64,000 nt of DNA from Alphaproteobacteria bacterium (GTDB lineage: Bacteria > Pseudomonadota > Alphaproteobacteria > SMXP01): contig JANQPV010000026.1 of NCBI GenBank assembly GCA_028285305.1, positions 62,001 to 126,000 on the forward strand, written 5' to 3'. Shown here one piece after another: positions 1 to 64,000 of this stretch (positions are counted from its first letter, which is position 1; each line of letters begins with the position of its first letter). Made by a program: the position numbers and the translations under genes. Under the pieces are notes generated by a model. The model was not told the origin of the DNA. It worked only from the letters and a program-made list of their open reading frames with translations, and ran no database searches.

Positions 1-11
1 GGAACGGCGCA

Positions 12-1151
12 TCACCCAAGCTCCGCCAGGATCTCCTCATTGTGCTGACCGAGCTGCGGGGCGGGACGGCGGATTTCTGCCGGCGTCTCGGCAAATCGGG
101 CGGCGGGCCGAGCCTGACGCACCTGTCCCAGTCCGTCATGCTCGAACTCTTGGAGGATACCGTTCGTCAAAATCTGTTCGTGGTCCAGCATTTCGTGACG
201 CTTCAGCACCGGAGCCGACGGAACATCCTCTTCATCCAACCTTTTCAACCAGTATGAACTGGGGCGCGTACCAAGGATTTCTGCAGTTAGCGAAAGCCGC
301 TCCGGTGCATTGCGCACCCGAGCCCCTGCCGTCGCAAACCGTTCGTCCGTCAACCACCCGGGCTTTTCCAGCACATTACAAAGGCCCTGCCATTCGCTGT
401 CCGATACGGCTCCGCAGGTAATGTAGCCGTCAGCGGTTTTGTAGATGAGATCTTGGGAAAGCTGCGCGCCGGCCGAGCCTTTATCCTCCTTGCCCACCAT
501 AACAAGGCCCGCCATGCCTTCCGGCCACAGATAGGCAATCATTGTATCAAGCATCGAAAGTTTGACATGTTGGCCCTTGCCTGTGCGCTCTCTGGCAAAG
601 AGGGCCGCCGTGATCGTTTGAGCCGCCGTGAGGGCTGTTGTCTTATCGGGAATGACGGTCCGTACCATCCGCGGGCGCCCCGTATCGCGATCCTTTTGCA
701 CATCAGCGAGACCGCATAATGCTTGAATGACAGGGTCGTAAACTCTTTTGTTTGCGTAAGGACCTGTTTCGCCAAAGCCGCTAATCGAGAGATAGACAAT
801 GTCCGGCCTTATCTCACGCACGTCCTCATAACCAAATCCCATCCGCTCGATGGCGCCCGGCCGAAAGTTTTGGACAAAAACATCGGCGGTTTTGATGAGT
901 TTGCGCAAAATCTCTTTGTGCTTTTCCGTCTTGAGATCGAGGCAGAGGGACCGTTTGCTGCGATTACAGGACAAAAAAGCTGGATTGAGCATATCCCCGC
1001 CTCCGCGACCCATATGCCGGACCAGATCGCCCGTGGGTGGTTCGACTTTGATGACGTCGGCCCCCTGATCACCCAGCATCATCGTCGCGACGGGGCCCGA
1101 CAACATGCTGGTCAAATCGATTACACGAACACCTTCCAGAGGTCCGGCCAT
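12..1151 (-). CDS. Class III (CaiB/BaiF) CoA-transferase
   Basis: Predicted cytoplasmic family III CoA-transferase, which moves CoA from an acyl-CoA to a free carboxylate; the substrate cannot be read from sequence. The 379 residues match the usual family length. The opening PLEGVRVIDLTSMLSGP and the following GADVIKVEPP are family signatures. VIPDKTTAL places the expected catalytic aspartate at residue 169, and RTGKGQ follows. An in-frame ATG at 1157 exists, but AGGAG (1158-1162) touches it and sits 6 nt before the ATG at 1151, so 1151 is preferred. The gene diverges from the next one; any operon partners lie left of the window. Family is certain, substrate unknown. Confidence 0.93.
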   Translation of the reverse strand: MAGPLEGVRVIDLTSMLSGPVATMMLGDQGADVIKVEPPTGDLVRHMGRGGGDMLNPAFLSCNRSKRSLCLDLKTEKHKEILRKLIKTADVFVQNFRPGAIERMGFGYEDVREIRPDIVYLSISGFGETGPYANKRVYDPVIQALCGLADVQKDRDTGRPRMVRTVIPDKTTALTAAQTITAALFARERTGKGQHVKLSMLDTMIAYLWPEGMAGLVMVGKEDKGSAGAQLSQDLIYKTADGYITCGAVSDSEWQGLCNVLEKPGWLTDERFATAGARVRNAPERLSLTAEILGTRPSSYWLKRLDEEDVPSAPVLKRHEMLDHEQILTNGILQEFEHDGLGQVRQARPAARFAETPAEIRRPAPQLGQHNEEILAELG

Positions 1152-1243
1152 TTGCATCTCCTATGTATCTCAGCTCTTTGGCTTTTGGATTAGGAAGAGA
1201 ATCCGGCTAAGAATCAAGGGCAAGTGATGAGTTGGACCCAGAC

Positions 1244-1612
1244 ATGATCGTTCGCTTTGTCATCAGCGTGCCGTTTATCCTGTTGCTCGTGCAATACTAT
1301 GCGTTCGCGAACACGATCATATTCGACCCAAAGATAGACCCGTTTTGGCGGAATCACGGCACACAAGAGACCGTATTTGGCGTCACCTTGTGCGCGGTCG
1401 TCCTCAATTTCATCTGGTCCAACAAGTTCTATGAGCGTCTCACGTTTATCGGTCTTATGGGGACTTTACTCGTATCTGCTTTTTGGATCGGTCAGTGGGC
1501 CGTTGACTTTCAAGGCTTTGAAACCACAGAAAACATTTACATTTTGAACATTACCGGAACGGTCCTCTTTGTCATCGGCTACATAATGGCGCTCAGCATA
1601 TCCAACAATTGA
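1244..1612 (+). CDS. Small multi-pass membrane protein, unknown function
   Basis: A protein of about 122 residues with four hydrophobic segments: roughly 3-22, 44-58, 68-86 and 102-118. No catalytic motif or recognised family. A TTG at 1232 in the same frame could add four residues (MDPD), but it has only a distant AAGGG upstream; the ATG at 1244 is chosen. It is divergent from the CoA-transferase and lies 108 nt upstream of pmbA on the same strand, so the two could share a transcript. Probably an inner-membrane protein; no function is claimed. Confidence 0.7.
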   Translation: MIVRFVISVPFILLLVQYYAFANTIIFDPKIDPFWRNHGTQETVFGVTLCAVVLNFIWSNKFYERLTFIGLMGTLLVSAFWIGQWAVDFQGFETTENIYILNITGTVLFVIGYIMALSISNN

Positions 1613-1720
1613 GCGCCGACCACCAACGAACGAAAGGCATTGCCAAGACCCGGCGCCCCCTTTAGACCTGGCGCCTCGTCCGCTCCCTTGCGGGACGACC
1701 TGACCGGGACACAATTACGT

Positions 1721-3064
1721 ATGGACCTCGAAACCAAAGCTTTGGATCTCACACAGCGGCTTATTGAAAAAGCCAAGAAAGCCGGCGCGGATGCCGCAGA
1801 CGCGGTCGTCTTCGAGAGCATTTCCATGGATGCTTCCTACCGGATGCAAAAGCTTGAGGAGGTTGAACGCTCAGAGTCTCAAGACTTGGGCCTGAGGGTT
1901 TTTGTTGGCAAGCAACAGGCGGTGGTGTCATCGACCAACTTTGCGGAATCTGAAATTGACCCGTTGGTCGAACGAGCTGTGGCCATGGCTAAGCTCGCAC
2001 CGGAAGATCCGTATTGCGGACTGGCACCGTCGGAGCTTCTTGCAACGTCATTTCCAGACTTGGATCTTTTGGACCAGTTTGAGCCCTCCAGCGATGAGTT
2101 GGCGGATTGGGCCGCCGAAGCCGAAAGTGTCGCCTTGGACGTCGAGGGCGTGACCAATTCCAACGGCGCCAGCGGCGGATGGGGGCGAGGCGGTGTGGCC
2201 CTCGCGACCAGCGAAGGATTTGCCGGCGCCTACTCGTCCTCGTCGTTTTCGGTATCCTGTTCCGTCCTCGCCGGTGAAGGCCTGGAGATGGAAATGGGCT
2301 ACGACTACCATTCCGTTCTCCACCGCGAAGACCTTGAGGACCCCAAGAAGATCGGTGGTGAAGCCGCTGAGCGCGCCCTCAAGGCGCTCAATCCCAAACG
2401 CCCGAAAAGCGGAACCGTTCCAGTCGTTTACGAAAACCGGCTGTCCCAAAGTCTCATCGGCCATTTTGCCGGCGCCATAAATGGCTCCGGCATTGCGAGA
2501 GGTACAAGTTTCCTGAAAGATAAGATGGGGGAACTGATCTTTGCGGAAAGCATAAACATCGTCGATGACCCGCACCGCAAGCGCGGCCAAGCGTCAAAAC
2601 CCTTCGATGGTGAAGGCGTCGCCAATAAGAAAACGGCGCTGATTGAGAATGGCATTCTCAAAACCTGGCTGCTCGACATGGCGACGGCCGCCAAACTGGG
2701 ACTGCAAACGACGGGACACGCATCGCGCGGGACCGGTGCGCCCCCGTCTCCCGGCCGCTCTAATCTCTACTTGGAACCAGGCACTCTGTCCCCGGAAGAC
2801 TTGATGGCGGACATCAAAGAGGGCCTCTTTGTCAACAACATGTTCGGCCCATCCATCAATCCAACGACCGGGGACTACAGTGTCGGTGTGTCGGGTCATT
2901 GGATCGAGAACGGCGAGATCACCTTTCCGGTGAACGAAATCACCATCGCCGGCAATCTCATCGACATGTTTAAGGCGCTCACGCCCGCCAACGATCTACA
3001 ATTTCGATTCAGCGCAAACGCGCCGACCATCCGTATCGATGGCATGACGGTGGCGGGTGATTGA
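1721..3064 (+). CDS. pmbA: TldD/PmbA family protein (PmbA/TldE-like)
   Basis: Predicted PmbA/TldE, the partner of TldD in the TldD-TldE protease that in E. coli matures microcin B17 and degrades the CcdA antitoxin. The 447 residues are normal. Typical features are the N-terminal SQDLGLRVFVGKQQ, the central ALNPKRPKSGTVPVVYEN, and the C-terminal GRSNLYLEPG followed by GLFVNNMFG. The C-terminal VSGHWIENGEITFPVNEITI is the classic family ending. The frame is open back to 1640, but that stretch (MPRPGAPFRPG...) has no family resemblance, so the ATG at 1721 is used. It overlaps the following phosphatase gene by 8 nt, which implies co-translation. In TldD-TldE, only TldD carries the metal site. Confidence 0.92.
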   Translation: MDLETKALDLTQRLIEKAKKAGADAADAVVFESISMDASYRMQKLEEVERSESQDLGLRVFVGKQQAVVSSTNFAESEIDPLVERAVAMAKLAPEDPYCGLAPSELLATSFPDLDLLDQFEPSSDELADWAAEAESVALDVEGVTNSNGASGGWGRGGVALATSEGFAGAYSSSSFSVSCSVLAGEGLEMEMGYDYHSVLHREDLEDPKKIGGEAAERALKALNPKRPKSGTVPVVYENRLSQSLIGHFAGAINGSGIARGTSFLKDKMGELIFAESINIVDDPHRKRGQASKPFDGEGVANKKTALIENGILKTWLLDMATAAKLGLQTTGHASRGTGAPPSPGRSNLYLEPGTLSPEDLMADIKEGLFVNNMFGPSINPTTGDYSVGVSGHWIENGEITFPVNEITIAGNLIDMFKALTPANDLQFRFSANAPTIRIDGMTVAGD

Positions 3065-3863
3065 GATTTCTTCGTTCCACAAAGAGTATGAAACCGCACG
3101 CGCAACGGTGCGGGAGGCGGGTGAAATCGCGCGCGGCTATTTCCAAGCCGACTTCGAGAAATGGGACAAGGGCAATGACGATCCGGTCACCCAAGCCGAC
3201 ATTGAAATCGACCATTTCCTGAGAGAACAACTCTTGCAGGCCCATCCCGATTTTGGTTGGCTGTCGGAGGAAACGGACGACGACCCCGTTCGCCTCGGCA
3301 AAAGGCATGTCTGGGTCGTGGATCCCATTGATGGCACGCGCGCCTTTATCAAAGGCAAACCAGACTTCACGATTTGTTGCGCGCTCGTGGTTGAAAGAAA
3401 ACCTGTCTTTGGATTGGTCTTTAATCCCATCACAGATGAAATGTTTTCGGCCTATGAAGGTAAAGGCGCTCACCTTAACGATCAGGCCATCTCCGTATCC
3501 GCCGCCAATCAGGTTGAAGGCTGCCGCATGCTGGGGGACAAGCCCATGTTCAAACATCCCGCCTGGGAACGTCCTTGGCCGGACATGCATATCGAGACCC
3601 GCAACTCCATTGCGCTTCGAATGGTGATGGTCGCAACCGGCGAGTGGGACGCGTGCCTGGCGCTCAATTGGAAATCGGATTGGGACATCGCTGCCGCAGA
3701 CTTAATCGTGCGCGAAGCCGGAGGCCGGGTAACGGACCACCACGGAGACGGCTTTACATACAATCAAGAAAATACGCGCCACAGAAGTCTCGTGGCGGCT
3801 GGCCCGGCTTTACATGCTGCCCTCCACGACCGCGTCGGGCACTTAACACTGCCGGGCGAATAA
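3057..3863 (+). CDS. cysQ: Inositol monophosphatase family, CysQ-type 3'(2'),5'-bisphosphate nucleotidase
   Basis: A Mg-dependent phosphatase of the inositol monophosphatase superfamily, most likely dephosphorylating PAP from sulfate assimilation. In 268 residues it has the metal-binding set: DPVTQAD near 42-48, SEET with Glu71, WVVDPIDGT with Asp89 and Asp92, and WDIAAADLIVREAGG with Asp210. It starts at GTG 3057, inside the end of pmbA, and is followed 78 nt later by the DUF4170 gene, its usual partner as I recall. Inositol-phosphate or other sugar-phosphate activity cannot be excluded from sequence alone. Confidence 0.88.
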   Translation: MIEISSFHKEYETARATVREAGEIARGYFQADFEKWDKGNDDPVTQADIEIDHFLREQLLQAHPDFGWLSEETDDDPVRLGKRHVWVVDPIDGTRAFIKGKPDFTICCALVVERKPVFGLVFNPITDEMFSAYEGKGAHLNDQAISVSAANQVEGCRMLGDKPMFKHPAWERPWPDMHIETRNSIALRMVMVATGEWDACLALNWKSDWDIAAADLIVREAGGRVTDHHGDGFTYNQENTRHRSLVAAGPALHAALHDRVGHLTLPGE

Positions 3864-3941
3864 CATTTACGCCAGAAACATCTAATTGAGCTATAGTCCG
3901 TTCCCAAGACCTTGATTCCGAACAGTAACGGAGATTGTTTT

Positions 3942-4181
3942 GTGACTGAGCAACTTTTGCACCTTGTTTTTGGCGGCGAATTGGAAGAGCTGGACGACGT
4001 CACCTTTAAGGATCTAGAGAAGCTGGACATAGTCGGCATCTACCCAAATTACCGGGAGGCTTATGATGCCTGGAAAGGGGCTGCCCAAAGAACGGTCGAT
4101 AACGCCCATATGCGCTATTTCGTTGTGCATCTTCATAAGCTGCTTGAGCCCTTAGTCGAAGACGATCAAGACGCGGCATGA
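3942..4181 (+). CDS. DUF4170 family small protein
   Basis: A 79-residue acidic protein beginning VTEQLLHLVFGGELEELDDV and containing KLDIVGIYPNYREAYDAWKGAAQ and NAHMRYFVVHLHKLLEP. This pattern matches the DUF4170 family as I recall it, found next to cysQ and lipid A genes in alphaproteobacteria. The start is GTG 3942, preceded by GGAG with an 8-nt spacer; a TTG at 3912 would add non-conserved residues. Function unknown. After it, the expected neighbour (DUF374) is displaced by more than 10 kb of RTX and SDR genes. Confidence 0.85.
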   Translation: MTEQLLHLVFGGELEELDDVTFKDLEKLDIVGIYPNYREAYDAWKGAAQRTVDNAHMRYFVVHLHKLLEPLVEDDQDAA

Positions 4182-4601
4182 AATTTCCACTGTCATTGCG
4201 GAAAGCAATCCGCGACAAAGCGTCCAGGAACGGCGAATCGCGTTGGTTGGTACGTATCATGAATTTGGAATCTTGGCGCCCCCGTCATGAATCAGCGCAG
4301 AACGTAAATGACAGTTGAGTCAATTTTTTGATGTTCTGCCTCTAAATCACCCTAGCGCGTTGCGATAACCGCACTGCGCAGCCATTTTTCTTATAAGTCC
4401 CCTTTTGCCTCAGGATTCACCAATACGGGCTGTGAGATGACTTCTGTATACTGCTCAATCATTGAGCACATCCCTTGATTGATTTTTTCTCAAATGACTC
4501 GCGAACCAGCCCCTCTGGATTTTTGTCCCCAGCTGTGGTTAATCTCGGTCCTGCGTTGCGTGTTATAGTATAACATTTGGTGTTTAGAGGGAGTACGAGT
4601 C
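4182..4601 (+). other. Intergenic region with half repeat and RTX leader
   Basis: No gene is seen. It begins with GTCATTGCGG at 4192-4201, a fragment of the palindromic repeat found complete at 7935 and 11182. The last 170 nt (from about 4440) resemble the stretch before the second RTX gene (5868-6035): shared blocks include GTAyACTGCTCA, TGGTTAATyTCGG and GGTTGC or CGTTGC. It ends with GGGAGTACGAGTC directly before the ATG at 4602, the ribosome-binding leader common to all four RTX paralogues. The promoter probably lies in this duplicated leader. Confidence 0.5.
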
Positions 4602-5570
4602 ATGGCCAACATCGACGGCACAGATGGTTTTGATATTTTGTTCGGTGACATTGATCTGTTCGGAAGTGATGACGATACGATCAATGGTTTTGACGGGAAC
4701 GATATCATCAAACCCGGCGACGGCGACGATGTGATCGACGGCGGAGAAGGCGACGATACCCTTGATTACAGTTTCAGCATTTTCGCCGGGAGACCGACGG
4801 AAGGGGTCATCATCGATCTGAACGTTGGTCGAGAATTCAATGACGGCTACGGCAATGATGCTGGCGGCAGCAATGTTTCAAACGTTGAAAACGTCATCGG
4901 CACCGAATTCAATGACTCCCTGACCGGAAATGTGGACGGCAACTTTTTCGACGGAAGGGGCGGCAACGACTTCATAAACTCCGGCGGCGACGGCGCCACC
5001 CTGATTGGCGGCAAAGGGAACGACACCCTGATCGCTTCAGGCGACGGCGCCACCCTTCTTGGCGGCACAGGGAATGATACCATGATCGGCAGCAGAGGCG
5101 CCGACACAATGAAGGGTGGAAGCGGCACCGACAATCTAGTCGGTGCAATCGGCAATGACACAATAAAAGGCGGCTCCGGCGATGACACGATTACCGGGGG
5201 GCTGGATAATGATACCCTCACCGGTGGTCATGGGGACGATGTTTTTGTCTATGCTGACGCAAGAGGCACCAATCTGGGCCAAGATGAAATCAAGGACTTC
5301 CAAGACGATGGGGGTTTTTTTGGTTTCTTGAACACACTGACCGGCGAAGATCAGTTGAAGATTGACGTGGCCAACAAGCTCTCGAACGATCAAGTCGTCG
5401 CGGAGCGAAACGGCGATACGTTGGATATTCGCATCGACACGGATGGTGATTTGGGGACGGATGGAGACCGCTTGGATTTCGCGTCAATCCAATTTGCCTC
5501 GGCGTTCATCGTCGACAATATCGACGAAGAGGATCTCACGGCCGATAGCGATGACGTGATTTTTCTTTAA
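4602..5570 (+). CDS. RTX calcium-binding secreted protein, paralogue 1
   Basis: A 322-residue protein of nonapeptide repeats (GGxGxDxUx), probably a calcium-folded parallel beta-roll exported by a type I system. The N-terminal 110 residues (MANIDGTDGFDILFGDIDLF onward) are nearly shared with the paralogues at 6036, 6923 and 10126. The middle carries about a dozen repeats such as GGKGNDTLI and GGSGDDTIT. The last 100 residues form a shared domain (DEIKDFQDDGGFFGFLNTLT, then ERNGDTLD, TDGDLGTDGDR, SIQFASAFIVDNIDE). The end, SDDVIFL, is acidic then hydrophobic, as expected of type I secretion signals. There is no Sec signal peptide and no cysteine. No enzyme domain is seen; role unknown (surface layer, adhesion or matrix are possibilities). 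Confidence 0.88.
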   Translation: MANIDGTDGFDILFGDIDLFGSDDDTINGFDGNDIIKPGDGDDVIDGGEGDDTLDYSFSIFAGRPTEGVIIDLNVGREFNDGYGNDAGGSNVSNVENVIGTEFNDSLTGNVDGNFFDGRGGNDFINSGGDGATLIGGKGNDTLIASGDGATLLGGTGNDTMIGSRGADTMKGGSGTDNLVGAIGNDTIKGGSGDDTITGGLDNDTLTGGHGDDVFVYADARGTNLGQDEIKDFQDDGGFFGFLNTLTGEDQLKIDVANKLSNDQVVAERNGDTLDIRIDTDGDLGTDGDRLDFASIQFASAFIVDNIDEEDLTADSDDVIFL

Positions 5571-6035
5571 AGAGACGAAACGCCGCTTAACCTCTAAATC
5601 ATCATTGCGAGGAACTCGCAACCATGCGACGAAGCGGGCCGACAACGTCAGGACACAGGTATTCATACGTGTCATGAAATTGTTATTTTTGGCCCCTGTC
5701 GTCCCGACGAAAGCAGCAACTCCTCTTCAATTGGATTCCGGCTTACGCTTACGATCGTTTTGGCCGACGGGCCAGACGCGGGCGCCGGAATGACGCGGAA
5801 TGTCGAGGGTCGACTTTGGAAATAGACCCATTCCCACCCTTACCTCAGCCCTCACATATTCTCGCTTTAAATCGGCCTCCGTACACTGCTCACTTTTTAT
5901 GCACACCTCCTGATTGTTTCTTCTTCGAATTAATCCCCAATCACTCTATCTCGCTTTTCGCCCCAAACATGGTTAATTTCGGCCATAGGTTGCAGGAAGA
6001 CGGCGCGCCGTCGAGAGTACAGAGGAGTACGAGTA
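5571..6035 (+). other. Intergenic region with two repeat remnants and duplicated leader
   Basis: No gene is seen. From 5604, CATTGCGAGGAACTCGC is a partial copy of the repeat complete at 7935 and 11182. TTGGATTCCGGC (5731-5742) and GCCGGAATGACG (5784-5795) form the arms of another palindromic repeat family, seen also near 26795, 27434, 45252 and 45394. From about 5868 to the ATG at 6036 the sequence resembles the leader of the first RTX gene, ending in AGAGGAGTACGAGTA. Confidence 0.5.
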
Positions 6036-6887
6036 ATGGCCAACATCGACGGCACAAACGGTTTTGACATCCTGATCGGCGATATCGACCTGTTCGGCAG
6101 CAATGACGACACCATTAATGGTTTGAACGGGAACGATATCATCAAACCAGGCGATGGGCTCGATACCATCGACGGTGGAGAGGGCACGGATACGCTGGAT
6201 TATGGTTTCAGTCTGTTCGCGGGATCTCCGAATGGAGGGATCAACGTTAGCCTTCGTGACGGCCAAGAATTTAATGATGGTTTTGGCAATACCGGCACAA
6301 TCTCAAATGTCGAAAATGTCACCGGGACCCGATTCAACGACATCATTATCGGAGGCAGCGGCAAAAATGTCCTAAACGGCAAGGACGGCAATGATGTCCT
6401 GGGCGCCTTCGGTGAAAGCGACACGCTGAACGGGGGCAAGGGCAATGACACCCTGGTTGGGTCTATTGGAAATGACACGCTGAACGGCGGCAGAGACGAT
6501 GATCGGCTCTCAGGGTCAGCGGGAAATGACACGCTCACCGGCGGCCACGGGGACGATGCCTTCGACTATGTGGGAACCAGAAACTCAAATCTGGGTCAAG
6601 ATGAAATCACAGACTTCCAGGACGATGGCGGCTTCTTTGGATTTCTGAACACCCTGACCGGCGAAGATCAGCTGCGCATTGTTGTCCCAGACTTGCAGTT
6701 GGACGACCAGATCGTTGCGGAGCGGAACGGCGACACCTTGGATGTATTCATCGATACGGATGGAGATCTTGGTACGGACGGTGACCGTTTGAGTTTCGCT
6801 TCAATCCAATTCGCTTCCGCCTTCATCGTCGACAATATCGACGAGGACGATCTGGAAGCCGGTAGTGACGACGTCGTCTTTCTTTAG
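6036..6887 (+). CDS. RTX calcium-binding secreted protein, paralogue 2
   Basis: The 283-residue short member of the family. Its N-terminal block (MANIDGTNGFDILIGDIDLF, GTISNVENVTGTRFND) and C-terminal domain (DEITDFQDDGGFFGFLNTLT, TDGDLGTDGDRLSF, SIQFASAFIVDNIDE, ending DDVVFL) are close to paralogue 1. The middle is shorter, with about six GGxGxD-type repeats. Leader AGAGGAGTACGAGTA precedes the ATG. It is followed 35 nt later by paralogue 3, probably in one transcript. Likely a calcium-dependent extracellular protein exported by a type I secretion system encoded elsewhere. No cysteine, no catalytic motif. Confidence 0.87.
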   Translation: MANIDGTNGFDILIGDIDLFGSNDDTINGLNGNDIIKPGDGLDTIDGGEGTDTLDYGFSLFAGSPNGGINVSLRDGQEFNDGFGNTGTISNVENVTGTRFNDIIIGGSGKNVLNGKDGNDVLGAFGESDTLNGGKGNDTLVGSIGNDTLNGGRDDDRLSGSAGNDTLTGGHGDDAFDYVGTRNSNLGQDEITDFQDDGGFFGFLNTLTGEDQLRIVVPDLQLDDQIVAERNGDTLDVFIDTDGDLGTDGDRLSFASIQFASAFIVDNIDEDDLEAGSDDVVFL

Positions 6888-6922
6888 AGCATTCTAGTCC
6901 ACCTGCGTACGGAGTATGAGTG

Positions 6923-7921
6923 ATGGCCAACATTACAGGCACCAATTTTTCTGACCTCTTTCTATTTGGCACCTACGAGGCCGATACCATCAATGGGCTG
7001 GACGGGAACGATATCATCAGACCCGGCGATGGAGTCGACGATACCGACGGCGGCGACGGCTCCGATACCCTCGACTATAGCAACTTTCTGTTTTCCGGCC
7101 CCACGGAAGGCGTCATTGTTAGCCTCTTTTTTGGAACCGAAATAAATGATGGTTTTGGCAATAGGGGAACGGTCTCGAATGTCGAGAATATTATCGGCAG
7201 CGACTTTAATGATTCCCTTGGAGCGGGCGCCGAGGACGCTGTTCTAGAAGGCCGGGGCGGAAACGATAGACTCGAGGGCTTTACGGGGAACGACCTGCTC
7301 AAAGGGGGTGCGGGAAACGATTGGCTCAGCGGCTCGGGGGGAAACGACATCCTCTACGGGGGGCCCGGCGAGGACATCCTTGGGGGCGGCTCTAACGATG
7401 ACCGCGTATTCGGCGGTTCGGGCAATGACAGTGTAGACGGCGGATTCGGAAACGATCTCCTTGATGGGGGCTCCGGCGATGATTTTTTGAACGGCAGCCT
7501 TGATGACGACACGCTTTTGGGTAGGTCCGGGAATGATGTTCTCAGCGGCGGTGTTGGGACGGACACTAAGACGGGCGGTTCGGGCGATGACATCTTTCAG
7601 TTCGCAAGATCCAGGGGCGACAATCTGGGCCAGGATGAAATCACGGACTTCCAAGACGATGGCGGCTTTCTCGGCTTCCTCAACACGCTAACCGGCGAAG
7701 ACGAACTAAGGCTGGTCGTATTCAATTTGCAAGCTGACGACCAAACGATAGCGATACGCAATGGCGATACCTTGGATGTGCGCATCGATACGGACGGCGA
7801 TCTAAATTCGGAGGGCGACCGACTCGATTTCGTGTCGATCCAATTTGCATCAGAATTCATTGTCGATAATATTGACGAAGACGACCTCACCGCCGACAGC
7901 TCTGACATTGTTTTTCTGTAG
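6923..7921 (+). CDS. RTX calcium-binding secreted protein, paralogue 3
   Basis: The 332-residue member with the longest regular repeat block: about 14 successive nonapeptides, such as GGAGNDWLS, GGSGNDSVD and GGSGDDFLN, between residues 105 and 235. The N-terminus (MANITGTNFSDLFLFGTYEAD) is the most diverged of the family: it lacks the GDIDLFGSDDD segment. The C-terminal domain keeps DEITDFQDDGGFLGFLNTLT, IDTDGDL and SIQFASEFIVDNIDE, ending SSDIVFL. The start at 6923 is set by analogy with the paralogues (GGAGTATGAGTG then ATG); a GTG sits immediately upstream in frame. It is the last gene of a three-gene same-strand run. Secreted, function unknown. Confidence 0.87.
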   Translation: MANITGTNFSDLFLFGTYEADTINGLDGNDIIRPGDGVDDTDGGDGSDTLDYSNFLFSGPTEGVIVSLFFGTEINDGFGNRGTVSNVENIIGSDFNDSLGAGAEDAVLEGRGGNDRLEGFTGNDLLKGGAGNDWLSGSGGNDILYGGPGEDILGGGSNDDRVFGGSGNDSVDGGFGNDLLDGGSGDDFLNGSLDDDTLLGRSGNDVLSGGVGTDTKTGGSGDDIFQFARSRGDNLGQDEITDFQDDGGFLGFLNTLTGEDELRLVVFNLQADDQTIAIRNGDTLDVRIDTDGDLNSEGDRLDFVSIQFASEFIVDNIDEDDLTADSSDIVFL

Positions 7922-7934
7922 GGAGATAAAAGCG

Positions 7935-8064
7935 TCTTTGCGAGCAGTGCTCACGCGCTGCGAAGCAATCCAGTCCATATCTGGCGGTTATTTGCCCAGG
8001 CCACCCCTTAGAATTCTCAACCTGCCCTGGATCGCCGCGCCGCTTTCAGCGGCTCGCGATGACG
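7935..8064. repeat. Palindromic repeat element, family A, copy 1
   Basis: About 130 nt. The left end has GTCTTTGCGAGCAGTGC followed by GCTGCGAAGCAATCCAG; the right end has CTGGATCGCCGCGCCGCT and GGCTCGCGATGAC, so the ends are inverted relative to each other. The element at 11182-11313 has the same ends and similar length with a different centre. No ORF inside. It lies between the convergent ends of RTX paralogue 3 and the minus-strand RTX gene, flanking the RTX array. Confidence 0.75.
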
Positions 8065-8160
8065 ACACCGGCAATCCCCGGTCCCAAAAAACGTTCAGGC
8101 CAAAATCAAAGAAAGCCCGATTCGTATCGCCAATACGACCTTAGGCCTTAGGGCTACTCT

Positions 8161-9720
8161 CTACACAAACAATGTATCGAAATCGAAGGTGCCGTTGAGG
8201 AAGCTGAACTCCTCGACATTGTCGACGTCGATAAGGGTGTTTACGCCCGTGATCGTGCCCGTATCGCCTCCCGTGGCGGCGAAATCGTAATCCCAAGAAA
8301 AACCTCGAAGGATCAGACGGTCGTTGTCCGCCCCGCCATCGATCGTGCCGGTACCGTTTTGGATATTGAAGACATCATCGCCGCCATTGCCATTCAACGT
8401 GGCATTTCGAATGCCTTGGCTCGCCCCGCTCGCATTGACCCTGTCGTTGCCTGCGCCCAATGTGACAGTCGCTTCCACAATCCCATCGGAGGTGCCTCCT
8501 CCGATCGCGACGAGCCCGCCAATCGCGGTGACAACATCATCGTCGCCGCCGGTATTGATGCTGCCCCCAGAAATCCCATCGCCTTCGGCGAAATCCAAGA
8601 ACAATCCTGACACATTGGCTTGTGCGTGGACCACGTCCTCTCCGGCGCCGGTGTTTACATCAGCAGACTCAAAGCCGCTGATGTTTCGCAGACTGCTGTT
8701 AAAGCCGCCGGAGGCCGACGCAACCCCCTTCACAATGTCGTCGCCGCTGCCGGTGTTCAACGTTGTGCTGTCAAGTCCGTCGTTAAAGGCTGTCGCATCG
8801 GCGCCCACACTCACCGAACTCGTCGCAGTCACCTTATCGTTGCCGCCACCCGTAGCGATCGTGCTGCTATTAATACCCTGACTGAACACTTCGAGGTTAT
8901 TGCCGGCAACAACAGAAGCATTTCCTGAGATCTGATCGGCTTCGCCGTCGGTGTCAATATCGACGACAAAAAGACCGTCCGCGAATATGTCGGCATCGGA
9001 CCCAGTTCCGTTCCCGGCCCATACATTGGCTTTGCCGGTGATGACATCTTTGTCCCCCCCGGTGGTGAGGGAGGTCAATTGTATGCCGCGGACGAACATA
9101 TCATCAACAAAGTTGCCGTCCGTCAGCTCGCCGTTCCCGGTGATGGTATCGCGACCCGGCCCCGTCGTTATTTCACCGCCGTCGATACCGACGGTAAAAT
9201 CACTCTCTCCATGCGAAACCGCTTTCCCCAGAACAGTGTCATTGCCGCCGCCCGTATTGAGTGAATTCACCTCAATACCGGTGACGTCCGCATCATCGCC
9301 TCGAAAGCGCGCCACGCCTTCCACACGATCGTTGCCGGCACCCATATCGATCGTTGTTCCCTGATCACCGAAAATGCCGACCAGATCGGCATCGCTGTCT
9401 ACGCTGTCTGAGTAGTTGATCGATCCCTTCAGCACGTCCCTGCCGGCGCTCATCGACAAATCCGCCCCGACATCAATTCCTTTAACCGTGACCGGATCAG
9501 TCGTGGAGATGTCTCCGCTCAGCTCACTGATAATGTGGTCTGACCCACCAAGGGTGTCCACAGCCCCCGAATTGAAGATGCCTTCAAACTCACCGCCTGT
9601 GGTCACGTCGACGGTGTCTCTGACTCTCACCGAATCCGCGTTGGGGGTGAAGCTCTCAGAGGAAAGATCAAAGGGCGCAGACTCGGAATCGAAAATGGAA
9701 AAAATATCAAACAACGGCAT
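8161..9720 (-). CDS. Long-period RTX-like secreted protein
   Basis: A 519-residue protein unlike the four neighbours in sequence but similar in design. About 13 glycine/aspartate motifs of the form TGxGxDxVxG occur (NTGGGNDTVLG, TTGPGRDTITG, ATGGGNDKVTA, NTGSGDDIVKG, NTGAGEDVVHA), each followed by a variable stretch and often Gly-Ile. They recur every 30-45 residues rather than every 9. This suggests a beta-helix with one calcium site per long turn. No Sec signal peptide, no cysteine. It ends FSFLNGTFDFDTLFV, a type I-like C-terminus. The start is supported by GGGGAG 7 nt upstream of the ATG. It runs against the RTX paralogues. Function unknown. Confidence 0.8.
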   Translation of the reverse strand: MPLFDIFSIFDSESAPFDLSSESFTPNADSVRVRDTVDVTTGGEFEGIFNSGAVDTLGGSDHIISELSGDISTTDPVTVKGIDVGADLSMSAGRDVLKGSINYSDSVDSDADLVGIFGDQGTTIDMGAGNDRVEGVARFRGDDADVTGIEVNSLNTGGGNDTVLGKAVSHGESDFTVGIDGGEITTGPGRDTITGNGELTDGNFVDDMFVRGIQLTSLTTGGDKDVITGKANVWAGNGTGSDADIFADGLFVVDIDTDGEADQISGNASVVAGNNLEVFSQGINSSTIATGGGNDKVTATSSVSVGADATAFNDGLDSTTLNTGSGDDIVKGVASASGGFNSSLRNISGFESADVNTGAGEDVVHAQANVSGLFLDFAEGDGISGGSINTGGDDDVVTAIGGLVAIGGGTSDGIVEATVTLGAGNDRVNASGASQGIRNATLNGNGGDDVFNIQNGTGTIDGGADNDRLILRGFSWDYDFAATGGDTGTITGVNTLIDVDNVEEFSFLNGTFDFDTLFV

Positions 9721-10125
9721 GTGAAATCTCCCCTCTATGTGGCCGCGGGCGGACCCGTAAAGGCCAGACTATCGCTGCCAATACAGAGAGCAAGTCACAG
9801 TTCGCGGCCGGTCAAAAAAAGAGCGCAAGTTTCGTGTCCGACGCGAAAAGCTTCTCCCCGGTACACATCCTTTGGTTGCACCTATGGCTAATGCCTATTT
9901 TCTAGTCAGCATACCGAAGGATATGACATCGCCTGTGGCAAAAGTTCGACGCAAATCTTAACTGTCAAATGCCCGTCGCGAGCGAGAACAGCCTACATAG
10001 AAACTCGCCATCAAGAGATGAAAAGCAGCACAAAACTAAACCAGATGCGACTTTTCAGCGGGCGGGGCATCCGCTATATCTTGCAACGGGACCTGCGCGG
10101 TTAAAAGTTCAGAGGAGTATGAGTG
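9721..10125. other. Intergenic region between divergent RTX genes
   Basis: About 400 nt without a credible gene. It must hold the promoters of the long-period RTX gene (leftward) and paralogue 4 (rightward). The only clear elements are the Shine-Dalgarno of the leftward gene just after 9720 and the AGAGGAGTATGAGTG leader ending at 10125. The short open frame at 9969-10151 reads as non-protein-like sequence. Confidence 0.4.
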
Positions 10126-11145
10126 ATGGCCAATATCGACGGTACAAATAGTAACGACTTTCTGATCGGCGACATCGACTTCTTCGGCAGCGATGACGAC
10201 ACGATAAATGGTTTGGATGGGGACGATATCATTAAGCCGGGAGACGGCATCGATGACATCGACGGTGGCGCTGACACGGACACGCTGGATTACAGTTTCG
10301 GTCTGTTCGCAGGTGGACCGACCGAAGGGGTCGACCTCAACTTAGAACTGGGCATCGAACGGAACGACGGTTTCGGCAATACAGGCACCATTTCGAATGT
10401 GGAAAACGTCATCGGCTCGAGATTCAACGATCTTATCGAAGGGGATACCGGCAACAATGTTCTGAGCGGCGGTGCAGGAGATGACGATATTTTCGGTGAC
10501 GAAGGAAATGACACCCTAAACGGAGGTGCAGGAAACGATGATCTGTTCGGCGATGAAGGAGACGACATCCTGAATGGAGGACCTGGAAATGATAAGCTCT
10601 TCAGTGGTGAAACGACGGTCGAAGACATCCTAAACGGGGGCACAGGGGATGATGAGCTCTTCGGCGCGAACGGTACCGACATCTTGAACGGCGGCGCCGG
10701 AGATGATTTCCTTTCGGGGTCGGACGATAACGACACACTGAACGGTGGCCTCGGGAATGACACGCTGGAGGGCGGCGCGGGCCAAGACACCCAAACCGGA
10801 GGGCTAGGCGATGACCTCTTTGTGTACTTTGGAATTCGATCCACCAATCTAGGTACTGACGAAATCACAGACTTTCAAGACGACGGCGGCTTTCTGGGAT
10901 TTCTCAACACTCTGACGGGCGAAGACCAGCTCGAGTTCACCGTACCAGACGCACAACCAAACGATCAGCTCGTCGCAGAACGCAACGGCGATACGTTGGA
11001 TGTATTCCTCGATACTGACGGTGATTTGGGTACAGACGGCGACCGCACCAGCTTCGTATCGATCCAGTTCGCCTCTTCCTTCATTGTCGATAATATCGAC
11101 GAAAATGATCTGTCAGCCAACAGCGACGACGTGATTTTTCTGTGA
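10126..11145 (+). CDS. RTX calcium-binding secreted protein, paralogue 4
   Basis: A 339-residue family member. The N-terminal block (MANIDGTNSNDFLIGDIDFF, GTISNVENVIGSRFND) is very close to paralogues 1 and 2. The core has about 13 repeats, with an unusual run where FGDEGNDTLNGGAGNDDL is followed by a similar unit (FGDEGDDILNGGPGNDKL), then an off-register insert (FSGETTVEDILNGG). The C-terminal domain has DEITDFQDDGGFLGFLNTLT, LDTDGDLGTDGDRTSF, SIQFASSFIVDNIDE and the end SDDVIFL. The leader AGAGGAGTATGAGTG precedes the ATG. No cysteine. It is separated from paralogues 1-3 by the opposite-strand RTX gene. Predicted type I-secreted calcium-binding protein. Confidence 0.87.
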   Translation: MANIDGTNSNDFLIGDIDFFGSDDDTINGLDGDDIIKPGDGIDDIDGGADTDTLDYSFGLFAGGPTEGVDLNLELGIERNDGFGNTGTISNVENVIGSRFNDLIEGDTGNNVLSGGAGDDDIFGDEGNDTLNGGAGNDDLFGDEGDDILNGGPGNDKLFSGETTVEDILNGGTGDDELFGANGTDILNGGAGDDFLSGSDDNDTLNGGLGNDTLEGGAGQDTQTGGLGDDLFVYFGIRSTNLGTDEITDFQDDGGFLGFLNTLTGEDQLEFTVPDAQPNDQLVAERNGDTLDVFLDTDGDLGTDGDRTSFVSIQFASSFIVDNIDENDLSANSDDVIFL

Positions 11146-11181
11146 GCGAGTCGGATCAAGGCGCGGCGTAAAGGTACAATC

Positions 11182-11313
11182 GTCATTGCGAGCAGCGCTC
11201 GCGCTGCGAGGCAATCCAGTCGGGTTGGCGGCCACCATTGCCTACCCGGCTTACGTCACTCAGGCGTCACACACCCTGGATCGCCGCGCCGCTTACAGCG
11301 GCGCGCGATGACT
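11182..11313. repeat. Palindromic repeat element, family A, copy 2
   Basis: About 132 nt. The left end is GTCATTGCGAGCAGCGCTC and GCTGCGAGGCAATCCAG; the right end is CTGGATCGCCGCGCCGCT and GGCGCGCGATGAC. The two ends are imperfect inverted repeats, so the whole can fold back on itself. The core differs from copy 1. It lies between convergent genes (RTX paralogue 4 and the MOSC gene), where it could also end transcription. Confidence 0.75.
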
Positions 11314-11323
11314 GTGGTGCACA

Positions 11324-12181
11324 CTAATCCGTCAGCTCCGCCTCGTCCCCGGCCTTAACGACGCCCGGCTCTAAGACGCTGGCATAGATCCCCAAATTGC
11401 CGTCGGTCTTGCGGACCATAGTGCGCATCACGTTGGAATCCTTGGGTAACTCGCCAATCGGGTGAGTGGTCATCTGACAGCGGGGGCATACCAGTTCTAG
11501 TTTTAAGAGCGCCGAGCCGACTTTCAATTTCTTGCCCTCCCAGGCAAATTCCGGATACGGATCTTGGGAGTCACTATCCAAAAGGATGTTCGGCCGGAAC
11601 CGGCGCACGTCGATGGCGCTGTCCGGCGCCTCTTTGGCCAAACTGTCGAGCGACTGCTTCGTCATGATCAGGAGTGGATAGGCATCGAAATAAGTTCCGG
11701 GCGGCGATTCGAACTCAACCAGCGTTTCGGGAAATCTCGACAAATCCGGCAGCGGCTCATCAGGCGTTCGCGCGAAAACCCGGCGCAGCTCCGTTTCCAT
11801 ATCCTCTTCGACCGGCCCGCCCCGTCGATAGTGATCGAGCGCATCGGAGGGAAGCAATGGCCAGAAAGAAACAGACGTACCCACCAGATCGGAGAGGGCG
11901 GCCGCGACCGCGTCATCTCCGGTCGACAAAGTCCGGCCCGAAGGAAGCACAATTTCCGCCGGAGACGAACCCGTCGCCGCGGGTTCTTGCAGGTACCGGG
12001 CTTTGCATTGCATGAGCTCCGCGAACCGTTTCGCCCCGCGGATGCCGCCCCGCTCCTCATCGCGCACCGCCCAAGCCCGGTCACCGGGCACACCGTTCTT
12101 ACCAATGGTAAGCTCTGGCAGGTGCTCACCCCCCATGCTTTTTACCGGATACCGATAAAGATCCGTAACATTCGCGCGCAT
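11324..12181 (-). CDS. MOSC domain protein (mARC-like)
   Basis: A 285-residue protein with an N-terminal MOSC beta-barrel (VTDLYRYPVKSMGGEHL, GVPGDRAWAV) and a C-terminal MOSC domain containing RRFRPNILLD and the conserved cysteine motif VCPRCQMTTHP. In mARC/YcbX relatives the corresponding cysteine binds molybdenum cofactor and the enzyme reduces N-hydroxylated compounds; that role here is inference. The start is the ATG at 12181, 4 nt after the stop of the SDR gene, so the two are probably translationally coupled; an upstream in-frame extension (MWWWTEDLQRWW) overlaps the SDR and is not credible. Confidence 0.88.
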   Translation of the reverse strand: MRANVTDLYRYPVKSMGGEHLPELTIGKNGVPGDRAWAVRDEERGGIRGAKRFAELMQCKARYLQEPAATGSSPAEIVLPSGRTLSTGDDAVAAALSDLVGTSVSFWPLLPSDALDHYRRGGPVEEDMETELRRVFARTPDEPLPDLSRFPETLVEFESPPGTYFDAYPLLIMTKQSLDSLAKEAPDSAIDVRRFRPNILLDSDSQDPYPEFAWEGKKLKVGSALLKLELVCPRCQMTTHPIGELPKDSNVMRTMVRKTDGNLGIYASVLEPGVVKAGDEAELTD

Positions 12182-12185
12182 TTGT

Positions 12186-12953
12186 CTAATACCCCACCAT
12201 CTTTGTAAATCCTCCGTCCACCACCACATTGGCGCCGTTGACCCAACTGGCTGCCGGACTGCACAGAAAAACGGCTACATTCGCGACCTCTTCCGCCGAA
12301 CCCAGACGCTCCATCGGGTGTTGGAGCCGATCGCGCTCATAAAGCTCAAAGGCGTTCTCTTTGATCCCGTGCCATGCGCCCCCTTCAATATAAATCGGCC
12401 CCGGCGAGACGACGTTGGAGCGGATCCCTTCCGCCCCCAGCCGCTGAGCCAGCTGAGCCGAAAAGTTGATGACGGCCGCTTTCACCATGCCATAGCTGGG
12501 ACTGATCGGCATATCATGATGTTCAACCGCTGTGATCGTCGCGATCTGTAAGATAGCGGGCGCTTCTGACTTCTTGAGATAGGGTTTTGCCGCATCCACC
12601 ATCGCGACAGCGCTGAGGACATCCGTGTCAAAACTTTTCTGCCAAGAGTCTTTTTCCCAGTCCATCTGGGCCGAAGCGCTGGCATTATTGACGACGATGT
12701 CAATCCCTCCAAGCTCCGCCGCCGCTCTTGCAACCCAGGATTTCACCGCCTCAAAATCACCGGCGTCCAAAGCATCGCTTGTCACTTTGCCTTTCGCCGA
12801 CAGTTCTTTTGAAGCGGCTTCAACACCCGCTCTGTCTCGTGCGAAAAATCCAACCGATGCACCCTCATCCAAAAGCTTATTGGCGATGGCGAGACCGATC
12901 CCCTTACTTCCACCAGAAATAATGGCCTTCTTTCCTTTGAGCCCAAGATCCAT
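12186..12953 (-). CDS. Short-chain dehydrogenase/reductase
   Basis: A 255-residue classical SDR. The cofactor motif is SGGSKGIG (residues 14-21), the NAG-type motif is VVNNASAS, and the catalytic YxxxK is YGMVK, with a serine just before the tyrosine. The C-terminus has NVAVFLCSPAASWVNGANVV and VVDGG, a typical ending. The nicotinamide site serine usually found in ISS is replaced locally by IATITA, so the exact catalytic serine needs alignment. It is the first gene of a two-gene unit with the MOSC protein. Substrate unknown. Confidence 0.9.
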   Translation of the reverse strand: MDLGLKGKKAIISGGSKGIGLAIANKLLDEGASVGFFARDRAGVEAASKELSAKGKVTSDALDAGDFEAVKSWVARAAAELGGIDIVVNNASASAQMDWEKDSWQKSFDTDVLSAVAMVDAAKPYLKKSEAPAILQIATITAVEHHDMPISPSYGMVKAAVINFSAQLAQRLGAEGIRSNVVSPGPIYIEGGAWHGIKENAFELYERDRLQHPMERLGSAEEVANVAVFLCSPAASWVNGANVVVDGGFTKMVGY

Positions 12954-13046
12954 ACACCGTCTCCTTATTCTTTATCCGAAAGAACGCTAATGCGGACGGC
13001 TTCAACTGCAAAGCCCTTTTGAGGAGTACAACAGGGATTGACACAC

Positions 13047-13595
13047 TCAAGCGAATGGCACGGCGGCTTTGATGATACGAGACATGGCGGCGTCAAACTC
13101 CTCCCCGTTTTGACATGTCACCATGAGCCCCTTCGAAGAAGTAATGAGGACAAACGCAATCTCTTTGGCTTCTTTGGCGGTCAAACCCAAACGGTCTTTC
13201 AGAAACCGAATCAGCGCCATCTCGAAAACGACATCCGGATTGCTTTTTGACTCTCGTACGGCATCCATTCCCATGTCCACAAGTTCCGAACCAAAGGGAG
13301 CATTCTTTAGGAATCCAACGAGATCGCCCGATTTGCGAGCAAATGCATTCTTTAGGCACCGCTCAGCGGAGGTCGTTTCAACATTTAGTTCGATCACGGT
13401 ACGCTTCACAATGTCGTTCGCGAACTCGACCGCAGCCCAATCGCGGATGGCTTCTTTCGATCCAAACCGCGCATAGAGAGTCTGTCGCGATACGCCGGCT
13501 GCCTCTGCAATGTCTCCCATCGACGCCTTCTTAAACCCGATACGGGCAAAAACGTCGACGATAGCCGCCACGGTGTCCTGATCAGTCATAGCCAT
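13047..13595 (-). CDS. TetR/AcrR family transcriptional regulator
   Basis: A 182-residue regulator. The helix-turn-helix is near residues 25-50 (SMGDIAEAAGVSRQTLYARF, then GSKEAI), the standard TetR N-terminal DNA-binding domain. The rest is the variable ligand-binding helical domain, with no recognisable ligand signature. It diverges from the SDR at 13662, and the short region between them carries a palindrome (13598-13623) that is probably its operator, implying repression of the SDR and of itself. A second in-frame ATG at 13589 could be the real start. Confidence 0.9.
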   Translation of the reverse strand: MAMTDQDTVAAIVDVFARIGFKKASMGDIAEAAGVSRQTLYARFGSKEAIRDWAAVEFANDIVKRTVIELNVETTSAERCLKNAFARKSGDLVGFLKNAPFGSELVDMGMDAVRESKSNPDVVFEMALIRFLKDRLGLTAKEAKEIAFVLITSSKGLMVTCQNGEEFDAAMSRIIKAAVPFA

Positions 13596-13597
13596 AC

Positions 13598-13623
13598 TTT
13601 ACAACTTGGACAAAATTTGTAAA
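13598..13623. promoter_or_regulatory. Candidate TetR-family operator
   Basis: Inverted repeat TTTACAA (13598-13604) and TTGTAAA (13617-13623), with 12 nt between the arms. It lies in the roughly 66-nt gap between the divergent TetR and SDR genes. AACTTGG also occurs twice as a direct repeat (13603-13609, 13622-13628). The size and position fit a TetR-dimer site; binding is inferred. Confidence 0.55.
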
Positions 13624-13661
13624 CTTGGTATTAGTTGGCCAATCATCGGAGAATTCGCTGC

Positions 13662-14603
13662 ATGTCAAAATCAAGCAAATCATCACGTGTGCGCAATTGG
13701 ACACCGAAACAACTCCCGGACCTATCGGGAAGAAGGTATGTGATTACCGGTGGTAACAGCGGCATCGGTTATGAGGCGGCACGAATCCTTGGTGAAGCCG
13801 GTGCGGATGTGACTTTGGCCTGCCGCTCGCCCGAAAAGGCTGAAAAGGCCCGTCAGCAATTGGAACCCATCGTAAAAGGCAAAGTCGATGTGGTCGAACT
13901 CGACCTGACGGACCTCTCGTCCATTCGGGCCGCTGCCGAAACCATCCGAGGGCAGATGGACTCCCTGGACGCTCTCATCAACAATGCGGGCATCATGCAA
14001 ACGCCCGAGAGAAAAACAAAAGACGGCTTCGAACTCCAGTTCGGGACAAACCACTTAGGGCATTTTCTTCTCACCAGCCTTTTGATGGATTTGGTAGAAT
14101 CGGCCGAAGGCCGTGTCGTACAAATTGCCAGCATCGCCCACAAGTTTGGGCGAATCCATCTGGACAATCTTATGCTCGAAGGCGCCTACGAGCCCAGCAA
14201 AGCGTACGGTCAATCAAAGCTTGCCAACATGCTGTTCGCCTTCGAACTGGACCGGCGCTTAGAAGCAACCGGCGCCAACTCCATCGCCCTCGCCGCCCAT
14301 CCCGGTTATTCCGCCACAGAGTTACAAAGTACCGGCCCCGAGGGATTGTTGAACTTCATCTACAAATTCACCAACGCCCTGATGGCCCAGCCCGCCGCCA
14401 AAGGAGCGATCCCGACTGTTCTGGCAGCAGCGGGAACGGAAGCGCAGCGGCGCGGCTATTACGGTCCAACCGGCTTCGGCGAAGCGGTTGGCCCTGTCGG
14501 TAATGCCCAAATCTCTAGGGCCGCCAAGGACGAAAACGTCGCGAAAGCATTGTGGGAAAAGAGCGAGGACTTATTGGGAGAAAAATTCAGACTTCCCGCC
14601 TAA
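13662..14603 (+). CDS. Short-chain dehydrogenase, retinol dehydrogenase-like
   Basis: A 313-residue SDR. The cofactor-binding TGGNSGIG lies near residue 34, with NNAGIM (about 111-116), the FGTNHLGHFLLT signature and catalytic YGQSK. The length and the FGTNHLGHF motif fit the RDH/WW-oxidoreductase-like group, often NADP-dependent enzymes acting on lipophilic alcohols or ketones. The start ATG at 13662 has GGAG about 10 nt upstream; a TTG at 13635 is upstream but lacks support. It is divergent from the TetR gene and probably controlled by it. Substrate unknown. Confidence 0.88.
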   Translation: MSKSSKSSRVRNWTPKQLPDLSGRRYVITGGNSGIGYEAARILGEAGADVTLACRSPEKAEKARQQLEPIVKGKVDVVELDLTDLSSIRAAAETIRGQMDSLDALINNAGIMQTPERKTKDGFELQFGTNHLGHFLLTSLLMDLVESAEGRVVQIASIAHKFGRIHLDNLMLEGAYEPSKAYGQSKLANMLFAFELDRRLEATGANSIALAAHPGYSATELQSTGPEGLLNFIYKFTNALMAQPAAKGAIPTVLAAAGTEAQRRGYYGPTGFGEAVGPVGNAQISRAAKDENVAKALWEKSEDLLGEKFRLPA

Positions 14604-14718
14604 CCCCTTCAAACTATTGACAGTTTCGGACCTAATTCGAAGGGTTGGACGACGGTCGACGTTCTCACCGCCAAAATCCCATTTCCCCTCGCTCGCGCTT
14701 TGTTCTAAGAACGGCGCC

Positions 14719-15465
14719 ATGAAGAAACTCTCTCGGGCTGCATTCGAAAACCCCATCGTTCAGGGGCTTTTGAGCCGCATCGGTGCCACGTACATCAGGT
14801 TCGTTCATGCAACGACGCGGTGGAACTACGTCAACCGAGAAGCCCCGGCGCAGCGCATCTCTGCGGGCGAACCCTTTGTCCTCGCCGCCTGGCACGGCCG
14901 CATCGGTATGCTCGTTTACACCTTTGAAGGACCGGCGCCCCAAATGCATCCCCTTATTTCCGACCACCGGGATGGAGAATTGATCACTCGAACCATCGAG
15001 CATTTTGGCTATCGGACGATTAGAGGATCGTCGAACGACGAAAAAAAGGGCAAAGACAAGGGCGGCGCGAGAGCGCTTCGGCAAATGGTAAAGGCTCTTA
15101 GAAGCGGTGAATATGTGTGCGTCACACCTGACGGCCCCCGGGGCCCGCGCATGCGCATGAAAGAAGGTCTCTTGACACTGGCTTATCTTTCAAAGGCACC
15201 GATCGTTCCCGTTGCCTATTCGGTGAAGCGCCGCATTGTTCTGAACTCTTGGGATCGCTTCATCGTACCGCTGCCCTTCAATCGGGGCATTATAGTCTGG
15301 GGCGATCCTATGCACTTTGACAGACCCGATGATGAAAGTTCGTCCACATATCATCTGCGTAGCATGGAGGACGCCCTGAACGCGGTCACGCGCCAAGCCG
15401 ATGAAGCGGTTGGAGGAGAAGTCATCGAGCCTGCGGGCCTTCTCGGGTCACCCAAATCTGCATGA
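14719..15465 (+). CDS. DUF374 lysophospholipid acyltransferase-like protein
   Basis: A 248-residue protein of the DUF374 acyltransferase-like group found beside Kdo transferase genes. Motifs: VLAAWHGRIGML (the His of the acyltransferase HX4-type site), ISDHRDGELI, RGSSNDEK and VTPDGPRGPR. It ends in an ATGA overlap with waaA, so it is co-translated. The open frame extends upstream to 14488 but that part overlaps the SDR and is not protein-like. Probably acts on a lipid A precursor or lysophospholipid at the inner membrane; the exact acceptor is unproven for this family. Confidence 0.88.
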   Translation: MKKLSRAAFENPIVQGLLSRIGATYIRFVHATTRWNYVNREAPAQRISAGEPFVLAAWHGRIGMLVYTFEGPAPQMHPLISDHRDGELITRTIEHFGYRTIRGSSNDEKKGKDKGGARALRQMVKALRSGEYVCVTPDGPRGPRMRMKEGLLTLAYLSKAPIVPVAYSVKRRIVLNSWDRFIVPLPFNRGIIVWGDPMHFDRPDDESSSTYHLRSMEDALNAVTRQADEAVGGEVIEPAGLLGSPKSA

Positions 15466-16781
15466 CGATGGAAAAGGTGTCAAAGCCCTTCGGACTTAAA
15501 GCCTACCAACTAGCGACTCAGGCTTTGTCGCCAATGGCACCGCTCATTTTGAGGCGACGCCTGCGCCGCGGCAAAGAGGATCCGGACCGAATGCAAGAGC
15601 GCTTGGGCTTTCCAAGCCGGGAGCGGCCGCCAGGACCGTTGGCATGGATCCACGGGGCGAGCGTCGGCGAATCCCTTTCCGTCCTCCCGCTCATTGACCG
15701 TCTGCTGTCAGACTTTCCCAAGTTGCATATTCTGATGACCACCGGAACAGTGACATCCTCGTCGATCATGGAACAACGGCTCCGCGACCGCGCGTTCCAT
15801 CAGTATGTCCCGATCGATCAACCGGCCGCCGTGCGGCGATTTCTTGATCATTGGCGGCCCAACATCGGGTTGTGGCTGGAGCAAGATTTGTGGCCGAACC
15901 TTATCCGCCAATCCGCGGGCCAAGACATTCCCCTTGCTTTGATCAATGCGCGCATGTCGGACGGATCTTTCCGTTCATGGCAAAAATGGCTCCGCACCGC
16001 TTCAGACCTGCTGTCCTATTTCCAAATCTTACTCGCCCAAGATCAAGAAGCAGCCAATAAATACAAAACCCTAGGAGCCCACCACACGATAGTTACAGGG
16101 AATCTCAAGTTTGCAGCCGCGCCGTTGCCTCACGACCCTGTTGCGCTCGAGGACCTAAAGTCCGCGATCGGAAATCGCCCCCTCTTTCTGGCCGCCAGCA
16201 CGCACCCGAAGGAAGAGGAACAAGTGGTGAGCGCCGCATCGATCGCGAAGGACCACTATCCCGATCTTCTGACAATTATTGTCCCTCGACATCCCGAGCG
16301 CGGCGAGGAAATCGCCGCTACTTTGACTGAACGGGCAATCCCGGTGCAACGCAGGTCGCAAGGAGACCTGCCCACTCACGAAACAGACATCTACCTGGCC
16401 GACACGCTCGGCGAGCTGGGACTCTTCTACCGTCTCGCAGATCTCGTCTTCATCGGTGGTTCTCTCATCGAACATGGGGGACAAAATCCCCTCGAAGCGG
16501 CGAGACTTGACTGCTGTATTCTGCACGGTCCGCACACAACCAATTTTCCGGCAATTTATCCAGAATTCATCGAACAGGGCGCCAGTATTGAAGTCCAATC
16601 TTCGCAGCAGCTCGGCCAGACGGTTTGCCGTTTGTTGGCGCACCCTGAGCAACGAACACTCTACAAGCGCAAAGCAACTGAGTTGGCGGCAAAACAGGAC
16701 CACGTGTTGGACACCACGATTGATGCCCTGAAACCAGTTTTGAAAACCTTACAGTCGCTCCAATCCGATGACGCCCCCTGA
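15462..16781 (+). CDS. waaA: 3-deoxy-D-manno-octulosonic acid transferase
   Basis: WaaA/KdtA, which transfers Kdo from CMP-Kdo to the lipid A precursor at the inner face of the cytoplasmic membrane. At 439 residues it is of normal length. The N-terminal half has WIHGASVGE with Glu70 as the expected catalytic base; the C-terminal half has VTGNLKFA, FLAASTHPKEEE, IIVPRHPERG and FIGGSLIEHGGQNPLEAARL, the CMP-Kdo-binding glycosyltransferase signature. It starts by ATGA overlap with DUF374 and overlaps lpxK by 14 nt, in the tight order DUF374-waaA-lpxK-lauroyl transferase. Confidence 0.96.
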   Translation: MTMEKVSKPFGLKAYQLATQALSPMAPLILRRRLRRGKEDPDRMQERLGFPSRERPPGPLAWIHGASVGESLSVLPLIDRLLSDFPKLHILMTTGTVTSSSIMEQRLRDRAFHQYVPIDQPAAVRRFLDHWRPNIGLWLEQDLWPNLIRQSAGQDIPLALINARMSDGSFRSWQKWLRTASDLLSYFQILLAQDQEAANKYKTLGAHHTIVTGNLKFAAAPLPHDPVALEDLKSAIGNRPLFLAASTHPKEEEQVVSAASIAKDHYPDLLTIIVPRHPERGEEIAATLTERAIPVQRRSQGDLPTHETDIYLADTLGELGLFYRLADLVFIGGSLIEHGGQNPLEAARLDCCILHGPHTTNFPAIYPEFIEQGASIEVQSSQQLGQTVCRLLAHPEQRTLYKRKATELAAKQDHVLDTTIDALKPVLKTLQSLQSDDAP

Positions 16782-17805
16782 CTTTTGGTATCCGCAGGTG
16801 TCCGGCAGCCGTCCGGGACTATGGGCAAAAGCCATCGAAACGCTTCTGCGTCCCTTAGGCGCTATCTACGGTGCGGCCGGACAGGCAAAACGCGTTCTGT
16901 CCACATCATACCGGGCAAACGTGCCGGTTGTCTGTGTTGGTAATTTATCCGTTGGCGGAACGGGGAAGACACCTGTCTCCATTGCCATCGCATCCATGCT
17001 CGGCGCATTCGGCCATCAACCGTTCTTTCTGACCCGAGGATATGGCGGAACGGAGAAAGGCCCCATTCGGGTCGATCAAAACAAACATAGGGCCGCCCAG
17101 GTGGGAGATGAGCCCCTCCTCCTCGCGAGTTCGGCCCCCACAATCGTGAGCCGGGACCGTCCGGCGGGAGCCGCATTGGCAGAACAACAAGGCGCCTCCA
17201 TCATTGTCATGGACGACGGCTTCCAAAATCCGTCTTTAGTTAAAGACGCCGCCTTTGTCGTTGTGGATTGCAAAGCAGGATTCGGTAATGGGCTTGTCTT
17301 TCCGGCGGGCCCGTTGAGAGAATCCGTCTCGGAGGGATTGCGGCGTGCCGAGGCCATCATCGCGGTTGGCTCCTCTCCCCAATCGGACGCTAGCCATATC
17401 TCTAAGGCGATTGCAGAGCACGCCCAAGATCCGCCCCCGCTCTTGAAGGCGCACCTGAAGCCGGCGGCATCCGGTCTCAAACCCCACCCCTATCTCGCCT
17501 TTGCGGGCATCGGCCGGCCGGAGAAGTTCTTCAGCACGCTCCGTGACCTTGAGGCCGAGCTGGTCACAACCAGAGCGTTTCCCGACCATCATATGTACAC
17601 CAACCAAGAATTAGATGATCTTAGGCGCTTGGCAGCTCAACGAGGGGCAAAGCTCATCACCACGGAAAAAGATGCGATGCGCCTGAGCCCGGAGTGGCGC
17701 CGGATGATTGAAACCCTGCCCGTCGAACTTCACTTTGAGGATAGAAAAGCGCTAGAAGACCTCCTACAAAAGAAACTCAGTCTTACCAAATCGCCTCTGC
17801 ATTAG
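16768..17805 (+). CDS. lpxK: Tetraacyldisaccharide 4'-kinase
   Basis: LpxK, the kinase that phosphorylates the 4' position of tetraacyldisaccharide-1-phosphate to give lipid IVA. In 345 residues the P-loop is VGNLSVGGTGKTPV (Walker A GGTGKT near 63-68), followed by FLTRGYGG, VGDEPLLLA, the DDGFQ catalytic motif and PAGPLRE. The C-terminus has FAGIGRPEKFF and TTEKDAMRL, both standard. It begins inside the end of waaA and is 10 nt before the lauroyl acyltransferase, so the operon is continuous. With waaA, this implies a lipopolysaccharide-bearing outer membrane. Confidence 0.97.
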   Translation: MTPPDFWYPQVSGSRPGLWAKAIETLLRPLGAIYGAAGQAKRVLSTSYRANVPVVCVGNLSVGGTGKTPVSIAIASMLGAFGHQPFFLTRGYGGTEKGPIRVDQNKHRAAQVGDEPLLLASSAPTIVSRDRPAGAALAEQQGASIIVMDDGFQNPSLVKDAAFVVVDCKAGFGNGLVFPAGPLRESVSEGLRRAEAIIAVGSSPQSDASHISKAIAEHAQDPPPLLKAHLKPAASGLKPHPYLAFAGIGRPEKFFSTLRDLEAELVTTRAFPDHHMYTNQELDDLRRLAAQRGAKLITTEKDAMRLSPEWRRMIETLPVELHFEDRKALEDLLQKKLSLTKSPLH

Positions 17806-17815
17806 CCGCCGAACC

Positions 17816-18733
17816 ATGACCCAAGCCGATTCCCTGCAAAGTTCCCGGCCGCTAACGAAAGACCTGAATTACCGGTTTCAAAATTGGGCCTTCCTCGGCA
17901 TTATGAGACTTTTCCGCGCACTCGGCCTTGCTCGTGCCAGGCAGTTCGGTGGATGGTTTGCGCGGACACTCGGCCCCCGCATTCCGGTCTCCAACCGTGC
18001 ACGAGAAAGCCTCAAGGCCAGCTTTCCTGAAAAAGACAAAGAGGAAATCAATCAAATCTTGGTTCGCATGTGGGATAATTTGGGCCGTACGTTTGCAGAA
18101 TATCCGCATCTGGATCAGTTTGACGCTTATGACGGCAGAGGCCACATTTCCGTATCTGGCACGGACACGCTCGATGACATCATCGCCAAGGGAACCGGCG
18201 CCATATTTGTCTCAGGGCATTTTGCCAATTGGGAGCTTCTGCCCTTGGCGGCCAGCGGCGTCGGCTTAAGCGGCGGCGAAGTGTACCGTGCCGCAAACAA
18301 TCCCTATGTCGATCAATGGTTGGTCCGCCAGCGCACGAACCACATTTACCAAGATCAGATCCCTAAAGGATCTCACGGCGCCCGCAAACTCCTCTCGGTC
18401 CTCAAGGACCGCCACTATGTCGTCATGTTGATTGATCAAAAAATGAACGACGGCATATCGGTTCCGCTTTTGGGTCGGGAGGCCATGACGCCACCGGCGG
18501 CGGCACAACTCTCGCTTCGCTTTAATGTGCCCATCGTTCCAGCCTCCATCGTGCGCAAGGACGACGATACGTTCCACATCCATGTTTTTCCGCCCGTAAC
18601 GATCGAAGAATCCGGCCAGAAGACGCAGGACATTTACGCCCTAACGCTTAAGCTGAACCAATGGCTGGAAGAGCGCATCCGAGAGCAGCCTGAACAATGG
18701 CTTTGGCTACATAGACGCTGGCCAAAAAAATAA
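17816..18733 (+). CDS. lpxL: Lipid A lauroyl acyltransferase (LpxL/HtrB-type)
   Basis: A 305-residue member of the LpxL/LpxM late acyltransferase family, adding a secondary acyl chain to lipid A. The catalytic HX4E/D motif is GHFANWE (His near residue 133), followed by YRAANNP, GARKLLSVL, LIDQKMNDGISVPLLGR and the C-terminal EQWLWLHRRWPKK, all typical. It starts 10 nt after lpxK and closes the lipid A operon; the next gene is 61 nt away. Whether the donor is lauroyl, myristoyl or another acyl-ACP cannot be told from sequence. Confidence 0.92.
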   Translation: MTQADSLQSSRPLTKDLNYRFQNWAFLGIMRLFRALGLARARQFGGWFARTLGPRIPVSNRARESLKASFPEKDKEEINQILVRMWDNLGRTFAEYPHLDQFDAYDGRGHISVSGTDTLDDIIAKGTGAIFVSGHFANWELLPLAASGVGLSGGEVYRAANNPYVDQWLVRQRTNHIYQDQIPKGSHGARKLLSVLKDRHYVVMLIDQKMNDGISVPLLGREAMTPPAAAQLSLRFNVPIVPASIVRKDDDTFHIHVFPPVTIEESGQKTQDIYALTLKLNQWLEERIREQPEQWLWLHRRWPKK

Positions 18734-18794
18734 TCGTACCTATATACGCTCTGCTCTGGACAACCTGATTTCCTATCCTCGGGAGGGAAAGCTC

Positions 18795-21446
18795 GTGGCG
18801 TTCATTGCATTCCTGGCCATTCTTTGGTTTGGCGTCGTTCCCATTTTGGGCCTCGTGGCCTTCTTGAAAACCAGTCGAATTGGTCAGCTCGAGGCAAAAC
18901 TCGCCCGGTTGGAAAGGCAGTTACCAGAAGGACCAGAAAAGCGCGCCAATGAGCCGCCGAAACCGGCGGCCACGCCGCCCGCCGACTCCAAACCTAAGGT
19001 TCCCGCTCGAGTATTCACTCCTCCAAAGGAGAAACAGGACGAGAATTCTGAACCGCACCGGGAGGAGCGCCTCGATGCGCCTCGACCGACGCCCAGCAAA
19101 AGGACCCACAGAGAAAACACCGACTGGGAACGGATGATCGCCGCAAACTGGCTCGTTTGGATCGGCGGCCTCGCACTGGCGCTCGGCGGACTTTTCCTCG
19201 TCCGTGTGGCGATTGAAGCGGGCTTTTTTGGTCCCACTATGCGGACGGTGTCAGCTGCTCTCCTAGGCGCCATTCTGACGGGTGTCTCGTTCAGAGCCGA
19301 AAAATGGGATGTGGTGAGCAACGCTACAGGAGCGCTCAGATCCTTGCCCGCCATTTTGGCAGGCGTGGGGGTGATCACTCTCTACGGATCGATTCTGGCT
19401 GCCGGCATATTGTACAACTTGCTACCGCCGCCGCTGGTGCTGGCTGCCTTTACACTGACGTCGATTTGGGCTGTCGCGCTGTCCCTCCGACACGGTCCGG
19501 TGATCGCGGCGATTGGACTTTCGGGTGCCTTCGTTTCACCTTTCTTCACCGGAGCCGAGAGCGGATCGCCCATCATTCTGCTCCCCTTTGCCGCGGCGGT
19601 GACCTTAACGGGACTGACCCTAGTTCGCCTCAAGAATTGGAGATTTCTATCCCTTATGTGCTTTGCAGGATGGATGCTTTGGGGGATCGCTGGTTTCTTA
19701 AGCAGTGATCCGGCCTCCACATGGGCGGTGCCAGCTTACACGCTTGCAACTGGCCTCCTTGCCGTTTGGATTGCTCAGTCCTTCGCACACGAACCATTTT
19801 TTGGTAAAATGGGAGCGGACTATTTTGATTTGCTAAAGAAAAGGGGCGGCGAGAGCGTCATCGCCGCCTATCTCATTTGGGTAGGCACCGGGCTCCTGAT
19901 CGTCATGTCTTCTTTGGAAGGGGCCTCAGACTCCCTCAGCATGGGATCGGCCGGCGCCTTCGCAGGACTTGGTCTGCTGCTGGCCTGGCGAAGAGAAGGC
20001 TTTGGCCTATTTGCTCCCTTCGGCGCACTTATCTCGCTCCTCATCATCGCCCTTTGGCCGGACTGGAAGTCGGGACAACTCTGGTTCAGCGCCGCCGCCG
20101 GAATGGGGTACCTGGGGTTCGGCGCACTCCTCACCCCTCGCCTACGTGTCCAAGCCCCCATCGCCGCAACGGCCGCGCTCTCACCGCCAGCTTTCCTTTT
20201 TGCTGCATTTTGGCGGGGCAATGCCATGGAGCCTCACGTTCTCTGGGGAATTGGCGCATTGGTAATCGCTTTGGCCGTTTCATTTCTGTTGATGCGGCAA
20301 AAGAAATCGGATCCGGATTTCGATCAACATCCAGGAGCGGCCGCGTCCTATGCCCTTGGCGCCAGCCTCAGCGCCAGCCTGGCGCCCTTCCTCGTCCTTT
20401 CGGATATTTGGCTTGGAAGCGCAATGGCGGTCGTCGGCCTAGCAATTGCCGCAACCTATCAGAGATTCCCAATTCCGACCCTCCGCATGGCAGGAATGGC
20501 CGCCGCGGCTCTCGCCACAATTCTTTTGATCCGCCCGGGAATGTTATCGGATGTACATCTCTCTCCGGTCCCTATCTTCAATGAACTGAGTTTTGGCTTC
20601 GGAATTGCCGTTATCGCGCTCGGCCTTGGCTCCCGATTCCTCAACGCGGATGAAAACGCGTCCCGTGCGTACGAAGGGGCCGCCGCAATCATCTTTTTTG
20701 CGATGATAGGTCTGCTTATCCGTCATGCGGCAGGCAACGGCTCCATAAACGGGCCTTTCGCAGGCTTGGGCGAGGCCTCGGGCTTTGCAATAGCCTATCT
20801 TGGGATGGCTATTTCGCTGGCGTATCGCTTTGCGCAAGCCGATTTTGTTTGGCGGGGATTAGAGACAGTGGCGGCATCGGTGGGCGTCGGCGCGATTGGC
20901 GCAGCGTGGCTCGCATTGTTCTGGGATGAGGCCGGCAATTGGTTCGTTTTGAACCTCTTGTTCGCCGCCTTTGCTATGCCCGCCATCCTGCTCGGCGTCT
21001 ATTCCAAGGTGCTTTCCCGGAATTCGCGGCGCGAACTGGCAAGGTCAACAGGCTGGCTTGCAGTTGCGATCAGCTTTGCTTGGATCAATTTCGAAGTGCG
21101 TCGCACGTTTTCCGGTTCTGTCATCTTCGAAGGTCCGTCTACAAACGATATCGAAATGTGGGCTTATTCGATCGTGTGGCTGATGTATGCGTTCTGTCTG
21201 CTCGGCTGGGGCGTATGGCGCTCTTACGCTCCTGCGCGCTATGCTTCCCTTGCCGTGTTGGCTTTGGCTCTGGTCAAAGTGTTCATCTTCGACTTGGGCG
21301 CCTTAGAAGGAGCCATGCGCGCGGTGAGCTTCATCGCTTTGGGCGGCGCCTTGATTGGGACGGCCCTTTTTTATCAGCGGTTCGTCTTCGCGCGGCCGCA
21401 GCCAACCCCACGGCAATCAGGCATCCAAAGCGCATCTTCGACTTGA
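18795..21446 (+). CDS. DUF2339 polytopic membrane protein
   Basis: A large (883-residue) membrane protein of the DUF2339 family. After one N-terminal membrane helix there is a short coiled coil (LEAKLARLERQLPEG) and a basic, proline-rich linker to about residue 110, then the signature NWLVWIGGLALALGGLFLV and some 20 hydrophobic segments. It ends with ALALVKVFIFDLGALEGAMR and SFIALGGALIG, the standard DUF2339 finish. The start is GTG 18795, preceded by GGGAGGG with a short spacer. No known enzymatic role; DUF2339 proteins are sometimes encoded near envelope genes, as here. It is convergent with the M23 gene. Confidence 0.88.
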   Translation: MAFIAFLAILWFGVVPILGLVAFLKTSRIGQLEAKLARLERQLPEGPEKRANEPPKPAATPPADSKPKVPARVFTPPKEKQDENSEPHREERLDAPRPTPSKRTHRENTDWERMIAANWLVWIGGLALALGGLFLVRVAIEAGFFGPTMRTVSAALLGAILTGVSFRAEKWDVVSNATGALRSLPAILAGVGVITLYGSILAAGILYNLLPPPLVLAAFTLTSIWAVALSLRHGPVIAAIGLSGAFVSPFFTGAESGSPIILLPFAAAVTLTGLTLVRLKNWRFLSLMCFAGWMLWGIAGFLSSDPASTWAVPAYTLATGLLAVWIAQSFAHEPFFGKMGADYFDLLKKRGGESVIAAYLIWVGTGLLIVMSSLEGASDSLSMGSAGAFAGLGLLLAWRREGFGLFAPFGALISLLIIALWPDWKSGQLWFSAAAGMGYLGFGALLTPRLRVQAPIAATAALSPPAFLFAAFWRGNAMEPHVLWGIGALVIALAVSFLLMRQKKSDPDFDQHPGAAASYALGASLSASLAPFLVLSDIWLGSAMAVVGLAIAATYQRFPIPTLRMAGMAAAALATILLIRPGMLSDVHLSPVPIFNELSFGFGIAVIALGLGSRFLNADENASRAYEGAAAIIFFAMIGLLIRHAAGNGSINGPFAGLGEASGFAIAYLGMAISLAYRFAQADFVWRGLETVAASVGVGAIGAAWLALFWDEAGNWFVLNLLFAAFAMPAILLGVYSKVLSRNSRRELARSTGWLAVAISFAWINFEVRRTFSGSVIFEGPSTNDIEMWAYSIVWLMYAFCLLGWGVWRSYAPARYASLAVLALALVKVFIFDLGALEGAMRAVSFIALGGALIGTALFYQRFVFARPQPTPRQSGIQSASST

Positions 21447-21456
21447 AAGCGATCGA

Positions 21457-22338
21457 TCACTCGCTTTTTGTTGGCATAGGCGGCACCAGCAACTGCGGGT
21501 CGAGCCGCCGGCCGGCAAGATAAAGGCCCCAATGCAGATGGGGCCCCGTTGATCGTCCGGTGGAACCGATGGCGCCCAAAACCTGACCTTGCTCCACGAA
21601 ATCCCCAGGGGCCACATCAAGACGGGACATATGCATAAAGACACTTGTCAAGCCATTGCCGTGATCGAGAAAGAGGGCATTACCTTCAAAATAGAGGTCA
21701 GACGCCAAAGTGATCTTTCCCCCTGCCGGCGCAACGACCGGCGTACCCGTGGGTGCAGCCACATCTACACCAAAGTGGGGCCGTTTCGGCTCGCCATTCA
21801 GTATGCGTTGTGATCCGTACACACCGGAAATTCTCCCTCTTGCAGGCCAGACGAACGTATTCGCAAACCAATCTCCGCGAGTTATATCTTGCCGAGCAGC
21901 AGACTTTAGTTTTTGGTCCTGCGCGATCTTATCCAATTGTTGTTTCGTGTAAGGCGTTACTTTACCAGGCGGAAGCCCGTCAATACGCTGAATATTATAG
22001 TCTCGCTGGGCGATTTCCAGGGTCTTCGTCTGCTCCCTACCATCAGAAGTCACGATCTTCAGCTCGGCGCTAGGCTTGTGGTCCCGCCCAAACCCCACAA
22101 CAAAGTGACCATTGTCGGAAACCAACTGGCTGAGACCGTCTAAAGTGACAGTAGCGCCAGGATCGGTTTGGCCAAAGACAGTCCCGCCCTGGGTAAAATG
22201 CCCTGAGAGCTCGATCTCCGTTTCTTCCGCAGGCGCCTCAACACCAGCGGGCGCCGCATAAGACGGCGATGTCGCATTGCTCTGAACGGGCGTGCATCCC
22301 AAGCACAAAAGACCCAGCAACGGGAAAATCCGTTTCAT
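21457..22338 (-). CDS. M23 family metallopeptidase lipoprotein
   Basis: A 293-residue lipoprotein with a signal peptide ending in lipobox LLCLGC (cysteine at residue 15) and a C-terminal M23/LytM peptidase domain. The zinc ligands are present: HFGVD in the domain start and HLHW near the end, with GNALFLDHGNGLTSVFMHMS between them. So the enzyme could be an active endopeptidase cutting peptidoglycan cross-links, or a divisome activator. The N-terminal half has a beta-rich segment with GHFTQGGTVFGQT. It is the likely last gene of a minus-strand run with DUF2093 and xseA. Confidence 0.92.
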   Translation of the reverse strand: MKRIFPLLGLLCLGCTPVQSNATSPSYAAPAGVEAPAEETEIELSGHFTQGGTVFGQTDPGATVTLDGLSQLVSDNGHFVVGFGRDHKPSAELKIVTSDGREQTKTLEIAQRDYNIQRIDGLPPGKVTPYTKQQLDKIAQDQKLKSAARQDITRGDWFANTFVWPARGRISGVYGSQRILNGEPKRPHFGVDVAAPTGTPVVAPAGGKITLASDLYFEGNALFLDHGNGLTSVFMHMSRLDVAPGDFVEQGQVLGAIGSTGRSTGPHLHWGLYLAGRRLDPQLLVPPMPTKSE

Positions 22339-22407
22339 AAATTAGTTGTCCTTTTGGATGTGATTTTGTACGCGGCGTGACCCAGAACGAGCGCGCTACA
22401 TCAAGAG

Positions 22408-22635
22408 TCAGTCAGCAGCGCTTGCGAACTCCTGCTCTCGCTTAAGAGAAATCTCAGCGGACGCATAAGCTTCTTGCCGCTCAACGCTCCAATATCTCAA
22501 CTCATCCAAATAGACTTGTTGTCCGGTCGCCGCGCAGAGAACGTAAGAGCCCGGATGGACGACTTCGTACTCGCCGTCCAAATACTTAAGCTTCGCTTCT
22601 CCTTGAGTTCCAAAGCCTCTCTCAAACCTGTTCAT
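22408..22635 (-). CDS. DUF2093 family small protein
   Basis: A 75-residue protein, MNRFERGFGTQGEAKLKYLD onward, with the conserved VVHPGSYVLCAATGQQVYLDEL segment. This matches DUF2093, a short alphaproteobacterial family often found by xseA and lipid A genes. AGGA precedes the ATG with a 7-nt spacer. It begins 36 nt after the end of xseA on the same strand and precedes the M23 gene. One cysteine, no known motif; function unknown. Confidence 0.85.
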   Translation of the reverse strand: MNRFERGFGTQGEAKLKYLDGEYEVVHPGSYVLCAATGQQVYLDELRYWSVERQEAYASAEISLKREQEFASAAD

Positions 22636-22671
22636 AGTCTTTTCCTAAGCCTCATTTGACTTCAGCCTACA

Positions 22672-24249
22672 TCAAAAGAGTGAACCTTGCTTTTCTTTTG
22701 TGGATGTTTTTTGGCGTTTTCTATCATGGGACGTTTTGACAGGCTTGTCAGAGGAACTTTCGCTGGTGATCTCTGCGCCCACCCGACCGTCAACAAACCT
22801 CAAAGAAACACGATCCCCGACCGAATTCGACGCCGCAGACTTGATAACCTGTCCCTCACGGCTCTGGACAATCGCAAATCCACGCTCAAGAACGCTTTGA
22901 TGACTATAGGATTCAAGAAGCTTCGTTTCCTGGCGCAATGCTTGTTCCTTGTGTTTGACGTGTCTTTGAAACGCTTGAACCAGCGCTTGCTCACCCCGCG
23001 TCAGACGCTCCTTGTTCTTGCCAATACGCGTGACGGGGCTTTGACCCTTGAGTCTCCCACTCAAACTCTCGAGACGCTCGATCCGGCTTTTCGGCCAGGA
23101 ACCAAATGCGCGGTCGAGCCGCTCACTCAACGAGACTGTCCGCTCACGCGCCACACTGATAGTGGACTGAAGGGCGCGAGGCGAAAGAGACCCCCGCCTG
23201 GCCAGTTCCGTTCGGCACCTCTCCGTATAAAGACGCAATGAGCCCGAAAGGCGGTCCGATGCCGTGTCAAGTCGCTGGGCGGGCCATGCAAGAAGCGTTT
23301 CAAGTTTAGGAAACGCACGTTCTGCAGCAGCAAGGTGTTGGCGATTGCCTTCGATCACCCGTGAGCCTCCCCTGGACAATCGTGCTTCCAGGGCTTTGAC
23401 ATCCGCGATCAGGTCGGCGCGCACCGGAACCGCCATTTCAGCCGCCGCAGTCGGCGTTGGCGCCCGTTTATCCGAGGCGAAATCGATCAATGTCGTATCC
23501 GTCTCATGACCGACGGCGGAGATCAGAGGGATCCGGCTCGCCGCCGCCGCGCGCACCACAATTTCCTCGTTGAAGGGCCATAGATCTTCGATAGACCCGC
23601 CCCCGCGCGCAACGATCAGAACATCCGGACGCGGCACATCTCCGTCCTCAGGCAGACCATTAAAACCGGCAATCGCGTCAGCGATCTGTTGGGCGGCCGC
23701 TTCCCCTTGAACCAAGACAGGCCACAAGAGGACATGCCGGGGAAACCTATCGGCCAATCGGTGTTTGATGTCCCGGATAACCGCACCACTCTCCGAGGTC
23801 ACGACACCGATGGTTTGCGGCAAGTACGGCAGGTCTTGCTTCCGGGCCTCATCAAAGAGACCTTCCGCTGCCAGTTTTTTCCGGCGCTCCTCCAATAGGG
23901 CCATGAGAGCACCGATCCCGGCTGGCTCCATACTATCGATAACGATCTGATAGCGCGACTGACCTGGAAACGTGGTCAGACGGCCGGTGCAAACCACTTC
24001 GAGGCCCTGTTCCGGTTTGATCCTCAATTTGCCGGCTTGGCCTTTCCAGATTACTCCGTTCAGAACCGCCTTATCGTCTTTGAGATCCAAATAGACATGG
24101 CCCGACGCCGGGCGGCTGACGCGCCCCAACTCGCCTCTTACCCGAACATAGCCATACGCGTCTTCCACGGTGCGCTTGACGGCGAGAGAAATCTCGCTGA
24201 CCGAGTATTCGGGCAGATTTGCCCCAGCCGTTTCAGGTGCTTTTGACAT
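22672..24249 (-). CDS. xseA: Exodeoxyribonuclease VII large subunit
   Basis: XseA, the nuclease subunit of exonuclease VII, which degrades single-stranded DNA and matters in mismatch and damage repair with small subunit XseB (not in this window). 525 residues: an N-terminal OB fold (YGYVRVRGELGRVSRPASGH, VIWKGQ), a central catalytic domain with PGQSRYQIVI, IGVVTSESGAVIRDI, ARGGGSIEDLWPFNEE and SAVGHETD, and a long helical C-terminal coiled-coil region rich in Arg and Glu. Divergent from purD across about 100 nt, an arrangement common in alphaproteobacteria as I recall. Confidence 0.97.
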   Translation of the reverse strand: MSKAPETAGANLPEYSVSEISLAVKRTVEDAYGYVRVRGELGRVSRPASGHVYLDLKDDKAVLNGVIWKGQAGKLRIKPEQGLEVVCTGRLTTFPGQSRYQIVIDSMEPAGIGALMALLEERRKKLAAEGLFDEARKQDLPYLPQTIGVVTSESGAVIRDIKHRLADRFPRHVLLWPVLVQGEAAAQQIADAIAGFNGLPEDGDVPRPDVLIVARGGGSIEDLWPFNEEIVVRAAAASRIPLISAVGHETDTTLIDFASDKRAPTPTAAAEMAVPVRADLIADVKALEARLSRGGSRVIEGNRQHLAAAERAFPKLETLLAWPAQRLDTASDRLSGSLRLYTERCRTELARRGSLSPRALQSTISVARERTVSLSERLDRAFGSWPKSRIERLESLSGRLKGQSPVTRIGKNKERLTRGEQALVQAFQRHVKHKEQALRQETKLLESYSHQSVLERGFAIVQSREGQVIKSAASNSVGDRVSLRFVDGRVGAEITSESSSDKPVKTSHDRKRQKTSTKEKQGSLF

Positions 24250-24352
24250 CGACGCTTTTGACCATTGACTGCTTACACTTGCTTGAGTCGCCCATCATGT
24301 TACAAAAACGACCGGTCTTCAGCAAATTTCCAAGTCTTACACAAACAAACCT

Positions 24353-25642
24353 ATGAATATTCTTATCATCGGCGGCGGCGGACGCGAACACGCCCTCGCG
24401 TGGGCGGTAGCTGCCAGCCCTCTCATAACCAAGCTTTATTGCGCCCCCGGAAATGCCGGAATCTCCCAAGTGGCCACATGCCTGCCCATCGGTGCTCTAG
24501 ACTTCGATCAGATTATTAATGCGTGCAAAGAGCATGATATCGACTTTGTTATCGTTGGACCCGACGATCCGCTTGCAGAGGGCTTGGTAGACAGACTGAA
24601 CGAAGAGAGAATCAAAGCTTTCGGCCCGACACGCGCAGCGGCTCAGTTAGAAGCCTCCAAAAGCTTCACTAAGGAACTTTGCAAAGTCCGCAACATTCCC
24701 ACCGCAGGCTACGGTGTATTCGACACGCCCAATGCGGCCCTCGCATACCTCTCAGGTCTCAATCCCCCATTTGTAATCAAAGCGGATGGACTGGCGCTCG
24801 GCAAAGGGGTGATCATCGCATCAACGCGCGAGGAAGCCGAGGCGGCGATTGGAGAAATGTTCGCCGGCGCCTTCGGCGACGCCGGCAAGAAGGTCCTGAT
24901 CGAAGAGTTCCTCACCGGAGAAGAAGCGAGCTTCTTTGCCCTCACCGACGGAAAGTCGATTTTGCCGCTCGCGTCCGCTCAAGATCACAAACGCGTCGGT
25001 GAAGGAGATGTGGGATTAAATACCGGTGGCATGGGCGCTTATTCCCCCGCCCCGATCATGACGGAAGCGATGACCGCCGAAGTCATGGACCGCATTATTC
25101 GCCCAACTGTCGAAGGTATGGCGGAACGCGGGACCCCATACCGCGGCGTTCTCTATGCAGGGCTCATGATTACCAGCGAAGGGCCTAAACTGATCGAATA
25201 CAATGCGCGGTTTGGCGATCCGGAATGTCAGGTGCTCATGCCACGTCTTCGATCCGATATCTTACCCGCCCTTATTGCCGTCGCTGACGGCGTTCTTGGC
25301 TCCGTGGATTTGCGTTGGCTGGAAGAAACCGCACTGACCGTCGTGATGGCCACCGAGGGCTATCCGAAGTCTTACGAGAAAGGCTCCCACATCAGAGGCA
25401 TCGAAGCCGCCGAAGCGCTCGAGGACGTGACTGTTTTTCACGCCGGCACCAAGTCTGAAAATGGCGCGCTTCTCGCTAACGGAGGCCGAGTGCTCAACAT
25501 CACCGCGCTCGGCAAAAGCGTGACAGAAGCCGCCGAAACCGCCTATAAGGCGGTGGACTTGATCGATTGGCCGGAAGGATTTTGCCGCCGGGATATCGGC
25601 TGGCGGGCGATCGATACGGGAAAAAGCAAAAGCAAGAAATAG
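24353..25642 (+). CDS. purD: Phosphoribosylamine-glycine ligase
   Basis: PurD (GARS), joining glycine to phosphoribosylamine with ATP in the second step of purine synthesis; cytosolic. 429 residues. The N-terminal domain starts MNILIIGGGGREHALAWAV; the ATP-grasp core includes FVIKADGLALGKGVI, EEFLTGEEASFFALTDG, AQDHKRVGEGDVGLNTGGMG, and YAGLMITSEGPKLIEYNARF with GDPECQ. Divergent from xseA. The phosphotransferase gene follows after only 13 nt and is probably co-transcribed. No clear Shine-Dalgarno is seen before the ATG. Confidence 0.97.
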   Translation: MNILIIGGGGREHALAWAVAASPLITKLYCAPGNAGISQVATCLPIGALDFDQIINACKEHDIDFVIVGPDDPLAEGLVDRLNEERIKAFGPTRAAAQLEASKSFTKELCKVRNIPTAGYGVFDTPNAALAYLSGLNPPFVIKADGLALGKGVIIASTREEAEAAIGEMFAGAFGDAGKKVLIEEFLTGEEASFFALTDGKSILPLASAQDHKRVGEGDVGLNTGGMGAYSPAPIMTEAMTAEVMDRIIRPTVEGMAERGTPYRGVLYAGLMITSEGPKLIEYNARFGDPECQVLMPRLRSDILPALIAVADGVLGSVDLRWLEETALTVVMATEGYPKSYEKGSHIRGIEAAEALEDVTVFHAGTKSENGALLANGGRVLNITALGKSVTEAAETAYKAVDLIDWPEGFCRRDIGWRAIDTGKSKSKK

Positions 25643-25655
25643 ACAGGACGCACCC

Positions 25656-26759
25656 ATGACCACTGAGACGACGGCCGCCGACGAGCCGACTGCCCAAGAA
25701 CTGTTTTCCGGCACTCAGCCTGTTCGCGAGCAACACCGCATCAACGAAGACAATCTCTTCAAATTCATGGAAGAACATGTCGAAGGGTTCGAAGGCCCAT
25801 TGGAAGTTAGAGAGTTCAAAGGCGGCCAGTCCAACCCGACTTACCAATTGGTCACCCCCAACAAGAAATACGTCCTGCGCCGCAAACCGCCGGGCAAGCT
25901 TCTGCCGTCGGCCCACGCCGTCGATCGCGAATACAAAGTCATTTCAGCGCTGCACCCAACCGGCTTTCCCGTCGCCAAACCTTACGCTCTGTGCATGGAT
26001 GAAGACGTGATTGGCACGATCTTTTACATCATGGACAATGTCGAAGGGCGTATTTTGTGGGACGGTCAGTTGCCCGGCATGGAGCCCCAAGAACGGTTTG
26101 CCATCTACGACGCTATGAACGAGACCCTGGCAAAACTTCACAATACGGACTACCTGAAAGTTGGCCTGGAGGATTTCGGCAAGCCCGGAAACTATTTTGC
26201 TCGCCAGATTGGTCGGTGGACAAAGCAATACACGCTGTCCGAAACCAAGTCGATCATGGAGATGAACAAGTTGATCGAATGGTTGCCGGAGAACATCCCA
26301 CAAGACGATGATGTGAGCATTGTTCATGGCGACTATCGCCTCGACAACATGGTCTTGCACCCGACAGAACCGAAAGTCCTCGCCGTCCTCGATTGGGAAC
26401 TAAGCACGATCGGCCACCCCCTGGGGGACTTCACCTATCACCTCATGCAATGGCATTTGCCCCAGGGAACAGGCACATCGGGCACACTCAGCGGTGCAGA
26501 CCTAAAGGCGCTGGGCATTCCGCTCCAAGACGAATACATATCCATGTACAGTAAGCGCACGGGGCGCGGCGACACTATCGAACACATGGATTTTTACCTC
26601 GCCTATAACTTCTTCCGGCTCGCAGCCATTCTGCAGGGCATTGTCGGGCGGGTGAAAGACGGAACCGCCTCCAGCGAGCACGCGGCGCAAAACGAGGAAC
26701 GGGTAATCCCTCTTGCCGAATCTGGATGGAAGTTTGCTCAGCGCGCCGGCGCTCGGTAG
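25656..26759 (+). CDS. Phosphotransferase family protein (APH-like, ACAD10/11-kinase type)
   Basis: A 367-residue protein kinase-like enzyme of the aminoglycoside-phosphotransferase fold. The group resembles the N-terminal kinase domain of ACAD10/11, which phosphorylates 4-hydroxyacyl-CoAs. The nucleotide-binding part has GGQSNPTYQLVT and KKYVLRRKPPGKLLPSAHAV; the catalytic loop is VHGDYRLDNMVLHP, and the metal site is LDWELSTIGHPLGDF. Sequence alone cannot prove the substrate; the acyl-CoA dehydrogenases near 55-60 kb make a fatty-acid role plausible. It follows purD by 13 nt. Confidence 0.9.
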   Translation: MTTETTAADEPTAQELFSGTQPVREQHRINEDNLFKFMEEHVEGFEGPLEVREFKGGQSNPTYQLVTPNKKYVLRRKPPGKLLPSAHAVDREYKVISALHPTGFPVAKPYALCMDEDVIGTIFYIMDNVEGRILWDGQLPGMEPQERFAIYDAMNETLAKLHNTDYLKVGLEDFGKPGNYFARQIGRWTKQYTLSETKSIMEMNKLIEWLPENIPQDDDVSIVHGDYRLDNMVLHPTEPKVLAVLDWELSTIGHPLGDFTYHLMQWHLPQGTGTSGTLSGADLKALGIPLQDEYISMYSKRTGRGDTIEHMDFYLAYNFFRLAAILQGIVGRVKDGTASSEHAAQNEERVIPLAESGWKFAQRAGAR

Positions 26760-26794
26760 AGGCCGGATATTTTTGGACTCATGCGAACGAACCG

Positions 26795-26821
26795 GTCATC
26801 CCCGCAAATGCGGGTATCCAG
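26795..26821. repeat. Palindromic repeat, family C
   Basis: GTCATCCCCGC, 4 nt, GCGGGTATCCAG: a short inverted repeat in the gap after the phosphotransferase gene. Inverted in orientation to the copy at 27434-27485, with the lipoprotein gene between. The same family appears at 5731-5795, 45252-45281 and 45394-45423. Such GTCATCCCCGC-type palindromes are common in alphaproteobacterial intergenic DNA. Confidence 0.65.
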
Positions 26822-26940
26822 TTTCGAGCGAACTGGTTACTTTGTGAACGAGTGTGCAAGATAGATATTTTCCTACTAGTAATTTTATCAGTGCACGAAC
26901 TTTATATTTGAAATCTGGACAATAAAGAGGATTGGAGCGA

Positions 26941-27372
26941 ATGGTGATCAAACGACTGAGAGCGTTGATGTTCATTCCCATGTTACTACTCGGCTGCTCA
27001 GATCAAAACGAAGCTCAACAATCAGATCAAAACGAGGCTCAACAAAATGAGGTCAAATCCTGCATATTCCGAATGTCGCCAGTTCAAAACGAGGATATTC
27101 TCGCTCCATCCGACGACTATCGAAAAGCACATAATGAGCTAATTCGTGAATATCCGACATCCAAAGAAATCCGTGTGCTAAATAAGGGAATTGATGGCGC
27201 ACTTTTGATCATGGGAAGTTGCGACTACATTTCAACGCAGGTTGAACCGTATAGGGAAACAATAAGACTAGAAGAAATAGGCTTCAGGCAGTTTTTGGAA
27301 GAGCAAGGCATCGAGTTCGTTCCAAATTCAGAAATGACAACTTCTAGTACCCCGCCTGATCCTCTGCCGTAA
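26941..27372 (+). CDS. Small lipoprotein with tandem duplication
   Basis: A 143-residue predicted lipoprotein with the signal peptide MVIKRLRALMFIPMLLLGCS; the lipobox is LLLGC. Directly after the cysteine the octapeptide SDQNEAQQ is repeated twice in near-identical 24-nt units, then NEVKSC. The remaining 90 residues have no family I recognise. It is visibly AT-richer than its neighbours and lies between two inverted copies of the family C repeat (26795, 27434), suggesting acquired DNA. The ATG at 26941 is chosen; a TTG at 26932 is an alternative. Function unknown. Confidence 0.6.
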   Translation: MVIKRLRALMFIPMLLLGCSDQNEAQQSDQNEAQQNEVKSCIFRMSPVQNEDILAPSDDYRKAHNELIREYPTSKEIRVLNKGIDGALLIMGSCDYISTQVEPYRETIRLEEIGFRQFLEEQGIEFVPNSEMTTSSTPPDPLP

Positions 27373-27433
27373 CACAGTTACCGACCGCTTTGGAAACGGG
27401 CGTTCGGACTGTAGTTGACTTGCCATCAATGTA

Positions 27434-27485
27434 CTGGATCCCGCCGCTGGAGTTTACGCCCGCGAAAGCGCGTGCGGGGATGACG
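27434..27485. repeat. Palindromic repeat, family C, inverted copy
   Basis: CTGGATCCCGC at the left and GTGCGGGGATGACG at the right, with about 27 nt between. Opposite orientation to the copy at 26795. Lies between the lipoprotein at 26941 and the minus-strand small lipoprotein at 27513. Confidence 0.6.
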
Positions 27486-27512
27486 CGCAATTTTCTTCTC
27501 TGGATGTTGACC

Positions 27513-27749
27513 CTACTCCGGCAGTTGCGGCCCCGTCCGCAGCACTTGGTCTTTACACCGTTGTTCGATGGTCTCCCAAGACTCCGCCACGGCTTGGCTT
27601 TGCTCCAGGCAATCTTCGTAGACAGACTGCTGCTCGGGCGTTAGACCTTTGGCTGCTTCTTCCCCGTTGCCGCAGGCGCCTAATCCGGCCAACGCCAGCA
27701 TCGCAATTATCGCTTTCTTCCCAGTTTCCAACATCACCTCGCCCAACAT
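27513..27749 (-). CDS. Small lipoprotein, unknown function
   Basis: A 78-residue protein with an N-terminal signal peptide (AIIAMLALAGLGAC) ending in lipobox LGAC, then GNGEEAAKGLTPEQQSVYEDC and a second cysteine-containing helix (IEQRCKDQV). The mature part is about 50 residues, probably a helical hairpin closed by a Cys-Cys bond; that is inference. Its ATG at 27749 overlaps the M20 stop as TGATG. A second ATG at 27734 (MLETGKKAII) is possible. It probably ends the operon that begins with the SMP-30 gene. No known family. Confidence 0.6.
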   Translation of the reverse strand: MLGEVMLETGKKAIIAMLALAGLGACGNGEEAAKGLTPEQQSVYEDCLEQSQAVAESWETIEQRCKDQVLRTGPQLPE

Positions 27750-28954
27750 CACTCCGCGGCCTGAGCAAGCGCCGCCGGCAAGTAGCGCTCCACCAGACGG
27801 GCCCAATACGCGATGCCCCAAGGAATGCCGTCATCATTAAAGTCGTAGTTGGGATTGTGCACCATGCAGGAGCCCTCGCCCCGGCCATTCCCCGCCCAAA
27901 TATAACAGCCGGGTTTGGCTTGAAGCATGAAAGAAAAGTCCTCTGACCCCATCATCGGCGTTGGATCGGTGTTCACATAGTCTTCGCCAACAAGCTCTGT
28001 GAGAACATCAGCGCTGAACTGCGCCTCTTCCTCGGAATTGATGGTCGCGGGATAACGACGTTCATACGTCACACGCGCCGTCGCCCCGTATGCGCTGGCG
28101 ATCTGTTCGGCAATCTCCCCGATCCGCCGCTCAATGAGATTTTGTACCATGGGATGAAAATAGCGGGCGCAACCGGCGATATGAACGCTGTTGGGAATGA
28201 CGTTGTATGCATCTCCCGCATGAATCTTCGTCACACTGACGACAGCGGACTTCTGCGGATCCACATTGCGCGACACGATGGATTGCAAGGCCGTCACGAT
28301 CTGCGCGGCGATCGGAATCGGATCCGTGGACAACTGAGGGATCGCCGCATGTCCGCCATTTCCGGTAATCTCGATATCAAAGATATCGAAACCGGCCATC
28401 ATCGGACCAGGCTTCACCGCGAACATACCCACCGGGACGCCCGGCATATTGTGCAAACCAAACACGGCATCCACCGGGAACTGCTGAAAGAGACCCTCTT
28501 CCACCATCACGCGCCCGCCACCTTCATTTTCCTCCGCTGGCTGAAAAATGAAATGGACGGTGCCGTCAAATTGCTTTGTCTCTGACAGATAGCGCGCCGC
28601 CCCGAGGAGCATCGTCGTGTGCCCGTCGTGACCACAGGCATGCATCTTGCCGTCCACGGTGGATTTGTGGTCAAAATTGTTCAGCTCCGACAGGTCGAGC
28701 GCGTCCATATCGGCCCTCAACCCGATAGCCCGATTGGACGAGCCATTTCGTAAGGTCGCCACAACGCCCGTTTGCGCCAGTCCTTCATGAACTTCCAGCC
28801 CGAAACTTCGCAGTTTCTCGGCAACAAAGGCAGCGGTTTTCACCTCCTCAAACGCCGTTTCCGGATGCGCATGGATGTGGCGGCGCCACTCGGTCAGATC
28901 ATCCTGCCAAGGTGCGACTTTCTCCAAGATGCGTTCGGCGACTGATGTGGTCAT
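27749..28954 (-). CDS. M20 family metallo-amidohydrolase (hippurate hydrolase type)
   Basis: A 401-residue M20D peptidase/amidohydrolase that would hydrolyse an N-acyl amino acid amide bond with a two-metal centre. Visible motifs: ALRADMDALDL, MHACGHDGHTTMLLGAA (metal ligands), FQPAEENEGGGRVMVEEG (Glu base), FGLHNMPG, and the C-terminal MMGSEDFSF. The substrate is unknown; hippurate, IAA-conjugates and N-acetyl amino acids are all possible in this family. It overlaps the preceding 101-residue gene by 4 nt (ATGA) and the following lipoprotein by one base. Confidence 0.93.
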   Translation of the reverse strand: MTTSVAERILEKVAPWQDDLTEWRRHIHAHPETAFEEVKTAAFVAEKLRSFGLEVHEGLAQTGVVATLRNGSSNRAIGLRADMDALDLSELNNFDHKSTVDGKMHACGHDGHTTMLLGAARYLSETKQFDGTVHFIFQPAEENEGGGRVMVEEGLFQQFPVDAVFGLHNMPGVPVGMFAVKPGPMMAGFDIFDIEITGNGGHAAIPQLSTDPIPIAAQIVTALQSIVSRNVDPQKSAVVSVTKIHAGDAYNVIPNSVHIAGCARYFHPMVQNLIERRIGEIAEQIASAYGATARVTYERRYPATINSEEEAQFSADVLTELVGEDYVNTDPTPMMGSEDFSFMLQAKPGCYIWAGNGRGEGSCMVHNPNYDFNDDGIPWGIAYWARLVERYLPAALAQAAE

Positions 28955-29256
28955 AAGGTCTCTTTCTTCTTCGGCGTCTCATTCAAGCGCGGCCCATCCG
29001 CTTTGGCAGACATATGGTTTTCAACCAGCTTTAGAAGCGCCGATTGGTCCCTTTTGGAATTAATCGGAAAGCGGTCCCAATCATCGCGCATCTTCAAGTC
29101 TGCCACAGCGGCGCCCGGATGGCCATGAAAGTGGAGGAACGCTTTTGACTTAATGTAGAAGACACCGCGGCTCTTTTCCGTAAGCCCCTCTACACCTCGC
29201 AATCGCCTGAGCAACGGCTCGATATAGTCAAAGGTTTCCGGCGCGGGTCGCGACAT
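28951..29256 (-). CDS. Conserved-looking small protein, unknown function
   Basis: A 101-residue soluble basic protein. Notable segments are KSRGVFYIKSKAFLHFHGHP, VADLKMRDDWDRFPI and ALLKLVENHM, which look like one small alpha/beta fold; I do not recognise the family. It sits 11 nt after the SMP-30 gene and overlaps the M20 gene start by ATGA, so it is firmly inside the operon. Several histidines (HFHGHP) could bind metal, which is speculation. Confidence 0.7.
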   Translation of the reverse strand: MSRPAPETFDYIEPLLRRLRGVEGLTEKSRGVFYIKSKAFLHFHGHPGAAVADLKMRDDWDRFPINSKRDQSALLKLVENHMSAKADGPRLNETPKKKETL

Positions 29257-29267
29257 CTTGCTAGTCT

Positions 29268-30200
29268 TTATTTATTGAGAAAGTTGAGCGGGAGGCCGGG
29301 TGCCGGCCACTCGGCCTTCACCAGTTTACCGATGGACGACAACGTGACATAGGCGGTTCGCAACCCCTCTCCTCCAAAACATATGTTTGTTGTCACACGA
29401 TCTGGAAAGGGAACGTGCTCCGCTCTGCTACCATCCGCAGCAAATCGGGTGACACCGCCATTGAAAATCGTCGCCACACTTACCGTCCCGTCTGCTTCGA
29501 CTGCCATCGAGTCCAGCAACTGGTGACCCGACAGGCCAAAAACAACCTGGCCGCCCCGGCCGTCGCGCGCGAGTTGACCCGGCGCTGTAATCTCCCAACT
29601 CCAAAGGCGGCCGGAACTCGTGTCCGCTGCATACAAGGTCTTTTCGTCCGGGCTCAGACCAATTCCATTTGGTGTATCAAGCGGAAACACCTTGCGTTCG
29701 ATGGCGCTGCCGTCGGGCTTGGCATAATGAATGGCGCCGCGCATCTTGATGCGGCCATGGGTTTTGCCGAGGTCGGTGAACCAAAATCCGCCTTCGCGGT
29801 CGAACACGATATCGTTGGGGCCAGACAGGTGATCGCCGCCGCATTCGGTATAGAGTGTCGTTACATCTCCCGTATCAATGTCCACGCGCTGAATACTGCC
29901 GGTCTCATAGTCCGCTGCTTGATCTCCCGGAAACAGCAGTCCATCGCGGTCATGCCACTCAAAGCCACCATTATTGCAAACGTAAACCGCGCCATCAGGG
30001 CCCATCGCCGCGCCATTCGGACCACCCCCTGTTTCCGCAATCACGTCTTTCGAGCCATCTGGGCGCACTTTCGTTATTAGGCCTGCCGCGATTTCAACCA
30101 AGATCACAGAGCCATCAGCGAGGGCGATCGGGCCTTCCGGGAACCGCAATCCGTCGGTTACTTCTGAAAAACGCACTTCACGGGAGGTCTCTTCACCCAT
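29268..30200 (-). CDS. SMP-30/gluconolactonase/LRE family protein
   Basis: A 310-residue six-bladed beta-propeller lactonase family member. Signature sites: RFPEGPIAL with metal-binding Glu22, GGGPNGAAMGPDG, GPNDIVFD and DSMAVEADG (Asp ligand). Repeated DG turns mark the propeller blades. Members hydrolyse sugar lactones or related esters; the substrate here is unknown. It begins the operon that continues with the 101-residue protein, the M20 amidohydrolase and a small lipoprotein. Divergent from the exported protein gene at 30305. No signal peptide, so probably cytosolic. Confidence 0.9.
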   Translation of the reverse strand: MGEETSREVRFSEVTDGLRFPEGPIALADGSVILVEIAAGLITKVRPDGSKDVIAETGGGPNGAAMGPDGAVYVCNNGGFEWHDRDGLLFPGDQAADYETGSIQRVDIDTGDVTTLYTECGGDHLSGPNDIVFDREGGFWFTDLGKTHGRIKMRGAIHYAKPDGSAIERKVFPLDTPNGIGLSPDEKTLYAADTSSGRLWSWEITAPGQLARDGRGGQVVFGLSGHQLLDSMAVEADGTVSVATIFNGGVTRFAADGSRAEHVPFPDRVTTNICFGGEGLRTAYVTLSSIGKLVKAEWPAPGLPLNFLNK

Positions 30201-30304
30201 CTTCGCCTACCTCTTTATTCACAGAAAGAATGTGCTATGGAGAGGAACTTTAGGGGCCCCAGCAGCCCTTGGCAAACCCCACGCGCGTCTGAAAGGAGCT
30301 CAAC

Positions 30305-30937
30305 ATGTCATTTCGAAAATTCACGGTCAGCGCGGCGCTCGCATTGTTCTTCGGCTCAAGCGGCGCATGGGCAGCCGAATGCTCGGGGGACTGGATCCTC
30401 GCCACCGAAAATGGCAGCACTTATAATGGATCAGCAATTCACGTGAGCAATAGAATTGTCTTCTTAGGCGAGCTTGAGGACTCCGCAGCCGGCGCCACGC
30501 TGCATCTCGCGGGAATTACGCAACCCGGCACCAATCAGGTCGTCTTCGAGAATGCAGATCGCGCGGGCCAATTGTTCGCAGCCGAAATCGCCTCTGGCTG
30601 CAGCGTTATCCGTGGATATGCGCAAAGCGGCGAAAACCAAGTCTATTTCACAATGACCAAGGTCGTGGTCGAACCGCCGGTCGCTTCGGTGGCTTCCGAA
30701 TTGCCTCCGCAACAGCCCGTTGCCGAAGCGCCAGCGGACCCCTTTGCGCCGACGCAAGCCACCGTTCCCCAAGCACAGACGGCCACTGCCAGAACAGTCC
30801 AACCCGAACCGGAAGAAGAGAAAGGCTTTTTCAGCCGTCTTTGGCCCTTCGGTGATGACGATGATGACGAAGAAGAAATTCGCAGAGAAAAAGAGCGGGT
30901 GCTAATTCACAGGGATCGTTTGGGCAAAGGCTTCTAG
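30305..30937 (+). CDS. Exported acidic protein, unknown function
   Basis: A 210-residue protein with a typical Sec signal peptide (MSFRKFTVSAALALFFGSSG, cleavage likely after AWA). The mature domain has two cysteines (near residues 26 and 100) that may pair. A Pro/Ala/Gln-rich linker follows, then an odd tail with a basic-aromatic patch (GFFSRLWPFG), an acid run (DDDDDEEE) and a basic end. One base separates its stop from the enoyl-CoA hydratase GTG, so the pair may be co-transcribed. No family recognised. Confidence 0.65.
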   Translation: MSFRKFTVSAALALFFGSSGAWAAECSGDWILATENGSTYNGSAIHVSNRIVFLGELEDSAAGATLHLAGITQPGTNQVVFENADRAGQLFAAEIASGCSVIRGYAQSGENQVYFTMTKVVVEPPVASVASELPPQQPVAEAPADPFAPTQATVPQAQTATARTVQPEPEEEKGFFSRLWPFGDDDDDEEEIRREKERVLIHRDRLGKGF

Positions 30938-30938
30938 A

Positions 30939-31706
30939 GTGAACCTGTCTGCATCGATTGAGACGGTTCAGTCGGACATAAAAGATGGTGTCCTGACCAT
31001 TTGCCTCAATCGTCCGGATGCACTCAATGCATTCCGGCCTGAAATGCTGATCGAAATCGAGCGTTTGGTACACGAAGCGGACCGGCAAGCCGAAGTGAGC
31101 GTCATTGTGCTCGAAGGCGCAGGACGCGCATTCTCTGCGGGAGTAGACTTGAAAGTCCTGCAGGGAACAGAACCGGCAGGCGGAAAGATCGGCGACGCCT
31201 TCGATGAACCCGCGCGGCGCGCCTATCAGGCGATCCGGGCCGCGTCCAAACCGGTCATCGCAAAGGTCCACGGCGCGTGTTTTACGGGCGCACTGGAAAT
31301 CGCACTCCACTGCGATTTTATCTATACCACGACCGATACCAAGTTCGGCGACACCCATGCCAAATTTGGCCTCCGCCCCACCTGGGGCATGACCCAAACC
31401 CTTGCCCAGGCTGCGGGTCTGCGCCGGGCGAAAGAGCTCTCCTTCAGCGCACGCACCTTCTCGGGAACAGAGGCCGTTGAATTCGGTCTCGCTCTAGAGG
31501 CAACCCACACCAAGGATGAGTTAGATGCGCTCGTTGCGGGCCGCGCACAACAAATCGCGAAGAACAGCACCGCAGCCATTGCGGGTATAAAAGACCTGTA
31601 CCGCGTGGCGGAGAGCGGACGAGATATCGTTGACGCATTGCGCGAAGAACTAGCGAGAGAGTATCCGGATATTCAAGACACCAAGGACCGGCTAAGCGGG
31701 TTCTAG
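30939..31706 (+). CDS. Enoyl-CoA hydratase/isomerase family protein
   Basis: A 255-residue crotonase-fold enzyme. The oxyanion-hole region is AFSAGVDLKVLQGTE, and the second signature is ACFTGALEIALHCDFIY, with FGDTHAKFGLRPTWGMTQTL after it. The expected catalytic glutamate pair of true hydratases (two Glu near 110 and 130) is only partly matched: the first corresponds to Ala-Leu-Glu, the second to Lys-Phe-Gly-Leu, so isomerase or hydrolase activity is possible. It begins with GTG one base after the preceding gene. Likely acts on an acyl-CoA in fatty acid or aromatic catabolism. Confidence 0.88.
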   Translation: MNLSASIETVQSDIKDGVLTICLNRPDALNAFRPEMLIEIERLVHEADRQAEVSVIVLEGAGRAFSAGVDLKVLQGTEPAGGKIGDAFDEPARRAYQAIRAASKPVIAKVHGACFTGALEIALHCDFIYTTTDTKFGDTHAKFGLRPTWGMTQTLAQAAGLRRAKELSFSARTFSGTEAVEFGLALEATHTKDELDALVAGRAQQIAKNSTAAIAGIKDLYRVAESGRDIVDALREELAREYPDIQDTKDRLSGF

Positions 31707-31716
31707 CCGACCGTGT

Positions 31717-32118
31717 CTATTCCGAAAGGCAAAGACCGCACAAGGGAAGTACTCGGCTTTGCATAAGAGAAAAGAAAACAAAAAAAACTAGAGTCAAAAC
31801 GAGGACCTCGAAGAACACCGTCTGCCAGCGCCTAAAGTCAAATCTCCTCTGTAGACCAATTCCAACGACCCGACCGCACAAGGCGCTGATGAATACGAAG
31901 CCCGAAAGCACGAACCAGTGGACAGCCAGTCCCTCACCTTTACATCCGGCGTTGCAGCTTCCCAGTTGATATTCCGCCCAGAAATAGCCGGACAGTAAGT
32001 AGACCACACCGATGATCAGAATGACCCGCGATCTCCAGCCAGTGGACAATACAAGTGGGCTCAGGATCACGGACACATGTACAATTACAAAGAGAAGCAG
32101 CAGAGCGGCCTTTACCAC
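31717..32118 (-). CDS. Small membrane protein, unknown function
   Basis: A 133-residue protein with four hydrophobic segments (ALLLLFVIVHVSVILSPLVL, VILIIGVVYLLSG, WFVLSGFVFISAL, VFFEVLVLTLVFFVFFSL). Two cysteines (SCNAGC) lie in a loop, and CGLC is near the C-terminus. The longest frame begins at 32187, but those first residues are coded by the palindromic repeat. GTG 32118 is preferred: AGGAG (32127-32131) sits 8 nt upstream. No family recognised. Confidence 0.6.
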   Translation of the reverse strand: MVKAALLLLFVIVHVSVILSPLVLSTGWRSRVILIIGVVYLLSGYFWAEYQLGSCNAGCKGEGLAVHWFVLSGFVFISALCGRVVGIGLQRRFDFRRWQTVFFEVLVLTLVFFVFFSLMQSRVLPLCGLCLSE

Positions 32119-32130
32119 CGCGAAGTCTCC

Positions 32131-32235
32131 TAGAGCGTTTCCAGGTGAAGTGGACGCCGGTTCACCGTCAGGAAACGCGCAAAACAAGGAATCTGGAGCC
32201 GTTTTGTGTTTCCGTCAAAACCAAAACGGCTCTAG
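32131..32235. repeat. Palindromic repeat element, family B, copy 1
   Basis: About 105 nt with two nested hairpins: GCGTTTCC (32135-32142) pairs with GGAAACGC (32171-32178), GGTGAA (32144-32149) with TTCACC (32161-32166), and a perfect 11-bp arm GAGCCGTTTTG (32196-32206) with CAAAACGGCTC (32222-32232). Outer edges read TAGAGC and CTCTAG. The element at 60892-60995 has the same plan with paired changes. Family resembles the TAGAGC...CTCTAG elements I recall in many alphaproteobacteria. Confidence 0.75.
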
Positions 32236-32301
32236 TCACAATACCCAGTCAGTTCGCCGTTTAGCGAACTGGTACTGTCTACGAGATGAAAGCTTAATTT
32301 T

Positions 32302-33066
32302 TTAGGAATCGAGCGCGATCACGAGAAACGCATAGCTGTAGTAGTCTCCATAGTCCCGGCAGACTTCGATTTCTTCCCGGCTTTCTCTGATGACCGCAGA
32401 AGCAGAGGGGTCGTCCGCATACTTTGTTTCCATGCGTGCCACATTGACTTCGAGCGGCCCGTAGTAGTCATCCCACCAAGCTTCCGGCGGCAGCACGAAA
32501 TCGCCAATCAGCCGATAGCCGCAATCTGCCACCAGAGCCCTCAGCCCGTTCAGGTCTTGCATTCCGGGATATTCCTCCCAGCACTGACGAACCCGCACAG
32601 GCGGATCCGACTTGAGCCAAACCGCATCGGTGAGCGCCAATCTGCCTCCCGACTTGAGGAACCGTTTCCATGACCGCAGCGCATTTTCTACACCCATGAT
32701 GTAGGCCGCCCCTTCGCACCAAATAAGATCGAACGCGGTTTCGGGAACGTCGGGAGCGATCATATCGCCGACAAACGCCGTTATACGATCCGCGCAGCCT
32801 TGCGCCTCTGCCCGCTTTTTCAATTCATCGACGAAAGGAGGATACATATCGAAAGCGGTGATCCGCGCTTGAGGCATAAGTTTCGCCAAATCCATCGTCT
32901 GCATGCCCGGCCCGCAAGCAATATCGAGAATGTGGGGCTCGGTCGGCAAATCGCCTGCCAGCTCTAGAGCTTTCTTGGTACTCTCAAAGTTGCCCGGCCC
33001 TTGCCGAGGCAAGTCCGCATGGATCTCGAAAAAGATCTCTCTCTGTCTAGGATCATTAAAGTCCAT
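32302..33066 (-). CDS. SAM-dependent methyltransferase, class I
   Basis: A 254-residue Rossmann-fold methyltransferase. The SAM motif I is ILDIACGPGMQTMDL, motif II ITAFDMYP, then AFVGDMIAPDVPETAFDLIWCEG. The C-terminal part has no substrate signature; the aromatic WWDDYYGP patch may help bind the acceptor. Acceptor unknown. The ATG at 33066 has AGGAG 9 nt upstream and overlaps the stop of the small membrane protein (TAATG). The frame is open further upstream to 33210 but lies across that gene. Confidence 0.88.
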   Translation of the reverse strand: MDFNDPRQREIFFEIHADLPRQGPGNFESTKKALELAGDLPTEPHILDIACGPGMQTMDLAKLMPQARITAFDMYPPFVDELKKRAEAQGCADRITAFVGDMIAPDVPETAFDLIWCEGAAYIMGVENALRSWKRFLKSGGRLALTDAVWLKSDPPVRVRQCWEEYPGMQDLNGLRALVADCGYRLIGDFVLPPEAWWDDYYGPLEVNVARMETKYADDPSASAVIRESREEIEVCRDYGDYYSYAFLVIALDS

Positions 33067-33341
33067 TAGGTACGTCTCCTGCCCGCTGATTGCAGGATGG
33101 CGCCAACGATGATAACAACCAGCCCTAAGGGCAAACTTAAGAACAAGTACCAGCCCGCCACGGACATTTGGTAAAGCAATCCGCCCAGATCCGCACCGAA
33201 GACGGAACATTCCTGAACCGACGCTTCATTTAGAGGACAACCGAAGAGACCGGCCACAAGGTATGCAATCAGCAAACTGATCAAAGGCGCAACGATCACG
33301 ATGGCGCCCGCCCACACGACCCATTTGCCGGCCGCCTTCAT
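33066..33341 (-). CDS. Small two-helix membrane protein
   Basis: A 91-residue protein with hydrophobic segments at about 10-32 and 58-84 and a periplasmic-looking loop containing two cysteines (GCPLNEASVQEC, spaced 11), which may form a disulfide. It ends in basic residues (GRRRT). It overlaps the methyltransferase start by one base and begins three bases after the end of the formaldehyde dehydrogenase, so it belongs to that operon. No family I recognise; function unknown. Confidence 0.65.
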   Translation of the reverse strand: MKAAGKWVVWAGAIVIVAPLISLLIAYLVAGLFGCPLNEASVQECSVFGADLGGLLYQMSVAGWYLFLSLPLGLVVIIVGAILQSAGRRRT

Positions 33342-33344
33342 GAC

Positions 33345-34454
33345 TTAGTACAGTACGACACTGCGGATCGACTCGCCTTCATGCATGAGGTCGAACGCTT
33401 TGTTGATGTCGTCCAAGGGCATTGTGTGCGTGATCAGATCATCGATATTGATGCGCCCTTCCATATAGAGATCCACAATCCGGGGCACATCGGTTCGTCC
33501 GCGCGCACCGCCAAAGGCCGTACCCTTCCATGTCCGGCCGGTAACCAACTGAAACGGCCGGGTACTGATTTCTTCGCCGGCGCCCGCGACCCCGATAATT
33601 ACAGACGTTCCCCACCCTCGGCGGGAACACTCCAAGGCTTGGCGCATGGTCGTGACATTACCGATACACTCGAAGGAGTAGTCGGCTCCACCGCCGGTGA
33701 GCTCGACCAAGTGACCAACGACATCGTCTTTGAGTTCTTTGGGATTGACAAAGTCTGTCATTCCAAATGTCCGGGCCATCGCCTCACGCGCGGGATTGAT
33801 ATCGACACCAACAATCTGCCGGGCGCCGACGAGTTTGAGACCCTGGATGACATTAAGACCAATCCCGCCGAGACCGAACACGACACACGCCGCATTCGGC
33901 TCCACCTTTGCCGTGAACATCACGGCACCAATACCGGTAGTTACGCCGCAGCCGATATAGCAAATCTTGTCAAAGGGGGCGTCCTTGCGCACTTTGGCAA
34001 CGGCAATCTCGGGCAGGACGGTATAATTCGCGAACGTGGAACACCCCATATAGTGCAAAAGAGGTTTGCCGTTGAGGCTGAAACGGCTGGTACCGTCGGG
34101 CATCACGCCCTTTCCCTGGGTATCTCTGATGGATACGCACAAATTCGTCTTTGGGCTGAGACAATAATCGCACTCGCGGCATTCCGGGACATACAGCGGG
34201 ATCACGTGATCCCCCACCTCGACTGAAGTCACACCCGGTCCCGTTTCGACGACGATCCCGGCCCCTTCGTGACCCAGGATGGAAGGGAACGCCCCTTCCG
34301 GATCAGCGCCGGACAGCGTGTAAGCATCCGTATGGCAAATGCCGGTGGCCTTCACTTCCACCATCACTTCGCCGGCTTTGGGACCTTCGAGTTGGACGGT
34401 TTCGATTTCCAGAGGTTTGCCAGCCTCAACGGCAACGGCAGCGCGTACATCCAT
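33345..34454 (-). CDS. frmA: S-(hydroxymethyl)glutathione dehydrogenase / class III alcohol dehydrogenase
   Basis: Glutathione-dependent formaldehyde dehydrogenase: oxidises S-hydroxymethylglutathione with NAD and also reduces S-nitrosoglutathione. At 369 residues it is the usual length. Catalytic zinc ligands appear in [12 protein letters not shown] and LGHEGAGIV; structural zinc cysteines are in [18 protein letters not shown]; the cofactor fold is [21 protein letters not shown]-type motif appears as [14 protein letters not shown]. Good confidence for the enzyme. It is followed by the 91-residue membrane protein and the methyltransferase. No FrmR regulator nearby. Confidence 0.95.
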
Positions 34455-34530
34455 GTCAATTCCCTCCCACTATGGACAAGTGGGAAGAAATCATGACCTG
34501 CGGATGCGGTCAATGGCTAAGCATCGGATC

Positions 34531-35112
34531 CTATTGCGCGGGCCGGGAAGCCACCAACCGGAACTTCACCGTAACGTCTTCACCCACTTCATAGCCGGGA
34601 AACTCCCACCCTTTCCCCAGTTCGAAGTCCATACGGTTCAACGCAATGCCGTCCGTCACCGCCACAGCGCTCGACGCATCGATCGTCTCGAACCTAAACG
34701 GAACGGTGACCGGTTTGGCGATGTTTTTGACCGTCAGAGTACCCACAGCCTCATAATCGCCGTTCTCGCCTTGAATGATCTGCTCGGATACGAATGACGC
34801 TTTGGCGATGGTCTCACCGTCAAACCAGCTGGAATGCATGAGCGTTGCCACCACGTCTCCGGTAAAATCGAGCGGGTCTTCCATTTTGGTGACGTCGAAG
34901 TCAATGGAGATTGACCCGGTGCTCAAGTCCGCTGGATCGAACGCGATGGAAGCCGTATAGTCTTTAAAAGCAATCGTTCGCTCTTTCCCGTTCAAGGTAC
35001 CAACCGCGGAGATCTCGCTCTGGGCTGTGTCCACCTGCCAGTCGCCGCCAAACGCGCCGGAGGCCAAAAGACAGAGAGCGGAAACAACAAAACCAATCTT
35101 GGCCCGAAACAT
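34531..35112 (-). CDS. YceI family periplasmic protein (1)
   Basis: A 193-residue exported protein with signal peptide MFRAKIGFVVSALCLLASGA. The mature part is a YceI lipocalin-like beta barrel: WQVDTAQSEISAVGTLNG, FDVTKMEDPLDFTGDVVATLM, WFDGETIAKASFVSEQI and ALNRMDFELGKGWEF. YceI domains bind polyisoprenoids or other long lipids. Its ATG is 2 nt after the cytochrome b561 stop, so both are translated from one mRNA with the second YceI gene upstream. Two YceI genes flanking a b561 gene suggest lipid-quinone redox chemistry in the periplasm (inference). Confidence 0.92.
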   Translation of the reverse strand: MFRAKIGFVVSALCLLASGAFGGDWQVDTAQSEISAVGTLNGKERTIAFKDYTASIAFDPADLSTGSISIDFDVTKMEDPLDFTGDVVATLMHSSWFDGETIAKASFVSEQIIQGENGDYEAVGTLTVKNIAKPVTVPFRFETIDASSAVAVTDGIALNRMDFELGKGWEFPGYEVGEDVTVKFRLVASRPAQ

Positions 35113-35114
35113 TT

Positions 35115-35663
35115 CTAGGATTCCCTTATACTCATAAACGGCACCATCCGTGCCAAGATGGAGTTCTTGCGTCTGAAGTGATGGTTTAAGGCCGCGCCCA
35201 CGTGGACAAGGATCAAACCCAGCATGACAAAAGCAAAGATCTCATGCAATTCTTTGAAGAGTTCGAAATTTTCCCTGCTCTGTCCGACAATATCGGGAAG
35301 TGTCACCACTCCCCACCACTGAACGGGAAACCCGCTGGCCGATGACATGGCCCATCCCGCAAGAGGAATGGCAAACAACATAGCATACATACCCCAATGG
35401 ACACCGTGGGCCGCGAACCTTTCCAAAGGCGGTGTGTCCGCAGGCAGAGGTGGGGGCCGATTGAACAACCGCCACGCAAGCCGCAACGCTACCAATGTCA
35501 GGATCGTCACCCCAATCGATTTGTGCAGAGCATAAAGCTCGAACTTCTCGGGCGACGCCTTCAGATTGTGCATGTAGATGCCGAGCGGAAACGCGGCGAA
35601 GAAAAGGCCGAACACCAACCAATGGAGCGTCTTCGCAACGCGTCCGTAAGCGCTATCGGCCAA
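35115..35663 (-). CDS. Cytochrome b561 family protein
   Basis: A 182-residue, four-helix membrane cytochrome of the bacterial b561 family, which moves electrons from the quinone pool. Candidate haem histidines: KTLHWLVF, LHKSIGV, HWGMYAM, KELHEIFAF and LVHVGAALNHH. The frame opens at TTG 35678, but TTG 35663 (MADSAYGRVAKTLHW) matches the family's normal start and has GAGAGG just before it. It lies between two YceI genes (35 nt after one, 2 nt before the other), an arrangement that is repeated in many proteobacteria. Confidence 0.88.
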   Translation of the reverse strand: MADSAYGRVAKTLHWLVFGLFFAAFPLGIYMHNLKASPEKFELYALHKSIGVTILTLVALRLAWRLFNRPPPLPADTPPLERFAAHGVHWGMYAMLFAIPLAGWAMSSASGFPVQWWGVVTLPDIVGQSRENFELFKELHEIFAFVMLGLILVHVGAALNHHFRRKNSILARMVPFMSIRES

Positions 35664-35698
35664 GGTACCTCTCTCCAATCGGTGTCTCTCCGTAATGC

Positions 35699-36337
35699 CT
35701 ATTCCTGTTCTTCAATTCGGTTGAACTCGGCCTGGATCCTTAGAGTCACATCATCGCCAATACCCGGGATCCACTCGACCAGGCCAAACTCCGAGCGTTT
35801 AATGACGGTCTCAGCCGAAAACCCCATCGTGTAGGCTTGGTTGAACGGGTTCACGCCCGCACCCACGAGCGCCGTATCCAACGTGACCGGCTTCGTCACA
35901 TCTTTAATTGTGAGATTACCGGTAATTTTGCCTGTCGTATCGCCCGTCGTTTCTATCTTTGTACTGACGAATGTGATATCGGGATAGTTTTCCGCATCAA
36001 ACATCGCGGCGCCGACAAGCGCGTCATCGAGATGGTTGTTCGCAGCCTCGTCATTGGAATCCACGCTCGCTGCTTTGACAGTCACCGCAAGATTGCTGGC
36101 TTCGGGATTGTTGGGATCAAAAGACAACGTCCCCGCAATCTCGTCAAACATCCCAACGAAATTCGAAAACCCAAGGTGATTGACTTGATACATGACGCTC
36201 GCGTGGGTGGGATCGAGCCTAAAGCTCCCTGCTTCGAGCGCGCCTTCGCTCGAGCCTTGCGCCCATGCTGGCGTACTCAACATTGCGAACACCGCAACGG
36301 GTGCAATAGAGTTTTTCATCCGGGTGAACACTGTCAT
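35699..36337 (-). CDS. YceI family periplasmic protein (2)
   Basis: A 212-residue exported protein, signal peptide ending STPAWAQ. The YceI barrel shows FRLDPTHASVMYQVNHLGFS, FDEIAGTLSFDPNNPEASNL, MFDAENYPDITFVSTKI and MGFSAETVIKRSEFGLVEW, the family hallmarks with the aspartate-histidine region. GGAGGA lies 8 nt before its ATG. It is the first gene of the YceI-b561-YceI operon and differs enough from the second YceI that the two probably bind different ligands. Confidence 0.92.
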   Translation of the reverse strand: MTVFTRMKNSIAPVAVFAMLSTPAWAQGSSEGALEAGSFRLDPTHASVMYQVNHLGFSNFVGMFDEIAGTLSFDPNNPEASNLAVTVKAASVDSNDEAANNHLDDALVGAAMFDAENYPDITFVSTKIETTGDTTGKITGNLTIKDVTKPVTLDTALVGAGVNPFNQAYTMGFSAETVIKRSEFGLVEWIPGIGDDVTLRIQAEFNRIEEQE

Positions 36338-36458
36338 TGAGACTATCCTCCAAGCTACAATTCGACTTTAGAGCATAATCTGTTCTTTCTTGGGCGGATT
36401 CAAGTCCAGTCACTGATCCGTGATGAGAATGCCTGACATGTTGGCCCCATCGACATAC

Positions 36459-37773
<1,315 letters not shown>

Positions 37774-38244
37774 GACTTGCTTTTGTCAGATTCTACGCAC
37801 AAAGCTCAATTCCCTCGTCCGGAGACTTCGCCGGACACACTGCTAAAACACGTCATTCAGCCGCTATCCCGTCGGTCTTTCTTTAAAACTGCTTAAAATC
37901 TTCGCATTGGTTTGAACAGTCGCCTTACCCAGCCCTTAAGGGGTTTCACCGATAGTCATTTGTGTATTCGATATAGGGCAAAGGAGAACACGGCTGATCC
38001 ATTCCACAAGAAATTGCGTTACTCCCAGGTATTTCTAGGGTTTAGGGTTCGCGTGACAGGATTTGTCACTTGAGCACCCCTATGCTCCTCAATACACACG
38101 GCGGGTTAATCGGTTTCAACGGAAAGCCGTCAAAATAAGTACCGCGCACGTTCGCCATTGTGGCGACACTTAGGCACGATTCTCGCATCCCAAACGGGAA
38201 ACTTGCTGTGTTGGTACACATAAAAAGCGTAGAGGTTGGGTAAA
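37774..38244. other. Intergenic region, nothing recognised
   Basis: About 470 nt between the divergent thyA and the exported protein gene. I see no gene, tRNA or repeat-family copy. A small hairpin, TCGCCATTGTGGCGA near 38151-38165, is the only structure. It must hold two promoters. GAGG lies about 9 nt before the ATG at 38245. Confidence 0.4.
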
Positions 38245-38718
38245 ATGACGAGTGATTTAGTATTTTTTGTGTCGGCGGCGTATGTGCTCGGCATGTTTGT
38301 AGGCGTTTTCGCAGGTGTTAGCGCCAATATCGTAACGAAGATTACGGGATCCGGCGTCGTTCGGCCGATTAATGCGGATCGTGATCTCGTCGTTTTGTCG
38401 TCCCCCTCTGATACAGAACAGTCCATTGTCAGCAGCCTCAAGCCGCGCATAGAGCCGGTTGTTGCCGAAGAGGCCACACCAGAAGAAGCACCGGAGGAAA
38501 TCCCGAACGTCGCCTCTTTGCCGAATGTGGCCCCAGAACCTGTCGCCCCGGCAGAACCCATCGTAGCCGCTGAGCAACAAGTTGAAGAAGCAACAGAAGT
38601 CGAGGAACCCATCGCGGCTTACGACGCGAACAACGTTCAGGCTCTGCGCCGGATGATCCAAAAGAAACGCGAAATGGCTGCCGCCGAAGCCGGTCAGAAG
38701 CAGTCTCGAGCGGCGTAG
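38245..38718 (+). CDS. Single-pass membrane protein with acidic Pro/Ala linker, unknown function
   Basis: 157 residues. The N-terminal 30 form one membrane helix (LVFFVSAAYVLGMFVGVFAG). Residues 35-130 are acidic and rich in Glu, Pro and Ala (EEATPEEAPEE, EPVAPAEPIVAAEQQVEE), probably unfolded. The C-terminal 30 are helical and basic (VQALRRMIQKKREMAAAEAG). The shape resembles small membrane anchors or scaffolds; no family is recognised. The ATG at 38245 is chosen over TTG 38236 for its GAGG ribosome site. Confidence 0.65.
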   Translation: MTSDLVFFVSAAYVLGMFVGVFAGVSANIVTKITGSGVVRPINADRDLVVLSSPSDTEQSIVSSLKPRIEPVVAEEATPEEAPEEIPNVASLPNVAPEPVAPAEPIVAAEQQVEEATEVEEPIAAYDANNVQALRRMIQKKREMAAAEAGQKQSRAA

Positions 38719-38737
38719 CCGATCTCTCCATCCAAAT

Positions 38738-39394
38738 TTATTGCTCGCCTGCCACGGGCGTTACGAAAGCTCTCAAACGGGCAACGCCGTAATGGGAGTA
38801 ATGCAAGGTGTTGGTCGTGTCTGCGGAGACCGGCACATAGGTGACAGCGGGTCCAATTGGAATAACGGCGCCTGACACCATACTATCGACCTTTGTAAAT
38901 TGGCCGCCGACACGGTCGGGGTCAGAAGCTACGACGACATATCGAAAGCCGGCTCGCGCTCGAAAACTGACCGACAAATGGTCTCCCCTAAAAAGGAAGC
39001 GACCCGCGCCAAATTCTAAAAGAGCGTCGCCCCCATGATCTAACACAAGCGCGGTGGGCGGCAGCAGTCGTCCCGGCTCAACGCGGCTCCCCGCGACCAG
39101 CGTCACATCTTGGCCGACGATGCCTGAAACATCAAAAACAGCATAGGTTCTCCGTGTTCCGTCGGCGGCCTGGAAACACGGAGAGTTGGGCCCGATTGCA
39201 ACGTCCACGCTCACTGTCTCGCTCGAGCCTTGAGGATCGAAAACAACCGCCCGCGCATTGGAGAGAAGATACCGGTCTGCGCAAACCCGCCCTGAAATAT
39301 CAGTCTCAGCAGGGAGTGGTCCGATGGGCGAAACGCAACCAGACAGAACCGCAACGATCATGACCAGCGAAACGATACGGCCAATCATCTGCAT
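38738..39394 (-). CDS. Lipoprotein, unknown function
   Basis: A 218-residue lipoprotein. The signal peptide (VSLVMIVAVLSGC) ends in lipobox LSGC at about residue 20. The mature part is beta-rich: YRRTYAVFDVSGI-like strands, GRFLFRGDHLSVSFRARAGF and FRYVVVASDPDRVGGQF. No family recognised. The ATG follows directly on the TAG of the upstream lipoprotein gene (zero gap), so both lipoproteins are made together and may work together. Confidence 0.7.
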   Translation of the reverse strand: MQMIGRIVSLVMIVAVLSGCVSPIGPLPAETDISGRVCADRYLLSNARAVVFDPQGSSETVSVDVAIGPNSPCFQAADGTRRTYAVFDVSGIVGQDVTLVAGSRVEPGRLLPPTALVLDHGGDALLEFGAGRFLFRGDHLSVSFRARAGFRYVVVASDPDRVGGQFTKVDSMVSGAVIPIGPAVTYVPVSADTTNTLHYSHYGVARLRAFVTPVAGEQ

Positions 39395-40123
39395 CTACTT
39401 GAGCAGTGTTACAATCGCGTCGACGGATTTTGAAACCGCTTCCTCCATGGCTGCAATGGCCACGTCCGGCTGAGCGACCACATCATCGAACTTTGGCCAA
39501 CTATATTGCGGGTCAGGAGGAATGGAGACGTTGGCGTCCTGGGAAGCCATATAGAATGGATTGTAGTTGACCAGATTCTGCATCAGCACGGTCTGATCTT
39601 TCGAACTCTTCAGAATGACTTTTGTGTACATGTGAGGGCGCCATTGACCTCCAGTTGAGGCAAAGCCATAGCTGGTGGTTACAACATCGAACACTGCGTC
39701 CGCGACGCCGATGGCAGCGGGCGGTTCACTCTCATGTTCCGTTCGGGCCGCATCCCCGGCAGAAAGGATCTGCACGGAGTAGCCCTGCTCTTCAAGTTTT
39801 ACAACGAGGGAGTCGACGAATTGATTTCGTGCGTTGAATTCCGTTCCCTCCAAAGCGGTGTCCAGTTTCCCTTCTCGCCGCGCCAATGTACTGGCATCGA
39901 TCGCCGCTCCGATGAGAGAGCCAATCAAACCGCCCGCAGCCCCCATCGCGTCTTGCGTGCCAGCTCCGTCAAACGCGGTAGGTTTGTCCGGAAACCCGGG
40001 TTGGAGAAGCGCGATCGTCTGGACGGAAGACGCTTCTCGATCATAAGCCACTTCCGGCACGGTCACACAGCCAGCCATGACAAGACCGACCAACACAACC
40101 AAACTCAATTGTTTGTATCTCAT
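39395..40123 (-). CDS. Lipoprotein, unknown function
   Basis: A 242-residue lipoprotein with signal MRYKQLSLVVLVGLVMAGC (lipobox MAGC). The mature protein has a glycine-alanine-rich membrane-like patch (AAGGLIGSLIGAAIDAST) at about 60-80 and a soluble domain with LVVKLEEQGYSVQIL and GQWRPHMYTKVILKSSKD. The ATG at 40123 has GGGGGAG just upstream; an upstream in-frame GTG-type start (MVAWRRLG) is not credible. Co-transcribed with the next lipoprotein. No named family. Confidence 0.7.
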   Translation of the reverse strand: MRYKQLSLVVLVGLVMAGCVTVPEVAYDREASSVQTIALLQPGFPDKPTAFDGAGTQDAMGAAGGLIGSLIGAAIDASTLARREGKLDTALEGTEFNARNQFVDSLVVKLEEQGYSVQILSAGDAARTEHESEPPAAIGVADAVFDVVTTSYGFASTGGQWRPHMYTKVILKSSKDQTVLMQNLVNYNPFYMASQDANVSIPPDPQYSWPKFDDVVAQPDVAIAAMEEAVSKSVDAIVTLLK

Positions 40124-40274
40124 CTGCTCCCCCAAGACCCCTAGTCTGCGCCACGCAACCAATACGATTAACCATTAACAACGCGCTCGCACTTTCTGCA
40201 AGTTGAAATTGAGCTTGCGAGCAATCGGCGCCGTGCAGATCACCTTTCATTTACGCCTCTAACCCATTATATTA

Positions 40275-40627
40275 TGTGTGCCGGTTTGACCGGCTATGGC
40301 GATAAACGGACTCGTAATAAGCGGACCGGACCCGGGGGCGGTACCCGGCGCCTCCACCACAAGCCCAGCGGGCGTTGCGCAATAGAGAGCAAGCGCTACC
40401 ACGCTGGGTTTCTGTGGGGGCGAAATAGGATCGACGGACGTGTAAAGGTACTCCTTTCGCCCGGCATGGCACCACCGTTATCGGGCTGTTTCAATAGTTG
40501 CTAATGACAACTACGAAGGAGAATATGCTCTCGCTGCGTAATGCAGTGCGGGTTTTCTCAACCTAAAGCCCTAGCCCCACTTCAGGGCTAGGCGGGGTTC
40601 GGCGGCACCTGGCAACAGAAGCCGCCA
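40275..40627 (+). ncRNA. ssrA: Transfer-messenger RNA, circularly permuted two-piece form
   Basis: tmRNA, which rescues stalled ribosomes. The acceptor part comes first: hairpin GCCGGTTTGACCGGC, T arm CCGGG/CCCGG, then CGCCTCC (40349-40355) and encoded ACCA (40356-40359). The coding part starts at GGGGGCG (40416-40422), which pairs with CGCCTCC and puts a G:U third in the stem, the alanine identity pair. The tag reading frame 40500-40541 encodes ANDNYEGEYALAA then TAA. The 3' end is hairpin GGCGGC (40601-40606)/GCCGCC (40621-40626) followed by a T run. The intervening loop is removed on maturation in alphaproteobacteria. Exact mature ends uncertain. Confidence 0.93.
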
Positions 40628-40675
40628 TTTTTGTGTGTCCTTGATCACTCACTCACTTCGATCCATGAGTTTTCT

Positions 40676-41002
40676 ATGAAACCAAAAAAGTCTGACGACA
40701 TCTTTGTCGACCTGCCAGAGGGGGTCACACGGTCGCAAGTGGTGAACGTGGTGGAACGGGCCGCCAAGGCCGCCGGCCTGTACATTTCCCATATCGGCAG
40801 CTACTCCCGAAAAAAGTACCCCAACTCCGTGCACTGGCATTTCAAGCGCGACAAGGCGGAGCGCGGTCTCATTGATGCGACGTACTGGGATGCGAAATCA
40901 CTGCTGTGGCTGATGATCCGCCACCGTGAACCCGACTGGGTGAAAGAGACGGCGCCGAAACTGAAGCGGGCGCTGCAACAAGAACTCAAGACCCTCTCCT
41001 GA
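40676..41002 (+). CDS. Conserved-looking small protein, unknown function
   Basis: A 108-residue basic protein starting MKPKKSDDIFVDLPEGVTRS, with VVERAAKAAGLYISHIGSYS, SVHWHFKRDKAERGLIDATYW and LWLMIRHREPDW. The family is not known to me. It starts 19 nt before the selenoprotein-like gene, with AGAGG before that gene, so the two may be co-transcribed. A possible role with the selenoprotein is a guess. The frame opens earlier at 40631 within the tmRNA terminator, but ATG 40676 is the first credible start. Confidence 0.65.
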   Translation: MKPKKSDDIFVDLPEGVTRSQVVNVVERAAKAAGLYISHIGSYSRKKYPNSVHWHFKRDKAERGLIDATYWDAKSLLWLMIRHREPDWVKETAPKLKRALQQELKTLS

Positions 41003-41021
41003 GACGCGCAAGCAGAGGACC

Positions 41022-41927
41022 ATGCGGGAATTCATCGACTATATTGAGCGCACGCGAGAGCAATATGACACGCTGGGGTATCCAACTTATCAATGGGTGC
41101 ACAACGAAGACGCGCCTCCGTTTGCGCCTCTGCGCAAACCGCTTTCCGAATCCACGGTGGCGCTCGTCGCCTCGGGCGGAATTTACCGATCGGGCCAAAT
41201 CGCTTTTCACTATAAGGACGATATCAGTTTCCGGATCATTGATTCGGCAACGCCAACGGACGAACTCCGCGTAACCCATTTCGCATACGATCTAACCGAT
41301 GCCCGCATCGATCCGAACGTAGTTTTTCCAATAGACACGCTGAAGGCAATGGTGCAGGAGGGGCGCATCGGACAACTCGCCGAACGCGCCTACACATTCA
41401 TGGGCGGCATTTACTCCGCCCGCAAAGTGCGCGACCGCTTGGCCCCTGCCCTTGCGGACCGGCTTATTGAAAACGAAGTGGACGTGGCGCTTATGGTTCC
41501 CGTCTGACCTGTGTGTCACCAATCCGTGGGATTGATCGCCAGAGAAGTCGAGAGCCGAGGCATTCCCACTCTCTCCATGTCGAGCGCCTATTCCATCACG
41601 GCAGCCGTGAACCCACCGCGGGCTGTCTATCTCGACTACCCGCTTGGACATACAGCAGGAAAGCCGAACGATCACGAAAACCAGCGGTCGATTATGCGCG
41701 ATACTTTGCGAGCGTTTGAGGACATTGACAGCCCGGGCGCCATTCGCACCCTAGAGTACGAGTGGTCCAGCGATCATTCGTGGAAAGACAGCGTGATGAG
41801 ACCAGACAAAAGCGGGGCCTCCAGCGACGCCCGCGTTGAACGCTACGCCACGCCTCAGTATCAAGACTCCGATGATGAAACACTTGTCGAAGAGGGATGC
41901 CCGACCTGCGTGTTTTTGGAAAACTAA
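41022..41927 (+). CDS. Probable selenoprotein, GrdB-like (glycine/betaine/sarcosine/proline reductase selenoprotein B family)
   Basis: One 301-residue gene with an in-frame TGA at 41505-41507 (residue 162). Before it, 161 residues end FMGGIYSARKV...ALMVPV; after it the same frame continues CCT GTG TGT (Pro-Val-Cys), then HQSVGLIAREVESRG and PPRAVYLDYPLGHTAG. So the TGA codes a UxxC redox motif (UPVC) in the family's known site. A 6-bp hairpin with G at the loop lies 18 nt beyond (41520-41534). The C-terminus has CPTC. The N-terminal part has LVASGGIYRSGQ and the GrdB-like fold. No SelB/SelA/SelC/SelD genes are in the window; substrate unknown. A sequencing error making Cys into TGA is the alternative. 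Confidence 0.8.
41505..41534 (+). promoter_or_regulatory. Candidate bSECIS element with Sec codon
   Basis: TGA (41505-41507), 12-nt spacer, then stem CAATCC (41520-41525), loop GTG, stem GGATTG (41529-41534). The loop starts 18 nt after the codon and its first base is G, both within the known bacterial SECIS rules. The stem is perfect and encodes conserved residues QSVGL at the same time. Function is inferred. Confidence 0.65.
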
Positions 41928-43015
41928 ACCGGCGGAATCAGCCCCCGCTCCCGGTACCCTTCAATCCACTTCTTGAGCATGTCCTCAGTATCCACACAGT
42001 CATGGAAGCCGAATTGACGGGCTTTGATGGTGCTGACGAGAACGGGAGGCGGCGCTGACGGCGCGCCGGACGCCATCGCCGCGTCGGCGAATTCCGCCGA
42101 CTCTCCTAAGAAGGCGCCGAGATCTCGCGGTGCGGCGAGCTGATACTTGTCCACTAAAGCCGCCCATTCCTCTTGCCGCGCCGGCAATGTCTCCGAAAGA
42201 CGCTGCGGGTTCGGTTCCCCCACCTCCATGTCAAAGGCCTCCGCGATCACCGGCCACACAGTCTCGAAGGCAAACACATCGCCGTTGGTAATGTTGAAAT
42301 GCTCGCCAGCACATTCTGGCGTCATCGCCGCCCATTCAAAGGCCTTGGCCAAAAGTTCCGTATCAACCGCTTCGAGGAGATAGGCCGGACCGCCGGGATA
42401 GGAAAACGCTCTGCCGGCCTCTTTTTCCAACGACGCATAGACACAGAGTGCGGAGAGGCAATTGAGATTGCCTTTCACCGCTTCCCCAAAAACGAACTGC
42501 GGACGAAGGATGGTCCAATTCCATCCCTTTCCGGCCTGCCTTTCTCGGATGTAGTCTTCCTGCAGCCAATAAAAGTTCGGATGATCGTGCCGCAGCCAGC
42601 GTTCTTTTGCGGGCACGGTCATCGGCGCGACGTGACCGCCATAGGCTTTGGTGCCCTGAAGGAGTGTGATGTGCTGCAGTTTGCCGGCAGCAGCTTCAAG
42701 GGGTTCAAACATATTGCGTAACATAGAGAGATTGGTCTGCATCTGGCCTTCGTCCCGCCAACCGCCGACCAGGTTACCAGGCAGCTCATGAAGCGCGGCA
42801 TAGATCACGTGGGTCACATCGCTCAGAGAACTGAAAGTCTCGCGGCAAGCCGCTTCATCCATCAGATCAACTGAAATGTGGGCAGCTGATGCCAGTCCCC
42901 GAGGTTCGCGTCGTGACACGGCGGTCACGGGCCAATCGGCAAGCCGCTCAAAGTGACGGGTGGCTTCATAGCCCACCAGGCCGCTCGCGCCGACCACGAG
43001 CATATGCTTCGCCAT
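41924..43015 (-). CDS. PRISE-type SDR (progesterone 5-beta-reductase/iridoid synthase-like)
   Basis: A 363-residue extended SDR. N-terminal cofactor motif MLVVGASGLVGYEATRHF (residues 6-23), then VSRREP, ITLLQGTKAYGGH, FYWLQEDY, a signature of the PRISE group where YxxxK-type residues are replaced, and WTILRPQFVFG. Members reduce enones with NADPH. Substrate unknown. Its stop codon TAG overlaps the selenoprotein gene's stop, sharing CTAA (convergent). Three bases separate it from the upstream methyltransferase gene on the same strand. Confidence 0.87.
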   Translation of the reverse strand: MAKHMLVVGASGLVGYEATRHFERLADWPVTAVSRREPRGLASAAHISVDLMDEAACRETFSSLSDVTHVIYAALHELPGNLVGGWRDEGQMQTNLSMLRNMFEPLEAAAGKLQHITLLQGTKAYGGHVAPMTVPAKERWLRHDHPNFYWLQEDYIRERQAGKGWNWTILRPQFVFGEAVKGNLNCLSALCVYASLEKEAGRAFSYPGGPAYLLEAVDTELLAKAFEWAAMTPECAGEHFNITNGDVFAFETVWPVIAEAFDMEVGEPNPQRLSETLPARQEEWAALVDKYQLAAPRDLGAFLGESAEFADAAMASGAPSAPPPVLVSTIKARQFGFHDCVDTEDMLKKWIEGYRERGLIPPV

Positions 43016-43017
43016 GC

Positions 43018-43878
43018 CTACTCCTTTACGAGCCGGAGCAGGTGGGCAAAGGAGGGAACAAGCAGTCCGTCTCGGCGGCTAGATAAATACCGCTTATTTT
43101 GTTCCGCTGGGGAAAGGTTTTCACGCACTCTCCATCCGCATCCCACCGCGAGCGTTTCAATTTCGATGGGCGTAAAGAACGAGTGCATTGGCTCTTGCTG
43201 GAGAGCAACCGTGACCCGTGTTCCAAGCAAGAGCGGGGCATTGCGGTCGAGTGGCGGAGGCATCTGCCAATAATCCAAGACCAGCTCCGTTCCGGACGAC
43301 ACGCATTTCGCCAGTGTCGTCAGCGTTCCGATTAACGCCTCACTCTGCAAATAATAGGTCACACCCAACCAGGAGATACAATCGGATTCGCTGCTTGGAA
43401 GCCAGATTTCCTCAAGGGACGTGGTCTGAAAATCGATCGACAAGAAGGACAGCGCTTCGGGCTCGCGAAAGCCCCGCCGTTGCAGCAATTTGCGTTTTTC
43501 CCGTTGCGTGGCCGGATGATCAATCTCGACAACCTCAATGCCGGGCTCAATCTGTCGCTGGGCAAACGTATCGAATCCCGCCCCCAAGACAATATAGCGC
43601 GTGAAGTCGTCTCCCGCGGCCAACACATCCTCTGCGTACCTGGCGCGAACAACGAGATGCGCCCGCATAGCTGTAAAGGCGTCCAATCGTGTGCGATAGC
43701 GGCGCAGCCAAGACGGCGCCAAATCGCCAAGCCGGCGGATATAGCGACGCTGAAACGCCGGTAGCAGGTCGTAAGCGACCCGGTCTTCAAACACCGGCGG
43801 TGTATCGTCTACAAAGAGGTGCGCGGCCCGCGCAAACGCGGTCGCCATCGCTGTCCTGCTCGGTTGGTTCTCAAGCAT
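43018..43878 (-). CDS. SAM-dependent methyltransferase, LCMT-like (PF04072 type)
   Basis: A 286-residue methyltransferase resembling leucine carboxyl methyltransferase-like bacterial enzymes (TIGR00027 group). The N-terminal SRTAMATAFARAAHL, MRAHLVVRARYAEDVL, SAM motif YIVLGAGFDTFAQR and VEIDHPATQREKR are family marks; the C-terminal ends PSFAHLLRLV. Acceptor unknown; several family members methylate polyketide or other small molecules. It is the first gene of a two-gene unit with the PRISE reductase. Confidence 0.88.
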   Translation of the reverse strand: MLENQPSRTAMATAFARAAHLFVDDTPPVFEDRVAYDLLPAFQRRYIRRLGDLAPSWLRRYRTRLDAFTAMRAHLVVRARYAEDVLAAGDDFTRYIVLGAGFDTFAQRQIEPGIEVVEIDHPATQREKRKLLQRRGFREPEALSFLSIDFQTTSLEEIWLPSSESDCISWLGVTYYLQSEALIGTLTTLAKCVSSGTELVLDYWQMPPPLDRNAPLLLGTRVTVALQQEPMHSFFTPIEIETLAVGCGWRVRENLSPAEQNKRYLSSRRDGLLVPSFAHLLRLVKE

Positions 43879-44060
43879 AACCCCACCCTAGCCCAACAAA
43901 ACATCCCACACGAGTGTTTTATTCGATTTAGCTTCTGCAAAAACCGTGTGCGGAGGACCTGTCTGACAGAACAAACAAATCCGATTGTTTTGGGAGGGGC
44001 TGGCCAATGCACGACCGGGTGCCTAGAGTGTTGATCAATCAAAAAATCAGGGAGGTCGGA

Positions 44061-44792
44061 ATGGCACGCTTAGACGGCAAAATCTGCTTAATCACGGGAG
44101 GCGCCAGAGGCATGGGTGCCGCAGAAGCGCGGGTCTTTGCCGCCGAAGGTGCCAAAGTCTGGATTGCAGACATCTTGGATGAACAAGGGGAAACCACCGC
44201 CAAGGAGATTGGCGGCGTCTATCGGCGTTTCGACGTGCGCGACGAAGAGAGCTGGCAATCCCTCGTCGCCGAGATCACGCAATCCGACGGCCGCGTCGAT
44301 GTCCTTGTCAACAATGCGGGCATCTTTCGAACCGCCAAACTCCAAGAAACCGAACTGAGCGACTTCAAAGCGCTCATGGAAGTGAACTGCGAGGGCGTCT
44401 TCTTAGGCCTCAAACATGTCGGCAAAGTCATGATCGGCTCTGGCGGCGGATCCATCATCAACATCTCCTCGGTTGCCGGCCTCTCCGGGGTGGTCAACTC
44501 CTTTGCCTATGGCACCTCCAAATGGGCAGTCCGCGGCATGACCAAATCCGCCGCACTCGAATATGCCAGATACGGTATCCGGGTGAATTCCATTCATCCC
44601 GGTTTCATTGACACCGAAATGATGCAACAGGTCGGAGACAACATCCGCTTAGAACGGATGCTAAAGACGGTGCCCATGCGCCGGCCAGCCGCACCCGACG
44701 AAGTCGCCAAGCTCGCCCTGTTTCTCGCAAGCGATGAAAGTTCTTACAGCACCGGCTCGGAGTTTATCGTCGATGGGGGTGTGACGGCATGA
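44061..44792 (+). CDS. Short-chain dehydrogenase/reductase (hydroxysteroid or glucose dehydrogenase-like)
   Basis: A 243-residue classical SDR. TGGARGMG (near 12-19), VNNAGIF, ISSVAGLSG (catalytic Ser), YGTSK (catalytic Tyr-Lys) and VRVNSIHPGFIDT-like IRVNSIHPGFIDT, then FLASDESSYSTGSEFIVDGG are all present. The combination is common in 3-alpha/20-beta-hydroxysteroid dehydrogenase-like enzymes; the actual substrate is unknown. GGAGG (44051-44055) precedes the ATG at 44061, which excludes the longer frame from 44007. The VOC gene follows 53 nt later. Confidence 0.92.
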   Translation: MARLDGKICLITGGARGMGAAEARVFAAEGAKVWIADILDEQGETTAKEIGGVYRRFDVRDEESWQSLVAEITQSDGRVDVLVNNAGIFRTAKLQETELSDFKALMEVNCEGVFLGLKHVGKVMIGSGGGSIINISSVAGLSGVVNSFAYGTSKWAVRGMTKSAALEYARYGIRVNSIHPGFIDTEMMQQVGDNIRLERMLKTVPMRRPAAPDEVAKLALFLASDESSYSTGSEFIVDGGVTA

Positions 44793-44845
44793 TCAGGAGA
44801 CCCGGGTTCCCGCCGTCTCCACCACTGAGCCAATAGGAGAGCAAT

Positions 44846-45205
44846 ATGAGCGCACGCATTGATCACCTTCTGCTGCCCGTCAACGATCTGGATACGTCTT
44901 TCGACTTCTATTGCAATGCATTGGGTTTCGAACGGGGCGGCATGCATGGGCGATTTGAAATGGTCAAACTGAACGAGGGAACCTCCCTCTTGTTGACCCA
45001 GTATGCGACGGAGGGCGGCATGCATCTGGCCTTCAGCTTTCCCGAAAGCGAGTTCGACGAAATCTTTGAGCGGATTAAAGCCAAGAGCTTTCCGTTCGGG
45101 GACCGTTTCGACCGTGCGGGCAACGGGAGAAGAACTCGGCATCTACTTGATGGATCCAAGCAAGAACCTCATCGAGTTGCGAATCTCATCGGTGAAGCGC
45201 TCTAA
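44846..45205 (+). pseudogene. VOC family (glyoxalase-like) gene, frameshifted
   Basis: The first 90 residues are a normal VOC domain: RIDHLLLPVNDLDTSFDFY, GFERGGMHGRFEMVKLNEGT and GGMHLAFSFP. Near 45110-45140 the family continues only in another frame (GEELGIYLMDPSKNLIELRIS), the usual end of the domain with metal ligand Glu. The original frame instead gives GNGRRTRHLLDGSKQEPH and stops at 45205. The second frame runs on without a stop into the repeats at 45252, so its end is also lost. One extra base or two lost bases explain the shift. Probably a broken gene; a sequencing error is possible. Metal and substrate unknown. Confidence 0.75.
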
Positions 45206-45251
45206 CTCGCACCAGGTCTCTGAGGCCGAACAAAGTTTCGCTATCTCAAAT

Positions 45252-45281
45252 GCGGACCCCCGCTTAAAGCGGGGGAATGAC
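45252..45281. repeat. Palindromic repeat, family C
   Basis: GCGGACCCCCGC (45252-45263) with TTAA then AGCGGGGGAATGAC-type right arm: an inverted repeat of the family also at 26795, 27434 and 45394. It lies in the remains of the VOC reading frame. Confidence 0.6.
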
Positions 45282-45393
45282 TGGTTGATATACTCTGATA
45301 TCAACACGACCGACATCTCCCCGGCCAGCTTTCCGAAGGAAAGCGCCGAACGGGGACCCAGAAAAAAACGAACTATTCCGATCACAAACGTGA

Positions 45394-45423
45394 CTGGATC
45401 TCCGCTATCGCGGGGAAATGACG
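45394..45423. repeat. Palindromic repeat, family C, second copy in this gap
   Basis: CTGGATCTCCGC, TATC, GCGGGGAAATGACG: another inverted repeat of the same family, opposite in orientation to the copy at 45252, about 110 nt away. It lies between the broken VOC gene and the convergent TerB/WYL gene. Confidence 0.6.
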
Positions 45424-45467
45424 TGCCGTTTAGCTAAAAAAAAAGGGTACTATCACTTCCCCGTGCG

Positions 45468-46277
45468 CTACGCTGTCCCCGTAAGCTCCGCCTGCACATC
45501 GTCGATGATCCGCGCTTCTTCGGGATGGATCGTGCCGTCGGCCTCAATCAGTTCGCGGGCGGACATGAGAAGCGACTTGAGTTCACTTTTGTCTCGCGAT
45601 TGCAGACGGTGAACGCTGTCCCACATCAAGCCTTCCGTCGGATGCAAACGCGATAGATAGTTCTTGAGTTCCCCCCGTTCTTGATCGGTCAGTTCAATGC
45701 CGGCGTTTTCGACAATATCCAGGCAGTGATGCAGCACCACATTATGTTCGGACTTGTCGTAATCATCGTCGGCCCGTGCAAGCGTCACAAGAATGCGGGC
45801 ATCGTCTCGGATCAGCTCTTTGGCCTTGTTTACATGCAGACGGCTGTCGTCGGTCCCACCGCCTGCGAGCATCTGGGGCGGCACGCCCAAGACCTCCGCC
45901 AAATAGGAATGAGGGGGCTCGTAGTGATTTCCCTGCAAATCAACAACTTCTTTGATTTTGCTGAGATTAAAAATCCGTTCTGCTTTCCGTGTGTGACAAT
46001 AGCATTTCAGAAAAACACTCTCACCGGGCGTCTGTTCGAAGGCAAGCACGGTAACAAGACGGGTCGTCTCACCGATCTTCGGGTCGGTGTAGACGAGATA
46101 GAAGGCCTGCCCCTCGACGGCCCCGTTAATGTCGGTCCTCACCGCAGAGGCGTCACTCGGGATCATCTCATCACTATCGTCTTCGTCGGGAAGCGTGATC
46201 TTGATGGACTCGGGCAAATCCGGAACCCGATCCACTTTTGGTTTCAAGAGAGAGAAAAAGGATTCCAACACGGACAT
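45468..46277 (-). CDS. WYL-like plus TerB-like protein
   Basis: A 269-residue protein. Residues about 45-110 (FYLVYTDPKIGETTRLVTVL, VFLKCYCHTRKAERIFNLSK) resemble the WYL-type ligand-binding segment; residues 150-265 (acid-rich helices, DDARILVTLARADDDYDKSE, SLLMSARELIEADGTIHPEE) resemble the TerB tellurite-resistance helical domain. The combination is recalled in bacterial proteins without proven function. ATG 46277 has GGAGG 8 nt upstream; the longer frame from 46316 is rejected. Regulatory or stress role is inference only. Confidence 0.65.
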   Translation of the reverse strand: MSVLESFFSLLKPKVDRVPDLPESIKITLPDEDDSDEMIPSDASAVRTDINGAVEGQAFYLVYTDPKIGETTRLVTVLAFEQTPGESVFLKCYCHTRKAERIFNLSKIKEVVDLQGNHYEPPHSYLAEVLGVPPQMLAGGGTDDSRLHVNKAKELIRDDARILVTLARADDDYDKSEHNVVLHHCLDIVENAGIELTDQERGELKNYLSRLHPTEGLMWDSVHRLQSRDKSELKSLLMSARELIEADGTIHPEEARIIDDVQAELTGTA

Positions 46278-46386
46278 TTTCAATGCCTCCACCGCTAACC
46301 CATGACTTTTCCACAATAGCGGGCGTTGTCTTTGAGTTCAACGAGCGTTAGGTATTCTCGCTTCGATCTGCGCAAAAGATTTGAAT

Positions 46387-46971
46387 ATGTCTACTCATCA
46401 CAACTTGTGCCCGCCCCTTGCGGCACCGATGCCGGAAGTCTCAACACCGCGCATGGACCTTGTGCGATTTGTGGCCTCGGATCTGGATGAACTGGCGATC
46501 CTCTTCGCAAAACCTCAAATATGGCACTATCCCTACGGACGAGGCTTTTCGCGGGAAGAAACGGAAGCCTTCCTAGAGAGGCAAATAGCAGACTGGGAAG
46601 AATTCGGCGTAGCCTGCTGGTTGGCGCGCGCAAAGTCGAACGGGCAAGTGGTTGGATATGTAGGGCTCTCCGTGCCAACATTCCTGCCCGAAATCTTACC
46701 AGCTCTCGAAGTGGGCTGGCGCTTCGACCCGGCTGTCTGGGGTCAAGGCATGGCAACAGAGGGCGCCCGGGCGGCTTTGCAAGAAGGCTTCGAGACCCTC
46801 AAACTCGAGGAGATCTGCTCTATCCCGCAGACGGACAATCCCCGCTCTTGGATGGTCTGTGAGCGCCTTGGAATGCGCCGAAGCCGGGACGTCTGTCTCC
46901 CGGCAACCGACCGCCGGGACGAGGTGGGCGCCTATATCTACACAATCCAGGCCCCGGATTGGGACGGCTAA
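46387..46971 (+). CDS. GNAT family N-acetyltransferase
   Basis: A 194-residue acetyltransferase of the RimJ/RimL-like branch. Motif A (acetyl-CoA loop) is VGWRFDPAVWGQGMATEGARAAL, given here in parts: VGWRFDPAVWGQGMATEG; then EEICSIPQTDNPRSWMVCERLGM, the branch's usual end. N-terminal TPRMDLVRF marks the first strand. Substrate unknown; this branch acetylates ribosomal proteins, amino acids or antibiotics. Start ATG 46387 chosen over TTG 46381. Divergent from the TerB-like gene. Confidence 0.9.
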   Translation: MSTHHNLCPPLAAPMPEVSTPRMDLVRFVASDLDELAILFAKPQIWHYPYGRGFSREETEAFLERQIADWEEFGVACWLARAKSNGQVVGYVGLSVPTFLPEILPALEVGWRFDPAVWGQGMATEGARAALQEGFETLKLEEICSIPQTDNPRSWMVCERLGMRRSRDVCLPATDRRDEVGAYIYTIQAPDWDG

Positions 46972-47122
46972 CACTCACTCAGAGAGGGCGCCGTATGCCT
47001 TCACTCAAAGTTGACGCCCCGTTCACCTTTGTATAGGCTCGGACCCTATCAGACTGACCCGGATTTCTCGGCCGCCACCAGCGGTTCCACGAAACGACAC
47101 ACCAAAATCTAAAGGGATGAAA

Positions 47123-48247
47123 ATGTCAGACAACGCCACCATGACCAAGGATGACATCTACGAAGCGGTAGACCCCGATAATTTCGAAGCCATGATTGAA
47201 GTCGACCGATATGGCAAACGCTCGACCGCATTCGACAAGATCATATCAGCCACCCATGATCATTTTTGGGATCCTCTGGATGCGAAGTATATAGATTTTG
47301 CCGAGCCGTTCGACTCTGAAAATGAGTACATGGTGGATCCAGATCAAAACATGGAACTCAAGACAGCCGTTGCGGACAAGCTGGATGAGGCTCAGAAGAT
47401 TAAGCTTGTCAACATGAACACGCACTGGTCGTTCTCCAGCATCCTTCATGGCGAGCAAGGGGCTCTCGCTTTGTCCGCCAGCTTGTGCCACATCCTGAAA
47501 GACCCAGGCGCACAGGAATATGCGGCAAATCAAACACGCGAAGAAGCGCGGCACGTGACCGGCTTCTCAAAGTATATGGAGGCCCGGTGGGGAAAACCGG
47601 TGCCCGTCGGTCCGGCCCTTGGCAACCTATTGGGCGAACTGGTCTCGTCCAAACTCGTCTGGAAAAAACTCGTTGGCATGCAGATGATGGTCGAAGGGCT
47701 TGCCATGGGGGCGTTTGCGACGTTTTATCAATATGGCCGCGATCCTGTTATGCGCAAGCTGTGTCAATTGGTGATGACCGATGAAGCCTTTCATCACAAG
47801 TTCGGAAAGATTTGGGCGGACCGGACCATCCCCCGCATGAACGAAGAAGAGCGCAATCAAATCGAAGATTGGGCCCATGAAGTATTCCATGTGCTCCTCT
47901 ACAATCTCGCCAGTCCGGAGCAAAAAAAGCATATCTACGAAGAGTTGGGGCTTGATTGGGAATGGGTCCAGGGTGCCGTCATGGAAGCCATGACGGATGA
48001 GAAAATTCGCGAGGACCTCCAAGACAGTACGAATATTATGCGTGTTCTGATCAAAACCCTTCTGAAAGCAGGGATCATTACTGAGCGAACCGCACCTCAC
48101 TATGCGGCCTTTGTTGATATGAAAGAGCTGCATTTGGAAGGCGATCACATGGTGGGTGATGACATTGCCGAGCAAGGTATTCGCTACCTCAAAGAGATCA
48201 ACGGTGGCGCGATGCTTGGCGGGTCAAGCCTCGTTGCAGCCGAATAG
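47123..48247 (+). CDS. Ferritin-like diiron protein
   Basis: A 374-residue, mostly helical protein with a likely four-helix diiron centre. Counting from the ATG at 47117, the ligand pattern is Glu113 (HGEQGAL), Glu142/143-Ala-Arg-His146 (EEARH), Glu193 (MVEGLAMG) and Glu223-x2-His226 (DEAFHH). This Glu/ExxH/E/ExxH set fits an oxygen-activating diiron enzyme, as in ribonucleotide reductase-like or N-oxygenase families, but I cannot place it in a named family. It is not a short ferritin. AAGGG is 6 nt before 47123. A strong terminator follows 16 nt after the stop. Substrate unknown. Confidence 0.75.
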   Translation: MSDNATMTKDDIYEAVDPDNFEAMIEVDRYGKRSTAFDKIISATHDHFWDPLDAKYIDFAEPFDSENEYMVDPDQNMELKTAVADKLDEAQKIKLVNMNTHWSFSSILHGEQGALALSASLCHILKDPGAQEYAANQTREEARHVTGFSKYMEARWGKPVPVGPALGNLLGELVSSKLVWKKLVGMQMMVEGLAMGAFATFYQYGRDPVMRKLCQLVMTDEAFHHKFGKIWADRTIPRMNEEERNQIEDWAHEVFHVLLYNLASPEQKKHIYEELGLDWEWVQGAVMEAMTDEKIREDLQDSTNIMRVLIKTLLKAGIITERTAPHYAAFVDMKELHLEGDHMVGDDIAEQGIRYLKEINGGAMLGGSSLVAAE

Positions 48248-48263
48248 CACCTTCACCAGTTTC

Positions 48264-48293
48264 AAGAGCGCGGCCCCAGGCCGCGCTCTTTTG
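48264..48293 (+). terminator. Rho-independent terminator after the diiron gene
   Basis: Perfect 12-bp stem AAGAGCGCGGCC (48264-48275) / GGCCGCGCTCTT (48279-48290) with loop CCA and a following TTTTG. One of the clearest terminators in the window. It ends the ferritin-like gene. Confidence 0.9.
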
Positions 48294-48501
48294 TTCAGTC
48301 CCTCATTTGGTTGGCCAGAAACCCTCGGTTCGCTTTATCGCAATCCATCTCCGCTCAAGCAGCCGAAATCCCGCGGCAAAACTGATCTCTTTGGTACCGC
48401 ACCCCAATCTGCCGCATTAGCTTACCCGTAACCGCCGCCATCTACTTTAGCCCTTTGTAAACGCTGACCTTTTAGAGTTCACCGCAACAAAGAGTGCGGG
48501 A

Positions 48502-49494
48502 ATGAGTAACATGTTAGCCGATCGCGTTGAACTTGCAGAACCCTTAACGGAGATCATCAATTCGCAGCGTCTCACGTCCGCAGACGTGAAATATATCCGC
48601 GAGACCATCTTGCGCGGCTGGGTCCTCTCGGACGGCGATGCCAATCTCCTGTTTCAGTTCCAACAAATCTGCACCGACATCGACCCCAGCTGGGACAAAT
48701 TCTATCTCCTCGCTCTCACCAATTACTTTATCGAAGCGCTGGAGCCAGTGGGAGCTCTTGACGAAAACACATGCCACTTCATACTTGATAAGCTCTCCGT
48801 AGACGGATGCCTGCTCACCGACTTGGACGTAACGCTGATCGGCGATCTTTTGGAGCGGGCGACCCACTATCCAGAAACGCTCACCCTGGCCGGTCTGTAC
48901 ACCGTGAAAATGGGGATCGTGCAGCGCAAAGGCGTATTGCGGCCGCCCAAGACGTCGGGCACCGCCTTGTGCGAAGCCGAAGTCACAGCCGTGCGCCGTT
49001 TCATAAACCCTAAATCGCTCCAGAGCGGCCTGTATGTCTCGGACCAAGCGGCAAGGCTCGTTTTCGATATCAATGAGATTTCCGAAGAGGACAAAAACCA
49101 CAAGAGATGGGCCAATCTGTTCGTGGACATCATGTTGGCCTACTGCATGCGCGAAGCTCCCCGCGAGGAGAGCACTTCCGCGGCAAACAACAACACGGGC
49201 AGCGGAAAATCAAAAGCCGACCGGCCCACCTCTTGGGTCTCAAACCTTACTGGCGGTTGGGAGACAGATGCCGCCGGCGCCCGGCCGAGTGAGATGAACG
49301 CTCCTTCGCACACAGCCGTTCTCGAAAGACCGCAGCCCGCGACCGAGCAAGACTCGCTGGGCGATCATGCCGCCTGGCTCGCGGAGAGACTAGCGTCCAA
49401 ATCCGCTTACTCCGCAAACGAAGACAAGTTCTTGAACAGCCTTGCGCAACAAGCTTGGATCCCTCCGGCACTTTTTCCGATACTGAACAGCTAG
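48502..49494 (+). CDS. Hypothetical helical protein, internally duplicated
   Basis: A 330-residue, mainly helical protein. Residues about 20-75 (LTSADVKYIRETILRG, LLFQFQQICTDIDPSWDKFYLLAL) and 155-215 (LCEAEVTAVRRFI, RLVFDINEISEEDKNHKRWANLF) look like two copies of one module: a short start of the form xSADV/xEAEV, then a D-rich turn and a WDKF/WANLF end. It resembles TerB-like helical domains, not proven. The last 100 residues are a low-complexity linker plus WIPPALFPIL. Its stop overlaps that of queE (CTAG). Function unknown. Confidence 0.6.
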   Translation: MSNMLADRVELAEPLTEIINSQRLTSADVKYIRETILRGWVLSDGDANLLFQFQQICTDIDPSWDKFYLLALTNYFIEALEPVGALDENTCHFILDKLSVDGCLLTDLDVTLIGDLLERATHYPETLTLAGLYTVKMGIVQRKGVLRPPKTSGTALCEAEVTAVRRFINPKSLQSGLYVSDQAARLVFDINEISEEDKNHKRWANLFVDIMLAYCMREAPREESTSAANNNTGSGKSKADRPTSWVSNLTGGWETDAAGARPSEMNAPSHTAVLERPQPATEQDSLGDHAAWLAERLASKSAYSANEDKFLNSLAQQAWIPPALFPILNS

Positions 49495-50141
49495 TCGATT
49501 CCCAAATACTTGTGCGTTTGCAGGCTGAGCCGCCACTTTGGATGCCTCGCGCAATATTCTATTGCCGCCCGCGTGTTCTTCTCCCGATCGGCACAATCCA
49601 TGGGTTGCAGGTAGAAGTGTTGAAAATCAAGAGACTCAAAATTCTCCGGACTCACACCTTTCTGCGGATAGACCAGCTTGAGCTCATGGCCTGATCTTTG
49701 AATGAGCGCCGCACCCGCCTTGGGACTTACGCAGATCCAATCGATGCTCGCCTCCACAGGCAGAGTGCCATTCGTTTCGATCGCCACTTCAAATCCTCTT
49801 TCATGCAAAGCCGCCACAAGAACCGCATCAACCTGCAACATTGGCTCTCCGCCCGTCAGCACCGCAAAGTATGGCTCAGAGAGCGCCGCAGCTCCCCTCG
49901 CCCGCGCTCCACACTCCAGAATCGCATCCGCAAGTTCATCAGCACTCGAATATTTTCCCCCTCGCCGACCGTCCTGTCCCACAAAGTCGGTGTCACAAAA
50001 CCGGCACACAGCGCTTGCGCGGTCCCGCTCTAGACCAGACCACAAATTGCATCCGGAAAATCGGCAGAACACCGCTGCACGGCCCGTTTGAGCGCCTTCA
50101 CCTTGGAGCGTAAAATAGATTTCTTTGACCGTGTACGTCAT
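49491..50141 (-). CDS. queE: 7-carboxy-7-deazaguanine synthase (radical SAM)
   Basis: QueE makes 7-carboxy-7-deazaguanine from 6-carboxytetrahydropterin on the way to preQ0 and queuosine. 216 residues. Iron-sulfur cysteines follow the CX14CX2C form typical of QueE (SGCNLW ... VCRFCDTDF), with [20 protein letters not shown] before them and LTGGEPMLQ after. It overlaps queC by 4 nt. No queD or queF gene in the window. The products could be used for queuosine tRNA or other 7-deazaguanine derivatives. Confidence 0.95.
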
Positions 50142-50842
50142 AGGGTAGATGTGTACACGTTGTAGCCCTTAGCGCGCAGATCACAGGCCGGACACAGGCC
50201 GCATCCATACCCCCATACATGGCGTGTACCCCGTTCACCCAAGTAGCATGTGTGCGTTTCCTCTACAATGAGCTCGATCAAGGCCTCGCCTCCCAACTCA
50301 TAGGCAAGCGACCAACTTTCCGATTTGCTGAGCCACATTAGGGGCGTGTGAATGTGAAATCGTTCGTCCATGCCTAAAGACAATGTTTCGGCCACAGACT
50401 TTATCGTTTCGTCCCGGCAATCGGGATAGCCAGAATAGTCCGTCTCGCACATGCCGCCCACCAGATCAAAGATCTGCCTGCGATAAGCCAACGCGGCCGC
50501 GAATGTGAAAAACACGATGTTTCGGCCGGGAACGAACGTTGACGGAAGTCCGCTGCGGCCGAGTTCGATCTCGCGGTCGCGCGTCAATGCCGTTTCGCTC
50601 ATCTCGCCTAGGACCGAAAGATCCAGCACATGATCCTCACCCAACCGGTCCTTTGTTTGAGGCAAGACACCGACGATCTTGTCTCGGATTCGCCTTCGGC
50701 ACGTCATCTCAACGCTATGGCGCTGCCCGTAGTCGAAGCCGATCGTTTCCACACGCGCAAAACGCGTCAGCGCCCAGGCCAAACACGTTGTCGAGTCCTG
50801 CCCGCCGGAAAAAAGAACCAATGCGTTTGAGGGCCTAGACAT
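50138..50842 (-). CDS. queC: 7-cyano-7-deazaguanine synthase
   Basis: QueC converts 7-carboxy-7-deazaguanine to preQ0 with ATP and ammonia. 234 residues. The ATP pyrophosphatase loop is [18 protein letters not shown] (N-terminal, residues 8-25); the zinc cysteines lie in [45 protein letters not shown] and [14 protein letters not shown] are family marks. Overlaps queE (ATGA), so the pair is an operon. The 180 nt upstream to the histidine kinase are divergent. Confidence 0.96.
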
Positions 50843-51023
50843 CGATCTTCACAAATTTCCTAAGACTTTTGAAAGAAACCTTTCGCACTCCCTAATGGCC
50901 AGGACTGATCGCACTGATCTGCCCGTCTTTTCAAATGCCTACTTTACCGTGAGTTAAAGGCCTTCGCCGTACGCTGCAATCTGCCTCGGCCGGCGGACAT
51001 CAATATAGAGCGCGCACACCTTT

Positions 51024-53888
51024 ATGAACAGACCTCAAATCCGTCAGCAGGAGCCGGAAAACCAAGGTTCGAATTCCCTGCGCCAACAGATCGCCGCATC
51101 CCATTTGCGGATTGCGGGCCTAGGAATGGCTTGTGTTACGTTCGCACTTATCGGGTGTTTGACGCTCAACATCTTTCTCCAGCAAATCGCGCAAGACAGT
51201 GCAGGCGTAAACCTTTCCACCTCCGGCCTCCAAGCCGGCATTCAAAACTCGCTAGTGTCCCTAAAAACGGCTGCGATCACCGGTAATCCAACGTTTCTCG
51301 AGCAACACGAGAACGCTTGGATTCAATTCATCCACCCGAACAGAGAACTTTTGCGGCACTCCGTATCCAATCGGTCTTTACACCTCAATGGAGGTGCTTT
51401 TCTTCACAAGGCCGAGGATATCACCGAGGATTTTCTCTCCGGGCTGCATCAGTTTCGCTCGGCCCAGAAAGACATCGAGACGGTTCTGACAGGCAAGGCG
51501 TCCGATGTGGAGTTTCGTCCCGCCACAGGCAGCTTGGTTGAGGAAGGCAACGCTATTCTTCAATCGGCGCTCCTCCTTACCGAAGAGCCGATCGTCAGAA
51601 AATCAGAAAGCCGAAAGAAATTGGAACTGTTCGTTCGCTTTTTTCATGAGGCCCATACCGAAGCCCTGCTATTCGCGTTGGGGAACGAAACGGCTTCGCC
51701 TTCAGAACTAAAGCGCAAACTCAAATCGGCAGCCGACGCACTTGCCGCGGCAGACGAGGCCTGGCCGACGGGCCGCTCCGACGCCCACAAAGAATTCGCC
51801 CGCCTGTCCAAAGCCTTTGTTGCTTATCGGGAAGGCGCGATCCAATCGGTCGTCATGAACAAGGGATATACACCCAACAATGCCGTCTTTTCCCTTCTCG
51901 CCGACGCCACTAAGACGGCAACCAAGCTTCAGTCTCAATTGGAAAAAATTCGAAGCCAACATAATTTCTATGCAGATGAGTCGCTCAGAACACTGGCCAT
52001 CATGACGATTGTGGTGTTGCTCATCGCACTCGCTTCAGCTTTGGGTATGGTGCTCATGGCCTTCCGTCATGCCAGACGCCAGGGTCGGGCGATTGCCGGT
52101 CCCGTGCGCCATCTCGTTCGCGCCGCGCAGCGCTTCAGTCAAACCCAAGAAGTGTCAGGTCTCCCAGACAGTACCATTCAAGAACTCCGAGATTTGACCA
52201 ACCATTTCAAGGATATGTGCTTCAAGCTCGTCGATGAAAAACACCGTATGGAGAAGGTGCGCCACCAACTCGAGAAGTCCAATACGGCCCGGTCAGAACT
52301 TCTGGTCATGGTCAGTGATCAACTGCGCAGACCTCTTAAATCACTCACTCAGGCGACAACACAACTGAGTGACGACGATCTCAGCCTTCCGCAACAGGAA
52401 CGCACCGCTGAAGTCAAAGAAGCCACCAACAAGCTCATCGAACTCCTCGAGCACATTGCTCTCTTTTCAGAGTTGGATGCAGGCGGTGTGAAGCTCCGTG
52501 AGGAACCTTTTTCGACGGTGACATTCGTTGAAGGCGTCATTGACTATTTTGCCCCTGCATTCGAGCGCAAAGGCCTGAATTTGACGGTGTTCATTGATCC
52601 GGGCCTTCCCAATTCTCTTTTGGGTGACGCCCATCATATTCGTTTGGCCCTTGTGGAACTGATGCGAAACGCACTCGATCACACAGCAACCGGCGGCGTT
52701 GCGCTCGAGTTTTCGGGTGGGCGTTCCGAAAACGGATTATATAGATTCACGATAAAGGTAATAGATACCGGGTCGGGCGTTCAAGATCAGGTTCAGCACA
52801 TTGTGACCCAAGCCGGACTATACAATCAAGACGATGTCAGTATGCCCAGCTTTTCGACTCAAACGTTAGGACTTGGGCTCGCCATCGCAAAGCGCGTGGC
52901 CGAGTTGCACGGCGGCAGCCTCGAGATCACTCGGAATGAAGAGGACATCGGAACCAAGTGCGTGTTGAACGTGAACATCAAAACCGAGGGAAGCGGCACG
53001 ATCGAAACATTCCGGCAGCTACCTCAAGGCAACGCCCTCTTGCTGCATCATCAATCACTTGCCGGATCGGTTCTGGAACGCCAACTCTCATCTTGGGGCC
53101 TCAAAGTCAAACACATCCAAAGTGTGAAAGGGGCCAGAGATTACATTCGTGTACTCAGTATTAGAAACGAGAGAATTGATTGGGTCGTTGCGGATGAAGA
53201 GTTTACCGGTGGTGATCTCGATTTATTGGAGGGTCTCGTTCGCTCGGTGACAAAAGACCAAGACAATCACAAAACACTCCTCTTGTCGTTCGACGACAAC
53301 GCGCACCAGTTAGCGCCTCACCCAATCTTCCGGCTCTCCAAACACGTTTCCAAACCTCTTAAGGAGAGAGCCCTCTTCAAATCGCTGAGCACCAAGTCGG
53401 GCCCCTCTGATCTGGTTGCGGATATCACAAAGACAAATTCCGCGATTCCATTTGTCGTGCGTGACACAAACCGGAACAATTTACGCGTCTTGGTGGTCGA
53501 CCCCGATCGCAGCTTCCAAATCATCCTCTCCACATTCATCCGCCAGATGGGTCATCAATGTGAGCTCGTCCAATCCGCCGAAGAAGCTCTCTCTGCTGCG
53601 GCAAACTCCGTCTACGATGCCGTCATTCTCAACAGCGACATCGAAGGATTAAACAGCGTAAATCTTATGCGGCAGATTCGAAAAGCGCACGGCAAGGACC
53701 AAGAACTCACTGTTGTAGCACTCGTCCGGGCCGGCATAAGTGAAGACGATCAGCTCTTTTCTGATATCGGCTTTGATGCGGTTCTGGAGCAACCTCTGGA
53801 CTTCGTACAACTGACGAGTCTACTCCGCTCCCTGCGTCCCGAACCTTACGAGGATGCCTTTTCAGCAGTCCGGCGCACTGCCTGCTAA
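51024..53888 (+). CDS. Degenerate membrane hybrid histidine kinase
   Basis: A 954-residue sensor. TM1 at about 30-50, periplasmic domain 51-320, TM2 325-347, HAMP near 355-400. The H-box reads SDQLRRPL: the phospho-acceptor His is Asp432 (codon GAT at 52317). The ATPase parts are intact: N box ELMRNALDH (Asn549), DTGSG (581-585), LGLGLAIAKR (615-624). A first receiver-like part (666-790) lacks the acidic pair but keeps Asp724 and Lys777; the second (818-937) has Asp826/828 but Asn870 at the phosphorylation site and Gln923 for the Lys. So phosphotransfer is doubtful; it may be a nucleotide-binding sensor. Start: the ATG is set by the frame; no partner regulator is next to it. Confidence 0.85.
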   Translation: MNRPQIRQQEPENQGSNSLRQQIAASHLRIAGLGMACVTFALIGCLTLNIFLQQIAQDSAGVNLSTSGLQAGIQNSLVSLKTAAITGNPTFLEQHENAWIQFIHPNRELLRHSVSNRSLHLNGGAFLHKAEDITEDFLSGLHQFRSAQKDIETVLTGKASDVEFRPATGSLVEEGNAILQSALLLTEEPIVRKSESRKKLELFVRFFHEAHTEALLFALGNETASPSELKRKLKSAADALAAADEAWPTGRSDAHKEFARLSKAFVAYREGAIQSVVMNKGYTPNNAVFSLLADATKTATKLQSQLEKIRSQHNFYADESLRTLAIMTIVVLLIALASALGMVLMAFRHARRQGRAIAGPVRHLVRAAQRFSQTQEVSGLPDSTIQELRDLTNHFKDMCFKLVDEKHRMEKVRHQLEKSNTARSELLVMVSDQLRRPLKSLTQATTQLSDDDLSLPQQERTAEVKEATNKLIELLEHIALFSELDAGGVKLREEPFSTVTFVEGVIDYFAPAFERKGLNLTVFIDPGLPNSLLGDAHHIRLALVELMRNALDHTATGGVALEFSGGRSENGLYRFTIKVIDTGSGVQDQVQHIVTQAGLYNQDDVSMPSFSTQTLGLGLAIAKRVAELHGGSLEITRNEEDIGTKCVLNVNIKTEGSGTIETFRQLPQGNALLLHHQSLAGSVLERQLSSWGLKVKHIQSVKGARDYIRVLSIRNERIDWVVADEEFTGGDLDLLEGLVRSVTKDQDNHKTLLLSFDDNAHQLAPHPIFRLSKHVSKPLKERALFKSLSTKSGPSDLVADITKTNSAIPFVVRDTNRNNLRVLVVDPDRSFQIILSTFIRQMGHQCELVQSAEEALSAAANSVYDAVILNSDIEGLNSVNLMRQIRKAHGKDQELTVVALVRAGISEDDQLFSDIGFDAVLEQPLDFVQLTSLLRSLRPEPYEDAFSAVRRTAC

Positions 53889-54775
53889 GCACGTGAAGGG
53901 GCGAGTTCCTCGAGAACGGTCCAATCTAGCTTCCCAAATGTTCCGCCTGGATCAACCGGCTGAATGCAGACGTGATTAGCGCCGGCAGCAAAATGCTCAT
54001 CAATTCGCTTACGGATCGCATTTGCGTCTCCCCAAGCAAATGTAGCATCAATGAACTTATCGGATCCTGCGTTCTCAAAGTCATCTTCAGACAGACCCAT
54101 TCGCAACCAATTGTTACGGTAGTTTGGCAACGGAATATAAATGGGCGAAACCGTGCGAGCCGCAGCGCGCGCTTTGGCCGCATCTGGTTCCAGCACCACC
54201 TTTTGTTCTACGCAGAGCCAAGCGTCCGGCCCCATAGCTTCTCTCGCCATGGCTGTATGGTCAGGCGACACGAAATAGGGATGGGCGCCACGGCACTTTT
54301 CCGCAGCCAGCTCAAGCATTTTCGGCCCCAGGGCGGCAATAACGGTCGGCGTGTCAATGTCTTCGATGCCGGGAATGTCTCGTCCATCAACAGAGGCTTC
54401 CATTGCGTCCAAGTAAGCCCGCATTGTCTTGACCGGCGAGCCATATTCCAAGCCGCGCAAGTCGGAAACCAGAGGTTTATGAGAAACACCGATCCCCAAG
54501 AGAAACCGGCCACCCGATTGCTCCGCGAGGGTCCGCTGCGCCCCCCGCATCACACCGGGTACCCGGTTGTAGATATTCGCAATACCGGTTGCGATTTTTA
54601 GTGTGCTGGTATTTGCAAGCAACCACGATCCGTGAGCAAATGGATTGCGCCCGACCGTTTCCGGGATCCAGAACGTATCGTAGCCCAGCCTCTCAATCCG
54701 TTTTGCTGCCTCTGCTGCCTCTACCGAAGACATGCCTTCCAGGAAGTACCAGACACCAAGCTTGTTCAAGTCCAC
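53885..54775 (-). CDS. LLM class flavin-dependent oxidoreductase (F420-type, TIGR03620-like)
   Basis: A 296-residue luciferase-like TIM-barrel enzyme. MDLNKLGVWYFLEGM, AEAAKRIERLGYDTFWIPE, TGIANIYNR, RTLAEQSGGRFLLGIGVSHK and VIAALGPKMLELAAEKCRGA follow the LLM order; this fits the TIGR03620 group, predicted F420-dependent. F420 synthesis genes are not in the window, so FMN use cannot be excluded. Its stop overlaps that of the histidine kinase gene (CTAA). The acyl-CoA dehydrogenase gene diverges from it. Substrate unknown. Confidence 0.86.
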   Translation of the reverse strand: MDLNKLGVWYFLEGMSSVEAAEAAKRIERLGYDTFWIPETVGRNPFAHGSWLLANTSTLKIATGIANIYNRVPGVMRGAQRTLAEQSGGRFLLGIGVSHKPLVSDLRGLEYGSPVKTMRAYLDAMEASVDGRDIPGIEDIDTPTVIAALGPKMLELAAEKCRGAHPYFVSPDHTAMAREAMGPDAWLCVEQKVVLEPDAAKARAAARTVSPIYIPLPNYRNNWLRMGLSEDDFENAGSDKFIDATFAWGDANAIRKRIDEHFAAGANHVCIQPVDPGGTFGKLDWTVLEELAPSRA

Positions 54776-54946
54776 TCTCAGTTCTCCTCGTGACTGCTAG
54801 AATTACGCTTTTGCATGATTTCTTTACGGTTCCCACCACCTGTTTGTCCAGTTTCGCAGGCCCCACCGCAACGCAAAAAGGGGCCTTGCGCTCCCTCGCC
54901 CAGCCCGTATCATGAGCGCCGTTTGACGCAGCAAGAGGAATTATTT

Positions 54947-56149
54947 ATGGCCGCCGTAGAGACTTCCGAACTCGACAGGTTTCGCAATGAAGTGCGGGCA
55001 TGGCTTAATGAGAACTGTCCGGCGTCCATGCGAACACCAATGGCCGAGTCTGAGACCGTGTGGGGCGGACGCAGCGAAGCCTTCAAAAACCCGGAATCGA
55101 AGCTCTGGTTGGAGCGCATGGGAGAAAAAGGCTGGACCGCCCCCACTTGGCCGAAGGAATATGGCGGCGGCGGGCTCTCCAAAGAAGAAAACAAGATCCT
55201 CCAAGAAGAATTGCGGCGAATCAAGGCCCGCCCGGCACTCCTTAGCTTTGGCCTTTGGATGTTAGGCCCGGTCCTCCTTGAATACGCAAACGAAGAGCAG
55301 AAAAAAGAGCATCTTCCAAAGATCGTGCGCGGCGAGATTCGCTGGTGCCAAGGCTACAGCGAGCCGGGCGCGGGGTCGGACCTTGCGGGTTTGCAGACGA
55401 GAGCCATTGAAGACGGCGACGATTATGTCATCAATGGACAGAAGATTTGGACCTCTTATGCAAATTACGCGGATTGGATATTTTGTTTGGTTCGCACGGA
55501 CACGACCGTCAAACATGAAGGCATCAGCTTCATTCTGTTCGATATGACGACGCCGGGCGTGGAAACCCGTCCGATCAAGTTGATAAGCGGATCTTCTCCA
55601 TTCTGCGAAACTTTCTTCACGGATGTTCGTGTACCAAAAAAGAACTTGGTAGGCCGCATCAACGGTGGCTGGGAAATCGCCAAGAAACTATTGCAACATG
55701 AACGTGCCAACATATCGGGGGCCGGTTTTACAGGCGGAACATCACTGCCTCTTGACGCCGTTGCAAAGGAATATGTCGGGGAACAAGGCGGCCGCATTTC
55801 GGACCCCTCTTTACGGGAATCAATTGCAATGCACAAAATGCGAGGCCGGGGATTTGCTTTGACCCTCCAGCGTGCCGCCGACGAAGCCAAACATGGGGCC
55901 GAGCCCGGAGCCGCCTCTTCCATCTTTAAGTACTACGGCGCAGAACTAAACAAAGAGAAGTACGAGCTTTTTGTTGAAGCCATGGGAAGCCAAGCCCTTG
56001 GCTGGGAGGGCGAAGGGTTCTCGAAACCCGAGCTCGACGTCACCCGGTCATGGTTGCGTTCCAAGGCCAACTCGATCGAAGGCGGTACCTCAGAAATCAA
56101 CCTGAATGTAGTCGCCAAAAGAGTTTTGGGTCTTCGCGATCACCAATAA
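54947..56149 (+). CDS. Acyl-CoA dehydrogenase (large-type)
   Basis: A 400-residue FAD enzyme oxidising an acyl-CoA to the enoyl-CoA. WLNENCPASMRTP, WTAPTWPKEYGGGGLSKEE, GEIRWCQGYSEPGAGSDLAG, DYVINGQKIWTSYANYADW, VRVPKKNLVG and the end SIEGGTSEINLNVVAKRVLG are standard; the Glu of EGGTSEI is the expected catalytic base. AGAGGA lies 6 nt before the ATG at 54947. It is the first gene of a run with an HpaB-like gene and a TPR gene; another, smaller acyl-CoA dehydrogenase is at 59754. The longer frame from 54815 is not credible. Substrate could be a steroid side chain or branched acid (inference). Confidence 0.93.
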   Translation: MAAVETSELDRFRNEVRAWLNENCPASMRTPMAESETVWGGRSEAFKNPESKLWLERMGEKGWTAPTWPKEYGGGGLSKEENKILQEELRRIKARPALLSFGLWMLGPVLLEYANEEQKKEHLPKIVRGEIRWCQGYSEPGAGSDLAGLQTRAIEDGDDYVINGQKIWTSYANYADWIFCLVRTDTTVKHEGISFILFDMTTPGVETRPIKLISGSSPFCETFFTDVRVPKKNLVGRINGGWEIAKKLLQHERANISGAGFTGGTSLPLDAVAKEYVGEQGGRISDPSLRESIAMHKMRGRGFALTLQRAADEAKHGAEPGAASSIFKYYGAELNKEKYELFVEAMGSQALGWEGEGFSKPELDVTRSWLRSKANSIEGGTSEINLNVVAKRVLGLRDHQ

Positions 56150-56185
56150 GACGAAGTCGGATAATACCTGGGGAGGACCTGTCCT

Positions 56186-57577
56186 ATGATGACCGGAGAC
56201 CAATACAAGGCGTCCTTGGACGACGGGAGGCATGTTTACTTTGAAGGGAGTCGGATCGACGACTTACCTGGACACCCGATTTTGGGCGTCAAAGTGGACT
56301 CGTCCGCCCAAGGCTATGACCGCTTTTACAAGCCGGAAGACGGCGCAGTCGGTGATTTCATGGTCGTTCCCCGCTCCGCACAAGATCTAAGGGCACAGGT
56401 GGAACTGCACGAAACCGTCGACCTACTCACCCATGTGACCTACGCCTCCATCATGACGCTCTTAACGGCCGCTGATCGCATTGAGAGCGAACTGCCGGAA
56501 AATGCGGCCCGCATCCGCGCCTACGTCGAAGATGTTCAGCGCAAAGACCTGCGGATCGTTCAGTGCATCACCGACAGCAAGGGCGATCGCAGCAAAAAGC
56601 CAGGCCAACAAGAAGACCCCGATCAATATGTCCATGTGGTAGAGCGGCGCCCCGACGGCATCGTGATAAGAGGCGCCAAGCTGCACATTTCTGCCGCCAG
56701 CGCGTCTCACGAACTCATGACCATACCCACGAAATCGATGAAGCCGGGCGAAGAAGACTATGCCGTCGCCTGCATGGTACCTGTCAACTCACCGGGCGTG
56801 AAGATTGTCGATACGACCTATTATCCGCGTCACGAAGACAAGCGCCATTATCCGATCTCAGGAAGTCATCACTGCCCTGAGGGCTTCGTCATCTTTGACA
56901 ATGTCTTTGTTCCCAACGAACGGGTCTTTTTGGACGGACAGACCAAATTTGCCGCCGTCTTCGCCCATTCCTTGGGATTGTGGGAGCGTTTGGGCGGCCT
57001 CTCGGCCATGGTGGCGGACTACGATATTTTGGTCGGCTTTGCCCAATTGATCGCCGAGGCCAATGGTCTGGAGCGGATCAGCCACGTCCGTGAGAAGATC
57101 TCCGAGATGATCATCAACGCGACCCTCGTGCGATCCTCACTCGAAGCCGCAGTTGAAAACTGTCATTTGACATCCGACGGAGTTGCTTTCCCGAACGAGC
57201 TATACACAAACGCCGGTAAATATCATGGGGCGGCCACTTACAGCCTTATGGTTCGCCATCTTCACGACATTGGGGGCGGCTCCATCATGACGGCGCCCAG
57301 TGTCGCCGATTTGGAGAACGAAGATGTCGGTTACCTCATCCGCAAGTATATGGGAACCAAGCAATCGGTCGACGGAAACTACCGCACCCGCTTGTTTCAT
57401 GCCATTCGGGACTACACTGCTGATTCTTATGGCGGCTGGAAGGCTGTCACGAATATCCAGGCAGGGGGCGGCCTCTACGCTCAGCGAATTGTCTCACGCG
57501 CCCATTACGATATCGACCACGCCAAGAAACTGGCGCTTCAAATCGCCCACATGGACGACTACGCTGAGACGGCATAG
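56186..57577 (+). CDS. HpaB-family flavoprotein (4-hydroxyphenylacetate 3-hydroxylase / 4-hydroxybutyryl-CoA dehydratase superfamily)
   Basis: A 463-residue protein with the HpaB fold: MTGDQYKASLDDGRHVYFEG, VDLLTHVTYASIMTLLTA, GAKLHISAASASHELMTIPT, FDNVFVPNERVFLDG and FAHSLGLWERLGGLSAMVAD. The family includes FADH2-dependent aromatic hydroxylases and the [4Fe-4S] 4-hydroxybutyryl-CoA dehydratase. Here only one cysteine is in the RIVQCITDS position and the residue seven after the FAH histidine is Arg rather than Cys, so the cluster site looks lost. The gene is 36 nt after an acyl-CoA dehydrogenase and has GGGAGGA upstream. No reductase partner next to it. Confidence 0.88.
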   Translation: MMTGDQYKASLDDGRHVYFEGSRIDDLPGHPILGVKVDSSAQGYDRFYKPEDGAVGDFMVVPRSAQDLRAQVELHETVDLLTHVTYASIMTLLTAADRIESELPENAARIRAYVEDVQRKDLRIVQCITDSKGDRSKKPGQQEDPDQYVHVVERRPDGIVIRGAKLHISAASASHELMTIPTKSMKPGEEDYAVACMVPVNSPGVKIVDTTYYPRHEDKRHYPISGSHHCPEGFVIFDNVFVPNERVFLDGQTKFAAVFAHSLGLWERLGGLSAMVADYDILVGFAQLIAEANGLERISHVREKISEMIINATLVRSSLEAAVENCHLTSDGVAFPNELYTNAGKYHGAATYSLMVRHLHDIGGGSIMTAPSVADLENEDVGYLIRKYMGTKQSVDGNYRTRLFHAIRDYTADSYGGWKAVTNIQAGGGLYAQRIVSRAHYDIDHAKKLALQIAHMDDYAETA

Positions 57578-57594
57578 CTGGGTGTCGAATTTAG

Positions 57595-57627
57595 TTGTTG
57601 CCTCGCTGGGGGCGAGAGCTGCAACAA
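57595..57627 (+). other. Hairpin after the HpaB-family gene
   Basis: TTGTTGC (57595-57601) pairs with GCAACAA (57621-57627) and CTCGC (57602-57606) with GCGAG (57612-57616), with a 4-nt bulge. There is no T run, so it is not a clear rho-independent terminator. It may slow transcription or guard the 3' end of mRNA. Confidence 0.4.
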
Positions 57628-57777
57628 TTGATACAAAGAACTGTGTCACTGAAATGTCTAAGAAACCCAACGCTTCTAGGAGTTCTCCGCGGATTGAGGG
57701 GAACTGAAATCATGCGCATTTGGCGCTGAGGCGACGAGCTTAATGTATGCTCGTCGCTCACACACAAGAGGATGAAA

Positions 57778-59598
57778 ATGAGAACGCGCCTGTTGAACCA
57801 AGCAAATCGCTATCGCTGGAGTTTGATCGCTCTTATGACAGCAGGAATAACTGCCGCCAGTGTGGCCGTCCCCCTGCCGAACAGCCAGGTGGACCGTTCA
57901 TCCGCAGAGATCTTTGATCCGCTTGACTACGCGACGGCTCTGTGCGGCCGTTCGTCCTCGGACGGATACAATGCACGCCGCAAGCCGTTTATCCTGGCCG
58001 CCCAAGCCTACGCCGCAACCCAGCCTCAGACCGCGATCCCAGACGCCCCGCCGCTATGGCCCGGACTCGGCACGGCAAGCATGGACATTTCAACATCGAA
58101 TCCCGGCGCGCAAATGTACTTCAATCAAGGTCTGCGTTTGATCTACGCCTTCAACCACGCAGAAGCCATCAAGTCCTTCCAGTTTGCGCAAGAACAAGAT
58201 CCTGAGTGCGCTATGTGCTATTGGGGCGAGGCTTTCTCATTGGGACCTAACATAAATGCTCCCATGGATCCGGGGGCCATCCGCTCCGCCTACCAATTAT
58301 CACGCAAGGCGAAAAGACTTGCCGCCAAAGGTTCAGACAAGGAAAAAGCACTGACCGCAGCTCTGGTGAAGCGTTATAGTGCAAGCCGGTCCGGAAACCG
58401 GGCTGCACTCGACAGGGCCTTTGCCACAGCCATGTCGTCCGTTGCCAAACAATTCCCGGACGATGACAATATCGCAGCTCTGACTGCCGAAGCGATGATG
58501 GACACTCAAGCGTGGGACTATTGGGACTCTAATCTCCGTCCCAAAGGGCGCACAGCGGAAATCATGAGGCTTCTCGAAACCGTTCTAGAGCGCAATCCCC
58601 GTCACCCGGCCGCAATCCATCTCTACATTCACATGACAGAGGCGTCCGCCGATCCGAACAAGGCCGAGTCTTATGCGGAAACTCTAGAGAAGTTGATGCC
58701 CGGCTCAGGCCATCTGGTCCACATGCCGTCGCACACCTACTATCGGATCGGCCGTTTCAAAGACTCGATACGCACGAACATCGACGCCGTAGAAGCGGAC
58801 GAATACTTTCTGGCGTCGGCCGAGGCGAGCCCCCTTTATGAATTCGGATACTACACGCACAATATCCATTTCGTGTTGACCTCAGCACAGATGGCCGGTG
58901 ATGCGGACACGGCACTCGAAATGGCCGCTAAGTTGGACAGTAAATTGCCGATCGACATGGCCGCTGTCGCCGCCTGGGTTCAACCTATCAAGGCCGCACC
59001 TTATTTCGCCTACGTACAATTTGCCGAGCCGCAACTGATTTTGGGCTTGGAGGATCCGGGAGCCAAAATCCCTTATCTGCAGGCTATGTGGCATTACGCC
59101 CGCGCGAACGCATACATTAAACTCGGCAAAATGGGCGAAGCCGAAGACGAAATTGACGCGATTGCAGACTTGCGAGCTGAAGCCAACTGGTCGGCTCTCA
59201 CCGATGGAGGCGTTCCTGCCAAAGAGCTCTTAAGAATCGCTGAGCTGGTATCGACGGCCCGTGTTGCCCAATTGGAAGGCGACGATGAGATGGCCATTCG
59301 CCAACTCGAAGACGCCGTCGCCTTGCAGGACGCCTTGCCTTATACGGAACCGCCATATTGGTACTACCCGATTCGTCAAACCTTGGGCGCCGCGCTCCTA
59401 AAGAACGGCCAACCCGAACGAGCCGAGCGCGTCTTTTTCCAAGCCTTGATTGACTCTCCGAACAATGGTTGGGCCCTGTACGGATTGAAACAAACGTACA
59501 AGCAGCTCGGCCGCGGACGCAGCGCGCGGTACACAAATGGCTTGTTCAAGAAAGCTTGGATCGGTGACCGCGATCTCGTCTCACTTGACATTTTGTAA
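57778..59598 (+). CDS. TPR-repeat protein with conserved histidines
   Basis: A 606-residue protein, probably exported or membrane-anchored: N-terminal hydrophobic stretch WSLIALMTAGITAASVAV. TPR-type helical repeats follow: QMYFNQGLRLIYAFNHAEAI, AEAMMDTQAWDYWD, VLERNPRHPAAIHLYIHMTE, HLVHMPSHTYYRIGRFKDSI, and MWHYARANAYIKLGKMGEAE. CAMCYWGEA and the histidines of IHLYIHM and HLVHMPSHTYY are shared with a known but uncharacterised bacterial family and may bind a metal (inference). AGAGG lies 6 nt before 57778; an ATG at 57772 is also in frame. A terminator at 59629 follows. Confidence 0.8.
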   Translation: MRTRLLNQANRYRWSLIALMTAGITAASVAVPLPNSQVDRSSAEIFDPLDYATALCGRSSSDGYNARRKPFILAAQAYAATQPQTAIPDAPPLWPGLGTASMDISTSNPGAQMYFNQGLRLIYAFNHAEAIKSFQFAQEQDPECAMCYWGEAFSLGPNINAPMDPGAIRSAYQLSRKAKRLAAKGSDKEKALTAALVKRYSASRSGNRAALDRAFATAMSSVAKQFPDDDNIAALTAEAMMDTQAWDYWDSNLRPKGRTAEIMRLLETVLERNPRHPAAIHLYIHMTEASADPNKAESYAETLEKLMPGSGHLVHMPSHTYYRIGRFKDSIRTNIDAVEADEYFLASAEASPLYEFGYYTHNIHFVLTSAQMAGDADTALEMAAKLDSKLPIDMAAVAAWVQPIKAAPYFAYVQFAEPQLILGLEDPGAKIPYLQAMWHYARANAYIKLGKMGEAEDEIDAIADLRAEANWSALTDGGVPAKELLRIAELVSTARVAQLEGDDEMAIRQLEDAVALQDALPYTEPPYWYYPIRQTLGAALLKNGQPERAERVFFQALIDSPNNGWALYGLKQTYKQLGRGRSARYTNGLFKKAWIGDRDLVSLDIL

Positions 59599-59628
59599 GA
59601 TTTCCCAAACTTCGCAGCTTCCCCACTT

Positions 59629-59661
59629 GGGTCGGATTCATATCCGGCCCCTTTATTTTTT
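59629..59661 (+). terminator. Rho-independent terminator after the TPR gene
   Basis: Stem GGGTCGGAT (59629-59637) / ATCCGGCCC (59642-59650), with a TCAT loop, then CTTTATTTTTTG. Nine paired bases including one G-T. It separates the TPR gene from the next acyl-CoA dehydrogenase. Confidence 0.8.
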
Positions 59662-59753
59662 GCGCCCCGTTGGTTTGCAATGCACCTGACATTGCGAACG
59701 CGGACGGAAACAGTCTAATGTCTCGCCCGAGAACAGATAGCAGGAGTCCCTGA

Positions 59754-60893
59754 ATGCCCTTAGTCTTAAGCGAGGAACAGACCATATTGCGGGACTCCGC
59801 CCGCGACTTCATTCAAGAAAAGTCGCCCGTCAGTGGACTCCGCAAACTTCGAGACGATAAGGACAAAACCGGCTTCGACCGAACCCTTTGGCAGGACATG
59901 GCTGGGCTCGGCTGGTCTGGCATACTCATTCCAGAGGAATATGGCGGTGTTGACTTTGGCTTTGTGGGTCTTGGCTTAGTGATGGAGGAAGCAGGCCGCA
60001 CCTTAACCGCCTCGCCCCTCTTGTCCACCGCTCTCTTGTCTGCGTCCGCGATCCTCTTGGCCGGAACGGACGAACAAAAGCGAGCACATCTTCCAAACAT
60101 CGCATCGGGGGAAACTATATGGGCCTTTGCTTTGGAAGAAGGCCCGCACCATGCACCCTTTAACATCGCCGCATCTGCCGTTGCGGAGGGCGACGGCTTT
60201 GTCCTAAATGGCAGTAAGACATTTGTATTTGATGGACATGTCGCCGACAAACTCATCGTCGTTGCGCGAACTTCCGGCGCAGCCGATGACAAATCGGGGC
60301 TGAGCTTTTTCGTCGTCGACGGAAGAGCCGCAGGATTAAAACGCACACGGACGGTCATGGTCGACGGCCGCAACGCGGCAAATCTTGAGTTTGCTGACTT
60401 GAAACTGCGGGCATCGGATTGCCTTGGGCAACCGGGGCAGGCCGGAGACCATCTGGAGACTATTTTGGATCGCGCACGGATTGGATTAGCTGCCGAGATG
60501 ATGGGGACGGCCCAAGCCGCATTCGACATCACCCACGAGTACTTGCAAACTCGTACCCAGTTTGGCCAACTGATCGGCAGCTTCCAGGCGTTGCAACACC
60601 GGGCGGCCAAAATGTTCTGCGAACTGGAAATTTCGAAATCCTGCGTCCTGCAAGCCCTGCAAGCTATCGACAATAATGCCAACGACATTCCCGCCCTTGC
60701 GAGCCTAGCGAAAGCGCAACTCTGTGACACGCTTCATCTGGTATCCTCCGAAGCCCTTCAAATGCACGGCGGTGTTGGCATGACCGACGAATACGATGTC
60801 GGTCTCTACCTTAAGAGAGCGCGGGTCGTCGAACAAGCATTTGGAAACGCCCGCTTTCATAGAGATCGGTACGCACAGCTCGACGGCTTCTAA
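59754..60893 (+). CDS. Acyl-CoA dehydrogenase (small-type)
   Basis: A 379-residue flavoprotein: LSEEQTILRDSARDFIQEKS, LGWSGILIPEEYGGVDFGF, LNGSKTFVFDGHVADKLIVV, QTRTQFGQLIGSFQALQHRA and ALQMHGGVGMTDEYDVGLYL. The last part lacks the EGTxEI-type glutamate of the large-type enzyme at 54947, so this subunit may depend on a partner, as in heterotetrameric acyl-CoA dehydrogenases of steroid degradation (inference). It has the stop codon supplied by the edge of the family B repeat (TAA of TAAAGCGC). It sits downstream of a terminator, so it has its own promoter. Confidence 0.9.
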   Translation: MPLVLSEEQTILRDSARDFIQEKSPVSGLRKLRDDKDKTGFDRTLWQDMAGLGWSGILIPEEYGGVDFGFVGLGLVMEEAGRTLTASPLLSTALLSASAILLAGTDEQKRAHLPNIASGETIWAFALEEGPHHAPFNIAASAVAEGDGFVLNGSKTFVFDGHVADKLIVVARTSGAADDKSGLSFFVVDGRAAGLKRTRTVMVDGRNAANLEFADLKLRASDCLGQPGQAGDHLETILDRARIGLAAEMMGTAQAAFDITHEYLQTRTQFGQLIGSFQALQHRAAKMFCELEISKSCVLQALQAIDNNANDIPALASLAKAQLCDTLHLVSSEALQMHGGVGMTDEYDVGLYLKRARVVEQAFGNARFHRDRYAQLDGF

Positions 60894-60995
60894 AGCGCAT
60901 CCAGGTTAAGTGGAACCCGGTTAACCGTCCGGATGCGCGCAATTGTAGGAATCTAGAGCTCAATTTTGATTCCATCAAAATCTGACAAGCTCTAG
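60892..60995. repeat. Palindromic repeat element, family B, copy 2
   Basis: Same plan as 32131-32235 with paired changes: GCGCATCC (60895-60902)/GGATGCGC (60931-60938), GGTTAA (60904-60909)/TTAACC (60921-60926), CTAGAGCT (60953-60960)/AGCTCTAG (60988-60995), ATTTTGAT (60963-60970)/ATCAAAAT (60974-60981). The stems are kept, although their sequences differ from copy 1. It begins inside the stop codon of the preceding gene. Confidence 0.75.
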
Positions 60996-61109
60996 CATCG
61001 GTTGAGTCCCCAAAAAATGCGGCTTTCAAGGAAGACCAGGCAACGATAGTCTCTATCTCTAAGGGTGCTAAAGTGCCCTCGATTCGGTTCAGTTGGAGAA
61101 GTTCCCTCG

Positions 61110-63398
61110 ATGGATCTCTCGCGTTTTCCGGAGCTGATGATCAAGCTTCGGTGGTTGGTAATTGCGTTTTGGATTCCCCCGCTTGTTTGCGCCTTCTGGG
61201 GATTACAATATCTTACACTTACGGCGGACACGCGGGTCTTCTTCGATGAACGTAATCCGTATCTGCTCGAACTGGAAGCCTTCGAAAAGAAATACAGCCA
61301 GAACAACAACCTTTTGATTGTAGTGCATAATCCGGAAGGTTCAGTCTTTGACCGGAAAATCCTACAAACTCTCTCTGAACTGACAGAAGCAGCCTGGAAA
61401 CTGCCCTATGCGAGCCGTGTAGATTCCCTCGCGAATTTTCAGAGAGTGTACGCAAGCGAAGACTTAATCAGCATAGAAAGTTATATTTCGCCAGGTGAAG
61501 ATCTCACCCCCGTTAAGGTCGAAACGATCCGCAAGGAGGCCCTCTCCGATAGCGCCATCGTGAACCGATTGGTTTCACAAGACGAACAAACGGCGGGCGT
61601 CAATATCAACTTCAACCTTCCCAGTCGCGCTTCCGATGAAATTCGCACGATTGTCGAGAGCGCACGCGCACTCATCGCGCGTTACGAAACGCAGGACAAT
61701 AACCTCTCCTTTCATGTGACCGGCAATGTGGCCCTGATGCGCGTGTTCTCAGAGGCCATAGAGATGGATCAATCACTCTTGATTCCCATCACTTTGGTTG
61801 TGAGCGCCCTGATCCTTGCTTACCTCTTGGGCTCCGCTGGCGCGGTGCTCTCTGTCGGATCCATACTGGTTTTGTCGAGCGGGGCCGCCATGGGAATTGC
61901 TGGATGGGCTGGGATGGTGCTCAATCCCGCATCGGTCGTCGCGCCGATCGTGATCATGATCTTGGCGATCGCCAGCACGGTCCATGTTGTGTCTGCCGTT
62001 CAACGAAATGTGGGCTTGGGTATGGACACCATCGCGGCCGTCCGCGCCGCGTTTTATGAAAACGCCGCACCAGTGACACTGGCGAGTTTAACGACGGCAA
62101 TCGGTTTCTTTGCTCTCAATCTTTCCAGTTCCCCCCCGTTTAGAGACATGGGCAATGCGATTATCGTCGGCATCATCCTGAGTTTTCTTCTCATTTTCAC
62201 GTGGTTGCCGGCGGTCCTCTCCTTTGCCGGCCTGCCGCCGAAAAGGCCATCCAGCGACAAAATCATGGAAGTCATGGGAAGGACGGTCAGCGCCGTATCC
62301 CCCTTCTTTTTGTTGTTGGTCTTGATTTCCTCTTTCGGCGCTTTTCAGGGCGTTCAGAACATTGTCTTGGACGACGATTTTGTTCGAGGCTTCGATGACC
62401 GCTTCGACTATGCCCGGGCCTCAGACTTCGCAGAAGAGAATCTGACGGGCCTGAATATCTTGGAATTCGACCTAAGCGCGGGCGGCCCAGAGAAAGCTTA
62501 CGATCCAACGTACCTAAAAACTGTGGATGAGTTCGCCGCCTGGCTTCGCGGTCAGAAGCATGTCGCGAATGTGACCTCCATCGCCGACATCGGCAAAAAG
62601 GTAAACCAGGCAATGGAGGGCGGCGCTGTTGACGCCTATCACCTTCCCGCGGACACCTCGACGTCGGCGCAATATTTCCTCTTGTATGAACTATCCCTGC
62701 CTTTGGGATTGGAGCTGTCTGACTTTGTCAATGTGGATCGCTCCAGCTCCAGGCTGACTGTGCTCCTCAGGCACGCAACGTCCGGCGATATTCGGACGCT
62801 GAACGAAAACGCACAAGACTGGCTCAAGGCAAACGCTCCCTCGCACATGCACACGGCGGGCACAAGCATCAACGTCGTTTTCGCCCATCTGTCTCGCTTG
62901 ACCATTCAGTCCATGATCCTGAGTACCTTCATCTCCATTTTGGCCATCTCGGTCATTATCGGCGTTACACTCCGTAGCGCCTCCCTCGGACTTGTGAGCC
63001 TTGTCACCAACAGTTTGCCGATTGCCATGGGCTTCGGCATCTGGGGATTTCTATTTGGCCAAATGGGCCTAGCGGCCGCCGTCGTAACCGCCATCACATT
63101 CGGCATCGTCGTTGACGATACAGTGCACTTTCTCGCGAAATACCAGAATGCGATGAGTTCCCTCCGGAAGGACCATCGCAACGCCGTCATTCACGCCTTC
63201 GTGCACGCTGGTACTCCCATGTTGATCACAACCCTTGCCATTTGTGCCGGCTTTTCCATCCTGACCCTCAGCGGCTTTGAGATAAACAGAACGCTTGCCG
63301 CACTCACCGTCATCATCGTTTCCTGCGCTTTGCTCGTGGATTGGTTTTTACTTCCGGCATTGCTGCGTGTGCTTCGCCTCTTTGGAAAATCCGAATAA
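61110..63398 (+). CDS. MMPL/RND family exporter
   Basis: A 762-residue transporter with the RND two-half plan: membrane helix near 10-30, a periplasmic loop (LTADTRVFFDERNPYLLELE), helices about 210-400 with GILLSFLLIFTWLPAVL-like segments, a second loop, and the second helix set ending GFEINRTLAALTVIIVSCAL. ITFGIVVDDTVHFLAKYQNA carries the charged membrane residues for proton use. Members export lipids, siderophores or hydrophobic compounds. ATG 61110 has GGAGAA about 9 nt upstream; the longer frame from 61065 is rejected. It follows the family B repeat. Cargo unknown; a lipid linked to the acyl-CoA dehydrogenases is possible. Confidence 0.88.
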   Translation: MDLSRFPELMIKLRWLVIAFWIPPLVCAFWGLQYLTLTADTRVFFDERNPYLLELEAFEKKYSQNNNLLIVVHNPEGSVFDRKILQTLSELTEAAWKLPYASRVDSLANFQRVYASEDLISIESYISPGEDLTPVKVETIRKEALSDSAIVNRLVSQDEQTAGVNINFNLPSRASDEIRTIVESARALIARYETQDNNLSFHVTGNVALMRVFSEAIEMDQSLLIPITLVVSALILAYLLGSAGAVLSVGSILVLSSGAAMGIAGWAGMVLNPASVVAPIVIMILAIASTVHVVSAVQRNVGLGMDTIAAVRAAFYENAAPVTLASLTTAIGFFALNLSSSPPFRDMGNAIIVGIILSFLLIFTWLPAVLSFAGLPPKRPSSDKIMEVMGRTVSAVSPFFLLLVLISSFGAFQGVQNIVLDDDFVRGFDDRFDYARASDFAEENLTGLNILEFDLSAGGPEKAYDPTYLKTVDEFAAWLRGQKHVANVTSIADIGKKVNQAMEGGAVDAYHLPADTSTSAQYFLLYELSLPLGLELSDFVNVDRSSSRLTVLLRHATSGDIRTLNENAQDWLKANAPSHMHTAGTSINVVFAHLSRLTIQSMILSTFISILAISVIIGVTLRSASLGLVSLVTNSLPIAMGFGIWGFLFGQMGLAAAVVTAITFGIVVDDTVHFLAKYQNAMSSLRKDHRNAVIHAFVHAGTPMLITTLAICAGFSILTLSGFEINRTLAALTVIIVSCALLVDWFLLPALLRVLRLFGKSE

Positions 63399-63818
63399 GA
63401 CCAACCGTGTCATATATACCATAAGTTGCAGAAACATCGTTCAAACGTTCGTGAACACCAAAACCTGAAGTTGTGCGCTCGAAAAAATCATGAGTAAATT
63501 CAAGAGCTTATGGGAGCACTTTTGCAATCGTTAACGGATTCGGCATTGGGGGTTGTTCGCTCGACACGACAGAACTAATTTACTATCGTTAACGAGTATA
63601 GTCCGTATCTGTACAAAAACAAAAATAAACCGGGCAAGACGTCCCGGCTGTACGTGATTGGTGTGGGTAAATCTGCCCTCCTGCAAAATGGACGGCGAAG
63701 ACTCCCAGCGTAATCAAAAATAGCGGAAATACAAAGTCGCAGGCCCGTTTCTGCGGCAATTCCCGGTTCTGTGTGTATCGGGACAATGATTGTTTGCGGT
63801 TATGTGGTGGAAATACCA
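63399..63818 (+). other. Intergenic region with repeated GTTAAC motif
   Basis: About 420 nt without a clear gene. The 10-mer ATCGTTAACG occurs twice exactly, at 63527-63536 and 63585-63594, centred on palindrome CGTTAACG. This could be a binding site pair for a dimeric regulator of the following gene. GTTCAAACGTTCGTGAAC near 63440 is a small inverted repeat. A 76-codon frame on the minus strand (63589-63819) starts at TTG without a ribosome site and is not listed as a gene. Confidence 0.35.
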
Positions 63819-64000
63819 ATGTCTCAGTATGAAGAATTGAACGGTGGATCTGGCCGCGAAATGTTCTTTCGCGCCCCCCGCTTCAAGCCTGGTGAAATCT
63901 TCGGCGACCGAGGGCCAATTACAAATGTAAATGGCACAACACATCGCATTGCCAATATGAGCATGAGCGGAATCGCAGTTTACGATTCCGAGAAACACTA
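63819..64000 (+). CDS. PilZ-like domain protein, partial
   Basis: An open frame of 60 residues to the window edge, no stop: MSQYEELNGGSGREMFFRAP, then RFKPGEIF and GTTHRIANMSMSGIAVYDS. The RxxNMSxxGIAV pattern is like the beta-strands of a PilZ domain, which binds cyclic di-GMP. The N-terminal Arg motif (RxxxR) of many PilZ proteins is seen only loosely (FFRAPR). GTGG lies 8 nt upstream; ATG 63786 and GTG 63804 are alternative starts in frame. The C-terminal part lies to the right. Confidence 0.6.
   Translation, partial: MSQYEELNGGSGREMFFRAPRFKPGEIFGDRGPITNVNGTTHRIANMSMSGIAVYDSEKH

Follow-up and report, generated by a model that had tools for sequence, protein, structure and literature searches.

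The window, i.e., the whole 64,000-nucleotide stretch of alphaproteobacterial DNA analysed here, carries a gene whose reading frame is interrupted by a single TGA codon, and which lies between a tmRNA gene and a convergent gene. The features of this locus are as follows:

40241-40629: tmRNA gene of the alphaproteobacterial (permuted) type, directly upstream of the selenoprotein gene
40679-41002, forward strand: small ORF of 107 amino acids, its end 19 nt upstream of the selenoprotein gene
41022-41927, forward strand: predicted PrdB/GrdB-like selenoprotein gene, a read-through frame of 301 codons with stop TAA at 41925-41927
41505-41507, forward strand: TGA almost certainly read as selenocysteine (Sec), judging from the homologue codons; codon 162, first residue of a UxxC motif (U-P-V-C)
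41514-41516, forward strand: Cys165, presumed resolving cysteine of the UxxC from its conservation in relatives
41520-41534, forward strand: putative bSECIS apical hairpin, CAATCC (41520-41525), loop GTG and GGATTG (41529-41534), conserved with compensatory changes
41898-41909, forward strand: C-terminal CxxC (C293-P-T-C296), subfamily-specific among the relatives compared
41924-43015, reverse strand: convergent gene with a PRISE-like Rossmann domain, its end overlapping the selenoprotein gene by 4 nt

The interrupted frame and its homologues

Plain ORF calling yields two short proteins here, as an earlier note on this DNA had anticipated: one of 161 amino acids at 41022-41507 and another, in phase with it, at 41508-41927. 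The ORF listing and the read-through translation both bear out the coordinates of that note and its statement that the TGA alone separates the two frames; the motif around it reads VPV-U-PVCHQSV. In a profile search of the split ORFs, the N-terminal half alone still matches PF07355, and the sole match of the second half, a weak one, is PrdB. Compared with eight orthologues, differences at the first, second and third codon positions amount to about 0.25, 0.2 and 0.6 on both sides of the TGA, i.e., third positions are the most divergent either side of it and the two parts are under similar coding constraint. Reading through the TGA corrects the annotation of a gene that a plain ORF caller otherwise splits in two.

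Homologues were sought by scanning 84,980 species genomes, from which the best 80 loci (55-69% identity over full length) were retained. These are mostly gammaproteobacterial MAGs, as labelled in their records, with Acidobacteriota, Myxococcota, Chloroflexota, Actinomycetota and Binatota also among the labels. The earlier note had proposed looking for Cys or Sec at residue 162 of homologues, and the outcome is clear-cut: codon 162 is TGA in all of the best 80 and a Cys codon in none, and Cys is found in relatives without selA. Remoter alphaproteobacterial relatives carry either TGA or a Cys codon at this site (Cys in about a dozen relatives), and a paralogue in the same genome (L026, C22:157301-158104; 36% identical) has TGC at the aligned codon. 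Cys165 is present in 34/34 orthologues of alignment A1 and in 87% of the other relatives. The earlier note had put the TGA at the known Sec site of the family. Clostridial PrdB (L152), from a family whose selenoprotein nature is established (Kabisch 1999, as cited in PMC13188914), likewise carries TGA at this position of the alignment.

Two other readings of the interruption can be weighed against these data. If a Cys codon had recently turned into TGA, a pseudogene with two decaying halves would be left, and two short ORFs are indeed what a mechanical caller gives; such a history is nevertheless extremely improbable, with this codon being TGA in all of the best 80 homologues from several phyla, the downstream frame and its codon-position pattern intact and, as described below, sel genes present and the hairpin conserved. 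It is the conservation of the TGA in independent genomes that refutes it. Likewise, one wrong base would suffice in a single genome for TGC or TGT to be read as TGA by sequencing or assembly error, but the recurrence of TGA at the same codon in independently sequenced genomes, together with the finding of Cys forms in genomes lacking selA, leaves this explanation hardly credible. From such comparisons, both the pseudogene and the sequencing error are excluded for practical purposes.

A few relatives deserve separate mention. In a sub-branch formed by L031, L038 and L133, U-P-L-D replaces U-P-V-C, i.e., the resolving Cys has given way to Asp whilst Sec is kept. L127 and L128 were considered as double-Sec proteins and rejected, given that their second TGA closes the reading frame and is read here as a stop. 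Viral contigs were searched for relatives and none was found.

Selenium machinery and the hairpin after the UGA

The earlier note had made its reading depend on the presence of selA, selB, selD and tRNA-Sec in the genome (5.4 Mb, 95% complete), and all four were found within about 5 kb of each other, on another part of the window's own genome (contig C73):

L027 1107-7753 and 8016-8708 (C73:128000-138500): selenium cluster, comprising a CFYUT gene, a WUPYC gene, selC, Sec-selD, selA, selB and a second WUPYC gene

The matches are to selA (E 1.7e-147), selB (310.7 bits, against a cut-off of 242), selD (381.9 bits, with an in-frame TGA of its own in SAGUAGK) and tRNA-Sec (selC, 78.3 bits, anticodon UCA). 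Beside the sel genes, an AhpD-related CFYUT selenoprotein (NF041238) scores 422 bits over a cut-off of 175, and W-U-P-Y-C motifs occur in two Prx-like genes. The selenium genes of this alphaproteobacterium are confirmed as a compact cluster, and its genome has, counting the window gene, at least five genes for selenoproteins.

Across alphaproteobacterial genomes, selA is found in 34 of the 37 classed as having the TGA form and in 0 of the 11 with Cys forms only (Fisher p 1.6e-8, relatedness of the genomes not corrected for), the class of some genomes being a count of stops inside the match with the codon itself unread. The selA match is missing in three of the 37 TGA-form genomes (G315, G015 and G266); G015 is 77% complete, and G315 and G266 are reported to be 95-100% complete, yet gave no selA match.

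As to the hairpin, the earlier note had put it 18 nt downstream of the TGA, which is true of the start of the apical loop, whereas the stem begins at 12 nt. The geometry was otherwise correctly judged to lie within the bSECIS limits, which PMC13188914 gives as a stem of 4-16 bp, a loop of 3-9 nt starting 16-37 nt after the UGA, and a G as first or second base of the loop: the window has six perfect pairs, a GUG loop with G first, and 18 nt of spacing. Against the folding-energy limit in the same source (MFE at or below -7.5 kcal/mol), the 42 nt after the TGA reach -10.9 kcal/mol, within it, and the bare 6-bp hairpin -5.9, short of it. The folding energy of this 42-mer has p = 0.50 against synonymous shuffles, and 31% of orthologues fall below 0.05; taken alone, then, the window hairpin is unremarkable, and what makes it significant is its conservation across relatives. 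Since whole-segment folding energy is weak for single sequences, a stem-specific test was used.

All 81 orthologues can form such a hairpin, with 6 or more base pairs and a G as first or second base of the loop, whereas 300 synonymous shuffles give a mean of 22.8 and a maximum of 36 of the 81. Other Sec relatives have it in 25/30 cases (5.2 expected) and Cys relatives in 2/11 (1.6 expected); it is absent from the Cys paralogue L026. The paired Gln and Leu codons covary, CAA going with TTG in 8/8 sequences and CAG with CTG in 71/73, and between subfamilies a T-A pair (TCC/GGA) is replaced by A-T (ACC/AGT), so that both amino acids change and the pairing is kept. Over 67 distinct sequences, cells with changes on both sides number 40 as opposed to 9.2 in the shuffled set, and covariation is 0.328 as opposed to 0.103 when shuffled and at most 0.064 when the partner is slid. 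Columns 22-23, the G-U of the loop, do not vary in a 68-sequence alignment from which three Acidimicrobiia sequences are absent. The hairpin is conserved beyond coding need.

In the Acidimicrobiia orthologues L109, L111 and L118, the hairpin lies 4 nt further downstream and has a different stem, as if re-evolved.

UGA suppression being possible in principle, the codon might be read as another residue (e.g., Trp) or passed by plain read-through without selenium. This is very unlikely indeed, as the alternative residue in relatives is Cys and not Trp, the Sec machinery is complete with a tRNA-Sec of anticodon UCA, and the hairpin fits the bSECIS. The sel genes, the TGA in 80/80 best homologues and the conserved hairpin all support the proposal in the earlier note of a true selenoprotein gene, and on the strength of the sequence data the full-length product of 41022-41927 is almost certainly a selenoprotein, a member of the PrdB/GrdB (PF07355) superfamily.

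The C-terminal tail, a possible mechanism and the origin of the gene

The CxxC tail, of which the earlier note says nothing, is present in 80/81 orthologues, preceded by a conserved PQYQ...D segment, the exception being a Desulfosarcina MAG (L125). None of 12 Cys relatives has it, and among 30 other Sec relatives a downstream C..C occurs in a single one, a longer protein with the pair in a different place. An AlphaFold2 model built with 64 sequences is confident, at a mean pLDDT of 95.2, and predicts the tail as ordered (pLDDT 91-96 over residues 271-300). Neither by sequence nor by fold did the PDB yield a convincing relative, the best TM-scores being about 0.3 by query length.

In the mechanism that we propose, SelA and SelD would make Sec-tRNA-Sec on the selC RNA, and SelB would deliver it to the UGA at 41505-41507, guided by the hairpin at 41520-41534; incorporation in vivo is what we infer from these parts. 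The product would be a stand-alone thiol/selenol oxidoreductase with the Sec162-x-x-Cys165 pair as its active site, where Sec162 probably attacks the substrate and Cys165 would resolve the intermediate in a presumed redox cycle. Cys293-x-x-Cys296 may take electrons from a thioredoxin-type donor and then re-reduce the active site. In ribonucleotide reductase, C-terminal cysteines re-reduce the active site within the same chain. By analogy, the tail CxxC could be an intramolecular shuttle carrying electrons to the Sec active site, a tentative suggestion that we consider somewhat more likely to fail than to hold. With similar reserve, one may speculate that the tail docks at Sec throughout a distinct and widespread stand-alone PrdB-like subfamily, in which a new, possibly aerobic, reductive reaction would replace the chemistry of the pyruvoyl subunit of clostridial reductases. 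Either way, the conserved tail is a direct handle for testing function in a subfamily spread over several phyla.

In the tree, the window protein groups, with modest support, with gammaproteobacterial sequences, and among the main full-length matches no other alphaproteobacterial genome of the 385 sampled has one above 44% identity; together, these suggest that the gene may have been acquired by horizontal transfer. It lies directly downstream of the tmRNA gene, and islands commonly insert at genes of this kind. The small ORF at 40679-41002 has no Pfam or NCBIfam match and is not conserved beside the orthologues in the neighbourhood comparison, and a scan upstream of the selenoprotein gene found no sigma-70 promoter.

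Family assignment and comparison with known systems

The product scores above the gathering cut-off of the PF07355 GRDB superfamily (50.3 bits, cut-off 22) and marginally above that of TIGR01918, the glycine/betaine/sarcosine/D-proline reductase selenoprotein B subfamily (66.8 bits, cut-off 65.45). The best curated model is PrdB (TIGR04483), at 178 bits, below its equivalog cut-off of 300, whilst GrdB (TIGR01917) falls well below its own (60.5 bits, cut-off 602.2), with positions 219-421 of its 431 matched. "GrdB-like", as the earlier note called the gene, is a label in need of refinement: PrdB is nearer (178 against 60.5 bits) and the N-terminal half of GrdB is missing.

Could it act with a pyruvoyl partner, as a true subunit of D-proline reductase (PrdB) or of glycine reductase (GrdB)? 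Having PrdB as best curated model and UxxC at the aligned Sec site speaks for this, but the score stays short of the equivalog cut-off, no conserved partner gene lies alongside, and no PF09338 (PrdA/GrdE) gene was found in the host genome (95% complete) nor in eight alphaproteobacterial genomes with relatives, by a search that recovered the family three times in its control, a clostridial plasmid record. A role as reductase subunit is therefore very improbable; it would bear on function alone, and would not conflict with the gene encoding a selenoprotein. Gene neighbourhood comparison across about 120 loci revealed no conserved partner or operon. The commonest neighbour, enoyl-CoA-hydratase-like (named by eye), occurs at 20 loci, about 1.8 kb away and in most cases on the opposite strand, and was rejected as a partner because it looks like local synteny. 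Given the PrdB score below cut-off, the absence of PF09338 and the lack of a conserved neighbour, the product is best described, from its sequence, as a stand-alone PrdB-like selenoprotein rather than a proline or glycine reductase.

Compared to its known relatives, the window protein resembles clostridial PrdB in the position of Sec and in sequence, with about 34-38% identity over 71-81% of the protein; it differs from clostridial PrdB in being about 60 residues longer, with the CxxC tail, and in having no PrdA partner. With GrdB, GrdF and GrdH (protein B of glycine, sarcosine and betaine reductase) it shares a homologous C-terminal half with the UxxC, whereas it lacks their N-terminal 200 residues, scores 60-69 bits against cut-offs of 602-800, and has no GrdE. 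The paralogue L026 of the same genome is alike at the active site (CPVCHQSV), but has Cys (TGC) in place of Sec, and neither hairpin nor CxxC tail.

The closest parallel is with marine "PrdB" UxxC selenoproteins, described since 2005 (42 Sargasso Sea and 235 GOS sequences, according to excerpts of PMC1088965 and PMC2398784). According to the same excerpts, these share with the window protein the UxxC Sec, PF07355 (in the GOS table) and the existence of Cys homologues; their name implies proline reductase, which the missing PrdA-type gene here does not support. The relatives thus take their name from proline reductase, yet the partner subunit of that enzyme is missing from this host. A subfamily with a C-terminal CxxC is not named in those excerpts of the Sargasso Sea and GOS descriptions (PMC1088965, PMC2398784). 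Most likely, the window protein belongs to the marine PrdB set, to which it was matched by description. The selenoprotein family is one already known from marine bacteria, and the C-terminal CxxC pair is an extra feature.
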